A DNA stretch of 50,804 nt from Saprospiraceae bacterium (GTDB lineage: Bacteria; Bacteroidota; Bacteroidia; Chitinophagales; Saprospiraceae): positions 1 to 50,804 of the forward strand of contig JALHOZ010000034.1 in assembly GCA_022842725.1 (NCBI GenBank), in the 5' to 3' direction. Below the pieces are notes generated by a model. The model had not been told where the DNA came from. It searched no databases and saw only the letters and a list, made by a program, of their open reading frames with translations. Shown here piece by piece: positions 1-50,804 of this stretch; the first letter of the stretch is position 1, and each line of letters begins with the position of its first letter. Made by a program: the position numbers and the translations under genes.

Positions 1-73
1 CATTCCGAACAGAGAAGTTAAGCTCCTCAGCGCCGATGGTACTGCGATTGCGGGAGAGTAGGTCGCCGCCTGT
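1..73 (+). rRNA. 5S ribosomal RNA, 3' portion (5' end outside window)
   Basis: The first ~73 bases match the conserved 3' part of bacterial 5S rRNA: the loop B/C segment with CCGAAC and GAAGTTAAGC, then the GCGGGAGAGTAGGTCGCCGCC end. The 5' part lies left of the window, so this is the end of an rRNA operon transcribed rightward. A strong terminator follows directly. The exact mature 3' end is uncertain by a few bases. Confidence 0.93.
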
Positions 74-78
74 TTTAT

Positions 79-119
79 GAGAGCCTTGTTGCACACGCAG
101 CAAGGCTCTCTCCTTTTTT
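79..119 (+). terminator. Rho-independent terminator of the rRNA operon
   Basis: A 14-bp stem (79-92 with 97-110, one G-T wobble) has a 4-base loop and is followed by a T-rich tract at 111-119. It sits six bases after the 5S rRNA end, where an rRNA operon terminator is expected. Confidence 0.9.
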
Positions 120-243
120 GGTATGTTCGAATTTTAACTTTGAGTGGTTATTCCGTGGTTTTTTTATATTTTTTAATTGCATATAATCATATCTTAACAA
201 ACTTTGAACCTTGAGGATTGTTATTCTAAACAAATAACCATCC

Positions 244-1293
244 ATGGATAAAAATAAGTTAATAGATTCTTTTGACCCTAATTCGCCGGGTAGTCCTGAT
301 GCCAATATTTTTGGTCTCCCTTTTGATACGTCAAATGCAAATTTAGTTATATTACCCGTTCCCTGGGATGTAACAGTATCATATGCCAACGGAACAGCTA
401 AGGGCCCTAAAGCTATTTTTGATGCTTCTTTTCAGGTAGATTTATATGATCCGTTGGTTAATGATGCATGGAAAATGGGTATTGCTATGGATGAAATTGA
501 CATGAAAATCTGGAAAAAAAGTAAAGAACTGCGAAAAGAAGCAGAATCTTATATTGACTTTATTGTTTCCGGTAAAGATTGTGACAAAAATAAAACTATG
601 ACAAAAATCCTGAAGTCTGTAAATCAGGGTTCTGAATGGCTAAACAAACAAGTGCGCAAAAAGGCTACACATTATTTACTGAAAGGTAAATCAGTAGCTT
701 TGCTTGGTGGGGATCACAGTACTCCTTTGGGTTTGGTTGAAGCACTTTCTGATTTTTATCCGGACTTTGGCATCCTACAAATCGATGCACATGCTGATTT
801 GCGAAAGGCGTATGAAGGATTTACCTATTCTCACGCGTCCATAATGTATAATATTTTGGAAAATCAATCTGTTTCTAAGTTGGTTCAGGTAGGTATCAGA
901 GATTATTGCCAGGAGGAAGTGGACTTGATACAAAAAGATTCAAGAATCAAAACGTTTTTCGATAAAGACATTAAACATAGTCAGTATGAAGGTAAATCAT
1001 GGAGTAAAATTTGTGATGATATCATAGCTGAGTTGCCTGAAAAAGTATATATCAGTTTTGATATTGACGGCCTTGACCCAAAATATTGTCCAAATACAGG
1101 AACACCTGTTCCCGGTGGCTTTGAATTTGAACAAACTTTATACCTTTTTGAAAAAGTAGTTAAGTCAGGTCGTAAAATTATTAGTTTTGACATCAATGAA
1201 GTGGCTCCCGACAAAAATAATGAGTGGGATGCAAATGTTGGTGCCAGACTTTTATATAGAATGGCAAATATTTTGCTGTATCAACATATGTGA
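244..1293 (+). CDS. Agmatinase/arginase-family ureohydrolase
   Basis: This 349-residue protein belongs to the ureohydrolase (arginase/agmatinase/formimidoylglutamase) superfamily, cytosolic binuclear-manganese enzymes that hydrolyse guanidino compounds to an amine plus urea. The metal-binding motifs are visible: GGDHS, DAHAD with LR, and SFDIDGLDP. The final SFDINEVAP replaces the more common DVVEVNP-like segment but keeps the acidic residue. The N-terminal part (about residues 1-45) is longer than in short agmatinases. The ATG at 244 is the first start after the upstream stop. The substrate cannot be decided from sequence; agmatine, arginine and formimidoylglutamate are all possible. It stands alone between the rRNA terminator and citrate synthase. 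Confidence 0.88.
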   Translation: MDKNKLIDSFDPNSPGSPDANIFGLPFDTSNANLVILPVPWDVTVSYANGTAKGPKAIFDASFQVDLYDPLVNDAWKMGIAMDEIDMKIWKKSKELRKEAESYIDFIVSGKDCDKNKTMTKILKSVNQGSEWLNKQVRKKATHYLLKGKSVALLGGDHSTPLGLVEALSDFYPDFGILQIDAHADLRKAYEGFTYSHASIMYNILENQSVSKLVQVGIRDYCQEEVDLIQKDSRIKTFFDKDIKHSQYEGKSWSKICDDIIAELPEKVYISFDIDGLDPKYCPNTGTPVPGGFEFEQTLYLFEKVVKSGRKIISFDINEVAPDKNNEWDANVGARLLYRMANILLYQHM

Positions 1294-1543
1294 CAAATTC
1301 TTTTTAAAAAAAAGGATTTGTAGGATGTCTTTTTGAGCGCAACATGTTTGACCAAAATGGAATCCTGGTTTCAAAATATGATTTTTGTCATTAACATTAA
1401 AAACTTTTTCAAAAATCATTGTTGTTATACCTATATTCCATAACTTAGCGACGGAATTTTTAAGACTATAATTTCCGAAAAACAATATTTCATTTCGGAC
1501 ATTATAAACATTATCACAACCCATAACATATCAAATCACCCAG

Positions 1544-2851
1544 ATGGACCCATTAAAGGAAAAGTTTTACCAAAAATCCAAAATTCTAAAGGAAGAATTG
1601 AAATCAATTCTTAAAGAAAAAGGAGATATTGTTGTAGACAAAATTACTGTCGAACAATTAATCGGAGGCATGAGAAGTGTCAAAGCTATGCTTTGGGACA
1701 CTTCCTCTTTGGACCCTGAAGAGGGAATCAGGTTCAGAGGATACACAATTCCGGAATTAAGACAAGTTCTTCCCAGGGTTCCTCAAGGAAAAGAACCCCT
1801 TCCTGAAGGATTGTTTTGGTTGATGATGGTTGGTGAAGTTCCTACTACAGAAGAGGTGTATGCTTTTGGAAAAGAACTGAGAAGCAGAGAGTTTGTAGAA
1901 CAATCAGTGTTTGATGTTTTGGACGCTCTTCCTGTTGAAACCCATCCTATGACTCAATTCAGCATCGCTATTAATGCTATGCAAAGCTCTTCTATTTTTG
2001 CAAAAAAATATGAAGAAGGTATGAATAAAAATGATTATTGGGATGCAATGTATGAGGATAGCCTCAACTTAATCGCTAAATTACCTATCGTTGCAGCTTA
2101 TATATACAGAAGGACTTATCATCAGGGATATCATATACCGTCAGACCCCAATCTGGATTGGGCAGGTAACTTTGCTCATATGTTGGGTATTGATACCAGA
2201 GATTTCAAAGCATTAATGAGGTTGTATATGACCATTCATGCAGACCATGAAGGTGGAAATGCTTCGGCACATACCATGCACCTGGTGGGCTCAACTTTAA
2301 GCGATGCTTACTTGTCATTTGCAGCATCCATGAATGCATTAGCAGGACCATTACACGGACTTGCCAATCAGGAAGTAATCAAGTGGATTATGGAAATGGT
2401 TGAAGAATTAGGTACTCACAGGCCTTCTAAAGAGGATATCCGACAGTATGTTTTGAAAACCCTTGAGGAAGGTAAAGTCGTTCCGGGTTATGGCCACGCC
2501 GTCCTTAGAAAACCTGATCCAAGGTTTATGGAGCAAAAAAGATTTGCGGAAGAAAATATTCCATCTGACCCTACCGTCCAGATAGTTTGGAATCTGTTTG
2601 AAATAGTTCCGGAAGTACTTGGATCATTGGGAAAAGTTAAAAACCCCTGGCCAAATGTGGATGCTCATTCAGGTGCACTCCTGGTTCATTATGGTCTAAA
2701 ACAATTTAATTACTATACAGTCCTTTTTGGAGTGAGTCGTGCATTGGGAGTTTGTGCCGGTCTTTGTTGGGACAGAGCACTCGGTCTTTCACTTGAGAGA
2801 CCAAAATCAATAACAACAGATTGGTTAAAAGAATTTATTTCAAAATCATAA
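1544..2851 (+). CDS. gltA: Citrate synthase, mitochondrial-like type
   Basis: This 435-residue citrate synthase condenses acetyl-CoA and oxaloacetate to citrate, the entry step of the TCA cycle. The catalytic triad is complete: His271 in [11 protein letters not shown], His318 in GYGHAVLRK and Asp373 in NVDAHSG. Spacing and flanking motifs ([18 protein letters not shown] near residue 64, [28 protein letters not shown]) resemble the animal mitochondrial enzyme rather than the E. coli NADH-regulated hexameric form. The E. coli-type N-terminal regulatory region is absent. The 250-base upstream gap holds a weak -7-like TAACTTAG at 1441-1448. gcvH follows after 11 bases, so the two are probably co-transcribed. 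Confidence 0.95.
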
Positions 2852-2862
2852 AACAAAACAAA

Positions 2863-3252
2863 ATGAATTTTCCAAAGGATGTAAAATACACCAAAGAACA
2901 TGAATGGGTGAAAATGGATGGTGATGTAGCCATTATAGGAATAACAGATTTTGCTCAGGGTGAGTTAGGTGAACTCGTATACGTCGAAGTGGATACTATA
3001 GGAGAAACACTTCATAAAGATGATATCTTCGGAACAGTGGAAGCTGTAAAAACAACGTCAGATCTTTTTATGCCGGTTTCAGGCGAAGTTTTGGAATTCA
3101 ATAGTGAATTATCTGAAGATGGAGGTGATAATCCGGGATTAATCAATGAAGATCCGTATGGTAAAGGTTGGATAATAAAAGTGAAAATATCAGATAGCAG
3201 CGAATTGGAACAACTTATGGATGCAGATACCTACGCAGCTTTGGTTGGATAA
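2863..3252 (+). CDS. gcvH: Glycine cleavage system H protein
   Basis: This 129-residue lipoyl carrier protein shuttles the methylamine intermediate of glycine between the P and T proteins of the glycine cleavage system. The lipoylation site is Lys63 in [12 protein letters not shown], in the expected hybrid beta-sandwich context, and the C-terminal [14 protein letters not shown] segment is typical. The start is the ATG at 2863. An in-frame TTG at 2821 lies inside the citrate synthase gene and would add a non-conserved 14-residue leader, so it is rejected. No gcvP or gcvT is nearby. A terminator follows at 3270. Confidence 0.96.
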
Positions 3253-3269
3253 TTTGTAAAATAGAAATA

Positions 3270-3314
3270 AAAACAAAAGGAAAACTTCTATCTGAGGTTT
3301 TCCTTTTGTTTTTT
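3270..3314 (+). terminator. Rho-independent terminator after gcvH
   Basis: A perfect 16-bp stem (3270-3285 with 3297-3312) encloses an 11-base loop. The 3' arm is itself T-rich, followed by TT, and the 5' arm is A-rich, so it could act in both directions. It lies 17 bases after the gcvH stop. Confidence 0.88.
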
Positions 3315-3576
3315 AAACACCAATCATTATGGTGCAGGAACTAAAAAGAATAAAACTGTAATAAAAAAGGAAACCGAAAAACGGTTTCCATCATATAATA
3401 ACAAAACAATCGACAAGGAATAAAACGATTATGGATTGCTGTCCAAAACATAGATATTACTGAATACAAATGCATCTGACTACTTATAAAGGACGAATAA
3501 TATTGTAAAAAGGTTGTAATGGCAATATTGTCCCTGGTTCGCCTGTTTTATTGCTTCATATTACAAATTATTTTTA
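3315..3576. other. Intergenic stretch between gcvH and the PGI/PMI gene
   Basis: This is the rest of a 349-base gap. It holds a second hairpin (8-bp stem, 3369-3376 with 3382-3389) whose T-run lies on the minus-strand side, so it would terminate a leftward transcript. No leftward gene or minus-strand -7 box was found to feed it. No tRNA fold or convincing small ORF is seen. Confidence 0.4.
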
Positions 3577-3584
3577 TATCTTTG
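3577..3584 (+). promoter_or_regulatory. Bacteroidota -7 box of the PGI/PMI-parE operon
   Basis: TATCTTTG matches the TAnnTTTG -7 consensus of the main Bacteroidota sigma factor. The start of transcription would fall near 3590, giving a leader of about 12 bases before the ATG at 3602. That excludes the longer reading from TTG 3551. Confidence 0.72.
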
Positions 3585-3601
3585 TGGTTTTAAAGACAGA
3601 T

Positions 3602-4597
3602 ATGATGGATCAACTGATAGATAGTTTTCCTCAACAGATTAAAGATGCTTTGGAAATTTCCCGTACCCTGGAGTTTACTCCGGGAAAAGAAGAAATACAT
3701 GAAGTAGTAATAGCCGGAATGGGTGGATCCGGCATCGGAGGAGATTTTGTACAACAAATCGTATCAGATGAATGCCTGGTTCCTGTTTATGTTATAAAAG
3801 GATACGACTTACCGGCTTTTGCTGATAAAAATACATTATTAATAGTATCTTCCTATTCAGGAAAGACAGAAGAGAGCGTTGCGGTTTTACAAAAAGCACT
3901 TGCTGCGTTCTGTCAGATAGTCTGTCTTTCTTCAGGTGGAAAAGTTAAAGAAGAAGCTGAAAAAAATAAGCTGCCTATGGTAGATATACCGGCAGGATAT
4001 ACATCGCCGAGGGCATGTCTTGGATATTCTATTGTTTTACAACTAGCTGTTTTACAGCAGTTTGGTTTTATTAAAACAGGTATGCTGGATGGTTTTATGG
4101 TTGCTTCTGACCTGATCAAATTTGAAAAAGATGAAATAAAAAATAAAGCACTAAACATTGCTGAAAAACTTGTTGGTAAATTGGTGGTAATATACAGTAC
4201 CGGACTGTTTGAACCTAATGCGGTAAGATTGAGACAACAACTCAACGAAAACGCTAAAATGTTGTGTTGGCATCATACTTTTCCTGAAATGAATCATAAT
4301 GAGCTGGTTGGTTGGGCTGATAAGTCACCCCTGGCAGTCATTTTTTTACGCAACAAAGATGACTACAGGAAAAATGCCAAAAGAATGGATATCACTAAAG
4401 AAATCATTCAGGATAAAACAAATACATTGATAGAATTGTATTCAAAAGGCCAAAGCAGAATAGAAAAAATGGTTTATCTTATTCATATTTGTGATTGGAT
4501 CAGTTATTATGTTGCCACATTAAAAAAAGTCGATCCGATAGAAATACGTGTGATTGATTATTTAAAGTCATCATTGGAAAAAGATAATATTGTATAA
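3602..4597 (+). CDS. Bifunctional phosphoglucose/phosphomannose isomerase (SIS domain)
   Basis: This 331-residue protein interconverts glucose-6-P or mannose-6-P with fructose-6-P. The N-terminal SIS domain begins with [11 protein letters not shown] (residues 39-49) and continues with [10 protein letters not shown]. The C-terminal domain has the [16 protein letters not shown] segment typical of the bacterial PGI/PMI family, which is unlike classical Pgi. The start at ATG 3602 (alternative 3605) is chosen because the -7 box at 3577-3584 leaves the TTG at 3551 outside the transcript. parE follows after 11 bases. A full classical Pgi is also encoded at 7877-9535, so this copy may mainly make mannose-6-P for glycan precursors; that role is inference. 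Confidence 0.87.
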
Positions 4598-4608
4598 ATT
4601 CAAATTTT

Positions 4609-6513
4609 ATGGACACATCAGGTATTCAATATAACGAAGACAATATAAAATCCTTAGACTGGAAGGAACATATCCGTTTAAGACCGGGAATGTATATTGG
4701 AAAACTCGGAGACGGTTCTTCTCAGGAAGATGGGATTTATATACTCTTAAAGGAAGTGATTGACAACTCTATCGATGAGTATGTCATGGGAAATGGCAAA
4801 AATATTGACCTTAGTATTCAGGATGGAATCGTCAGAATCCGTGATTACGGTCGTGGTATTCCTTTAGGTAAAGTAGTCGATTGTGTTTCCAAAATCAATA
4901 CAGGAGGAAAATATGATTCCAAAGCCTTTAAAAAATCTGTGGGTCTGAACGGTGTTGGTACAAAAGCAGTGAATGCACTTTCCAAACATTTTAAAGTCCA
5001 GTCATTCAGAGATGGCGAAACAAAAATAGCTGAATTCAAAGGAGGCGAAGTTTTGGTAGATGCTAAATTGACGAAAACCACGGAACCTAACGGAACCATG
5101 ATTGAATTTATCCCTGATGACAGTATATTTAAAAATTATAAATACAGAAGTGAATATGTCGAAAATCAGTTGTGGAATTATGCTTATCTGAATGCAGGAC
5201 TAAAGCTAAACTACAACGGAAAAACATTGGTTTCCAAAAACGGTCTTCTCGACCTTCTTGAAAGAAAAACCAATGTCGAAAACCTTTTATATCCGATTAT
5301 CCACCTCAAAGGAGAGGATATTGAAATCGCTTTGTCACACAGTACGCAATACGGAGAAGAATATTATTCTTTTGTCAACGGTCAGAATACCACTCAGGGT
5401 GGAACACACCTTCAGGCATTCAGAGAAGCCATTGTAAAAACATTCAGAGACCTGTACAATAAAAATTTTGATACAAGAGATGTTCAAACGTCTATTGTAG
5501 GTGCGATAAGTGTCAAAGTCGAAGAACCGGTGTTTGAGTCTCAAACAAAAACTAAATTGGGATCACAAAACATGGAACCCGAAGGAACTTCGATCCGGGC
5601 TTTTGTAATGGATTTTCTTAAAACCAATCTGGATAATTTTCTGAGAAAAAATAAAGATATTGCCGACGCAATCTTACGAAAAATCCAACAATCAGAACGG
5701 GAAAGGAAAGAAATCGCAGACATCAAAAAAATTGCCAATCAAAGAGCCAAAAAAGCCAACATTCACAATAAAAAACTGAGAGATTGTCGTGCTCACCTTA
5801 CTGATGGTAAAAAAACCGAAGATGAAATCAAATTGGGTTCTACCATCTTTATCACAGAGGGAGATTCAGCGAGCGGATCTATCACCAAAGCAAGAGATGT
5901 GATGACACAGGCTGTTTTCAGCCTACGTGGTAAGCCACTCAATTGTTACGGAATGACTAAAAAAGTGGTATACCAGAATGAAGAACTCAACCTTCTGCAA
6001 CACGCGTTGGACATTGAAGACGGTATTGAAAATCTCAGATACAACAGAGTTGTCATAGCAACAGATGCTGACGTCGATGGTATGCACATCCGATTATTAT
6101 TGCTGACTTTTTTTCTTCAGTTTTTTCCGGATCTTGTAAAACATGGACATTTGTATATTCTGGACACACCGCTGTTTAGGGTGAGAGACAAACAAAAAAC
6201 TTTTTATTGTTATAGCGAACAGGAAAAACAGGAAGCTATAAAACAATTGAGAGGTAAACCGGAAATCACCAGGTTTAAGGGTTTGGGAGAGATCTCACCA
6301 AACGAATTTGAAGACTTTATTGGTGATAACATCAGATTGGATCCGGTTATTTTAGGAGAAAAAACCAGAATTGAAGATTTGTTGTCCTATTACATGGGTA
6401 AAAACACTCCGGAAAGACAGGTGTTTATTATTGACAATCTCAAAGTTGAAATCGATGAAATCCTGGACGAACAGGAAGTTATGGATCTAAACGGAGTGCA
6501 GGAAGAAGTATAA
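4609..6513 (+). CDS. parE: DNA topoisomerase IV subunit B (ParE)
   Basis: This 634-residue type IIA topoisomerase ATPase subunit acts with ParC to decatenate daughter chromosomes. The GHKL ATPase part shows EVIDNSIDE (about residue 47), DYGRGIP and [13 protein letters not shown]. The TOPRIM part shows EGDSASGS (about 417) and DADVDG (about 486). EGDSASGS with SLRGKPLN matches Bacteroidota ParE; GyrB has EGDSAGGS. parC usually lies next to parE, but the next gene here is convergent and unrelated. It shares a transcript with the PGI/PMI gene, judged by an 11-base gap. GyrB is the main alternative, judged less likely from these motifs. Confidence 0.9.
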
Positions 6514-6539
6514 TATCTTAAAACAATTTGTTTGAAGTT

Positions 6540-7184
6540 TTACCGGAACAACAAACTTCCGACCCTGACCATTGTACTGCCTTCGGTGATAGCAGTCTTA
6601 AAATCGCTGCTCATACCCATAGATATTTCCCGAAAGGAAACATCCTCTTTAAAATAAGTTTCTTTCAGCCGATCAAAATAAGTTTTTAGCGTACTGAATT
6701 CTTTTCTGACCTGATTTTCATTTTCGGTAAGGGAAGCCATGCCCATAACGCCTACAATTCTGACAAAATTTTCAGTATTATTTTGGTAATAAGAAACAAT
6801 TTCGAGTGCTTCCTCATAATCCAATCCAAATTTTGTTTCTTCCGTAGCGATATAGAATTGTAACAAAACATCAATGACTCTTCCTGCTTTTTTGGCTTCT
6901 TTGTTTATCGTTTGGTATAGGTCCAAACTGTCGACAGAATGTATCAGATGGATAAACGGGACAATAGATTTAACCTTATTACTTTGTAAATGACCAATCA
7001 GGTGCCAGCGTATATCTTCAGGAAGCTGTTCTTTTTTGGACAACAATTCCTGAACCCGGTTTTCGCCCATATCTCTTTGTCCGGCCTGATACAGTTTCAA
7101 AATATCATCCAAACTCCGCGTTTTGGTCACTGCGACCAGACGCACATGATGAGATTCCGTATAAGACTTTACTTCTTCAAACAT
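6540..7184 (-). CDS. yggS: YggS-family pyridoxal-phosphate homeostasis protein
   Basis: This 214-residue single-domain PLP-binding TIM-barrel protein belongs to the YggS/PLPHP family, which buffers vitamin B6 and affects amino-acid and keto-acid balance but has no established enzymatic reaction. The PLP lysine is Lys21 in LVAVTKTR. GENRVQE, WHLIGHLQSNK, the MGMSSDF phosphate-binding segment and the STMVRVGSLLF end are all present. Its ATG overlaps the TGA of the upstream kinase gene by one base (TGATG), so the two are translationally coupled. It converges on parE with 26 bases between stops and no clear terminator. Confidence 0.92.
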   Translation of the reverse strand: MFEEVKSYTESHHVRLVAVTKTRSLDDILKLYQAGQRDMGENRVQELLSKKEQLPEDIRWHLIGHLQSNKVKSIVPFIHLIHSVDSLDLYQTINKEAKKAGRVIDVLLQFYIATEETKFGLDYEEALEIVSYYQNNTENFVRIVGVMGMASLTENENQVRKEFSTLKTYFDRLKETYFKEDVSFREISMGMSSDFKTAITEGSTMVRVGSLLFR

Positions 7185-7819
7185 CAGATAACGCTGAATA
7201 AACTGTGAATTTCTCTTTCGATCATTTCGATGACAGTGCCAAGGTCTTCCGGATTGTTTTTAAAATCCATATTATCATTTTGGACAATCAGGAGGTTGCC
7301 TTCTTTGTAGTTACTAATCCATTCTTCGTATCGGTCGTTGAGCCTTTTGAGATAATCCAGACTCATATTGCCTTCATATTCACGGCCTCTTTTTTGAATA
7401 TGATCCACGAGTTTGGGTATGCCTGATCTCAGATATACCAGGAGGTCCGGAGATTGAACCTGTGAAGACATGAGATGAAACAAGTCAATATAATTTTTAA
7501 AATCCCGTTCTGACATCAAACCCATATCGTGAAGATTTGGCGCAAAAATATGGGCATCTTCATAAATAGTTCTGTCCTGAATGACGGTTTTATCGCCTTT
7601 TCGGATATCCAAAATTTGTCTGTACCGTGAATTGAGAAAATATATCTGAAGATTAAAAGACCAACGATTCATATCATTGTAAAAATCACCAAGATAAGGA
7701 TTGGTGGTTGTGTCTTCAAAATGTACATCCCAATTGTAATGTTTGGCAAGCATTTCGGTGAGGGTGGTTTTGCCGGCACCAATGTTTCCGGCAACAGCAA
7801 TGTGTTTTATGTTGGGCAT
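7184..7819 (-). CDS. Deoxynucleoside kinase (dAK/dGK type)
   Basis: This 211-residue P-loop kinase of the deoxyadenosine/deoxyguanosine kinase family phosphorylates salvaged deoxynucleosides at the 5' position. The Walker A is GNIGAGKT (residues 11-18). The DRTIYED segment (84-90) carries the family's DR(S/T) motif, and the KRGREYE lid with its arginines follows near residue 143. Base specificity cannot be decided from the motifs. It is 57 bases downstream of pgi on the same strand and overlaps the YggS-type gene by one base, suggesting a pgi-dNK-yggS transcript or a weak internal promoter. Confidence 0.9.
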   Translation of the reverse strand: MPNIKHIAVAGNIGAGKTTLTEMLAKHYNWDVHFEDTTTNPYLGDFYNDMNRWSFNLQIYFLNSRYRQILDIRKGDKTVIQDRTIYEDAHIFAPNLHDMGLMSERDFKNYIDLFHLMSSQVQSPDLLVYLRSGIPKLVDHIQKRGREYEGNMSLDYLKRLNDRYEEWISNYKEGNLLIVQNDNMDFKNNPEDLGTVIEMIEREIHSLFSVI

Positions 7820-7876
7820 AAGGCCTGAATACTTAATGAAGGCTAAAATTACAATATTGTATGAATCTCCGGTACA

Positions 7877-9535
7877 TCAGGAGGGAAAATCGTTCCACGA
7901 CTTCCATTTTTCTATTAAAGCTCTCGTTGAACTGTCTAAAAAGCCACTTTCTGCCCGACCTTCCAATACAGGTAAAATATTTCCGGCAAGTTGTTTGCCC
8001 AATTCCACACCCCATTGGTCAAAGCTGTAGATATTCCAGATAATGCCCTGAACAAATATTTTATGTTCATACATCGCCGTCAGCATACCCAAATGAAAAG
8101 GGTCGATTTGTTCAACCAAAATACTGTTGCTTGGTCTGTTGCCTTCAAACACTTTATAAGGAATGATATGATCAGTATCTTCCGGGGTTTTGCCGGCTTT
8201 CAGAAATTCACCTTCTACCTCTTGTCTTGTTTTTCCTTTCATCAAAGCCTGACTCTGAGCAAAAAAATTAGACAACAACAAAATATGGTGATTTCCAATT
8301 GGATTCAGACTTTTTGCCGGAGCGATAAAATCGCAGGGAATGATGTCTGTTCCCTGATGAATCAACTGATAAAATGCATGTTGTCCGTTGGTTCCCGGTT
8401 CTCCCCAGATGACCGGTCCGGTTTTGTAGGTAACTTTATTTTTGTTTCTGTCCACATATTTTCCGTTACTCTCCATATTAGCCTGCTGAAAATAGGCAGC
8501 AAACCTATGCAAATACTGGTCATAGGGCAGAATGGCTTCAGAAGTCACTTCAAAAAAATTGACATACCAAATGCCGATTAATGCCAGTATCACCGGCATG
8601 TTTTCTTCGGGTTTACTTGTTTTAAAATGGTTGTCCATGGTTTCGAATCCTTTTAAAAGGTCTTCAAAATGTTGGGGTCCGACTGCAAGAACAACGGATA
8701 ATCCGATAGCTGAAGTCAGTGAGTACCTACCTCCTACCCAATCCCAGAATTCAAACATATTTTTTGTGTCAATGCCGAAGGCAGCTACCGCTTTTGTATT
8801 GGTAGAAAGTGCAACAAAATGTTTGGCAATGTGGCTTTCTTCACCGGCAGATGCCAAAAAAACCTGTCTGGCAGTAGTCGCATTGGCCATGGTTTCCTGA
8901 GTCGTAAACGTTTTGCTGGCGATTAAAAATAAAGTGGTCTCCGGGTTAACTTTTTTTAATGTTTCAACAATGTGGGTTCCGTCCACATTGGAAACAAAAT
9001 GAATTTTCAGGTGATTAGCAAATGGTTTTAGTGCCTCGGTGACCATAACCGGTCCTAAATCCGAACCACCTATACCGATATTGACGATGTCTGTAATAGA
9101 TTTACCGGTATAACCTTTCCAATCACCACTGATGACTTTTTCTGCGAAAGCATACATTTTTTCTTTTATTGCAGCAATGTCTTCCCTGATGTTATGACCG
9201 TCTACAAGCAACGGACTTTGATCAGAATTTCTCAATGCTGTGTGTAAAACTGCTCTTCCTTCAGTTTCATTTATGGTTTTTCCTGAAAACATCATGTCGA
9301 TGGCTGTTCCGAGTTGACATTCCTTTGCCAGATCAAACAACAAAGACATAGTCTCTTCCGTCATTCTGTTTTTTGAGTAATCCAGATATAATCCAGACAT
9401 TTCGAATGAAAACTTTTTTACACGATCGTTATCATTGGCAAATAATTCGTTCATGTGAACGTCTTTTATCCTTTCAAAATGAAGTTGTAATGCTTTCCAT
9501 GCATTGGTTTTGGTTGGATTGATAGCTGGCAACAT
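7877..9535 (-). CDS. pgi: Glucose-6-phosphate isomerase
   Basis: This 552-residue classical phosphoglucose isomerase interconverts glucose-6-P and fructose-6-P in glycolysis and gluconeogenesis. The length matches the E. coli-type enzyme. Both family signatures are present: [17 protein letters not shown] and the C-terminal [18 protein letters not shown] with its catalytic lysine. [11 protein letters not shown] carries the catalytic glutamate and histidine region. It is divergent from transketolase, each with its own -7 box in the shared 202-base gap. It is the second isomerase of this kind in the window. Confidence 0.97.
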
Positions 9536-9552
9536 AAAATGAATATTTGCCG

Positions 9553-9560
9553 CAAAAGTA
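9553..9560 (-). promoter_or_regulatory. -7 box for pgi (minus strand)
   Basis: Read on the minus strand this is TACTTTTG followed by CGG, matching TAnnTTTG. It lies 18 bases before the pgi ATG, so the leader would be very short. Confidence 0.65.
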
Positions 9561-9691
9561 ACACAATCAGCTTTAAAAACACCATGAGATAAAGTTAAAA
9601 ACCATTTTATTCATTTGTAATTCATATTAAACCTTATGAAAAGAAATGTAAATAAGGTGTCGGATAGGCTTTAATAATAAGGACGTTTTAC

Positions 9692-9699
9692 TACCTTTG
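9692..9699 (+). promoter_or_regulatory. -7 box for transketolase
   Basis: TACCTTTG followed by C is a perfect TAnnTTTG box. Transcription would begin near 9706, leaving about 30 bases to the TTG start at 9738. Confidence 0.7.
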
Positions 9700-9737
9700 C
9701 GGGGCCAAATTTCTTTTTTCATTTTAATCACTTTCCA

Positions 9738-11777
9738 TTGAGTTCTACAACTTCTATAGCTACCCGATCCGCCGACAATATCAGAATCCTTGCTGCTGCC
9801 ATGGTTGAAAAAGCAGCCTCAGGACATCCCGGTGGTGCCATGGGTGGAGCAGATTTTATCCAGATATTGTATTCTGAATACCTGAGTTTTGACCCTACTG
9901 ACTTGTCGTGGCCATTAAGAGACAGGTTTTTTCTGGATCCCGGACACATGTCTGCCATGCTGTACGCCCAGATGACATTACTTGGTATTATGAATATGGA
10001 AGACATTCAGTCTTTCAGACAATGGAAAAGTTGTACTCCCGGACACCCGGAAGTCGACGTTCAAAGAGGAATTGAAAACACTTCCGGTCCCTTGGGCCTT
10101 GGTCATGCATTTGGTGCCGGTGCAGCCATTGCTGAAGGGTTTTTAAGACACAGATTCGGTGATTTATTCAGTCATTATACCTATCTCTACATTTCTGACG
10201 GTGGAATTCAGGAAGAGATATCACAAGGTGTCGGGAGGATAGCCGGTTATTTGGGTCTCGGCAAGCTAATTATGTTTTATGATGCCAATGATGTTCAGTT
10301 GTCCACTATGGTAGATGAAGTAACTGCTGAAGATACCGCAAAAAAATACGAATCGTGGAATTGGCATGTGATAACGATAGATGGTAATGATGAGGTAGCC
10401 ATCAGGTCTGCTTTGAACGCGTCACAAGCTGAAACAACAAGACCTTCACTGATCATCGGCAGAACCATCATGGGCAAAGGAGCTGTCAAAGAAGATGGTA
10501 GTTCATACGAAGGACAGGTTGAAACCCATGGAAAACCCCTTGGAAAATCCAAAGCATCTTTTGCACAAACCATAAAAAACCTGGGTGGTAATCCGGAAAA
10601 CCCATTTGAAATATTTCCGGAAGTGGCCGATTATTATCAGCAATTGATAAATAAGAAAAAATCGGAAGCAGCTCAAAAAAAATCTGAGTTTGAAATCTGG
10701 AGAAATAATAATCCGGAAATGGCTAAAAAATGGGATACATTTCAAAGTCTGGATTTACCGGGTTTTGATATCAATGAAATCAGCATGGGTCAAAATGAAG
10801 CTACCCGAAATGCGTCGGCCAGAGTTTTGGGTTATTTGGCTGAAAGATATGAAAATGTAATTGTTTCATCAGCAGATCTGAGCAACAGTGATATGACTGA
10901 GGGTTTTCTCAAAAAGAGCAAAGCATTTGAAAGACATGATTTTTCAGGACAGTTTTTGCATGCCGGTGTTTCTGAATTGACGATGGCAGCATTATGTACA
11001 GGAATGGCACTTCATGGCGGAATTATACCGATCTGTGGCACCTTTTTTGCATTTTCTGACTATATGAAACCGGTTTTGAGGGTGGCTTCATTGATGCAGA
11101 CGCCGGTCAAATTTTTATGGACGCACGATGCATTTAGAGTGGGCGAAGATGGTCCTACCCACCAACCTATAGAACAGGAAGCACAATTGAGATTATTAGA
11201 AAAATTGAAAAATCATGACGGTCAATCATCTTTTCTGGCACTAAGACCGGCAGATAGTGCTGAGACATTAGTTGCCTGGGAACTGGCACTCAAAAGTAAA
11301 AACAGGCCGGCCGGTTTGATTTTATCCAGACAAAACATAAAAGATCTTCCCCCAGTCAGTTCATCAAGACTGGAAGATGCTGGTGCAGCAAAATCAGGGG
11401 CTTACCACGTCCTAAAAACGACGGAAAATCCGGATGTGGTATTATTGGCTAATGGTTCGGAAGTAAGTACCTTGATCGATGCGGCACAGAACCTCGCTGA
11501 TGAACATTCATTAAAAGTTAATGTCGTATCTGTGCCATCGGAAGGATTGTTTAGAAACCAGCCGAAAGCATATCAATTATCATTATTGCCCGAAGGAATT
11601 CCTGTTTTCGGATTGACGGCAGGTTTGCCAGTCACTCTTGAGGGAATGATTAAAAACGGATATGTACATGGCTTGGATCATTTCGGATATTCTGCTCCTT
11701 ACCCGGTTTTGGATGAAAAATTTGGTTTTACACCAGACAATGTCGTAAGAATGGTATTAAACATGTTGAATGAATAA
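9738..11777 (+). CDS. tkt: Transketolase
   Basis: This 679-residue enzyme transfers two-carbon ketol units in the non-oxidative pentose phosphate pathway, using thiamine diphosphate and a metal. It covers the full family: N-terminal TPP domain (GHPGGAMGGADF, GHAFGAGAAIAEGF), central pyrimidine-binding domain and C-terminal domain (VLLANGSEVSTL). The TPP motif is a variant, with SDGGIQEE for GDGCxxEG and FYDANDVQLS for FYDDNGIS, but the metal-binding Asp and Asn are kept. The only usable start is TTG 9738: the next ATG is at residue 22, inside the conserved N-terminus, and no in-frame ATG lies upstream. The -7 box at 9692 supports this start. Confidence 0.94.
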   Translation: MSSTTSIATRSADNIRILAAAMVEKAASGHPGGAMGGADFIQILYSEYLSFDPTDLSWPLRDRFFLDPGHMSAMLYAQMTLLGIMNMEDIQSFRQWKSCTPGHPEVDVQRGIENTSGPLGLGHAFGAGAAIAEGFLRHRFGDLFSHYTYLYISDGGIQEEISQGVGRIAGYLGLGKLIMFYDANDVQLSTMVDEVTAEDTAKKYESWNWHVITIDGNDEVAIRSALNASQAETTRPSLIIGRTIMGKGAVKEDGSSYEGQVETHGKPLGKSKASFAQTIKNLGGNPENPFEIFPEVADYYQQLINKKKSEAAQKKSEFEIWRNNNPEMAKKWDTFQSLDLPGFDINEISMGQNEATRNASARVLGYLAERYENVIVSSADLSNSDMTEGFLKKSKAFERHDFSGQFLHAGVSELTMAALCTGMALHGGIIPICGTFFAFSDYMKPVLRVASLMQTPVKFLWTHDAFRVGEDGPTHQPIEQEAQLRLLEKLKNHDGQSSFLALRPADSAETLVAWELALKSKNRPAGLILSRQNIKDLPPVSSSRLEDAGAAKSGAYHVLKTTENPDVVLLANGSEVSTLIDAAQNLADEHSLKVNVVSVPSEGLFRNQPKAYQLSLLPEGIPVFGLTAGLPVTLEGMIKNGYVHGLDHFGYSAPYPVLDEKFGFTPDNVVRMVLNMLNE

Positions 11778-11857
11778 GTCTTTTCAATTAAGTAAGATTT
11801 GAAAAAACCAATTGTCATTCAATATGTTATAATCTTCACACCAATCATTTTTGATTT

Positions 11858-12196
11858 ATGTTAAAAATTGGATTTGGAAACAGGATAAAAAACCGGACTT
11901 TTGATTATAAACCAAGGTATTATGATCCGGAGAAAGAAGCATTTCAGGAAAGAATGGAAATGCTAAGGGAAAAGTATGCCGATAAGGCAGAAATTGACGG
12001 TGAAAAAATGAAATTCAGGATCAGACAAGGTTTTAAAAATAAAGGAGCCTCTGATCCGTCTTATCGTTCGAAGATGGAAAAAACAGCTGCAGTAAGAAGG
12101 CTTGTTATTGTTGGGGTTTTGCTTTTAATCGTTTATTTATTTTCTCAATCAGACAGAATAGAACAATTTTTACGTTTATTATTTCAGAAACAATAA
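11858..12196 (+). CDS. Small conserved-type membrane protein upstream of mutL, function unknown
   Basis: This 112-residue protein has a basic and charged soluble N-terminal part (residues 1-80, with helical segment 26-45) and one C-terminal membrane segment at about residues 82-96, followed by a short charged tail. It would be a tail-anchored-like inner-membrane protein with most of its mass in the cytoplasm. No catalytic motif is recognised. It ends 13 bases before mutL and is probably co-transcribed with it. It has good start placement and a codon pattern like its neighbours, so it is a real gene, but no function is proposed. Confidence 0.75.
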   Translation: MLKIGFGNRIKNRTFDYKPRYYDPEKEAFQERMEMLREKYADKAEIDGEKMKFRIRQGFKNKGASDPSYRSKMEKTAAVRRLVIVGVLLLIVYLFSQSDRIEQFLRLLFQKQ

Positions 12197-12209
12197 TTTT
12201 GTCCTGAAC

Positions 12210-14063
12210 ATGAACGATATTATTCAATTATTACCGGACAATATTGCAAATCAGATTGCAGCGGGAGAAGTTATCCAACGACCAGCTTCGGTAGTAAAGG
12301 AGTTGCTTGAAAATTCGATTGATGCCGGAGCAACGGAAATTAAAATGATCCTGAAAGATGCCGGCAAATCATTGATTCAGGTAATTGACAATGGCAAAGG
12401 AATGTCTGTATCAGATGCCAGAATGTCATTTGAGCGTCATGCAACCTCAAAGATTCGGGAGGCAAATGATCTTTTTCACATTAAAACGATGGGTTTCAGG
12501 GGTGAGGCATTAGCCTCCATTGCCTCCATTGCTCAGGTTGAAATGATCACACGAAGGAATCACGATGAAGTTGGGACCCGTATTGTCGTCGAGGGTAGTA
12601 AGATAACCAAACAAGAACCTGTTCAGGCTCCTGAAGGTACGTCTATAGGCGTTAAAAACTTGTTTTACAACATTCCGGCCAGAAGAAAATTTTTAAAATC
12701 TGATCCTGTAGAGTTAAAACATATTATGGATGAGTTTCAGCGTGTAGCCCTCGCTTATCCTGATGTGTTTTTTACCATGCATCATAACAATAATGAAAGT
12801 TACCACTTGCCGAAAAGTAACCTCAAACAAAGAATAGTAAGCCTTTTAGGTAAACAAATTCAGGAGAAACTGATACCGATTCAGGAACAAACAGATATGG
12901 TATTGATCAGTGGTTATGTCATTAAGCCTGAAGGTTGTAAAAGAACCAAGGGAGACCAGTTTATTTTTGTCAATCGTCGGTTTATAAAAAATACCAACCT
13001 CAATCATGCAATAAAAGGTGCGTATGAAAATTTATTGCAAAACGATCAATATCCGGGTTATATCCTTTTTCTTGAAATCGATCCTTCAGGTATAGATATA
13101 AACGTTCATCCCACCAAAACAGAAATAAAATTCGAAGATGAAAGACTCATTTACAATTATCTGAAAGTGAGTATAAAACATGGTTTGGGACAGTATAGTC
13201 TGGCACCAATGTTTGATTTTGACAGTGATTCAAATTTTCAACAGAACAATAAACATCTTTCAAAACAATTTGAAAGTACGCAGGAAATTTCCTGGGGTAA
13301 ACCGACAACAAATCAGGGATTTCAAAATACGGGTTTTAATTCACAAAAAGATAAAAGAGAAGCCATCCAATCCTGGGAAGACATTTATAAAAATATTCAG
13401 GCTACTGAAATATCAGCACAACCCATTACACACATGGAAGATGAGAATGTATTGGGATTGATGGAAGAATTGGATATGCAGCATCCCGATATTCCTTCAG
13501 TGAAAGCACCATTCCAGATACATCAAAACTATATCGTGACACAAATTAAGTCAGGGTTGATGATCATTGACCAACAGGCGGCACACGAAAGAATATTGTA
13601 TGAGCATTATAAAAATCTGCTTTCAACGGGAGAATTTGTTTCTCAAAAGGAGCTTTTTCCGAGGGTGGTAGAACTTGATGTTGCCAAAGCCGGAGTACTG
13701 AAAGAAATCCTGGAATATGTTAATGCATTAGGTTTTGAGATTGCCCATTTTGGCAATCAATCCTTTATTATACACGGTACTCCTGCCGGATTGGACAGCA
13801 GAATTTCTATTGAAAATCTTTTGGACAAAATCATTGAACAGTATATGATCAATTACGAATTTGATTTTGGAATCGAAGATAATATTGCTCGTTCTATGGC
13901 TGTTTCAGCGGCAATCAAAAGGGGTAAACAATTAGAAACAAATGAGATGCATCAGCTTGTAGACCAACTTTTTGCCTGTGAAATACCTTTTAAAAGTCCC
14001 TCAGGAAAAAATTGTTTTATCACCATGGAACTCAACGAAATTCAAAAACGATTTAATTCATAA
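12210..14063 (+). CDS. mutL: DNA mismatch repair protein MutL
   Basis: This 617-residue MutL couples MutS mismatch recognition to strand removal. The GHKL ATPase motifs are intact: KELLENSIDAGAT with Glu31 and Asn35, DNGKGM (60-65) and GFRGEALASI (95-104). A low-complexity linker spans about 330-410. The C-terminal dimerisation domain contains DQQAAHERILYE near residue 454, where the endonuclease consensus is DQHA(X)2E(X)4E, so its His is Gln. The late CPHGRP-type motif is replaced by SPSGKN near 596. The nick-making activity may therefore be absent or altered. It sits in a plus-strand run with two rhomboids, an EEP protein and nadA. Confidence 0.95.
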   Translation: MNDIIQLLPDNIANQIAAGEVIQRPASVVKELLENSIDAGATEIKMILKDAGKSLIQVIDNGKGMSVSDARMSFERHATSKIREANDLFHIKTMGFRGEALASIASIAQVEMITRRNHDEVGTRIVVEGSKITKQEPVQAPEGTSIGVKNLFYNIPARRKFLKSDPVELKHIMDEFQRVALAYPDVFFTMHHNNNESYHLPKSNLKQRIVSLLGKQIQEKLIPIQEQTDMVLISGYVIKPEGCKRTKGDQFIFVNRRFIKNTNLNHAIKGAYENLLQNDQYPGYILFLEIDPSGIDINVHPTKTEIKFEDERLIYNYLKVSIKHGLGQYSLAPMFDFDSDSNFQQNNKHLSKQFESTQEISWGKPTTNQGFQNTGFNSQKDKREAIQSWEDIYKNIQATEISAQPITHMEDENVLGLMEELDMQHPDIPSVKAPFQIHQNYIVTQIKSGLMIIDQQAAHERILYEHYKNLLSTGEFVSQKELFPRVVELDVAKAGVLKEILEYVNALGFEIAHFGNQSFIIHGTPAGLDSRISIENLLDKIIEQYMINYEFDFGIEDNIARSMAVSAAIKRGKQLETNEMHQLVDQLFACEIPFKSPSGKNCFITMELNEIQKRFNS

Positions 14064-14074
14064 ATAAAAATCTG

Positions 14075-14677
14075 ATGCTTAGAATCACAGATGTAGTTAA
14101 AAACCTGATCATCATCAACGTCATAGTATTTTTTGCCGTCAGATATCTGATACCTATCCATGGTGTCGAAAGGTTTTTTGTTTTGGTTTTTCCCGGATTA
14201 GAATATTTAGTGAATGATGTTTTATTTAAATTTGAGCCGGTACAAATCGTGACCCACATGTTTATGCACGGTGACGAAAAACATTTGTTATTCAACATGT
14301 TGGGACTATTTTTTTTAGGTCCTTTGGTTGAGTCGGCTTTGGGGCCCAAAAGGTTTTTTATATTATATTTTGCCAGTGGTTTTTTTGCCACCTTTCTGCA
14401 TTTTTTATTTGTTCAGGGAGGGATGGTGGTCGGAGCTTCAGGAGCTATTTATGGTATTTTGGCAGCATTTGCCACCATGTTTCCTAATATAGAGCTGATG
14501 TTGATGTTTATTCCAATTCCGATTAAAGCCAAATATGTGGCTATGGGTTTACTGGCTTTTGGTTTGTACAGCGGCTTGAGTGGAAGTGGGGACAATATTG
14601 CGCATCTTGCACATGTAGGGGGTGCGATCATGGGATTTATTTTAATCAGATCTTGGAAAATGCAAAATTTAAGATAA
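14075..14677 (+). CDS. Rhomboid-family intramembrane serine protease (first of tandem pair)
   Basis: This 200-residue six-helix membrane protein has the rhomboid catalytic dyad: Ser122 in GASGAIYG and His180 in AHVGG, with the extra His177 common in the family. The HMFMHGDEKHLLFNM segment (residues 61-75) matches the conserved loop and second-helix His/Asn region. It would cleave transmembrane substrates within the inner membrane. It starts 11 bases after mutL, and one base separates its stop from the next rhomboid's ATG. Substrates are unknown. Confidence 0.93.
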   Translation: MLRITDVVKNLIIINVIVFFAVRYLIPIHGVERFFVLVFPGLEYLVNDVLFKFEPVQIVTHMFMHGDEKHLLFNMLGLFFLGPLVESALGPKRFFILYFASGFFATFLHFLFVQGGMVVGASGAIYGILAAFATMFPNIELMLMFIPIPIKAKYVAMGLLAFGLYSGLSGSGDNIAHLAHVGGAIMGFILIRSWKMQNLR

Positions 14678-14678
14678 C

Positions 14679-15539
14679 ATGTTCAGGTCCATATATGATG
14701 ATGTAAAAGAATCGTTTTTGAACGGCAATATGATTGTCAGAATCATTATCGTCAATGTTGTGGTATACATGGTTCTTGCATTGACACAAGCATTATTTCC
14801 GGCATTTTTTAACCAAATTTTTCCGTATATAGCTTTACCCGGAGATGTAAAAGAATTGTTGTTCAAACCCTGGACCTTACTGACCCATATGTTTGCGCAT
14901 ACGGGATTTTTCCATATGGCCTGGAATATGATTATTTTGTATTGGTTTGGTAATATTGTCGGGGATTTGATTGGTGACAAACGTATTGTTCCAATATATT
15001 TTTACGGTGGACTTACAGGTGCTTTATTTTTTATTGTTTCAGCGTATTTATTACCTTCGGTGGCATCTCTTGCCATAGGAGCTTCCGCTGCAGTGTTGTC
15101 CATTGTTTTTGCTGCCGTTGCCATATCGCCGGATTACAGAGTACATTTGATTTTATTGGGACCGGTTAAAATTAAATTTATAGGTCTTTTTATTTTATTT
15201 TTTGATTTATTGGGGGTTGCCTCTAATGTAAATACGGGAGGTCACATCGGGCATCTCGGGGGCACTTTATTTGGTTTTTTCTTTGTATATTTGTTGAGGG
15301 ATGGCGTCGATTTATCAGATATCAAAGCCATTTTTATCAAAAAAGAACCTAAAAAAAGATCACCTCTCAGGGTAGAATATGTAGCAAAAACAGTAAAAAC
15401 CAACAAAACAACAGAAGGTAAAAAAATGACCACAGAAGACGAAGTGGACAGAATTCTTGAAAAGATAAAACGGGAAGGATATGATAAACTTACAGAAGGT
15501 GAAAAGTTGACGCTTCACAAGGCAAGTACAAAAGATTAA
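14679..15539 (+). CDS. Rhomboid-family intramembrane serine protease with C-terminal cytoplasmic extension
   Basis: This 286-residue rhomboid has Ser136 in GASAAVL (Ala replaces the second Gly of GxSG) and His192 in GHLGG. The THMFAHTGFFHMAWNM loop is conserved. After the last membrane segment (about residue 208) comes a basic region, then a charged helical tail (about 245-283) typical of Bacteroidota rhomboids that carry a short C-terminal domain. It is the second of a tandem pair, one base after the first, and the proteins differ enough to have distinct substrates. It is likely translationally coupled. Confidence 0.92.
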   Translation: MFRSIYDDVKESFLNGNMIVRIIIVNVVVYMVLALTQALFPAFFNQIFPYIALPGDVKELLFKPWTLLTHMFAHTGFFHMAWNMIILYWFGNIVGDLIGDKRIVPIYFYGGLTGALFFIVSAYLLPSVASLAIGASAAVLSIVFAAVAISPDYRVHLILLGPVKIKFIGLFILFFDLLGVASNVNTGGHIGHLGGTLFGFFFVYLLRDGVDLSDIKAIFIKKEPKKRSPLRVEYVAKTVKTNKTTEGKKMTTEDEVDRILEKIKREGYDKLTEGEKLTLHKASTKD

Positions 15540-15571
15540 TACATTATGTTATTCATAAATCCAACAAATCA

Positions 15572-16657
15572 TTGACCCGAAGTAAAAAACCCAATGTGAG
15601 TATCGCTGTCAAAGTGATGTTTTTTGCTAATATCGTATTAGCAGGGGTTACTTTTTTGTCATTTCTCACACCGTTTATTCATCCTAAATATTTTTGGGTC
15701 TTCTCCATCATCGGTTTGTTTTTTCCGATATATATGTTGTTGCATGGAGGGTTTTTGGTTTATTGGTTATTTACCTACCGAAAAAAAATCTGGCTTTCCT
15801 TTTTTTGCCTGGTTTTTGGTTTTCAACATATCCAGAATTATATAGGTTTTCATAGTAATGAAATGTTGATTGATGAAGAAAAGACATTTCAAATGGCAAC
15901 TTTTAACATAAGTTACGGGTACTTTCAGATAGAAAAAAACAAAGTCAGTAAAAAAGAAAACAGTTTGTTATTGGCTGAAAAGCTTGAAGCGTTAAAAGAG
16001 GTTGACATTATATGTTTTCAGGAAGTGGGAGATTATGTTTACAATATTCTGAAAAAATCATTTCCAAAACATAAAAGCTACCGGATTGAAAAGGGCGTTG
16101 TGATTTTTTCAAAGTTTCCGATTGGGAATAAGGGTTTTATTGAATTCGGAACATTCACCAATTCCTGTATTTGGGCGGATGTCACCATCAAAGGTGAGAA
16201 AGTGAGGATATATAATTTCCATCTTCAATCTAATAAAGTCAGCAAAGATGCGGACGGAATAGTCGAAAACCTTCAGAATAACGAAAATGTAAAATGGTAT
16301 AAAGATATCAAAGGCATACTGCGGAAATATAAAAATACCAATATCAGCAGATCGCGGCAAATTGATAAAGTGGTAAATCACATGGAACAATGTCCATACC
16401 CTTTTTTGGTTGGTACCGATATGAATGATGTTCCCGTCTCATACATATACCGACAAATTTCTAAAATCAGCTCTGATGCATTTCGGGAGAGAGGAAAAGG
16501 TTTAGGAACAACCTATGCCGGAAACATTCCGCTTTTGAGAATTGATTATTTATTTTACAGCAAAACATTCCGTTGTTTACAATATAAAACACCGACCACC
16601 AATATTTCGGATCATTATCCGGTCGTTGCGACATTATCTCATCATTTTGAAAATTAA
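15572..16657 (+). CDS. Membrane-anchored endonuclease/exonuclease/phosphatase-family protein
   Basis: About 361 residues. The first ~90 hold three hydrophobic segments, so the protein is anchored in the inner membrane. The rest is an EEP-fold domain with the metal-binding Glu in CFQEVG, the GTDMNDVP segment and the terminal SDHYPV with its catalytic Asp-His. Substrates in this superfamily include nucleic acids, inositol phosphates and sphingomyelin; which applies here is unknown. The start is unclear: TTG 15572 gives the longest reading, GTG 15596 and ATG 15617 are alternatives, and the ATG at 15546 is out of frame. nadA follows after 5 bases. Confidence 0.85.
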   Translation: MTRSKKPNVSIAVKVMFFANIVLAGVTFLSFLTPFIHPKYFWVFSIIGLFFPIYMLLHGGFLVYWLFTYRKKIWLSFFCLVFGFQHIQNYIGFHSNEMLIDEEKTFQMATFNISYGYFQIEKNKVSKKENSLLLAEKLEALKEVDIICFQEVGDYVYNILKKSFPKHKSYRIEKGVVIFSKFPIGNKGFIEFGTFTNSCIWADVTIKGEKVRIYNFHLQSNKVSKDADGIVENLQNNENVKWYKDIKGILRKYKNTNISRSRQIDKVVNHMEQCPYPFLVGTDMNDVPVSYIYRQISKISSDAFRERGKGLGTTYAGNIPLLRIDYLFYSKTFRCLQYKTPTTNISDHYPVVATLSHHFEN

Positions 16658-16662
16658 AATTT

Positions 16663-17682
16663 ATGGTTGACGAACAAATAGTAAACAAAGCAATATCATC
16701 TTTGGATTTGTATGGATTTCTCAATATTGATGTAGATCCTACCCTTGATTTGGTAGAAGAAATTCAAAAGTTGAAAAAAGAAAAAAATGCCATCATCCTG
16801 GCTCATTATTATCAGGAATCAGAAATTCAGGATGTTGCGGATTATATAGGAGACAGTCTCGGACTGGCACAAAAAGCGGTGAGTACTGATGCGGAAATGA
16901 TCGTTTTTGCGGGAGTACATTTTATGGCAGAAACGGCAAAAATGCTGAATCCGGGCAAAAAAGTAGTTCTTCCTGACCTCAAAGCCGGTTGTTCTCTGGC
17001 AGATAGCTGTCCCCCTCATATTTTCAGAAAATTTAAAGAAAAATACCCGGACCATGTCGTGGTCAGTTATATCAATTGTACCGCAGAACTTAAGACCCTG
17101 ACAGATATTTGTTGCACATCATCCAATGCTGAGTCCATCATCAACAGTGTTCCGGAAGGAAAAGGAATCATATTTGCACCGGACAAAAACCTGGGGGCGT
17201 TTCTTCAGAAAAAGACAGGAAGAGATATGATTTTGTGGAACGGCGCCTGTATGGTTCATGAGATTTTTTCTCATGAAAAAATAACCAAACTGATGATCAG
17301 GCATCCGAATGCCAAATTTATTGCCCATCCTGAATGTGAGGCCCATATTTTGGAAAAAGCGCATTTTATCGGCTCAACCACTCAATTGTTAAAATACACT
17401 CAGAATGACAGTGCCGACACCTTTATTGTTGCCACAGAATCCGGTATATTGCATCAAATGGAATTGGCTTCGCCAAACAAAACTTTTATTCCTGCACCCC
17501 CCAACAATCAGTGTGCCTGTAATGATTGTCCGCATATGAAAAGAAATACAATGGAAAAACTGTATTTATCCATGAAGTATGAATTGCCGGAGATTATATT
17601 GGATGATTATGTCATTACTGAAGGCAGAAAATGTATAGACAGAATGTTGGAAATCAGTGCAAAAGCAGGATTTAAGATGTGA
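16663..17682 (+). CDS. nadA: Quinolinate synthase
   Basis: This 339-residue enzyme condenses iminoaspartate with dihydroxyacetone phosphate to quinolinate in de novo NAD synthesis, using a [4Fe-4S] cluster. Candidate ligands are Cys110 (AGCSLAD), Cys196 (GACMVH) and one of Cys284/286/289 in CACNDC. The LAHYYQ and HPEC motifs are present. nadB and nadC are not in the window. It is the last gene of the mutL run, 5 bases after the EEP gene, and ends before a weak hairpin and a new promoter. Confidence 0.96.
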   Translation: MVDEQIVNKAISSLDLYGFLNIDVDPTLDLVEEIQKLKKEKNAIILAHYYQESEIQDVADYIGDSLGLAQKAVSTDAEMIVFAGVHFMAETAKMLNPGKKVVLPDLKAGCSLADSCPPHIFRKFKEKYPDHVVVSYINCTAELKTLTDICCTSSNAESIINSVPEGKGIIFAPDKNLGAFLQKKTGRDMILWNGACMVHEIFSHEKITKLMIRHPNAKFIAHPECEAHILEKAHFIGSTTQLLKYTQNDSADTFIVATESGILHQMELASPNKTFIPAPPNNQCACNDCPHMKRNTMEKLYLSMKYELPEIILDDYVITEGRKCIDRMLEISAKAGFKM

Positions 17683-17713
17683 TTTTTTGTAAAATTTGCG
17701 TCATAAAGTAAAG

Positions 17714-17745
17714 AAATGATGAGTTTTTAACATCATTTTGCAACA
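17714..17745 (+). terminator. Possible weak terminator after nadA
   Basis: An AT-rich 8-bp stem (17714-17721 with 17731-17738) with a 9-base loop lies just past nadA. The T-run comes only after several bases, so it may be weak or incidental. Confidence 0.35.
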
Positions 17746-17772
17746 TTTTTTTACCAATAGGGCAATAATAAG

Positions 17773-17780
17773 TATATTTG
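17773..17780 (+). promoter_or_regulatory. -7 box for the PorU2-like gene
   Basis: TATATTTG is a full TAnnTTTG match. Transcription from about 17787 leaves roughly 40 bases before the ATG at 17828 and excludes starts upstream of it. Confidence 0.7.
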
Positions 17781-17827
17781 TAAGTTTAAGAGAACAATCA
17801 ACACTACATATTATGTATTTTTTTAAT

Positions 17828-20800
17828 ATGAAAAGGTTTATAAGCGTTTTAGCTGTTTTATTTCTGTACTTCGGACAATATATGTTTGCACAATCCATCC
17901 ATAATTTTTCAGGTAATGAATGGATTAAACCCGGGCAGAAGTATTTAAAAACTAAGGTAGCTGAAAATGGAATCTACCGTATAACCGTAGACGAATTGCA
18001 ACAAGCAGGACTTGATGCATCAAATGTAAAAGGAGACCATATCCAGGTTTGGAATTTTGGAAAACAAATTCCGGTCTACGTTTCAACCAACAACACCTTA
18101 TCCTCAAATGATTACGTTGAATTTTACGGTGAAAAACTGACTTTGGCTTTCGATAGTTTGTTGTTTGTCGATTGGAAAAATGAAATGTTGAATACGGAAT
18201 ACAGTTTTGTGACGGATTCCAATACTTATGTGATCACATTTGATTCTTCAACAGTCAACCCAAGATATGAAACGGTAGAACCGGACTATGAAAATGAATC
18301 ACCTCCCCCTTTGGATTATTACATCCATGAAGATAAGCAGGTTTTTACAGATATTTTTTATAAAATACAACATGGGGAAACCCAATATTCCAATTTTGAA
18401 GCCGCGGAAGGTTGGGCAAAAAGAGGAGAAAAAGAAACAAATACTATTTTTGAACTCAAAGATTACCAAAACAACGGAATACCAGCCAGAATAGGAGCTA
18501 GATTGAGTTCCACTATATTTTTTACCCGACTTCTCATTAGTGTTAATAACCGTTTATTGGATAGTTTTAACCTCAATCCGATCAGGACCCGCCAGATAGA
18601 ATATAATATTCCTTCTCAGGATATCCAAAACACCATGACATTAAGGATTAAAAATGGTTATTCTGAAGATTTACACAGACTTGCCTTCGGATTTATCAGA
18701 TATCCACGACAATTGAAAGCATCAAACAGTAAACTGTTTTTAATGCAGTTTGGAGATGTCAATGGAACGTACCTTTTGAATGTAGATAACTTTAATCAGG
18801 GCAACGTTAAACCGGTAGTTTACAATCCGCAATCGCAAAAAAGAATTTTGGCTAACAGTACTTCGCCACAAACAACCAACATCATACTGGATGTAAAAAA
18901 AGATCAGTTTTACTACCTTTTGAATAATGAATCGGGGTTTAAAAATGTCCATATTGCGGAGGTATTTGAAGGAAAAACTTTTGAAAATAAAGAAGCAGAT
19001 TATCTGATTATTACGCACAAAAACCTCATGGATGGTGCCAGAGAGTACGCAGATTTCAGATCTGGTGAAGTTGGTGGTTCTTATGAGGTAGAAATTATGG
19101 AAATGCAGGATATATATAATCATTTTGGTTATGGTATTGACAGACATTTTTATGCCTTAAAAAATCTTTCCAAACATCTGAAAAGAGAATGGGACAGTCT
19201 TTCACACATATTTTTATTGGGAAAAGGATTGAGTTATACCCTTATCAGAACAAAAGAAAACATTTCATCATTTGATGGTATCCGTTTTTTTGTTCCTTCT
19301 TACGGTGTCCCGAGTTCAGATAATATGTTGTTTTCTGAAGGAATTAAATCCGATCCACACTTTGCGATAGGCAGATTGGCAGCATTGACCAACCAGGAAG
19401 TAAGAGATTACCTTGAAAAAATTGTTGACTATGAAAAGGTGTATAGCGCGCCACAAACTTTTGAAGATAAATATTGGACAAAAAGAGTATTACATTTAAG
19501 TGGTGGTGGAAATGCTATTGAACAAACACTGATCAGAAACAATATGCTTAACCTTGAGGATGTTTTGGAAAACTCCAGATTGGGCTCAGAAGTATTTACT
19601 TATTATAAAAACAATACAGATGTTTTGGCATCTGCTGCACTTGAAGGTATCACCAGTCTGATTAATACAGGAGTCAGTATCATAACTTTTTACGGACATT
19701 CGGCACCTGGAACCTGGGATTTTAATCTTGAAGATCCTTCTAAATATAAAAATACCGGTAAATATCCGTTTATCAATTCTTTAGGGTGTTATTCAGGAAA
19801 TATTTTTGGGGATAAGGCGGAAACCATTTCGGAAAGGTTTGTCAAAATAAAAGGAAAAGGAGCCATTGGTTTTGTTGCATCCGGGGGAACAGCGTCCATC
19901 CATCAGTTAGGATTATTTGGTTTGGAAAAATACCGACAGATATCAGGTGAAAATTATGGTAAAAGTATCGGAAGAATATTACAAATCTTGAATTTTAATC
20001 AGACAAATACATCGTCTTTTCAGGATCCTTTGTACCAACAACTCATATTACATGGTGACCCTGCAGTGAAATTGTACCATTATGAAGGACCGGACTTTAT
20101 ATTTGATTATTCCTCTGTAAAAACAAAACCTGAATTAATCAATAGTTCTACCGACACTATTGCGCTTTCATTTGATATTTACAACCTGGGATATTCTATT
20201 GAAGACAGCCTGGATATCGAACTTTATCACCAGCTCCCTTCGGGAATTTACAGTGATACGATAAAAATCAGGGTCCCGGCACCAAAATCTCATGGCAAAT
20301 TTGAAGTGTTTTTTAAAAATGTTGGAGTCAAAGGAATCGGGAAAAATCAGATTTTTGCAAAGATTGACCCGTTAAATCAAATATCAGAACTTCCGGAGCC
20401 CAATGCAGAAAACAATAATGAATTGGTAAATAATGGTATTCCGGGATTTACTTTTTATATCCTTGACAATACAGCGTTACCGGTGGAACCTTGCAACTAT
20501 GCTATAGTAACAGAAGAAAATTTCACCCTGAAAGCTTCGACAAGCAATGCTTTGGTCAAAACCGGAAATTTTGTTTTTCAAATAGACACTACAGAACTGT
20601 TTAACAGCCCTGTGATGACGCAGGGGAAACTGATTGATGTTCGCGGTCTGATCGAGTGGAAACCTCAGATGTCATTTACTTCCGGTATAGTTTATTATTG
20701 GAGGGTCAGCCCGGATAGTATTTCTCCTGAAACGGGATACATATGGCAGGATGCTTCATTTATTTTCCAGCCTTCTTTAGGTATGGGGTTCAACCAAAGC

Positions 20801-22804
20801 CATTTTTATCAATACAAAAATAATAACCGACCAGGTCATATATATATTGACGAGGAACGCAATTTCAGGTTTCCTTTTGGAGAATATTTGATAGATATCG
20901 TTAACGGTGTGTATAGTAATTTTACTTTTGGGACTATCGGGTTTAAATTTAACTTTGAAAACCCTGCAGCTTCCATCCGACCCTGGAATTTTATGCCAAA
21001 CGGTGGTATTTGTATTGCTGTTGTTGATCCCGTTACCAGTGCAGCCGTTGTCAATAACGGCGGTGATTATGGAAGTATATCAGGCGGAAGTTCTTCAAGG
21101 AGATGTTATGGTTTTTTGACTACCAGCCCGAGTGAAAGGAAAAAGGTAATTGATTTTCTTCAGAATAATATACCACAAAACCATTATGTCTACTTTTTTA
21201 CGGTCATGAATACAAATTCAAATGATCTGAAAGTTGAAGAATGGGAAAATGATGTTTTTGATTACGGGACAAGTATTCCGGAATTATTGCGTGATCAGGG
21301 AGCCATTTTGATAGATTCATTAACCAAAAAAGGATCTTTGCCGTATACTTTTAAATTCAGGTATAATAATGGTGTTTTAAATGAAAATTTACTTGAGGAT
21401 TTGACGCAAACCATTTCAACAAAATCATTTTTACCATTTATAAGTACTGAGGGAACCATAAAAATTGATCAAATTGGTCCTGCTTCCAAATGGGAAAAAC
21501 TGGAATACGACCTTTCAAATGTTGAGTCTGTTGATACAATCCATGTAAACGTTTACGGGATACGAAATGATAAACAGCTTGATACACTTTATCAAAACCA
21601 CAAATTGTCTTCACTTCCCTTAGACCTTATTGATGCTGCAGTATATCCATATCTGCAGGTAGAATTATATTGCAAAGATGCTGTAAATCGAAGCGTACCT
21701 AAACTTGATTATCTAAGGGTGTTTTTTAATCCGGTCACTGATCTGGCTTTAGACCCTAAATCAAATTATACTTTTTTGGCAACAAAACTAACCAGAGGTG
21801 AGACGCTGGCTGTTTCCGTCGACCTGAGGAATCTCACAAATGAAAAGGTAGATAGCGTTCAGGTCAAATATTCTATTGTCAATCTTGAGGATAACTCAGA
21901 ATACAGTGAAATCAAAAAGGTCGGACCAATTGAAGGGAATAAATCGGTACCCTTAAACTTTGCTAAAAGGATGTTGAATAAACCCGGAAAACATCTTTTT
22001 GTAGTGGAAGCAAATGATAATCAAAATCCGATGGAAAAACATTTTTTTAATAACATCGGAAAGCAGGAATTTGAAATTTTGCCGGACAAATTTAATCCTT
22101 TTTTGGATGTATATTTTGATGGTCAAAAAATTCTGGACGGAGATATAGTTTCTACCAATCCGGAAATCAAGCTGACATTGAAAGATAATAATTCTTTTAT
22201 TGCTTTGGATGATCCTGAACTTTTTTCTATCAAAATTGATACGGGAAGAAATCAGATCAAAGAAATTCCAATGAATAGTACAGACCTGACTTTTACAGCT
22301 CCGGCATCTGCGGATGAAGCCGCAGTATTGATGTATCATCCTTCTTTTAGGTCAGGTGAGTACAAATTAATGGTACAGGCAAAAGATGCTTCAGGCAATT
22401 TTGCCGGAAACAATGAAAAGGTTATTTCATTTCGTGTGATTGAAGAAGAATCGGTAACCAATGTGTTGAATTATCCGAATCCATTCAGTACGTCAACACA
22501 ATTTGTTTTTACCCTGACAGGTTCAGAAGTACCTCAGGACTTTACCATAAGAATATTTACCATAACAGGTAAACTCATCAGAGAAATCACCAAAGAAGAA
22601 TTGGGACCCCTCAGGATTGGTCTTAACAGAACGCAGTTTAAGTGGGATGGTACAGATGAATTTGGCCAAAAATTGGCTAACGGAGTATATCTTTACAAAG
22701 CTTTTATTCAAAACAGCAATGGAGAAGAATATAAAAATTTATCCAATCAAAGAATAGATACAGCATTTCATGAAGGATTTGGCAAAATGGTCATCCTCAG
22801 ATAG
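17828..22804 (+). CDS. PorU2-like C25 (gingipain-fold) peptidase, putative T9SS sortase
   Basis: This 1658-residue protein has a signal peptide (MKRFISVLAV to about residue 23, cleavage after FAQ). A C25 peptidase domain lies in the first half: the catalytic pair is His624 in YGHSAPGTW and Cys654 in LGCYSGN, followed by GFVASGGT. After it come beta-sandwich repeats and a FlgD-like end (YPNPF, FTITGKLIREI, KWDGTDEFGQKLANGVYLYK). Size and layout fit the PorU2 group, relatives of PorU, which removes cargo sorting domains and links cargo to surface glycan. The start is ATG 17828 (alternative 17813). Its end overlaps the next gene by 35 bases. Whether it is the functional sortase or an accessory protease is undecided. 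Confidence 0.86.
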   Translation: MKRFISVLAVLFLYFGQYMFAQSIHNFSGNEWIKPGQKYLKTKVAENGIYRITVDELQQAGLDASNVKGDHIQVWNFGKQIPVYVSTNNTLSSNDYVEFYGEKLTLAFDSLLFVDWKNEMLNTEYSFVTDSNTYVITFDSSTVNPRYETVEPDYENESPPPLDYYIHEDKQVFTDIFYKIQHGETQYSNFEAAEGWAKRGEKETNTIFELKDYQNNGIPARIGARLSSTIFFTRLLISVNNRLLDSFNLNPIRTRQIEYNIPSQDIQNTMTLRIKNGYSEDLHRLAFGFIRYPRQLKASNSKLFLMQFGDVNGTYLLNVDNFNQGNVKPVVYNPQSQKRILANSTSPQTTNIILDVKKDQFYYLLNNESGFKNVHIAEVFEGKTFENKEADYLIITHKNLMDGAREYADFRSGEVGGSYEVEIMEMQDIYNHFGYGIDRHFYALKNLSKHLKREWDSLSHIFLLGKGLSYTLIRTKENISSFDGIRFFVPSYGVPSSDNMLFSEGIKSDPHFAIGRLAALTNQEVRDYLEKIVDYEKVYSAPQTFEDKYWTKRVLHLSGGGNAIEQTLIRNNMLNLEDVLENSRLGSEVFTYYKNNTDVLASAALEGITSLINTGVSIITFYGHSAPGTWDFNLEDPSKYKNTGKYPFINSLGCYSGNIFGDKAETISERFVKIKGKGAIGFVASGGTASIHQLGLFGLEKYRQISGENYGKSIGRILQILNFNQTNTSSFQDPLYQQLILHGDPAVKLYHYEGPDFIFDYSSVKTKPELINSSTDTIALSFDIYNLGYSIEDSLDIELYHQLPSGIYSDTIKIRVPAPKSHGKFEVFFKNVGVKGIGKNQIFAKIDPLNQISELPEPNAENNNELVNNGIPGFTFYILDNTALPVEPCNYAIVTEENFTLKASTSNALVKTGNFVFQIDTTELFNSPVMTQGKLIDVRGLIEWKPQMSFTSGIVYYWRVSPDSISPETGYIWQDASFIFQPSLGMGFNQSHFYQYKNNNRPGHIYIDEERNFRFPFGEYLIDIVNGVYSNFTFGTIGFKFNFENPAASIRPWNFMPNGGICIAVVDPVTSAAVVNNGGDYGSISGGSSSRRCYGFLTTSPSERKKVIDFLQNNIPQNHYVYFFTVMNTNSNDLKVEEWENDVFDYGTSIPELLRDQGAILIDSLTKKGSLPYTFKFRYNNGVLNENLLEDLTQTISTKSFLPFISTEGTIKIDQIGPASKWEKLEYDLSNVESVDTIHVNVYGIRNDKQLDTLYQNHKLSSLPLDLIDAAVYPYLQVELYCKDAVNRSVPKLDYLRVFFNPVTDLALDPKSNYTFLATKLTRGETLAVSVDLRNLTNEKVDSVQVKYSIVNLEDNSEYSEIKKVGPIEGNKSVPLNFAKRMLNKPGKHLFVVEANDNQNPMEKHFFNNIGKQEFEILPDKFNPFLDVYFDGQKILDGDIVSTNPEIKLTLKDNNSFIALDDPELFSIKIDTGRNQIKEIPMNSTDLTFTAPASADEAAVLMYHPSFRSGEYKLMVQAKDASGNFAGNNEKVISFRVIEEESVTNVLNYPNPFSTSTQFVFTLTGSEVPQDFTIRIFTITGKLIREITKEELGPLRIGLNRTQFKWDGTDEFGQKLANGVYLYKAFIQNSNGEEYKNLSNQRIDTAFHEGFGKMVILR

Positions 22805-23924
22805 AAGAACTGAGAAAATAAATATTCCGTTTCATACTCCTTTAATTACAGGTTATGAACAAAAATTTGTTTTAGAGGCTATTCAAAATAAATACCTTGG
22901 AGCAGAAGGTTTTTTTTCAAAAAAATGTTCAACATTTTTGGAAAATTTGACAGAAAGCAAAAAGGTAATTATGACAACTTCCTGCACAGACGCTCTTGAA
23001 ATGGCGGCTATCTTATCTGATATAAAGGAAGGTGATGAAGTTATTATGGCATCATATAATTTTGTTTCAGCCGCAAATGCTTTTGTCCTTAGAGGGGCCA
23101 AAATCCGGTTCATCGATATTGACCCGATTACAATGAATATGGACGCAAATCTGATTGAGTCTGCTATCTCGCAAAAAACAAAAGTCATAGTCGCTATGCA
23201 CTATGCTGGTGTGCCGTGTGATATGGACAAAATAATGAAAATTGCCAATCAATATCAAATCCTGGTGGTAGAAGATGCTGCCCATTGTATTGGGGCCTAT
23301 TACAAAGACAGACATTTGGGTTCTATCGGACACCTGGGTACACTAAGTTTTCATGAAACAAAAAACATTCAATGTGGGGAAGGTGGAGCTTTATTGGTTA
23401 ATGACGATCGGTTTATTGATCGTGCTCAGATCATTCGGGACAAAGGAACTGACAGAACTAATTTTAACTTGGGAATAGTCAAAAAATATACCTGGGTAGA
23501 CTTAGGCTCCAGTTATGGTTTAAGTGAATTGAATGCTGCTTTTTTGTACGGCCAACTAAATCAAATTAAGGAGGTAAATAATGTTCGTATCAGGCTTTGG
23601 AAACAATACCACACATTCTTTTCCGATTTAAAAATAACCGGAATCCCTGACTTCCATGGTAACGGTCACATTTTCTTCTGGAAATTTGAAACCGAAAAGG
23701 AAAGGGATAAAATGATTCATCATTTAAAAACTTGCAATATTATCGGCGTCTCGCATTATGAACCTCTTCACCTATCCATTGCCGGTAAAAAGTTCGGAAG
23801 GTTTTCAGGTGATGATAAGTTTACAACTTTTGGTGCTAAAACCTTATTAAGACTACCGCTACACAATGGTTTGGATGTTGATGCTATTGAGGACATTATT
23901 CAGGCTATATATAAAGTTTTATGA
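22770..23924 (+). CDS. rffA: DegT/DnrJ/EryC1-family sugar aminotransferase (RffA/WecE-like)
   Basis: This 384-residue PLP enzyme is closest by motif to dTDP-4-amino-4,6-dideoxygalactose transaminase. PLP forms its Schiff base with Lys198 in SFHETKNIQCGEGGALL. VVEDAAHCIGA and the TSCTDALEMAA segment are also typical. The ATG at 22770 lies 35 bases inside the upstream peptidase gene in another frame. No later ATG precedes the conserved NIPFHTPLITG start, so coupling is likely. PorR, needed for the A-LPS anchor of P. gingivalis T9SS cargo, belongs to the same family. Exact sugar specificity is inferred. Confidence 0.87.
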   Translation: MKDLAKWSSSDRRTEKINIPFHTPLITGYEQKFVLEAIQNKYLGAEGFFSKKCSTFLENLTESKKVIMTTSCTDALEMAAILSDIKEGDEVIMASYNFVSAANAFVLRGAKIRFIDIDPITMNMDANLIESAISQKTKVIVAMHYAGVPCDMDKIMKIANQYQILVVEDAAHCIGAYYKDRHLGSIGHLGTLSFHETKNIQCGEGGALLVNDDRFIDRAQIIRDKGTDRTNFNLGIVKKYTWVDLGSSYGLSELNAAFLYGQLNQIKEVNNVRIRLWKQYHTFFSDLKITGIPDFHGNGHIFFWKFETEKERDKMIHHLKTCNIIGVSHYEPLHLSIAGKKFGRFSGDDKFTTFGAKTLLRLPLHNGLDVDAIEDIIQAIYKVL

Positions 23925-23973
23925 AATTTTGGAAGGAACGCGTGAGGAAAATTATTTGATAAGGAAATACGAA

Positions 23974-25434
23974 ATGAAATCAAACCAATTTTTTTTCAAG
24001 TCCGTTCTAATGAAAGGGTTACGTTGGTCCTTTATTTCAACAGTCATTATTTCTGTATTAAGTGTCATGTATTACGCTGTATTGACCAGATATCTAACTC
24101 CTGATGATTTTGGTTTATTTTCAGTTGGATTAATATTTATTGGTTTTATTGAATTTTTTTCAGGAGCAGGAGTCAGCTCAATTGTTATTCAGGAAAAAAG
24201 AGTAAGTGCCGAACAGTATTCAACATTATTCTGGATTAATATTTCAATTGGTATTTTTTTTTCTGGTTTATTGGTTTTGTTCGCACCGATGATCGCCCGT
24301 TTTTTTAAAGATGAAAAACTAACATCGTTGTTATATATATTATCAGCTGCACCAGCACTCAACGCGTTTTCGTTATTGCATAATAATATTCTACGGAGGG
24401 AAATTCAAATTGCCATTAGTGAAAAAATTGAAGTGGTAGCAAATTTGGTTCAGATTGGAACCGGTATTTTTCTGGCAATATCGGGTTATACTTTGATAAG
24501 TTTACCTCTTGCTTTTGTTATCAGCAGATTGGTGTCATGTATAGGTTATCTTACTGCAGGTCACATTTATTTCCTGCCATCGTTTATTTTTAATTATGAA
24601 AGTGTCAGGTCACAACTATCTTTGGGTTCTTACCAACTTTTTGAAAGATTTTTTAATTACATAAGGAGCAATATTGATAAATTTCTGATTGGACGGTTTT
24701 TAGGGACAGAATCATTGGGATATTATAGCCTTGCCCAAAAGGTAATCGACTACCCATTGTCCAAGATTAATCCTGGACTGAATAAAGTTTTATTTCCATA
24801 TTTTTCAAGGTTACAGGAACGTCCAAAAATTATATCAAAATTATATTCCAAAATAATAATTTTTTTAACTCTTGCAGTTACTCCAATATTGATATATGTG
24901 ATCTTCTTTGCAGAAGAAATTGTATCAATATTATTTGATTCTTCATATGAAAATGTGGCTGTTTTGATAAAAATATTATCTGTTCTGGGATTACTAAGGT
25001 CATTTTCCAATATTGGAGGTAACGTATTAAATGCTTTAGGAAAATTTAAAGTAGGTTTTTACTGGAATTTGGTTTGGTCGTTAAGCTTAACATTGATTCT
25101 TTTAATTTCGTTTCAATTTCCAATCAATTTGACTGAATTTACAATGATTGTTTTCCTGGTTAATTTTACTGCTTTTTTTGTTTGGCATTTTATCATCCAC
25201 AAATATATTTCAATACCATATATTAAGTTAATTTTAAACCTGACGGTCGTTTTTTCACTTTTTTTCGCTTTCGTATATATACTTAAGTTTTTCACGCAAT
25301 ATTGGCTTACACACTGGCCACAAACCATGGTCCTTGCTTTTTCATTTCTCATTCTTCTTTTAGTAAACACTTTTTTTGCTGTAACCCTACTTAAAGAAAA
25401 TAAATCCACCATCTTTACATTATGGAGGAATTAA
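23974..25434 (+). CDS. Oligosaccharide flippase (polysaccharide-exporter, Wzx-like)
   Basis: This 486-residue membrane protein has about 12-14 hydrophobic segments and the N-terminal pattern of the MATE/PST flippase superfamily (LTRYLTPDDFGLFSVG, SFISTVIISVLSV). It would flip undecaprenyl-linked repeat units across the inner membrane. The start is ATG 23974; an in-frame ATG at 23866 lies within the aminotransferase gene and adds a non-hydrophobic, non-conserved leader. It overlaps the next glycosyltransferase by 13 bases. The coding sequence is very AT-rich, as is usual for surface-glycan loci. Confidence 0.87.
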   Translation: MKSNQFFFKSVLMKGLRWSFISTVIISVLSVMYYAVLTRYLTPDDFGLFSVGLIFIGFIEFFSGAGVSSIVIQEKRVSAEQYSTLFWINISIGIFFSGLLVLFAPMIARFFKDEKLTSLLYILSAAPALNAFSLLHNNILRREIQIAISEKIEVVANLVQIGTGIFLAISGYTLISLPLAFVISRLVSCIGYLTAGHIYFLPSFIFNYESVRSQLSLGSYQLFERFFNYIRSNIDKFLIGRFLGTESLGYYSLAQKVIDYPLSKINPGLNKVLFPYFSRLQERPKIISKLYSKIIIFLTLAVTPILIYVIFFAEEIVSILFDSSYENVAVLIKILSVLGLLRSFSNIGGNVLNALGKFKVGFYWNLVWSLSLTLILLISFQFPINLTEFTMIVFLVNFTAFFVWHFIIHKYISIPYIKLILNLTVVFSLFFAFVYILKFFTQYWLTHWPQTMVLAFSFLILLLVNTFFAVTLLKENKSTIFTLWRN

Positions 25435-26588
25435 AAGTTATGCACGTTTTACGTTCCTACTTACCAGTTACAGAAAATTGGTTGTTCCATTTACTTTATT
25501 ACGCAAAGGGCATTCGCCATACTATATATTGTGAAAAATATTTACCCGGATTGTTTGAGACGCAGAAATTCTCTTTTTTTATATTGCCTTCTAAGTATGA
25601 ACCTAACTTTGGAAGTACTATTTTTTCGAAACTTATAAGGTTCTTGTATAGTAAACTTTTAAAGGTGTCAGGTATAACCAAAGTAAACTATTTTAAACAA
25701 CTAACAGAATCTGAAAAACCTGATATTCTGCATATTCATTTTGGAACTATGGCTTTGGTTTATGAAAATTACCTTATTAATTCAACTATACCATTCATAG
25801 TTTCATTTTACGGTTACGATTATAGTCCTGGTTTTAACTATGAAAAAATATTTTCAAAAGCTGCTGCAATTATTTGTGAAGGTAAAGCGGGAAAAGAACA
25901 ACTCATTTCTCTTGGTTGTCCTGAGGACAGAATTGTTATTGTTCCCCTCGGTATTATTCCTTCACAAAATACTTTTATAAAGAAAAAGCCTGTTGGTCGG
26001 CTAAACCTTGTACAGATTGCATCTTTCACAGAAAAGAAAGGTCAGATATATGCAATTAAGGCCGTGGAAGATGTTTTGGCCAACTGCCCGAATATTTCTT
26101 TGACCTTAATTGGCCCTGAAAGCGAAGAAAAGAATCGCATTATAAATTATTTTAAACAAAAAGGATTAGAAAATTATATTAAAGTAAAAGGTGCAATTTC
26201 ATTAGATAATTTAAATGAAGAGCTTTGTAATTATGATGTATTTATCCACCCAAGTACAGTAGCAAAAAATGGCGATAATGAAGGCGGAGCACCTGTAGTT
26301 TTACTGAATGCACAAAATTGTGGTCTGCCGGTTATTTCAACTTTTCATAAAGATATACCTCAATATGTTATGCATGAAAAAACCGGTTTATTATCTCCAG
26401 AAAATGACATCAAATTATTAGCTAAAAATATTTTAAAATTTTATAATATGACGTCAGATATTTACGAAGAATATGCAATTAACGCTAAAAACCATGTTGA
26501 AAAAAATTTCAACATAGTTACATTATCAAATTCGTTGCCTTTATTATACAACAATATAAAAAAGAATAAAAAAACAATCAATTTTTAA
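25422..26588 (+). CDS. Glycosyltransferase, GT4-like (GT-B fold)
   Basis: This 388-residue soluble GT-B enzyme has a C-terminal nucleotide-sugar domain beginning VGRLNLVQIASFTEKKG. The donor-site segment HPSTVAKNGDNEGGAPVVLL carries the EGGAPVV form of the EX7E region, followed by GLPVIST and EKTGLL. The N-terminal acceptor domain has DILHIHFGT. It would add one sugar to a lipid-linked or surface glycan. It overlaps the flippase gene by 13 bases, so they are co-translated. Donor and acceptor are unknown. Confidence 0.88.
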   Translation: MEELKVMHVLRSYLPVTENWLFHLLYYAKGIRHTIYCEKYLPGLFETQKFSFFILPSKYEPNFGSTIFSKLIRFLYSKLLKVSGITKVNYFKQLTESEKPDILHIHFGTMALVYENYLINSTIPFIVSFYGYDYSPGFNYEKIFSKAAAIICEGKAGKEQLISLGCPEDRIVIVPLGIIPSQNTFIKKKPVGRLNLVQIASFTEKKGQIYAIKAVEDVLANCPNISLTLIGPESEEKNRIINYFKQKGLENYIKVKGAISLDNLNEELCNYDVFIHPSTVAKNGDNEGGAPVVLLNAQNCGLPVISTFHKDIPQYVMHEKTGLLSPENDIKLLAKNILKFYNMTSDIYEEYAINAKNHVEKNFNIVTLSNSLPLLYNNIKKNKKTINF

Positions 26589-26698
26589 AATATCTTATAA
26601 TTTGAATCAAATAAAGCAATTGTTCTACATCACACTTGGAATTAATGATTTAAAAAAGTAAAAATCATAATTATACTATCACAATCGGAATAATATTT

Positions 26699-27331
26699 AT
26701 GCTGGTAAAGACAATAAAAAAAATAATAAATTATTTCACGATAAACAAAAACTGCCTTGTTTGTCTAAAATGTGACGATTTAGGGAAAGTACCGGAATTG
26801 CCTGAGATTAATTATTCATTACGAACTATGAATATAAATAGTCAAACTGACATTGATCATTGGCTGGAAATTATGCGCGTTTCTTTTAACAGATCTAATT
26901 TAAGTATAAAGGATTTTTATGATAGTGTCCTTCAACATCCTTACTATTCCGTTATTGAAACGTTTTTTTTAGTTGATGATGTAAAACCAATTGCTATAGT
27001 TTCTGCTGCTTATTTTAAAAACAACAACAAAATAGGTGTTACTCATTATCTTGGAATCTCTCAGCAATATAAAGGACAAAAATTAGGCAAATATATGATA
27101 TTATATGCGTTACATTATTTAAGAAAAAAAGGATTTAGCCAATGTGAAGTAGAGACTTATTTAAATTACAAAGAATCTTTAGGAATTCATTTTAATTTTG
27201 GATTTATACCTAAAACAAAATTTGAAAATTGGAATACAGTTGATAATTCCAATCTGGTTTCAAAAATTTTAACAAACAGAGCACTTTCAAAATTTTATAA
27301 AAATTTTAAAAGAAATAAAAATATCAACTGA
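26699..27331 (+). CDS. GNAT-family N-acetyltransferase-like protein
   Basis: This 210-residue protein has a GNAT core at about residues 75-175. The acetyl-CoA segment is ISQQYKGQKLGKYM and the usual late NFGF-type turn is HFNFGFIP. The first ~45 residues are basic and hydrophobic with a CLVCLKC triple-cysteine patch. Being next to a 4-amino-sugar transaminase gene, it could acetylate that sugar as RffC does in E. coli, but similarity to RffC was not seen. A 110-base AT-rich gap separates it from the glycosyltransferase, with TATAATTTG at 26596 as a poor -7 candidate. Confidence 0.72.
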   Translation: MLVKTIKKIINYFTINKNCLVCLKCDDLGKVPELPEINYSLRTMNINSQTDIDHWLEIMRVSFNRSNLSIKDFYDSVLQHPYYSVIETFFLVDDVKPIAIVSAAYFKNNNKIGVTHYLGISQQYKGQKLGKYMILYALHYLRKKGFSQCEVETYLNYKESLGIHFNFGFIPKTKFENWNTVDNSNLVSKILTNRALSKFYKNFKRNKNIN

Positions 27332-27349
27332 TATTTTCTAAAAGCTTTC

Positions 27350-28708
27350 TTAAACTTTTATCTCCACAACTTTACTACCTTTCCTCGACTTTTCCGCACA
27401 AAAACCCATGATATGACTTTCTATCGAAGCATCAATGGTGGATGAAAGCAGTGAACTGTCTTGTTTTGAAACTGCTTCAACCCAGTTGTCGACCAACCTC
27501 CAATCGCCTCCACCGTGGCCATCACTTTTTTGATTCCATTCTGTTTTTTCTCCGGTAAGAAAATCAGTATATGTAAAGGAATTCATATCCCCTACAATGT
27601 CACCAAGACTTCCCATTATTCTGGTCCTCCTTCCGGAATAAGATGTAAATGCTTCCATAGAAAAAGATGCTGTTATATTATCTTCAAATAAAATGTTGGC
27701 CGTGTAGTGATCTGGTTGGTCATTTTCCATTTTATACACACAACGACCATAATTCGTTGTTCTTAATTTTTGAAGTATATATTCACTATGCAATTCTTTT
27801 TCTTTCGGCAAATCAAAAACATAGGTCCACCCTTTTTTCCTATGGTAAATCTCTATCGCAGAATACGGACAATTCGATTCGTGTTTACATCCATCTGTGC
27901 ACCGGCTGGTACTACCCTCAGGAGCATTTTCTTTAGTAAACCAATCCAGTCCGCCAAAAGCATGTATTTTCCGGCTCGGTTTGTTAAGAATCCACCTCAT
28001 AATGTCGAGATCGTGGCAAGACTTGGCAAGAATAATTGGAGTAGTTTTTTTACTGTTGTGCCAGTTGCCTCTCACGTAAGAATGACTCATATGTATGTGT
28101 TCGATGGGTTCGAAATGCTGCATACTAACAATTTTACCTAATACACCACTTTCAGCAATTTCGCGGAGTTTTATAAAATATGGAGCATACCTCAAAACGT
28201 GGCAAACTGCTACAATCCTGCCGGTTTCTTTCGATTTTTTAAGTATATCCCTGCACTCCTTTTCTGTGGGGGCAATCGGTTTTTCCAATAAAACATCATA
28301 TCCCATATCAAGTGCTTTCATGCAAGGAGCATAATGTAAGTCATCGGGTGTTGTAATGATTACCGCATCTGCAAATTTTGGTCTGCTAAAAACTTCTTCC
28401 CATGTCCCAAATCGATTTTTTTGCTCTATGTTGTGCTTTTGACTGTAGCGGATATTTCTTTCAGTATTTGGCTCAGCAACACCAACAATTTGTAATCTGT
28501 CAGGATATTTGACACCATAATCGCCATAAACATTCCCTCTCGCTCCGGCACCCAATGTGATGGCCTTAACCGCTTTTTGTAATTTATTAATCGGATCCGG
28601 CAAAAGAATATCCTTCTCTTCGTATTCTCCTTTCCATTTATGCGAACTCAAAATTCCACCACCCAATGAAAAAACCATGGCTTTTAAAACTTCCCTTCTT
28701 GAATTCAT
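27350..28708 (-). CDS. Gfo/Idh/MocA-family oxidoreductase with Tat-like signal
   Basis: This 452-residue protein has SRREVLKAM then a short hydrophobic run, a twin-arginine signal, so it is probably exported folded with cofactor. The Rossmann part begins TLGAGARGNVYG, and EKPIAPTEKE contains the EKP motif of the family. A cysteine cluster (RCTDGCKHESNCPYSA) in the C-terminal half marks a recognisable subgroup. DGHGGGDWRLVDNW is the usual late motif. Substrates are likely sugars or glycosides; some Tat-exported relatives (GH109) are NAD-dependent glycosidases, but membership there is not shown. A TTTACATGTAAA palindrome lies 12 bases upstream of the ATG. Confidence 0.88.
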   Translation of the reverse strand: MNSRREVLKAMVFSLGGGILSSHKWKGEYEEKDILLPDPINKLQKAVKAITLGAGARGNVYGDYGVKYPDRLQIVGVAEPNTERNIRYSQKHNIEQKNRFGTWEEVFSRPKFADAVIITTPDDLHYAPCMKALDMGYDVLLEKPIAPTEKECRDILKKSKETGRIVAVCHVLRYAPYFIKLREIAESGVLGKIVSMQHFEPIEHIHMSHSYVRGNWHNSKKTTPIILAKSCHDLDIMRWILNKPSRKIHAFGGLDWFTKENAPEGSTSRCTDGCKHESNCPYSAIEIYHRKKGWTYVFDLPKEKELHSEYILQKLRTTNYGRCVYKMENDQPDHYTANILFEDNITASFSMEAFTSYSGRRTRIMGSLGDIVGDMNSFTYTDFLTGEKTEWNQKSDGHGGGDWRLVDNWVEAVSKQDSSLLSSTIDASIESHIMGFCAEKSRKGSKVVEIKV

Positions 28709-28716
28709 TATCGAAT

Positions 28717-28734
28717 ATTTTTACATGTAAATAT
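28717..28734. promoter_or_regulatory. Palindrome TTTACATGTAAA upstream of the Gfo/Idh/MocA gene
   Basis: An 18-bp inverted repeat with one mismatched pair is centred on TACATGTA (28722-28729), 9-26 bases before the oxidoreductase ATG. It overlaps a TATATTTA -7-like element on the minus strand, the position expected for a repressor site. The same core appears upstream of the sigma factor and, as half-sites, upstream of crtI. Confidence 0.4.
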
Positions 28735-28824
28735 ACCCTAAAATATAAAATATAATATACTATATCAATATTTTGGTTCTGAGAAAATAAAAATTCTACT
28801 ATCTTAGCCGTCAAATTTTAAAAA

Positions 28825-29475
28825 ATGATCCATAATCTTTCGGAGCAACACTCGCTCGCTCATGAATTTTTAGCAGAACTCAGAGACGTTCACAGACAAA
28901 CTGACAGGTTAAAGTTCAGAAAAAATCTTGAAAGACTCGGCAATATATTCGCTTATGAAATCAGTAAAATCCTGGAATTTAAGGATACCAAGGTCGAAAC
29001 TCCACTAGGCGTCGCGGATACTCATACTATAAAAAACAGAATTGTTCTGGCTACCATTCTCAGGGCTGGTCTGCCATTACATCAGGGTTTACTTGATTAT
29101 TTTGACAATGCAGACAATGCTTTTATAGCGGCATACCGACGAAACCATAAGGACGGTAGTTTCGAAATCAATATGGAATACATTACCTGTCCTAATCTGG
29201 AAAATGCCGATTTAATCCTTGTCGACCCTATGCTTGCCACCGGAGCTTCTATACAAAAAGCCGTGGAAGCATTGAAGGAATATGGTAAATTCCGGTCTTT
29301 ACACATTGTAACATTGATTGCGAGCACTTATGGCAAGGAACAAATCAGACGATTTTTTCCCAAAGCTCATTTATGGATGGCTGCAGAGGACGAAGAATTA
29401 ACCGCAAAATCGTACATCGTACCGGGACTGGGCGATGCAGGAGATCTGGCTTTTGGAAGTAAATTGCAGGAGTGA
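28825..29475 (+). CDS. upp: Uracil phosphoribosyltransferase
   Basis: This 216-residue salvage enzyme makes UMP from uracil and PRPP. The PRPP loop is VDPMLATGAS (about 134-142) and the uracil-binding end is YIVPGLGDAGDLAFG, where Leu replaces the usual Arg of GDAGDR. The ILRAGLPLHQG segment is conserved. A -7-like TATCTTAG at 28800-28807 lies 17 bases before the ATG. Its TGA is followed after one base by the ATG of a rhomboid gene, so the two are coupled. Confidence 0.93.
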   Translation: MIHNLSEQHSLAHEFLAELRDVHRQTDRLKFRKNLERLGNIFAYEISKILEFKDTKVETPLGVADTHTIKNRIVLATILRAGLPLHQGLLDYFDNADNAFIAAYRRNHKDGSFEINMEYITCPNLENADLILVDPMLATGASIQKAVEALKEYGKFRSLHIVTLIASTYGKEQIRRFFPKAHLWMAAEDEELTAKSYIVPGLGDAGDLAFGSKLQE

Positions 29476-29476
29476 C

Positions 29477-30034
29477 ATGAGAATTAAGTTTAATGCACCG
29501 GTGACCTTAACTTTTTCTCTTCTTTGTACGGTGGTTTATTTCGGTAATATTTTTTTTCTGAATAATCTTATACCATTTTTTACAGTCTCGGATTCAGTAA
29601 ATTGGTCTAATCCGTTTTCTATTGCAACGTTGGTAACACACTCTTTAGGTCACGCCTCAGTAGAACACCTATTGGGGAATCTTACGTTTATTCTTCTTCT
29701 TGGACCCATCATTGAAGAAAAATACGGATCGTCAAATACCGTATTTATGGTCATTTTTACGGCTTTGGTCACCGGTCTTGTCAATGTATTTTTTTTTAAT
29801 ACAGGACTTTTAGGGGCAAGTGGTATCGTTTTTATGTTTATTTTGTTGGTTTCTTTTACCAATGTTTCTTCAGGTCAGATTCCTGTCACTTTTATTTTGG
29901 TAGCCACCCTTTTTGTAGGTAAAGAGGTTTTAAATGCATTGCAGGAAAACCAGATTTCCGAAACTGCACACATCATCGGCGGTATTTGCGGAAGTATATT
30001 CGGGTTTACCTTGGGAAGCGGCAGGTCTACCTGA
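29477..30034 (+). CDS. Rhomboid-family intramembrane serine protease (third in window)
   Basis: This 185-residue membrane protein has about six hydrophobic segments. Catalytic residues are Ser115 in GASGIVF and His165 in AHIIGG. VTHSLGHASVEHLLGN (about 53-68) is the loop/helix-2 signature. The start is ATG 29477, one base after the upp stop; a longer in-frame start at 29435 lies inside upp and is rejected. Its 3' end overlaps the convergent protease gene by 8 bases. Its motifs differ from the pair at 14-15.5 kb. Confidence 0.88.
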   Translation: MRIKFNAPVTLTFSLLCTVVYFGNIFFLNNLIPFFTVSDSVNWSNPFSIATLVTHSLGHASVEHLLGNLTFILLLGPIIEEKYGSSNTVFMVIFTALVTGLVNVFFFNTGLLGASGIVFMFILLVSFTNVSSGQIPVTFILVATLFVGKEVLNALQENQISETAHIIGGICGSIFGFTLGSGRST

Positions 30035-33000
30035 TCAATTTTTTAACCATCCTCCCGCTTTGCGTTGATATTTCTACCAAATAAGTGCCGGATACCAGAT
30101 TTTGAACCGGTAGATACAACTCTTTGACGCCGTTTGGAAATGAGTACAACAGCATTTCTTTGCCGGTGATGTCTCTTAACACAAAATCGAACATAAACTC
30201 ATCATATGAAGTGATTTTCACCTGATCATTTGCAGGATTTGGCGTAAGCATAATCTCTGATATTGTTGGATTTTCTGAAGAAATAACATTAAAAAAACTG
30301 AGGTTGTCCAACAAAATAACATCATTTTTTACGTTGATATTTGATGTCCCGTCATGTCGTGAAGTAAAGGCAATGATTCGGAACTTACCCTTGAAATCCT
30401 TGGGAAGCGGAAGTGTGTATTCCTGGGCGAAACCTTGCGCACTGTTAACAAATGTCTCCGGCGTAAAATTTCCTGAAGGAGACAAAAATTCTAATTTCAG
30501 AATAGTGGAATTTCCACCCAGTTCAGGAAAATCGTTAAAAGCCTCAGACCTGAATTGCCTCATGTCAAAACGCATTGTCGGCTGAACCATACCTGTAACG
30601 TCAAGACAGGCTTCAGCAATGGTATATTGTGACAATCCTCCGTTTATGACTTTAAAATTGTCCACTTGATCAAGGCATGGTAGATTGGTCGAAGAAAAAT
30701 TGTTTTTTGAGCGGAAATAATGTTCACCTTCATATAAAAAGCTGGAAAATGAAGTATTGTGCCGGAATATTTCATCAAAATCGGTGTTTTCAAAAGTAAA
30801 AGTTTTTGAGGATTCAATAACACCTTTTTCAAGCAGAGTGTATTGTGATGTATTATTGGAAGGATCAACATCAATTGCACATGAAAAATCATATGAAAAA
30901 TTCAGAGAAACCCAATCATACGGAAGGGTCGCAGAGACAACGGTCTCTTGTCTTGGTGCCATCGCCCCCTGATTTGTGTGGTTGAATGTAAATGTTTTAT
31001 TTTTGTCAAGATCATTCACGTTCAGGACAAAAGTGGTTCCCGCCGGAGCTGTAAAACAACTGTTATTTCTGAAACGAACTGAAAAAATAACTTCATTACT
31101 GAAACAGTCAACTTCTTTGTGTGAAACACCGGAAATAGCATATTCAACACCGGAGGTCGCATAGTTCTGAAAATACAGATAAAACCTGTTGTTTGAGGCT
31201 ACCTGATCAGGATGAACAAGATTAATTTCAATGGAAAAATATTCAGTTTTATCCACAATTTTAAACTCCGGCAAAGGAATGATAACCGTTGAATCCGGCG
31301 CAAGCTCTTTGGGAAGACTGAGCATTTTGGTTATGGTCTCGCCGCCGTGGGTCATCGTAAACGTAAACACATGTCCTTCAGGATATAATATAGTGCCTCT
31401 GTTTATAAAATACATATTGATTTCAGGTTGTTGCCCCAAATAACAGGTAAAACTGTTATTCGGATCGTTTTTTATTTTGGCCGAAATAGCTACATCATCA
31501 TAATTTTCAATGACAACATCTTCGTACGGAAGACCGACAGCCTTCCATGCTTGTTCCAGTGAACGATATTGCTGACTGTTTTTACCAAAAAGGCTTTCGC
31601 AGGCAAGAAGAGAATAGGAATACATATCCGGATAGGTCGAGCCGGGCATAAGATAGGACGTCTGACACAAAAAGACTATATCCAGTACATCCTGCATGTC
31701 AACAGGGACAACGGAATATGCAGTATCTACCTCGTTTTTGCCGCTTCCTCCTTCCACCAGGAGGTAAAACCAATGATTCAGCACACCACTATTGCTGTGA
31801 ACACTGCCGCCATCTCTCCAATGTTTGCCTTTGTACATCTTCGGATTGTTGTAAATGTTCGGATCCTGCATAGAACGTAAAGGTCTTGCAAAACGTGTAG
31901 CTACAATTTCGTGGCCAATCGGCCAGTCAAAATTGTCCGGATCAACAATTTTTTCAAAAGCTTTTCCGATGATATCGCTAAATGATTCATTCAAAGCACC
32001 TGATTCATTTGAATAAACAAGTTTGGCATTTTCAGAAGTGATTCCGTGAGCAAATTCATGACCTACAATACTGAAGGTTGTCAACGGATGATAATGACAA
32101 TTTCCGTTACCAAAAGCGGCATTCTGATTGTTCCACGAAGCATTGACAAGATCTGCCCCGTTATTGATGTTTACCCGGGCAATCATCGATCGGCCATTTC
32201 CGTTGATACCTGAATAGTCAAACCGGTCGACCAGAAAATCGTAAAACTTCATGGTTGCATAATGAGCATCATAGGCTACGTGCGCCAGTTTTGCCACAGA
32301 TGGCTTTTCCCAGACATTGTCGTCATCACTGAGCATGATATCTCCCGAGGAAGTATTGACAAAAGTCGAGTTTCCGTTACCACGGGTGACATCTCTTAAT
32401 ACAAATTTATTGGGTTCGACCTGTTCTGTTTCTATTTCTACCGTTCCGTAATGATAACTCGGGGCGGTACCTTTCGGAAAATACGTGCACTCCAGATTTT
32501 GTGAAAAAAGTACATTTCCATTTGTTGCGTCCAGAATGTATTGATAATATTTTTGATTAGACAAAGAGGATACATGTACATCATACGCCAATTTGTACAA
32601 ACCCGAACTTTGCGGAAAAGACCTGTCAAGAATTATTTTCTCAAAATGATTGATTTCAAAATCCCGGGATGTTGTTACATCAGAAATTTGATCTTCAGAA
32701 AATATTTCTTTTGTCCTGTTTATAATCGTCAGACTGTCAAGGCTTTCGCTGAAAGGTATGTCAATATTTTTTGCCCATTGACCTGTTATATGGTCAACAA
32801 GACCTTCTTTGGTATGTAAAAAGACATAGTGACCGTATACAGGAATATTATTAAATTTTTGTTGATATCTGAGATGATTTTTGGTGAATTTTGAAAAACC
32901 GGTTTTTTCCAATACAAAATCGGATGCCTGTTGAATTCCCAATTCGTGTTTATATTCACTGAAGTAAACCGAAGGGTTGACCTTGACGGAAGGATATACA

Positions 33001-33083
33001 ACAGCATTTTGGGTCGGTTTCGATTGTGAAAACCCATGATAAACAAACAAAAACGTCAGCACTAAAGAAAATGAAAACTTCAT
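30027..33083 (-). CDS. Thermolysin-like (M4) metalloprotease with T9SS sorting domain
   Basis: This 1018-residue secreted protein has a signal peptide (about residues 1-19), then an FTP/propeptide region to about 210, then an M4 catalytic domain. The zinc site is HEFAH (about 340-344) with the downstream glutamate in GALNESFSD; the later VHSNSGVLNHWFYLL carries the catalytic His. Two or more beta-sandwich segments follow. The last ~80 residues form a type A sorting domain (LTPNPANDQVKI, DITGKEM, LVSGTYLVEI, KKLIR end). It would be exported by T9SS and act as a surface or secreted protease. The ATG at 33083 has a -7 box 39 bases upstream. Confidence 0.95.
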   Translation of the reverse strand: MKFSFSLVLTFLFVYHGFSQSKPTQNAVVYPSVKVNPSVYFSEYKHELGIQQASDFVLEKTGFSKFTKNHLRYQQKFNNIPVYGHYVFLHTKEGLVDHITGQWAKNIDIPFSESLDSLTIINRTKEIFSEDQISDVTTSRDFEINHFEKIILDRSFPQSSGLYKLAYDVHVSSLSNQKYYQYILDATNGNVLFSQNLECTYFPKGTAPSYHYGTVEIETEQVEPNKFVLRDVTRGNGNSTFVNTSSGDIMLSDDDNVWEKPSVAKLAHVAYDAHYATMKFYDFLVDRFDYSGINGNGRSMIARVNINNGADLVNASWNNQNAAFGNGNCHYHPLTTFSIVGHEFAHGITSENAKLVYSNESGALNESFSDIIGKAFEKIVDPDNFDWPIGHEIVATRFARPLRSMQDPNIYNNPKMYKGKHWRDGGSVHSNSGVLNHWFYLLVEGGSGKNEVDTAYSVVPVDMQDVLDIVFLCQTSYLMPGSTYPDMYSYSLLACESLFGKNSQQYRSLEQAWKAVGLPYEDVVIENYDDVAISAKIKNDPNNSFTCYLGQQPEINMYFINRGTILYPEGHVFTFTMTHGGETITKMLSLPKELAPDSTVIIPLPEFKIVDKTEYFSIEINLVHPDQVASNNRFYLYFQNYATSGVEYAISGVSHKEVDCFSNEVIFSVRFRNNSCFTAPAGTTFVLNVNDLDKNKTFTFNHTNQGAMAPRQETVVSATLPYDWVSLNFSYDFSCAIDVDPSNNTSQYTLLEKGVIESSKTFTFENTDFDEIFRHNTSFSSFLYEGEHYFRSKNNFSSTNLPCLDQVDNFKVINGGLSQYTIAEACLDVTGMVQPTMRFDMRQFRSEAFNDFPELGGNSTILKLEFLSPSGNFTPETFVNSAQGFAQEYTLPLPKDFKGKFRIIAFTSRHDGTSNINVKNDVILLDNLSFFNVISSENPTISEIMLTPNPANDQVKITSYDEFMFDFVLRDITGKEMLLYSFPNGVKELYLPVQNLVSGTYLVEISTQSGRMVKKLIR

Positions 33084-33121
33084 TTTTAGATAATTTTAAG
33101 ATATTTCAGGCAATCAACGTT

Positions 33122-33129
33122 CAAAAGTA
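33122..33129 (-). promoter_or_regulatory. -7 box for the M4 protease gene (minus strand)
   Basis: Read on the minus strand this is TACTTTTG, matching TAnnTTTG. Transcription would begin about 31 bases before the ATG. Confidence 0.62.
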
Positions 33130-33248
33130 TAAAAAATAAAGTTTTTCTTAACGTAATAGTTAAAAATATTGTAAGATAATGACAATCTGTTACATAATAG
33201 GCGGTTTTATGGTTTTTGAATTATTAATAACACCTAAAATCAACAGAT

Positions 33249-34412
33249 ATGAAAACCATCCTTTACGCCCTCAGCTTTATGTTTTTATTGGCTTCCTGTG
33301 CTTCTGTTGACAAACTTGTCCGGAAAGGAAATTACGAAGAAGCCTTCAGCAAAGGAATATCTTATTTCAGTAGCAGCAAAAAAAGAAAAACAGCAGATGT
33401 CAAAGCATTTGAAAAGGCATATCAGCTTCTGACAGAAAGGGACCTGGCTGAAATCGAGAGATTAAAGTGGTCATCCGGCTCAGCTTCCTGGTCACATATC
33501 GTCAGAATGTATGAAAATCTGGAAAGAAGGCAGTTTACCTTAAACAGAATTTTACCTTTGGTCAGTGAAGATGGTTACACAGCAGTTTTCGAATTCAAAG
33601 ATTATGCCTCTTTAGTCAGAAATGCCAAAGAACAGGCAGCACTCGTCATCTACCATGGTGCAAGTGATATGTTGGCTAAGGCAGAGTCCAAAAAAGACAA
33701 AAACATGGCCAGAAGGGCTTATGTTGAATTTGAAAAAGTGGAATCATATCTCTTTAATTTCAGAGATGTCAGAACCCTGAAAGAGAAAGCTTTAACCCTG
33801 GGACACAAAATAATCTATGTTGATATCCGCAATGATATCTCCGGAAGAGCAGGTAAGGATATCGACAAAACCATGTGGAACTACGCGCTTGGCAGACATG
33901 ATGACCTGTGGCATAGCTTCCGTTTCAGAGAAGATGATGACATGGAAGAAGGAGATATGTTGGTTTTGTTGGATATTCACCATCTCGATATCAGTCCTGA
34001 AAAAGAAAATAATATTCATTTTACAGAACAAAAAGACATTTTGGTCAGAACTGACAAGTGGATAGAAAAAAAGGATAGTGTCGAAGTAGAAAAAATTAAA
34101 GAATATTATCAAACTGTTTCGGCAAGTCTGATTGAAACCTTCAGAGAAAAAAATGCAATTCTTGAAGGTGGTGTACGATTGGTCGATTTACAAAGGAACA
34201 GTGTTATTTCTGAAAAACCAATTAATGTTCATTTTGCCTTTGCAGATCGCGGAATGATGTTTGTTGGCGACGAAAGAGCGTTGTATGAAGATACCAAAAA
34301 GAAACTGGATCTGCATTTGGAAAACTTTCCTATAGATGAAGAGATAGTTACTTATTTGGTCGGTGAATACAAAAAAGTTATCGGTTCGGAACTCAACAGA
34401 ACAAAATCATAA
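33249..34412 (+). CDS. Putative periplasm-facing lipoprotein, function unknown
   Basis: This 387-residue protein has a lipoprotein signal ending in LLASC at residue 17. The residues after the Cys (ASVDKLVRKGNYEEA) lack an acidic surface-export signal and begin TPR-like helices. The middle is charged and helical (about 20-200), and the C-terminal half is mixed alpha/beta with many acidic residues. No enzymatic motif is recognised. It is divergent from the M4 protease and ends at a strong terminator, so it is probably a single-gene unit facing the periplasm. Confidence 0.82.
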   Translation: MKTILYALSFMFLLASCASVDKLVRKGNYEEAFSKGISYFSSSKKRKTADVKAFEKAYQLLTERDLAEIERLKWSSGSASWSHIVRMYENLERRQFTLNRILPLVSEDGYTAVFEFKDYASLVRNAKEQAALVIYHGASDMLAKAESKKDKNMARRAYVEFEKVESYLFNFRDVRTLKEKALTLGHKIIYVDIRNDISGRAGKDIDKTMWNYALGRHDDLWHSFRFREDDDMEEGDMLVLLDIHHLDISPEKENNIHFTEQKDILVRTDKWIEKKDSVEVEKIKEYYQTVSASLIETFREKNAILEGGVRLVDLQRNSVISEKPINVHFAFADRGMMFVGDERALYEDTKKKLDLHLENFPIDEEIVTYLVGEYKKVIGSELNRTKS

Positions 34413-34420
34413 TAAAACTG

Positions 34421-34462
34421 ATTCCAAACACCAAATTTTTATACGGTGTTTGGAATTTTTTT
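34421..34462 (+). terminator. Rho-independent terminator after the lipoprotein gene
   Basis: A perfect 12-bp stem (34421-34432 with 34445-34456) and 12-base loop are followed by six T at 34457-34462, eight bases past the stop codon. Confidence 0.9.
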
Positions 34463-34494
34463 ATTAAAATTAATAGTTGATTGTAATAATATTA

Positions 34495-34502
34495 TACATG
34501 TA
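34495..34502. promoter_or_regulatory. TACATGTA palindrome upstream of the ECF sigma gene
   Basis: An 8-bp perfect palindrome followed by an A-tract lies about 58 bases before the -7 box of the sigma gene. It shares the core of the palindromes at 28717-28734 and 35388-35412. In such AT-rich DNA it could be chance. Confidence 0.3.
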
Positions 34503-34559
34503 AAAAAAAAAATATGAAATTTATCTGCCGAATTATGGTTTTTGTATAATAATTCGTAT

Positions 34560-34567
34560 TATATTTG
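34560..34567 (+). promoter_or_regulatory. -7 box for the ECF sigma factor gene
   Basis: TATATTTG followed by C matches TAnnTTTG. The predicted leader is unusually long for this window, about 95 bases before the ATG. Confidence 0.65.
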
Positions 34568-34668
34568 CACTTCATAAAATTTTAAAAATCAAATTTTTGT
34601 CTATCGGTTAGAATATTTACACTTTTTATACAACTTATTTTTTCGTTGACCTATAAAATCGTGTGAGT

Positions 34669-35256
34669 ATGAATATGCGTAAGATAGCTGATCAGGATTT
34701 GATTACCTTATATCAAGGGGGCAATCACTTAGCATTTGAGGAATTATTAAATCGTCACAAAGAAAAGATATTTACATCTATATATCTCTTTGTGAAGGAT
34801 ACTGAAACAGCAGAAGACCTTTTTCAGGAAGTATTTATTAAAATCGTAGATACACTACGTAAAAACAAATACAACAACGAAGGTAAATTTTTGCAATGGG
34901 CTATGCGTATTGCCTATAATATGTGTGTGGATCACTTTAGAAAATCTAAAAAGATGTCTAAAGTTTCATCCTCTGAAAGTTTTGATATTTTTAATATTAT
35001 CGAGTGTAAAAATGATAATATGGAAAGTAAGATCATGAAGGACACCATGCATGAACAATTGCGGAATCTTGTTGACCAATTACCTGATGAACAAAGAGAG
35101 GTCATCATCCTGAGACATTATGGCGATATGAGTTTTAAGGAGATTTCTATGATGACTCAGGTGAGTATTAATACTTCTTTGGGAAGAATGAGATATGCAC
35201 TCATCAATCTCCGTAAAATGATGATGGAAAAAGAAATGGCATTTCTGAATGCCTGA
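34669..35256 (+). CDS. ECF-type sigma-70 family RNA polymerase sigma factor
   Basis: This 195-residue sigma factor has region 2 (AEDLFQEVFIKIVDTL, about 55-70, then WAMRIAYNMCVDHFRK) and region 4 (LPDEQREVIILRHYGDMSFKEIS, about 138-160). No region 1 or 3 is present, so it is of ECF type. The ATG at 34669 is preferred; GTG 34663 and ATG 34675 are close alternatives. No anti-sigma gene is adjacent; it is followed by a terminator and then crtI. It could regulate the carotenoid genes downstream, though their promoter matches the housekeeping -7 pattern. Confidence 0.93.
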   Translation: MNMRKIADQDLITLYQGGNHLAFEELLNRHKEKIFTSIYLFVKDTETAEDLFQEVFIKIVDTLRKNKYNNEGKFLQWAMRIAYNMCVDHFRKSKKMSKVSSSESFDIFNIIECKNDNMESKIMKDTMHEQLRNLVDQLPDEQREVIILRHYGDMSFKEISMMTQVSINTSLGRMRYALINLRKMMMEKEMAFLNA

Positions 35257-35290
35257 CAGATATTGAGTTTTTGTTTTAGGTTTGGTTGAT

Positions 35291-35334
35291 AAAAGCGAAA
35301 ATACCATTTTAAGGTATTTTCGCTTTTGTTTTAT
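35291..35334 (+). terminator. Rho-independent terminator after the sigma gene
   Basis: A perfect 15-bp stem (35291-35305 with 35313-35327) and 7-base loop are followed by GTTTTAT. It separates the sigma factor from the carotenoid operon. Confidence 0.88.
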
Positions 35335-35387
35335 ATAGCCGGCACTCAAAAAAACTTAAATTCAAAGACCATACTTATAATAATTGA

Positions 35388-35448
35388 ATGTAAAATTTTT
35401 ACATCATGTAAATTTTTCTTAAATTGTGCTTTTTACATTTTTGATGTT
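35388..35448. promoter_or_regulatory. Cluster of ATGTAAA/TTTACAT inverted half-sites upstream of crtI
   Basis: ATGTAAAA (35388-35395) pairs with TTTTACAT (35397-35404) around one base; the same TTTACAT pairs with ATGTAAA (35406-35412) around one C. A third imperfect pair is TTTTACAT (35431-35438) with ATGTTTT (from 35444). The array lies 50-110 bases before the crtI -7 box, a place for an activator or looping repressor. The regulator is unknown. Confidence 0.5.
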
Positions 35449-35499
35449 TTTGTTTTTACCTGATATTCAAAAAATATCAAGTAAACACAAACATTCGAA

Positions 35500-35507
35500 T
35501 ACATTTG
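35500..35507 (+). promoter_or_regulatory. -7 box for crtI-crtB
   Basis: TACATTTG matches TAnnTTTG. Transcription would begin near 35514, after the TTG at 35512, which favours the TTG at 35533 as the translation start. Confidence 0.6.
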
Positions 35508-35532
35508 TTGTTTGGTCAAAAATTTTTTTCAT

Positions 35533-37002
35533 TTGAAAAGTGTAGGTATCATAGGTTCCGGATTTGCTTCCATGTCAGCAGCAGCTTGTTTGGCAAAGGC
35601 AGGTTACAAAGTGGACGTATTTGAAAAAAACAGTTCTCCGGGTGGCAGGGCGCGCAAATTTTCAAAAGATGGTTTTGTATTTGATATGGGACCTTCGTGG
35701 TATTGGATGCCTGAAGTATTTGAAAACTTCTACAATCTTTTCGGAAAGTCTGCCAAAGATTTTTATGAATTGATCAGACTTGATCCTTCTTACAGAGTAT
35801 ATTTTGGTCAAAACGATTTGGTGGATGTTCCTGCAGATTATCAGGCGCTGAAATCACTTTTTGACAATATTGAGCCGGGTAGTAGTGCCGGTTTGGACAA
35901 GTTTCTGGATGAAGCTGAATACAAGTACAAAGTGGGAATGAACGAATTTGTATGGAAACCCAGTCTTTCCATTACCGAATTTTTTGATCTCCGCATTCTC
36001 AAAAGTCTTTTCAAACTTCAGATGTTTTCTTCCATAGCAAAGGAAGTGGACACCTTGTTTACCCATCCCAAACTCAGAGAAATTTTAAAGTTTCCGGTTT
36101 TGTTTCTTGGAGCAACACCCGAAAATACGCCAGCTTTATATAGTCTGATGAATTACGCAGACTTAAAACTCGGAACATGGTATCCTAAAAAAGGCATGTA
36201 CGAAATCGTCGAAGCTTTTCACAAAATCGCCCTTTCACAGGGAGCAAACTTTCATTTCAGTGAAGAGGTCGTTTCTATCGAAACCGAAGGAAAAAGAACT
36301 ATAGGGTTTACAACGTCAAAACAAAAATACACTTTTGATTATGTAATTGCCGGAGGTGATTATCACCATACTGATCAGGTTCTTTTACCTGAAAATCTGA
36401 GATCTTACAGTCCGGAATATTGGAATAAAAGAGTTATGGCTCCCAGTTCATTACTTTTTTATGTAGGACTTAGTCAGAAAGTAGAGGGGCTTTTACACCA
36501 TAATCTGTTTTTTGATCAGGATTTTGCCAAACATGCAGATGAGATTTATACAAATCCTGCCTGGCCAGAAAAACCTTTGTTTTATGTATCCTGTCCTTCA
36601 AAAACAGATCATACCATAGCTCCGGAAGGAAAAGAAAATATGTTTATGCTTATGCCGATAGCACCGGGTTTGGACGACAACCCTCAAAAAAGGGAAGAAT
36701 ATTTTGATATTATGTGCGACAGAATGGTCAGGATCATAGGTACAGATATCAGACCACTGGTCGAATACAAAAGGAGTTATTGCCTGACTGATTTTCAGGA
36801 AGATTATCACGCATTCAAAGGAAATGCCTACGGTCTGGCAAATACTTTGTTACAAACAGCATTTCTAAAACCCAAAATGCAACACAAAACCTTAAAAAAT
36901 CTCTTTTTTACAGGCCAACTGACCACTCCGGGTCCGGGTGTTCCTCCATCAATTATTTCCGGTCAGGTAGTGGCCAATTTCATCATTCAAAATGCAATTT
37001 AA
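35533..37002 (+). CDS. crtI: Phytoene desaturase (CrtI-type)
   Basis: This 489-residue FAD enzyme desaturates phytoene toward lycopene. The FAD-binding Rossmann start is IIGSGFASMSAAACLAKAGYK with VFEKN and PGGRAR; the C-terminal signature is TGQLTTPGPGVPPSIISG. Length is normal for CrtI. No ATG precedes the conserved N-terminus. TTG 35533 gives KSVGIIGSGF directly and fits the promoter; TTG 35512 would add seven residues. crtB follows after 2 bases. Cyclase, hydroxylase and ketolase genes are not in the window, so the end product is unknown. Confidence 0.93.
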   Translation: MKSVGIIGSGFASMSAAACLAKAGYKVDVFEKNSSPGGRARKFSKDGFVFDMGPSWYWMPEVFENFYNLFGKSAKDFYELIRLDPSYRVYFGQNDLVDVPADYQALKSLFDNIEPGSSAGLDKFLDEAEYKYKVGMNEFVWKPSLSITEFFDLRILKSLFKLQMFSSIAKEVDTLFTHPKLREILKFPVLFLGATPENTPALYSLMNYADLKLGTWYPKKGMYEIVEAFHKIALSQGANFHFSEEVVSIETEGKRTIGFTTSKQKYTFDYVIAGGDYHHTDQVLLPENLRSYSPEYWNKRVMAPSSLLFYVGLSQKVEGLLHHNLFFDQDFAKHADEIYTNPAWPEKPLFYVSCPSKTDHTIAPEGKENMFMLMPIAPGLDDNPQKREEYFDIMCDRMVRIIGTDIRPLVEYKRSYCLTDFQEDYHAFKGNAYGLANTLLQTAFLKPKMQHKTLKNLFFTGQLTTPGPGVPPSIISGQVVANFIIQNAI

Positions 37003-37004
37003 CC

Positions 37005-37841
37005 ATGGATGCACTTTATAATAAAGTATGTATGCAATGCAGCAAACTGGTAACCAACGAATACAGTACCTCATTTTCATTGGGAATACGAATGTTTTCC
37101 AAAGATTTGAGACTACCGATTTGTGCGATATATGGATTTGTACGATTTGCTGACGAAATTGTGGATACATTTCACGAGAGTGATAAAAAACAACTCCTCA
37201 AAGAATTCAAAACCGATACGTACAAGGCTATCCGCCAAAAGTTGAGTCTGAATCCTATTTTACACGCTTTCCAAAAAGTAGTGAATGATTATCAGATCCC
37301 GGTTGAATTGATCGAAGCTTTTTTAGAAAGTATGGAAATGGATCTCGAACCGGTTATTTATGATGATATTTTATTAAAAAAATACATTTATGGTTCAGCT
37401 GAAGTGATCGGCCTGATGTGTCTCAAAGTATTTGTCAAAAATGATGACGTCCAATATGAAATTCTGAAACCGTACGCCTGCGCTTTGGGTTCAGCTTTTC
37501 AGAAAATCAACTTTCTCAGAGATATGAAGTCGGATTTTGTGGAAAGAGGAAGGGTATATTTTCCGGATGTAGACTTCGAAAATTTTACTAATGAAGATAA
37601 AATTCGTATTGAGGAAGATATTCATAATGAATTTATGATGGCCTATAAAGGAATTAAAAAACTTCCTTCCAATTCCCGATTGGGTGTCTATTGTGCATAC
37701 AAATATTATCTGAATCTTTTTTATAAAATCAAATCTCTCCCTGCATCATCAGTTATAGAAAAACGAATCAGGGTATCAGACAAGAGAAAATTGTTTGTAC
37801 TTACTACGTCTCTTGTCCAAAATAAATTTGGGTTATTATAA
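37005..37841 (+). CDS. crtB: Phytoene synthase (squalene/phytoene synthase family)
   Basis: This 278-residue prenyl-head-to-head synthase joins two geranylgeranyl-PP to phytoene. The first Asp-rich motif is DEIVD (50-54), the second lies in INFLRDMKSDF (about 168-178), and GSAEVIGLMCLKVF and ERGRVYFP are typical. Pairing with crtI, 2 bases apart, argues for phytoene rather than squalene synthesis. It converges on the S10 peptidase gene with only 7 bases between stops. Confidence 0.95.
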   Translation: MDALYNKVCMQCSKLVTNEYSTSFSLGIRMFSKDLRLPICAIYGFVRFADEIVDTFHESDKKQLLKEFKTDTYKAIRQKLSLNPILHAFQKVVNDYQIPVELIEAFLESMEMDLEPVIYDDILLKKYIYGSAEVIGLMCLKVFVKNDDVQYEILKPYACALGSAFQKINFLRDMKSDFVERGRVYFPDVDFENFTNEDKIRIEEDIHNEFMMAYKGIKKLPSNSRLGVYCAYKYYLNLFYKIKSLPASSVIEKRIRVSDKRKLFVLTTSLVQNKFGLL

Positions 37842-37848
37842 TAATCTT

Positions 37849-39345
37849 CTAATATTTTGCCGGTTTTCCTCCGGATTGTGAACCAAGAATAAATTGTCTT
37901 AAATCATCGGTTGATTTAGCAAGATCTTCTTTTCTGAGATACATCATGTGACCGCTTCGGTATCCTTTGAAGGACATTCTGTCTTTGAGCCTGCCGCTTG
38001 GGTCTAGTTGCCACATCGTATATTTTGCATTAAAATATGTTGTCGCTCCGTCGTAATATCCTGATTGAAATAAAACTTTCAGATATGGATTCTGAGCCAT
38101 TGCTTGCCTTAAGTTGTCGCGTGTATTATCATTTTCATTATTCCAGGGGCTGACATCGCCAAACATGTTATATTTTACATCCGTTTTGAAATTCAGTTCT
38201 GTTCTGAAATAATGGTTTATAGCGGGAGTAAAGGAGTGTAGCCAGGAGGTAAGTTCTGCGTTATAATCAGGCGACGAACCGCTCAATTTTCTATCAATAC
38301 CCAGATATCTTGAGTCCAGTCGACCTACATTATAACCTATACTGTCTTTGAGTAAATGTTTCCAAAAATAGGAGGGAGACACCACCAAATTGTTTTCCAT
38401 AAAATCGTCATAACTCAGGCCTGTATAACGAGCCAGCTTATTCGCCATTTCTCTCTTTTTTGCGATTTCCGTAAATCCTGCTGTTACAAATGTAGGAATG
38501 GCCTCTTCAATGGCAAATTTTTCAACTTCAGGAAGAATTTCTTCAAGATCTTTTGATTGAAGGTCTGGCGGCAACTTTTTGTGGTACCAGGCTGAAGCAG
38601 CGTAGTAAGGAATGTTCAATGCATCAGATACCGGGTTGTCCTGTCTTAATACTTTGTAATCAGCCGGGGACACCAAAATGACCCCATTCAGGTACATCCA
38701 TTGTTTGTTCTGAAGCTCTAATGCCAAACCGGCTACTCTTGTGCCACCATAACTTTCACCGATGAGATATTTTGGTGAAGGCCATCTTCCGGCCCGGGTT
38801 ACAAAGGTATTGATCCATTCTGCCAGATATTTAATGTCCGCATTGATGCCAAAAAATTTTGTTTTGTCTACTTCCTTCCCGGTAAGCGGAATCGTACGCG
38901 AATAACCGGTGTTTACAGGGTTGACGTAGATGATATCACAAACATCAAGTACAGAATATGGATTTTCTTTAAATCCATAAGGTTGTACAGGAAATCCTTC
39001 ATCATCAATGTTCAGGATTCTGGGGCCGGTGTAGGCGAGATGCATCCAGACAGATGCTGATCCCGGTCCTCCGTTGAAGGAGATCAAAAGGGGCCGTTCG
39101 TCATAGGATTTTAAGCCATTTCGTTTATAATATGTATAATGAAGGTAAGCTATTTCTTTTCCGTCTTCACCCCAAACCGGTTGGGTGCCTGTCGTTGCTG
39201 AATAGGCGACAAGATTTCCTTTTATCGTAACCTGATGTTGTGTTGTTACCTCACTGTTGGAAGCTAAAGACAGTTCTTGAGCTGTTATTTGGGTTAAACC
39301 CCAAAAGGATAAAAACAAGATAAGATAAACGGACTTTTTTGTCAT
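37849..39345 (-). CDS. S10-family serine carboxypeptidase, exported
   Basis: This 498-residue alpha/beta-hydrolase-fold peptidase has a signal peptide (about 1-22, cleavage near TAQ). FNGGPGSASVW is the oxyanion-hole segment. The catalytic triad is Ser in GESYGG (about 195), Asp in GYYDGAT and His in RSGHMMY near the C-terminus. It would trim C-terminal residues in the periplasm or outside. No sorting domain is present, so it is probably periplasmic. Its promoter box is at 39375-39382, about 30 bases upstream. Confidence 0.93.
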   Translation of the reverse strand: MTKKSVYLILFLSFWGLTQITAQELSLASNSEVTTQHQVTIKGNLVAYSATTGTQPVWGEDGKEIAYLHYTYYKRNGLKSYDERPLLISFNGGPGSASVWMHLAYTGPRILNIDDEGFPVQPYGFKENPYSVLDVCDIIYVNPVNTGYSRTIPLTGKEVDKTKFFGINADIKYLAEWINTFVTRAGRWPSPKYLIGESYGGTRVAGLALELQNKQWMYLNGVILVSPADYKVLRQDNPVSDALNIPYYAASAWYHKKLPPDLQSKDLEEILPEVEKFAIEEAIPTFVTAGFTEIAKKREMANKLARYTGLSYDDFMENNLVVSPSYFWKHLLKDSIGYNVGRLDSRYLGIDRKLSGSSPDYNAELTSWLHSFTPAINHYFRTELNFKTDVKYNMFGDVSPWNNENDNTRDNLRQAMAQNPYLKVLFQSGYYDGATTYFNAKYTMWQLDPSGRLKDRMSFKGYRSGHMMYLRKEDLAKSTDDLRQFILGSQSGGKPAKY

Positions 39346-39374
39346 AACCGGATTTCATTTTAACAGAAAAAGAA

Positions 39375-39382
39375 CAAATATA
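39375..39382 (-). promoter_or_regulatory. -7 box for the S10 peptidase gene (minus strand)
   Basis: Read on the minus strand this is TATATTTG, matching TAnnTTTG, about 30 bases before the ATG. Confidence 0.65.
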
Positions 39383-39479
39383 ATAACTTGTTCCTTACAG
39401 CAAGGATTTTTTTGGTTTAACGGAGAATATTCTTTTGGAATACTTTTTGCAATACAAAACGACCATACGGTGTGTAATT

Positions 39480-39818
39480 ATGTATCAGTTGTACGTCATA
39501 GAACTCAGAAAAAAGGTTTTTACAGAAAACAGAAAATTCCGCGAATCCAATCCGCAGTTTAATGGTGTTCTTGAGTGTTTATATGTAGGTATGACCAGTA
39601 AAACGCCAAAAGAAAGGTTTGACCAGCACGTGAATGGCAGCCTGAGCAACAAAGGAATGGATATTTCTTCAAGGATCGTCAAACAATACGGTTCTTATCT
39701 AAGGCCAAGCCTGTATCATCATTTACCCGTTTATAAAACCTTGCAGGATGCATTAAAAGCCGAAAAAGAGTTGGCCGCTACTTTGAAAAGACAACGTTAT
39801 GCTGTTTGGGTAAATTGA
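39480..39818 (+). CDS. Small GIY-YIG-like domain protein
   Basis: This 112-residue protein starts MYQLYVIEL and has CLYVGMTSKTPKERFDQHVNG, which follows the GIY-YIG pattern: a tyrosine strand, then YVG.T, then the helix with P..R...H. The late glutamate (KAEKEL) could be the metal ligand. The start is ATG 39480; the longer in-frame TTG at 39435 lies before a -7-like TACTTTTTG at 39441. Activity may be nuclease-like, but small stand-alone members are poorly characterised. It lies alone between the S10 and UvrD genes. Confidence 0.72.
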   Translation: MYQLYVIELRKKVFTENRKFRESNPQFNGVLECLYVGMTSKTPKERFDQHVNGSLSNKGMDISSRIVKQYGSYLRPSLYHHLPVYKTLQDALKAEKELAATLKRQRYAVWVN

Positions 39819-39952
39819 TGGATTTTGCCTGAGTTGTCGTTAAATTGATGGAAAACAAACAGGTTAAATTGTCACATTACAATCAAAATATCCGGAAATA
39901 GTGGTCTTTTTGATGTATTGCCTCAAGGAATAAAATTTCAGATAACATTTCC

Positions 39953-42214
39953 TCACTCCAGAATCTGCAATTTTGCAAAATTGAGCATGATTCTTTTTTC
40001 ATTGACAGGGTCGACCTGTGGGAATAAAATGGAAGCGACCATCCTTTCGTCCACACTTTTGACATCTCCTTCTCCAAATTTCAGATGTAATACTTTTTGT
40101 CCGGCCCGGATATCCTTCGGATCACTGGGTTTGAATCCTTCGACATCCACTTTGGGTGGACCTCCCAATTGTTTGGGTTTGAAAGCACCCAAAATTTTTG
40201 GCTCTCCAAATGTTGGTTTTACCGTAGTTGTAATGATATTGTCAATGTTTTTTTCGGATATCTCTTCGAGAAAACGACTCGGATCATTAAACCTCATGTC
40301 TCCGTGCTGATACCTGGCGTTGGCAAAACTCAGGGTCAACAATTCTTCTGCCCGGGTTATAGCCACATAAAATAATCGCCTCTCTTCATCAATGAGGTTC
40401 GGGTCAGACATAGATTGATAAGAAGGAAACAGATTTTCTTCCAATCCGGTGACAAAGACTGATTTAAACTCCAGTCCTTTGGCTGCATGGATGGACATAA
40501 GACTGACGGTATCCGGATTTTCTTCACCCTGATCGGCATCTGTCATCAGGGATATGGTCTGTAAATAGGTGGTCAAAGACTTGTCAATGGTAACTTCTTC
40601 GTTGACTTCCAGTTCGTCATCTTCCACAAATTCTTTGATACCATCGAGCAAGGAGTCGATATTTTCAATTCTGGATAGACCTTCCACACTTTTATCGGCT
40701 TTGAGATGGTCTATGATACCTGAGTGTTTGGCTATGTATTGCGCTGTAGCGTACGCATCAGACGAAGCAGCTTTGGCTTTGAATGCTTTGACCAGCTGAA
40801 CAAAATCAACCATTCCTTTTTTGGCTCTCTGACTGAAATCGATTTTGGTCAGCACTTCCCACATGCTCATGTCGTTGTCTTCAGCAAGTTGTGATATACT
40901 ATCCACCGTGCTGTCGCCAATACCTCTTTTGGGGTAGTTGATCACCCTTTTGAGGGCTTCATCGTCTTTGTCATTGGCCACCAACCGTATATAAGCGAGT
41001 ACATCTTTGATTTCCTTACGGGAATAAAAGGAAAGTCCTCCGAAAACCCGGTAGGGAATGTTATACCTTCTGAGTTGTTCTTCAAAAATCCTCGATTGGC
41101 TGTTGGTCCTGTACAAAATGGCAAAATCCTTGTTTTTAAGGTTATGCCTGTTTTTTTGTTCAATGATGTTATCTGCGATCCGTTTACCTTCCTCTGTTTC
41201 GGAAGCGGCTTTGACCATTTTTATTTTATTGCCTGCAGGCCGGTCTGTCCAGATTTTTTTCTGAATCTGTTTTTTGTTAAACGTAATGACTTCATTGGCC
41301 GCTTCTACGATAAAATGGGTAGACCGATAGTTTTGTTCCAACTTAAAAGTCTGTAGTTCCGGAAAGTCAGACTCAAACTGCAAGATGTTTTCTATTGTCG
41401 CTCCCCTGAAGGAATAGATACTTTGGGCGTCGTCTCCGACTATACAGATATTGTGGTTGCTGCCCGGATACACCGTCAGCAATTTCAGAATTTCGTACTG
41501 AAGGTAATTGGTATCCTGAAACTCATCCACCATCAGGTATTGAAACTGATTCTGGTATTTTTCCCTCGTGTTATCCGGATTTTGATACAGCAAACGAAAC
41601 ATTTGCAACAATAAATCATCAAAATCCATCGCGCCGGCCCGTTGACATCTTGCCACATATTTTTCGTATATCTGATAGATCAAAGGCCGTCTGTTCATCC
41701 GGTCAAGCCCCATCAGTTCTTCGTTGTTTGCATACAACTTAGGCGTGATGAGATTGCTTTTTGCCGCCGAAATCCTGGATTTTACCGCACCCGGAGAATA
41801 CACTTTTTTGTCGAGGTTGAGCTGATTAATGATTTCCGTTATCAGACTTTTGGTATCATCCGTATCATAAATCGTAAAATCATTGGGGAATCCGATTCTA
41901 TGTGCTTCCACCCTAAGGATTTTGGCAAATATCGAGTGGAAAGTTCCGGCCCATACCCTTTTGGCATGGTGACCGACTTCAACTTCTATCCGGTCTTTCA
42001 TCTCTCTGGCAGCTTTGTTGGTAAACGTCAGGGCCAGAATATTTGCCGGAGGTACACCGGTTTTGATGAGATGCGCAATCCGAAATGTCAGCACCCTGGT
42101 TTTGCCTGATCCCGGTCCGGCAATCACCATCACAGGACCATTCAACGTGGTCACAGCCTGCCGTTGAACGTCATTAAGCCCTTCCAGATATGAAAAATCG
42201 GGTGTCTGAATCAT
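39953..42214 (-). CDS. uvrD: UvrD/PcrA-type superfamily 1 DNA helicase
   Basis: This 753-residue ATP-dependent 3'-5' helicase has Walker A GPGSGKT (33-39), FTNKAAREM, the Walker B DEFQDTN (about 230), GDDAQSIYSFRGA, QNYRS (about 293), SIHAAKGLEF and FYVAITRAEE. The C-terminal tail AGQKVLHLKFGEGDVKSVD is the PcrA/UvrD tail that binds RNA polymerase or partners. It acts in nucleotide excision and mismatch repair. carB lies 21 bases upstream on the same strand, so a shared transcript is likely. Confidence 0.95.
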   Translation of the reverse strand: MIQTPDFSYLEGLNDVQRQAVTTLNGPVMVIAGPGSGKTRVLTFRIAHLIKTGVPPANILALTFTNKAAREMKDRIEVEVGHHAKRVWAGTFHSIFAKILRVEAHRIGFPNDFTIYDTDDTKSLITEIINQLNLDKKVYSPGAVKSRISAAKSNLITPKLYANNEELMGLDRMNRRPLIYQIYEKYVARCQRAGAMDFDDLLLQMFRLLYQNPDNTREKYQNQFQYLMVDEFQDTNYLQYEILKLLTVYPGSNHNICIVGDDAQSIYSFRGATIENILQFESDFPELQTFKLEQNYRSTHFIVEAANEVITFNKKQIQKKIWTDRPAGNKIKMVKAASETEEGKRIADNIIEQKNRHNLKNKDFAILYRTNSQSRIFEEQLRRYNIPYRVFGGLSFYSRKEIKDVLAYIRLVANDKDDEALKRVINYPKRGIGDSTVDSISQLAEDNDMSMWEVLTKIDFSQRAKKGMVDFVQLVKAFKAKAASSDAYATAQYIAKHSGIIDHLKADKSVEGLSRIENIDSLLDGIKEFVEDDELEVNEEVTIDKSLTTYLQTISLMTDADQGEENPDTVSLMSIHAAKGLEFKSVFVTGLEENLFPSYQSMSDPNLIDEERRLFYVAITRAEELLTLSFANARYQHGDMRFNDPSRFLEEISEKNIDNIITTTVKPTFGEPKILGAFKPKQLGGPPKVDVEGFKPSDPKDIRAGQKVLHLKFGEGDVKSVDERMVASILFPQVDPVNEKRIMLNFAKLQILE

Positions 42215-42235
42215 CTATTGGTTACGAGTATATAT

Positions 42236-45052
42236 TTATCTTGATAAAAACATAGATCGTTTGCTGTCGAGGTCTCTGAAGTAAGGATCGTTGAGATCTT
42301 TGATGTAATAAATCATTTCACCGGTGGATTTCATTTCCGGTCCGAGATTTTTATCAACATTCGGAAATTTATCAAACGAAAATACCGGAACTTTGATGGC
42401 ATAACCTTCCAGTTTTTTGTCAACTACAAAATCTTTGATTTTATGGGTGCCCATCATTACTTTGGTCGCTATGTTCAGGAAAGGTACCTGATACGCTTTG
42501 GCAATAAAAGGTGTCGTCCGCGATGCTCTCGGATTGGCTTCGATGACGTAAACCTGATCGTTTTTAATGGCAAATTGGATATTGATCAGTCCCTTGATAT
42601 TCAGGGCAAATGCAAGTTTTTTCGCATGAGCAATCATGGTGTCAATCACATCTTGCGAAAGCGAATAAGGAGGAAGTACCGCAGAACTGTCACCCGAGTG
42701 GATACCTGCCGGCTCAATGTGTTCCATGATTCCCATAATCATCACCTCTTCTCCATCACAGATTGCATCAATTTCGGCTTCACGGGCTCTTTCGAGAAAC
42801 TGGTCGATGAGGACTTTATTGTCCGGCATGTGTTTGAAAATGCTTAATACGTGTTTTTCAAGTTCTGCGTCGTTGATGACGATCCGCATTCGCTGTCCGC
42901 CCAATACGTAAGAGGGACGAACCAGTACCGGATAAGAGACGACCCGGGCCACTTCCAATGCTTCGTCCACATCATGTGCCACACCGTACCTTGGATAAGG
43001 TATGTGCAAAGCTTTGAGCAAATCAGAAAATCGACCTCTGTCTTCGGCAATATCCATATTGTCAAAATCCGTTCCGATGATTTTAACTCCTTTTTGTTTG
43101 AGTTTTTCAGCCAATTTTAAGGCTGTTTGTCCGCCCAACTGAACGATCACACCTTCCGGTTGTTCGTGGTCGATGATTTCTTCCAGGTGTTCCCAGAATA
43201 CCGGTTCGAAGTACAGTTTGTCAGATATATCAAAATCTGTGGAAACCGTCTCAGGATTACAATTGACCATAATGGCTTCATAACCCGCTTCTTTTATAGC
43301 CAGAATTCCGTGTACACAACAATAGTCAAACTCAATTCCCTGACCAATCCGGTTGGGACCGGAACCCAAAACGATGATTTTTTTCTTATCAGAAGGAATA
43401 CTTTCATTTTCAGAATCAAAACAGCTATAAAAATAATTCGTTTTGGATTCAAATTCTGCAGCGCAGGTGTCCACCATTTTGTAGACTCTTTTGATGCCTA
43501 ATTTTTTACGTTGTCTGGTGACTTCTTCTTCTTTAATACGCAACACCCAGGCAATCTGTGCATCGCTGTATCCCATGTTTTTTAACTCTCTGAAATAATC
43601 GGCCGGAATATCTTCGGCAACATTGAAGCGCATGAGTTTTTCTTCCGTCTGAACCAGTTTTTTGATTTGTTTGATAAACCAGGGATCTATTTTGGTGAGT
43701 TTGTGAACCGTTTTTTCGGGAACACCCAGACGAAGGGCATCTTTGACCCTGAAGATACGGTCATCGCTCACTTTTTCGAGTCTGCCGAGGATATCTTCTG
43801 TCTGTATCCATTCTTTCATGTCAGCACCAAGACCACTGCGGTTGTTTTCCTGGCTTTGGCAGGCCTTTTGTAAAGCCTCCAGGAAAGTACGGCCTATAGA
43901 CATTACTTCTCCAACAGATTTCATCTGAAGGCCCAGGGTGGTGTCGGCACCATAAAATTTTTCAAAATTCCATCTTGGCATTTTGACAATGACATAATCC
44001 AGGGTCGGCTCAAAATAGGCAGAAGTGGTTTTGGTAATCTGATTTTTTAATTCGTCAAGATGGTATCCGATAGCCAGTTTGGCAGCTATTTTGGCGATAG
44101 GATATCCGGTGGCTTTGCTGGCAAGTGCCGAAGAGCGTGAAACTCTTGGATTGATTTCTACGGCGATGAGTTTTTCGGTTTCCGGTTCGAGGGCAAACTG
44201 TACATTACACCCACCGGCAAAATTGCCCAGAGAGCGCATCATCAGGATGGCGTCATCTCTCATTTGCTGGAAAGCAGTGTCTGAAAGGGTCATGGCCGGT
44301 GCTACCGTGATACTATCTCCGGTATGGATTCCCATCGGGTCGAGGTTTTCGACTGTACAGATGATGACGACATTATCGTTTTTATCGCGGAGGAGTTCTA
44401 ATTCAAATTCTTTCCAACCGAAAACAGCCTTTTCTACCAACACTTCGTGTGTCGGGGATGCTTCCAGACCGCGGCGCAGTGCTTCGTCAAATTCTTCTTC
44501 CTTCATGACAAAACCACCGCCGGTACCTCCCAGGGTGTATGAAGGTCTGATGACGAGGGGGAAACCGATTTCCTGAGCGGCTTCTTTTCCTTCCAGGAAA
44601 GAATTGGCGATCCGTGAGTCAGCCACATGCATGCCGAGTTTGACGACATGTTGTTTAAATGCTTCGCGGTTTTCGGTAAGTTCGATGGCGTTGACATCTA
44701 CTCCGATCATTTTGACGCCGTATTTTTTCCAGATGCCCATTTTATCCACTTCTATAGCGAGATTCAGGGCTGTTTGTCCGCCCATGGTAGGCAGGACAGC
44801 ATCGATTTTACGTTCTTCCAGGATTTTGACAATACTTTCAGGGGTAAGCGGCCACAGGTAAATATTATCTGCGACGACCTTATCCGTCATGATGGTGGCA
44901 GGATTGGAATTGATGAGGGAAACTTCGATGCCCTCTTCGCGCAGCGAGCGGGCTGCCTGGGTTCCGGAGTAGTCAAATTCGCAGGCTTGACCAATAACAA
45001 TAGGGCCACTTCCGATGATGAGTACGGAGTGAATGGATGTATCTTTAGGCAT
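42236..45052 (-). CDS. carB: Carbamoyl-phosphate synthase large subunit, without MGS-like domain
   Basis: This 938-residue synthase joins bicarbonate, ammonia and ATP to carbamoyl phosphate for pyrimidines and arginine. Both ATP-grasp halves are complete (GSGPIVIGQACEFDYSG near 14; VLGSGPNRIGQGIEFDY near 556; PSYTLGGTGGG, PSYVLGGQRM). The last ~135 residues of the E. coli enzyme, the allosteric MGS-like domain that binds UMP and ornithine, are missing; the protein ends in GEMIYYIKDLNDPYFRDLDS. carA is not adjacent. The ATG at 45052 has a -7 box 28 bases upstream. Confidence 0.96.
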   Translation of the reverse strand: MPKDTSIHSVLIIGSGPIVIGQACEFDYSGTQAARSLREEGIEVSLINSNPATIMTDKVVADNIYLWPLTPESIVKILEERKIDAVLPTMGGQTALNLAIEVDKMGIWKKYGVKMIGVDVNAIELTENREAFKQHVVKLGMHVADSRIANSFLEGKEAAQEIGFPLVIRPSYTLGGTGGGFVMKEEEFDEALRRGLEASPTHEVLVEKAVFGWKEFELELLRDKNDNVVIICTVENLDPMGIHTGDSITVAPAMTLSDTAFQQMRDDAILMMRSLGNFAGGCNVQFALEPETEKLIAVEINPRVSRSSALASKATGYPIAKIAAKLAIGYHLDELKNQITKTTSAYFEPTLDYVIVKMPRWNFEKFYGADTTLGLQMKSVGEVMSIGRTFLEALQKACQSQENNRSGLGADMKEWIQTEDILGRLEKVSDDRIFRVKDALRLGVPEKTVHKLTKIDPWFIKQIKKLVQTEEKLMRFNVAEDIPADYFRELKNMGYSDAQIAWVLRIKEEEVTRQRKKLGIKRVYKMVDTCAAEFESKTNYFYSCFDSENESIPSDKKKIIVLGSGPNRIGQGIEFDYCCVHGILAIKEAGYEAIMVNCNPETVSTDFDISDKLYFEPVFWEHLEEIIDHEQPEGVIVQLGGQTALKLAEKLKQKGVKIIGTDFDNMDIAEDRGRFSDLLKALHIPYPRYGVAHDVDEALEVARVVSYPVLVRPSYVLGGQRMRIVINDAELEKHVLSIFKHMPDNKVLIDQFLERAREAEIDAICDGEEVMIMGIMEHIEPAGIHSGDSSAVLPPYSLSQDVIDTMIAHAKKLAFALNIKGLINIQFAIKNDQVYVIEANPRASRTTPFIAKAYQVPFLNIATKVMMGTHKIKDFVVDKKLEGYAIKVPVFSFDKFPNVDKNLGPEMKSTGEMIYYIKDLNDPYFRDLDSKRSMFLSR

Positions 45053-45079
45053 GAGTAGTGGAAAATGGTTATTGGGTCA

Positions 45080-45087
45080 CAAAGGTA
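45080..45087 (-). promoter_or_regulatory. -7 box for carB (minus strand)
   Basis: Read on the minus strand this is TACCTTTG, matching TAnnTTTG. Transcription would begin about 20 bases before the carB ATG. Confidence 0.68.
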
Positions 45088-45125
45088 TGATATAAAATGG
45101 TAATATTTTAAACTTCACAAGGAAA

Positions 45126-45161
45126 ATGATGCAGGGCAGCTAAAATTATACCCTGCATCAT
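45126..45161 (-). terminator. Terminator downstream of the copy A T9SS gene
   Basis: A perfect 11-bp stem (45126-45136 with 45151-45161) has a 14-base loop and is followed on the minus strand by TTTTCC. It lies 20 bases past the stop of the copy A T9SS gene. It lies outside the duplicated unit, so copy B has no equivalent. Confidence 0.72.
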
Positions 45162-45180
45162 CTTTTACGTTAAGTGTACA

Positions 45181-46884
45181 TCACAACTTCACCACTTTAT
45201 GTGTCATGGCAGGTAGTTGGCCTTTGTGATCATTTATTTTTACGTGATACATACCAGACGGAAAATTTGTCATTTCTACCTGTAAATTTTGGCTTGTCTT
45301 AAACAATTGTCTGTGGACTAATAATCCGGTAATATCCCGGATTTCAACCTCATATGAAGATATTTCATCGGTTTGAAAATTCAGAAAATCCGAAGTTGGG
45401 TTTGGATATACGTATGACCATCTTTTAGTCGCCTCCGAAGTTGTAGATGAAGTTTCAATACCTAAATATTCCTCATTAACATTACAAGTGAAATTATAAG
45501 AATAGGACTCACCTTCTTTTCTGATAATAAACTGGTTTTCAATTAAAACAGTATTATTATCTAAAAACTTAGTATCCCAAATATAAGATCTGAAATTACC
45601 ATTCAAATGATTGAATGAAATAAACTTACCTACTTTTTTAGCAAAATTTGTATAAGGTTTTACTTCCAATATATCTATGGTCTCTATTGAATCACTTATC
45701 GTTTTGTAATATTGGGCCAATAAATAGGCGTTACCATTTTTTACACCAATTGGAATAACCTTTGTATAAAAAGTATCTAACCAAGTTACTTGAGGGAATT
45801 TTCCTAACAGATTTCCGTTGGCATCATACCAGCAAAGCCATGAAAAATTTACTGATGGAAAAAATGAATTTGGTTGCATGACTTGTGTCAGGAAAACATG
45901 TTTATCCCGAAAATGGAGCGTTGGATGATTTTGAAAAACATTATTTTGGGGTCTTGCAAAAGCTTCAGTTACATCTATGACTTTTGTCTGACGAAAATTG
46001 TTTATATCGCTAATATCAAACCACCTCAAAAATGCCTGATCCGGTGAATTACCTGAATCTTCTATTGGTTTTGATGTTCCGGTTAAAATAATCATGGTAT
46101 CACCATTGTATAATTGTTCAATCCATGGTTTGTAACCCAAATCATAAGGAGTTACCAGGTCTGTATCGATCTTAAACGTAAAAAGTGGACTTCTTCCAAT
46201 GTTTAAACTATCATTTATGGCATGAATTTCAAGTAAATCCTTGGTCAATCCGTTTTCATTTATTGTTTTATAAAGTAAATTTATATATTTATCGTTTCCC
46301 AGAGAATGAATTCTGGACCCAGAATAAAATCTTGTATTAACAAATTTTGTCGTGTCATTGCCGTAATGGTAGTTTAATTTTGCCCCTGTCAGGTGATCAA
46401 TAGTATGTACTGCCGGGGTAAAAACAAAATCTCGGAAAAATTTATAATCTTTAATCATGGTATCCCGGTCACGGTATGTTAATATATTTATATTACCTTC
46501 TTTATTTATATCAATATAAGGGGAAGACAATTCAAAATTCATTACTCCAACATGGTGATTGTGTTGATGCAGCCAAACTGTTTCACCAGTATATTTATTA
46601 ATTTTATAAAGTAAAAAACCGTCATTGTCAGCGGGGTAACCTGGAATCGCTGAATGGGTATTTTCTAATAAATAAATAAAATCTCCTATTTCTTTACTTT
46701 TATTCCTCCATCTTGGACCGAATTTAGTAATGTTAGTCTTTGCAATTTCAGGAAAATTTGGATCTTCTGAAAAATGAGTCCAATTTAATGATACTGTTTT
46801 AAATGGAGGTATATCAGATATTTCTTGTCCATAAATAAAATTAATATGTATAAAAATATAAATAAACGGAATTATTGTTTTCAT
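45181..46884 (-). CDS. T9SS-exported beta-propeller-like protein, copy A
   Basis: This 567-residue protein has a signal peptide (MKTIIPFIYIFIHINFIYG, then QEISD) and a C-terminal type A sorting domain (SYVYPNPTSDFLNFQ, RDITGLLVHRQLF, FPSGMYHVKI, HKVVKL end). Between them are repeated strand segments such as FLLYKINKYTGETVWLHQH and HTIDHLTGAKLNY, which look like PQQ-type propeller blades. No catalytic motif is recognised. ATG 46884 is used because it gives the signal peptide and equal length with copy B; the in-frame start at 46947 would overlap the lipoprotein gene. It is second in a lipoprotein-T9SS pair. Confidence 0.9.
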   Translation of the reverse strand: MKTIIPFIYIFIHINFIYGQEISDIPPFKTVSLNWTHFSEDPNFPEIAKTNITKFGPRWRNKSKEIGDFIYLLENTHSAIPGYPADNDGFLLYKINKYTGETVWLHQHNHHVGVMNFELSSPYIDINKEGNINILTYRDRDTMIKDYKFFRDFVFTPAVHTIDHLTGAKLNYHYGNDTTKFVNTRFYSGSRIHSLGNDKYINLLYKTINENGLTKDLLEIHAINDSLNIGRSPLFTFKIDTDLVTPYDLGYKPWIEQLYNGDTMIILTGTSKPIEDSGNSPDQAFLRWFDISDINNFRQTKVIDVTEAFARPQNNVFQNHPTLHFRDKHVFLTQVMQPNSFFPSVNFSWLCWYDANGNLLGKFPQVTWLDTFYTKVIPIGVKNGNAYLLAQYYKTISDSIETIDILEVKPYTNFAKKVGKFISFNHLNGNFRSYIWDTKFLDNNTVLIENQFIIRKEGESYSYNFTCNVNEEYLGIETSSTTSEATKRWSYVYPNPTSDFLNFQTDEISSYEVEIRDITGLLVHRQLFKTSQNLQVEMTNFPSGMYHVKINDHKGQLPAMTHKVVKL

Positions 46885-46902
46885 TTCTAATCTTTTAGAT
46901 AT

Positions 46903-46926
46903 GAGGGCAGTAATTGAACTGCCCTC
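46903..46926 (-). other. Conserved hairpin between lipoprotein and T9SS genes, copy A
   Basis: An 8-bp perfect stem (46903-46910 with 46919-46926) sits in the 53-base gap of the pair. It is kept in copy B with one pair changed to a G-U wobble in the transcript. No T-run follows on the minus strand, so it may be an mRNA processing or stability element rather than a terminator. Confidence 0.5.
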
Positions 46927-46937
46927 TTTTAATTTTA

Positions 46938-47675
46938 TTAATCGCATGAATCAATACAAGGTGAAGTGTAAATTCCCCCTTCTTCACAGGTTTCCACTTG
47001 CTGGGTATAATCGCAACCACTACCCCCGTATTGTTGTGATCCGAAGCTTACAATTACCCATTCACCATTTACTTTTGCTAATATGACAGTATGCTCACAA
47101 CAGGCATTACTGCATCTTAATTTATTGTAAATATTATAATATTGTTGAAGTCTTGGATCGTACATTTCATATAAACAGTATTGACTACATGCTGCTTCAA
47201 AATAAGACATACTCACTTGGGGGCTAGGTGGGTTTTCGTTATTTAATATTGCTAATGCAATTGCTCCACGTATTTGGTCTTGCAGGTTTAATATACATGC
47301 TTCAAAGTTACTGCCAGATGAAATACAATTATTAATCCAAATATCAAATGAATCACAGTCGTGAAATTTTAAGGTATAATTCCCAAATAAATATGAAGGG
47401 GTTCCATTACAGACATATCGTTCTACCTCAAAAGTAAAAGAACAATTACCAAATTGAGGTAATTTTACAGTCCATAACATTGTGTCCAAAAAACAGTTAA
47501 CTAAGTCAGAAGGTTCACAAGGTTCAGCGGTCCGGTTTTCAATAATTCCGGAATTTTCAGAAGGTTTTGGTTTGACGTCTTCCCTTTGACAAGACAACAT
47601 AAATAATGTCATCATTATTAAGAAAATACTACTTTTAAGAATTGTGGAATTGTGGAATTTAAATAAATTTTTCAT
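46938..47675 (-). CDS. Cysteine-rich surface lipoprotein, copy A
   Basis: This 245-residue protein has a lipoprotein signal ending at FMLSC (Cys29). The next residues QREDV resemble the basic-plus-acidic lipoprotein export signal that sends Bacteroidota lipoproteins to the outside. A low-complexity linker (about 30-50) leads to a domain with about 16-18 cysteines, including AACSQYC, RCSNACCEH and PCIDSC, probably disulfide-bonded. No family is recognised. It precedes the T9SS gene by 53 bases and has a -7 box at 47752. Two tandem 8-bp units lie in its signal-peptide coding region. Confidence 0.87.
   Translation of the reverse strand: MKNLFKFHNSTILKSSIFLIMMTLFMLSCQREDVKPKPSENSGIIENRTAEPCEPSDLVNCFLDTMLWTVKLPQFGNCSFTFEVERYVCNGTPSYLFGNYTLKFHDCDSFDIWINNCISSGSNFEACILNLQDQIRGAIALAILNNENPPSPQVSMSYFEAACSQYCLYEMYDPRLQQYYNIYNKLRCSNACCEHTVILAKVNGEWVIVSFGSQQYGGSGCDYTQQVETCEEGGIYTSPCIDSCD
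47640..47655. repeat. 8-bp direct repeat (AATTGTGG x2) in the lipoprotein signal region
   Basis: Two perfect adjacent units (47640-47647, 47648-47655) lie about 20 bases inside the copy A reading frame. Copy B has only one unit (50503-50510), which shifts its frame. Confidence 0.85.
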
Positions 47676-47939
47676 GATATAAAATTAAAAAGATGAATAA
47701 ATACAATTTTTTTCTACTGCAAAACCCTTAGTATACAATAGATAACATATGCAAATTTATATAAAATATTTTATTTTACCGTAAAAAAATACAAATATTT
47801 ATATATATTTATTATATATATTTATTATACTTTAAATATCAGTTGATTGAATTAATATTTTATGTATTTAATCCTTTTTTATGGTATGAAGCACCTTTAT
47901 GTAAACATAACATCCATATAATTTTACACATGAATCCGA
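47676..47939. other. AT-rich leader and intergenic region of copy A
   Basis: Part of a 356-base gap. The ~90 bases next to the lipoprotein ATG are almost identical to copy B, then come variable TATA-rich tracts (about 47760-47870), then a second conserved block (from about 47896) with the palindrome TTATGTAAACATAA. No ORF, tRNA or DnaA-box cluster is seen. Confidence 0.6.
47752..47759 (-). promoter_or_regulatory. -7 box for the copy A lipoprotein-T9SS pair
   Basis: Read on the minus strand this is TAAATTTG followed by C, matching TAnnTTTG. It is conserved in copy B. The leader would be about 70 bases and is nearly identical between copies. Confidence 0.6.
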
Positions 47940-48023
47940 TCACAAATCCAATACAATCCCCAGGCTTTCTTTGACCTGCAACGCCGTTTTTTCATCGAGG
48001 CTGCCGACGTAGCGGATGAATAT
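47940..48023 (-). pseudogene. 3' remnant resembling a MazF/PemK-type toxin gene
   Basis: On the minus strand 27 codons end in TGA at 47940-47942 and read IRYVGSLDEKTALQVKESL then GIVLDL, a pattern like the last helix of MazF/PemK toxins. A TAA directly upstream, at the duplication joint, cuts it off. Codons are more GC-rich (CGC, GTC, GGC, CTC) than the surroundings. The stop and last three codons recur at 50793-50804, so the intact gene probably lies right of the window. The family call rests on a short stretch. Confidence 0.4.
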
Positions 48024-48031
48024 TTATATGA

Positions 48032-49735
48032 TCACAACTTCACCACTTTATGTGTCATGGCAGGTAGTTGGCCTTTGTAATCATTTATTTTTACGTGATA
48101 CATACCAGACGGAAAATTTGTCATTTCTACCTGTAAATTTTGGCTTGCCTCAAACAATTGTCTGTGGACTAATAATCCGGCAACATCCCGGATTTCAACC
48201 TCATATGAAGATATATCCTCGGTTTGAAAATTAAGAAATTCAGACGTCGGGTTAGGATAAACATAAGACCACGTTTTATTGATTTCTGACACGGATGAGG
48301 TAGGATTAATGCCTAAATCCTCTTCATTGACATTGCAGGTGAAGTTATATGAATATGTTTTATCACCTTTTCTGACATTAAACTGATTCTCAATCAAAAC
48401 TGTATTGTTATCTAAAAATTGTGCATACCAGGGATATGACCTGAAGTCTCCGTTCAAATGATTATACGAAATAAACTGACCTACCTTTTTGGTTTGATTA
48501 GAATACGGTTTTACCTCTAAAATATCTATGGTTTCCATAGAATCAGCTCCACTTTTGTAATATTGGGCCAATAAATACGCATTACCATTTTTCACCCCAA
48601 TGGGAATAATATTCAAATAAAAAGTGTCGAGCCAGGTCACGTATTGAAATTTACCTAACAATTCTCCGCTTGCATCAAACCAGCACATCCAGGAAAAATT
48701 TTTGGAAGGAAAAAATGAATTAGGCTGCATAACCTGAGTCAAAAAAATATTATTGTCCCGAAAATGAAGTCTGGGAGAGTATTCAAAAACATTGTTTTGG
48801 GGTCTGGCAAAAGCATCGGTTACTTCTATGACGTTTGTCTGGTGAAAATTGTTTTTATCGCTAATGTCAAACCATCGTAGAAATGCCCGATCCGGTGAAT
48901 TACCAATATCTTCAATAGGTTTGGGCGTACCTGTCAATATAACCATGGTATCGCCATTGTATAATTGTTCAATCCATGGTTTATACCCAAGATCATACGG
49001 CGTGACCAGGTCAGTATCTATTTTAAAAGTATAAAACGGATTACGTTCTATGTCCAAACTATCATTGATATTATGAATCTCCAAATAGTCTTTTGTAAGC
49101 CCGTTTTCATTCTTGCTTATGTAATTTAGGCTTATATATTTTCCCGTTTCCTGCATATGCATTCTTGACCCGGAAAACAATCTCGTGTTGATAAATTTTG
49201 TTGTGTCTTTACCGTATTTGTAGTCTAATTTTTGCCCAGTAATATAATCAATGGTATGTATGGCCGGGGTAAAAACAAAATCCCGCCAAAATTTATTATC
49301 AATAGGCATTGTGTCCCGGTCACGATAGGACAATATTTTGATATTTCCTTCTTCATTGAAATCAATATAAGGAGCGGAAATTTCAAAATATTTCTGACCA
49401 ACATTTTGATTATGTTGATGACACCACATTCTTTTCCCGGTAAATTTATCGATTTTATAAAGTAAAAAACCGTCCAATTCTGCATATCCTGGGATAGCAG
49501 CAGTTGTATTCTCCAAAATATAAATATAATCTCCATGTTCAATGCTTTTATTCCACCATCTCGGACCATATTTTGTAATCTGTGGTTTTGATATTTCAGG
49601 AAAATTTGGATCTTCTGAAAAGTGAGTCCAGTTTAATGGTACAGTCATATAAGGTGGAATGTCCGAAATTTCCTGACCAAAAATGATATTGTTATTTATT
49701 ATAATAATACTAATGAAAGTAATGATTGTCTTCAT
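48032..49735 (-). CDS. T9SS-exported beta-propeller-like protein, copy B
   Basis: This 567-residue protein is the same length as copy A and alignable along its whole length by eye. The signal peptide is MKTIITFISIIIINNNIIFG then QEISD; the sorting domain differs at only a few residues (RDVAGLLVHRQLF, INDYKGQLP). Changes cluster in the middle, for example CHQHNQNVG for LHQHNHHVG. Strand-turn repeats again suggest a propeller. No terminator separates its stop from the toxin-like remnant and the copy A promoter region, so read-through into copy A is possible. Confidence 0.9.
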   Translation of the reverse strand: MKTIITFISIIIINNNIIFGQEISDIPPYMTVPLNWTHFSEDPNFPEISKPQITKYGPRWWNKSIEHGDYIYILENTTAAIPGYAELDGFLLYKIDKFTGKRMWCHQHNQNVGQKYFEISAPYIDFNEEGNIKILSYRDRDTMPIDNKFWRDFVFTPAIHTIDYITGQKLDYKYGKDTTKFINTRLFSGSRMHMQETGKYISLNYISKNENGLTKDYLEIHNINDSLDIERNPFYTFKIDTDLVTPYDLGYKPWIEQLYNGDTMVILTGTPKPIEDIGNSPDRAFLRWFDISDKNNFHQTNVIEVTDAFARPQNNVFEYSPRLHFRDNNIFLTQVMQPNSFFPSKNFSWMCWFDASGELLGKFQYVTWLDTFYLNIIPIGVKNGNAYLLAQYYKSGADSMETIDILEVKPYSNQTKKVGQFISYNHLNGDFRSYPWYAQFLDNNTVLIENQFNVRKGDKTYSYNFTCNVNEEDLGINPTSSVSEINKTWSYVYPNPTSEFLNFQTEDISSYEVEIRDVAGLLVHRQLFEASQNLQVEMTNFPSGMYHVKINDYKGQLPAMTHKVVKL

Positions 49736-49764
49736 GACTTAATTTTTCTAATTTACATAAAACA

Positions 49765-49789
49765 GGAGGACAGTTGAATACTGCCCTCC
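49765..49789 (-). other. Conserved hairpin between lipoprotein and T9SS genes, copy B
   Basis: A 9-bp stem (49765-49773 with 49781-49789) sits at the same place as in copy A. The one non-matching pair is G-U in the minus-strand RNA, so the fold survives in the transcript although the sequence and loop changed. Confidence 0.5.
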
Positions 49790-49800
49790 AATTAATTTTA

Positions 49801-50478
49801 TTATTCACACGAATCTATACAAGGTGAAGTGTAAATTCCCCCTTCTTCACAGGTTTCCACTTGTAAGGTATATTCGCAACCACTACCTCCGTATTGATCT
49901 GAGCTACTGCTGACATAAACCCATTCACCATTTACTTTTGCTAAGACAATTTCATGTTCACAACATGCATCGCTGCATCGCAATCTATGGTAAAGATTGA
50001 AATATTTTTCCAATCTCGGGTCGTACATTTCAAATAAACAATATTGACTGCATGCAGCTTCAAAATAGGATATGGTAACTTGCGGACTGGACGGATTTTC
50101 AGTATTCACAATTTTTAAAGACAAGGCCTTTCGAATTTCATCCTGAAGACTCAGGATGCAAGACTCAAAAGTGCTTCCGGAAGCCGTACAATTGTTGATC
50201 CAAATATCAAATGAATCACAATCATGAGAAATCAAAGTGTGGTTACCAAATACATATGTCCAGTTTATACCACATCTGTAACGTTCCACTTCAAAAAGAA
50301 AATCACAGTTTCCAAATTGAGGAATTTTAATGGTCCAGAGTTGTGTATCTTTTTCACACCCTGGACCAATCTCAGGTTCACAAGGTTCAGCGGTCCGGTT
50401 TTCAATAATTCCGGAATTTTCAGAAGGTTTTGTTTTGACGTCTTCCCTTTGACAAGACAACATAAATAATGTCATCAT
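49801..50478 (-). CDS. Cysteine-rich lipoprotein, copy B, with frameshifted 5' end
   Basis: From ATG 50478 the frame gives 225 residues starting MMTLFMLSCQREDV, with the same cysteine pattern as copy A (AACSQYC, RCSDACCEH, PCIDSC). The ancestral ATG at 50530 is kept, but one of two 8-bp units is gone, so reading from it hits TAG after 10 codons. From 50478 only 8 residues precede the lipobox Cys, too short for a normal signal peptide. No in-frame ATG, GTG or TTG lies between. The gene is therefore probably silent, or switched on by repeat slippage. The body of the frame is intact, which suggests recent loss. Confidence 0.8.
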   Translation of the reverse strand: MMTLFMLSCQREDVKTKPSENSGIIENRTAEPCEPEIGPGCEKDTQLWTIKIPQFGNCDFLFEVERYRCGINWTYVFGNHTLISHDCDSFDIWINNCTASGSTFESCILSLQDEIRKALSLKIVNTENPSSPQVTISYFEAACSQYCLFEMYDPRLEKYFNLYHRLRCSDACCEHEIVLAKVNGEWVYVSSSSDQYGGSGCEYTLQVETCEEGGIYTSPCIDSCE

Positions 50479-50606
50479 TATTAAGAAAATACTTCGTCTA
50501 AGAATTGTGGAATTTAAATAAATTTTTCATGATATAAAATTAAAAAGATGAATAAATACAATTTTTTTCTACTGCAAACCCCTTAGTATACAATAGATAA
50601 CATATG

Positions 50607-50614
50607 CAAATTTA
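50607..50614 (-). promoter_or_regulatory. -7 box for the copy B lipoprotein-T9SS pair
   Basis: TAAATTTG on the minus strand, identical to copy A and at the same distance from the ancestral ATG at 50530. Confidence 0.58.
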
Positions 50615-50792
50615 TATAAAATATTTTACATAATAGTAAAAAAATAAATATTTATATATATTTATTTTACATATTTATAATAACTAATATATCAGTTGAT
50701 TGAAATTTAACCTTTTGTTTTTAATCTTTTTTGATTGTATTTCGTAAGTTTATGTAAACATAGCATCCATATAATTTTGCACATGAATCCGA

Positions 50793-50804
50793 TCACAAAT
50801 CCAA
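50793..50804 (-). other. Stop and last codons of a toxin-like gene running past the right edge
   Basis: On the minus strand the final bases read Leu-Asp-Leu-stop, identical to the end of the remnant at 47940-48023. The rest of the gene is outside the window. Confidence 0.35.

What the first reader, a model, noticed from the sequence alone, without database searches (positions are those of the whole stretch)
45180..50804. Tandemly duplicated lipoprotein plus T9SS-propeller pair of unknown function
Two adjacent copies of the same two-gene unit encode a cysteine-rich lipoprotein and a T9SS-exported, probably propeller-like protein. Order, spacing, promoter box and an intercistronic hairpin are kept, which suggests the two products work together at the cell surface. 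No known system with this composition is recognised. This is the best candidate here for an undescribed module.
Basis: partly seen in the sequence, partly recalled or inferred. Interest (0 to 1): 0.72.

Follow-up and report, generated by a model that had tools for sequence, protein, structure and literature searches.

The report
Switchable surface lipoprotein–T9SS propeller gene pairs
The duplicated gene pair belongs to an undescribed, many-copy family of bacterial surface protein pairs whose lipoprotein gene often carries a slippery DNA repeat at its start, so each copy can probably be flipped on or off; the second lipoprotein copy in this window looks switched off.

Summary
In detail: two tandem lipoprotein (L) + T9SS-cargo (T) units with the same order, promoter-like box and intercistronic hairpin. 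Both genes are under purifying selection (dN/dS 0.13-0.14). Relatives show a pattern. Of 97 L genes in loci from the window's family (Saprospiraceae by one named relative), 82 are followed by T within 500 nt and 8 end at a contig edge. Short tandem repeats or G/C runs lie at the 5' coding end of 26 of 97 L genes, against 1 of 110 T genes and 3 of 397 other ORFs. Relatives in one genus differ in copy number and accordingly read ON or OFF. An L-T hairpin is present in 51 of 57 spacers against 6 of 23 controls. L has about 16 conserved cysteines; no significant family match was found for L or the T body. Best reading: a phase-variable, Opa-like surface display module of unknown ligand. Switching itself was not observed.

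The parts
45181..46884 (-). T1: T9SS type A cargo, propeller-like body, unit 1 (from the ATG at 46884)
   Evidence: ORF; Por_Secre_tail E 4.7e-12; dN/dS 0.14 against T2
46903..46926 (-). intercistronic hairpin L1-T1, 9-bp stem
   Evidence: read by eye; class result 51 of 57 L-T spacers of 45-120 nt against 6 of 23 controls
46938..47675 (-). L1: cysteine-rich lipoprotein, 245 aa, 16 Cys after the lipobox Cys, frame ON
47640..47659 (-). octanucleotide repeat (AATTGTGG on the + strand) x2.5 between start codon and lipobox of L1
47752..47759 (-). TAAATTTG promoter-like box of unit 1
   Evidence: sequence; consensus recalled
47943..48017 (-). 25-codon gene remnant between the units, resembles a MazF/PemK C-terminus from memory; Pfam gives no match
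48032..49735 (-). T2: T9SS type A cargo, unit 2
49765..49789 (-). intercistronic hairpin L2-T2, 10-bp stem with one G-U
   Evidence: read by eye; class result
49801..50526 (-). L2: cysteine-rich lipoprotein frame, intact body, no in-frame ATG upstream of the signal peptide: OFF as sequenced
50498..50530 (-). start codon and 10 codons of L2 in another frame, ending in a stop
50503..50514 (-). the same octanucleotide repeat, x1.5, in L2: one unit fewer
50607..50614 (-). TAAATTTG promoter-like box of unit 2
   Evidence: sequence; consensus recalled
50783..50804 (.). contig end, identical to 47930-47951: assembly stops in a repeated unit boundary

Best explanation
The pair is one copy set of a multi-copy, phase-variable surface display module. 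L is exported as an outer-membrane lipoprotein (signal peptide, lipobox, then often Lys plus acidic residues like the surface export signal) and folds into a compact domain probably held by about eight disulfides. T is exported by the type IX system and is probably a beta-propeller kept at the surface; L and T are probably made from one message with a hairpin between them and most likely act as one surface unit, L as anchor or co-receptor and T as the binding face (inferred). The L gene is a contingency locus: tandem repeats or G/C runs between its start codon and its mature part gain or lose units by slipped-strand mispairing and put the lipoprotein in or out of frame. Each copy is therefore switched independently, so a population shows many combinations, as with Neisseria opa genes. 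In this window unit 1 reads ON and unit 2 OFF. Shown by sequence: linkage, repeats, frame states, copy-number differences between related loci, purifying selection on the window's two units. Inferred: reversible switching in living cells, surface location, L-T contact, the ligand and the selecting agent (phage, predator or ligand change).
For: Linkage: 82 of 97 L genes followed by T within 500 nt, 8 at contig edges, 7 without a T by HMM. Repeats (G/C runs of 8 or more, dinucleotides of 6 or more copies, 4-14 nt units of 3 or more copies): within -260..+30 nt of the mature start L 18/57, hold-out L 8/40, T 1/110, control ORFs 3/397, hold-out against control p=3.3e-7; within -500..+30 L 29/57, hold-out 13/40, T 2/110, control 17/397. 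With 4-14 nt units only, the criterion used before the hold-out set was fetched though with a new anchor and window (-500..+30 of the mature start): hold-out 10/40 against control 13/448, p=2.3e-6. Array-centred view: 17 of 25 arrays of 4 or more copies in 748 kb lie near an L start, 41-fold density. Related loci in three species of one genus: TCCGATCAAC x5 OFF / x4 ON; CAAA x6.5 ON / x4.5 OFF / x4.5 OFF; CAACACT x5.7 ON / x8.4 OFF; G8 ON / G8 ON / G9 OFF. Window: x2.5 ON, x1.5 OFF. dN/dS 0.14 (T) and 0.13 (L), with ends at 90-97% and bodies at 63-82% DNA identity. By an automatic rule 11 of 25 callable tract genes and 15 of 71 others are OFF (p=0.037). Of 82 L genes with a lipobox-like Cys, 47 have Lys at +2 and 68 have Asp/Glu within +2..+5.
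Against: No reads or strain series, so switching was not seen; all genomes used are single assemblies, and an indel in a repeat could be an assembly error. More than half of L genes (55 of 97) have no tract even by the wider criterion. The automatic rule of 64 genes without a 4-14 nt array OFF too, and with its own classes the difference (6 of 14 against 15 of 64) is not significant (p=0.18); start-calling errors or decay explain part of the OFF class, although four of those 15 have G/C runs (L106, L122, L217, L227). Of 12 genes that I read as OFF, one (G302:C427) has two stops and another (G205:C248) one stop inside the matched stretch. Many arrays lie upstream of the start codon, where frame switching cannot apply. 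The window's own repeat has only 2.5 and 1.5 copies, below my array threshold. L genes of other families show one tract among nine. Structure models are poor (pLDDT 51 and 63). My ON/OFF calls and the grouping of related loci were made by eye; in one gene (L210) the automatic rule says ON from an internal ATG where I read OFF.
Confidence: 0.73

Rival explanations
1. Birth-and-death family without switching: tandem copies arise by duplication and decay, and the out-of-frame L copies are young pseudogenes; repeats are neutral slippage in a tolerant signal peptide.
For: OFF copies exist, also without tracts; contigs end inside copies; two OFF genes have stops inside the matched stretch (G302:C427 and G205:C248).
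Against: T signal peptides and other ORFs carry almost no tracts (1/110 and 3/397 against 26/97); 10 of 12 genes that I read as OFF show no stop inside the matched stretch; L1 and L2 differ under purifying selection; related loci keep the same repeat with changed copy number.
Confidence: 0.16
2. Fixed (non-switching) surface pair: L anchors T or helps it to fold or leave the T9SS, as a dedicated partner; repeats tune expression only.
For: Constant order and short spacing (median 69 nt over 77 spacers); L upstream also of unrelated T9SS-like proteins in G269 and G302; many arrays lie upstream of the start codon.
Against: Tracts inside the coding 5' end are mostly not triplet and split related loci into ON and OFF frames; T genes without an L next to them exist.
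Confidence: 0.2
3. Weapon with immunity: T is an exported toxin and L its immunity or delivery lipoprotein.
For: Only the gene pair and its varying copy number.
Against: No toxin family matched in the window's T and L, in 54 L relatives or 17 T bodies; L is the switched partner, and an immunity gene that switches off would be harmful.
Confidence: 0.03

Closest known systems
Neisseria opa genes (CTTCT repeats; PMC5953494, passages seen; leader-peptide position recalled)
   Same: Multi-copy dispersed family of surface proteins, non-triplet repeats near the 5' end, independent ON/OFF frames; one L gene here has the same repeat type (TTCTC x4.8, G205).
   Different: Unrelated proteins (lipoprotein plus T9SS cargo against an outer-membrane barrel); unit length varies from 1 to 11 nt among copies; two-gene unit; Bacteroidota; switching not shown.
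T9SS type A cargo (Pfam PF18962, NCBIfam TIGR04183)
   Same: T has the sorting domain above cut-off in both units.
   Different: The body matches no family significantly and comes with the L partner.
Surface lipoproteins of Bacteroidota with the lipoprotein export signal (PMC5080379, outline and abstract seen)
   Same: Lipobox often followed by Lys and acidic residues, like K-(D/E)2.
   Different: Cysteine-rich domain without known relative.
Phase-variable surface lipoproteins of mycoplasmas (recalled; one title seen in a reference list)
   Same: Lipoprotein switched by frameshift.
   Different: Unrelated proteins and envelope; no T9SS (recalled).

Membership tests
SSR phase-variable (contingency) loci, Opa-like | Slippery, mostly non-triplet repeat at the 5' coding end, enriched over other genes | tested here: met
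   26 of 97 L against 3 of 397 other ORFs and 1 of 110 T; hold-out 8 of 40, p=3.3e-7
SSR phase-variable (contingency) loci, Opa-like | Copy number differs between related loci and changes the frame | tested here: met
   four sets in one genus, grouped by eye; window units 1 and 2
SSR phase-variable (contingency) loci, Opa-like | Reversible switching within one clone | not testable with these tools
   no reads or isolates
T9SS type A cargo | C-terminal sorting domain above curated cut-off | tested here: met
   46.5 and 42.1 bits against 27
T9SS type A cargo | Export by T9SS to the surface | not testable with these tools
   experiment needed
Bacteroidota surface lipoprotein (LES) | Lipobox and K-(D/E)2-like signal after the Cys | tested here: inconclusive
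   window L has QRED after Cys; 47 of 82 have Lys at +2, 68 of 82 Asp/Glu in +2..+5; surface location untested
Beta-propeller (PQQ/quinoprotein-like) | Confident propeller fold | tested here: inconclusive
   pLDDT 51 from 4 sequences; the 50 Foldseek rows shown are largely propeller proteins such as GH43, sialidase and methylamine dehydrogenase, at TM-scores of about 0.1-0.4
Polymorphic toxin with immunity | Recognisable toxin domain | tested here: not met
   no significant Pfam match in 54 L or 17 T bodies, none in NCBIfam for the window's four proteins beyond the sorting domain

The most novel reading that the evidence does not exclude
Saprospiraceae and some relatives run a combinatorial surface code: several unlinked L-T pairs per genome, each switched independently by its own repeat and diversified in the body while ends are homogenised, used to vary phage receptors, predator or kin recognition, or ligands. 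It would be a previously unrecognised large family of repeat-switched surface proteins linked to type IX secretion.
Probability: 0.4. Interest if true: 0.86.

Novelty: new variant of a known kind. Interest (0 to 1): 0.74.

Why it matters
Repeat-based phase variation is best known from host-adapted pathogens (recalled); here its sequence marks appear in an undescribed surface module of Bacteroidota, tied to the type IX system. In the open-licence library searched, no paper holds both 'phase variation' and 'Saprospiraceae', none holds type IX secretion, phase variation and tandem repeat, none holds Saprospiraceae, type IX secretion and lipoprotein, and two hold T9SS and phase variation, which I did not open; wider searches listed no such family in the rows shown. 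Most subscription papers are not in that library. If switching is confirmed, metagenome reads can measure it directly and ask what selects it.

Tried and rejected
Tried: scans with diverse T alignments failed for lack of a conserved stretch; a close alignment found one named locus, taken to be the contig of G007 from its length and match position; two scans of viral contigs gave no relative. PDB sequence searches gave best E-values of 0.054 and 0.57. The G018 hit is a large unrelated ORF. The MazF guess for the remnant was not confirmed. N-terminal-only profile hits (G603, G673) were not fetched and not counted as members; some weak or N-terminal matches are inside the tallies.

Considered and rejected: toxin-immunity pair; simple decay as the whole explanation. 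Dropped rows: control ORFs under 150 aa, those overlapping L or T, and those of the other-family stretches; two pairs with a short T match in the Mantel test (80 of 82 kept); spacers outside 25-250 nt in the hairpin test. In ON/OFF reading, of the 26 tract genes 3 were unclear (L104, L131, L145) and 2 had the tract before the start codon (L112, L114). The mononucleotide and dinucleotide criterion was added after I had seen G/C runs in OFF genes of both sets.
Full report
1. What is in the window. On the minus strand lie two copies of one unit: L1 (46938-47675) then T1 (45181-46884), and L2 (49801-50526) then T2 (48032-49735). The window is a whole contig, C34, of a 4.6 Mb draft genome. Its last 22 bases repeat 47930-47951, so the assembly stops at a repeated unit boundary. 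L copies are 75% and T copies 76% identical. T has a T9SS type A sorting domain above cut-off; L matches no Pfam or NCBIfam family. Between the units, dN/dS is 0.14 for T and 0.13 for L, with dS above 1 and so near saturation: both genes have been kept as proteins. DNA identity is 94-97% around the promoter-like box and signal peptide and 90-97% at the sorting domain, and 63-82% between (100-nt steps), as if ends were homogenised and bodies allowed to diverge.

2. L2 is out of frame. The ATG at 50530 gives ten codons and a stop; the frame of the L2 body has no ATG upstream of its signal peptide. L1 and L2 differ there by one unit of an octanucleotide (AATTGTGG, 2.5 and 1.5 copies). The same genome has at least six L genes. 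C47 holds L-T-L, and its left end and the right end of C27 (a T gene with the tail of an L) both stop in the same L sequence, so they are probably neighbours (compared by eye, not joined). C12 holds L-T-T. One L gene on C47 has TTCACAGT x3.5 in its signal peptide, the C12 gene a 5-nt array of 17.8 copies upstream, and the C20 gene AGCGATTC x4.9 in its coding start.

3. The family. A profile of L found matches at E<=1e-5 in 42 of 398 genomes of the window's family, own genome and a few N-terminal-only matches included (36 of 298 at E<=1e-3 with an earlier profile), and T in 28 of 298. One relative is public and named: CAMBRK010000037.1, a MAG labelled Aureispira sp., Saprospiraceae. In a phylum sample of 395 genomes, 8 had an L match including the own genome; two of these matches cover only the N-terminus. 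In the five other genomes, from three other families, ten L-like ORFs were seen; where the N-terminus is complete they have by eye a general rather than a lipoprotein signal peptide, and nine of the ten lie just upstream of an ORF of 447-544 aa. Of these nine partner ORFs two have the sorting domain above cut-off, two below it, and five no match; none matches the T profile.

4. Linkage. In stretches from the window's family a stop-to-stop search found 97 L genes (57 in loci fetched first, 40 in a hold-out set chosen by L alone). T follows within 500 nt on the same strand in 82, 8 end near a contig edge, and 7 have no T by HMM; hold-out alone 32 of 36 testable. Of the seven, G073:C72 is followed by a 550-aa ORF that the T profile misses but which has the sorting domain; G269:C21 and G302:C282 are followed by unrelated T9SS-like proteins (the G269 one scanned); the other four were not examined. 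T genes also occur in tandem or without L. L and T distances correlate, r=0.78 over 80 pairs (maximum of 1000 permutations 0.12), 0.36 for comparisons with L identity under 40%; shared descent contributes to this.

5. Hairpin. Spacers have a median of 69 nt (77 spacers). A hairpin of -8 kcal/mol or better was found in 58 of 71 spacers against a mean of 10.3 for shuffled ones. Against real spacers: 59 of 72 L-T against 18 of 55 other co-directional spacers, and 51 of 57 against 6 of 23 when length is limited to 45-120 nt; the stem begins a median of 14 nt after the L stop. In 25 of 59, five or more T follow within 8 nt. Partial termination or mRNA processing are both possible.

6. Repeats. In my first count (4-14 nt units, 3 copies or more, -150..+200 of the called start) 17 of 67 L genes, 1 of 73 T and 1 of 378 other ORFs had an array. 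By position, 25 arrays of 3 or more copies lay near L starts (37 kb) and 21 elsewhere in 748 kb; for 4 or more copies 17 and 8. With hold-out loci and an anchor at the mature part, arrays were in 24 of 57 L, 10 of 40 hold-out L, 0 of 9 L of other families, 2 of 110 T and 13 of 448 control ORFs (-500..+30). After I saw G/C runs in some OFF genes I added mononucleotide and dinucleotide tracts: 29 of 57, 13 of 40, 1 of 9, 2 of 110, 17 of 397; within -260..+30: 18 of 57, 8 of 40, 1 of 9, 1 of 110, 3 of 397; hold-out against control p=3.3e-7. Because the added tract types were chosen after looking at both sets, the p-value (2.3e-6) is the cleaner one. Seven-nucleotide units are commonest, 13 of 34.

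7. ON and OFF. Of the 26 genes with a tract near the coding start, I read 10 as ON, 11 as OFF, 3 as unclear and 2 as having the tract before the start codon, by eye from three-frame translations; a further OFF gene (G302:C427) has its tract just outside that range, 12 OFF in all. Related loci in three species of one genus: TCCGATCAAC x5 OFF (G269) and x4 ON (G011); CAAA x6.5 ON (G269), x4.5 OFF (G011, G302); CAACACT x5.7 ON (G269) and x8.4 OFF (G302; a third locus, x8.9 in G011, is cut by the contig end); G8 ON (G011, G302) and G9 OFF (second G302 copy). An automatic rule is less clear: by its own array classes 6 of 14 genes with a near array and 15 of 64 without any array were OFF (p=0.18); with the tracts it is 11 of 25 against 15 of 71 (p=0.037). 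So OFF frames also occur without a recognised tract, from start-calling errors, shorter tracts or real decay. In 10 of the 12 OFF genes the search saw no stop inside the matched stretch.

8. Proteins. L: 40 of 79 complete mature parts have exactly 16 cysteines, 65 have 15-18; 82 of 97 have a lipobox-like Cys by a simple rule; Lys at +2 in 47 and Asp/Glu within +2..+5 in 68 of these 82, resembling the K-(D/E)2 export signal (PMC5080379, abstract). Model pLDDT 63, no PDB fold match at E<=0.001. T: pLDDT 51; strands in repeated groups, Foldseek rows shown largely propeller proteins; no PDB sequence relative (best E 0.57). So 'propeller' is likely, not shown.

9. Reading. The closest way of working is that of Neisseria opa genes: many copies, each with a repeat that governs expression of a surface protein (PMC5953494, passages; the leader-peptide position is recalled). 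The pair meets the sequence criteria of a phase-variable locus; reversible switching could not be tested. What the pair binds is open.

Noticed in passing
window 47943-48017 and 50783-50804: A 25-codon remnant between the units, and the end of the same sequence at the contig end, suggest that the duplicated unit carries the tail of an upstream gene (MazF-like from memory; no Pfam match).
   Followed up: partly
L009 1-584 (C47 left end) and L022 9855-9918 (C27 right end): Both contigs end inside nearly identical L sequence; they are probably neighbours carrying a second tandem pair of units.
   Followed up: partly
L009 858-2621 and L022 8085-9854: The T genes of C47 and C27 are nearly identical in the N-terminal half and sorting domain but clearly diverged between (by eye), a mosaic that suggests gene conversion.
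   Followed up: no
L111 6963-7973 and L123 1321-3435: L genes followed by an unrelated T9SS-like protein of about 340 aa (two in tandem in L123) instead of T.
   Followed up: partly
L096, L105, L117, L130, L151 upstream of L: Long 5-7 nt arrays lie upstream of the start codon, where they could affect transcription rather than frame.
   Followed up: no
L165-L171: Relatives of L in other families of the phylum, seemingly not lipidated, mostly upstream of ORFs of 447-544 aa and almost without repeats.
   Followed up: partly
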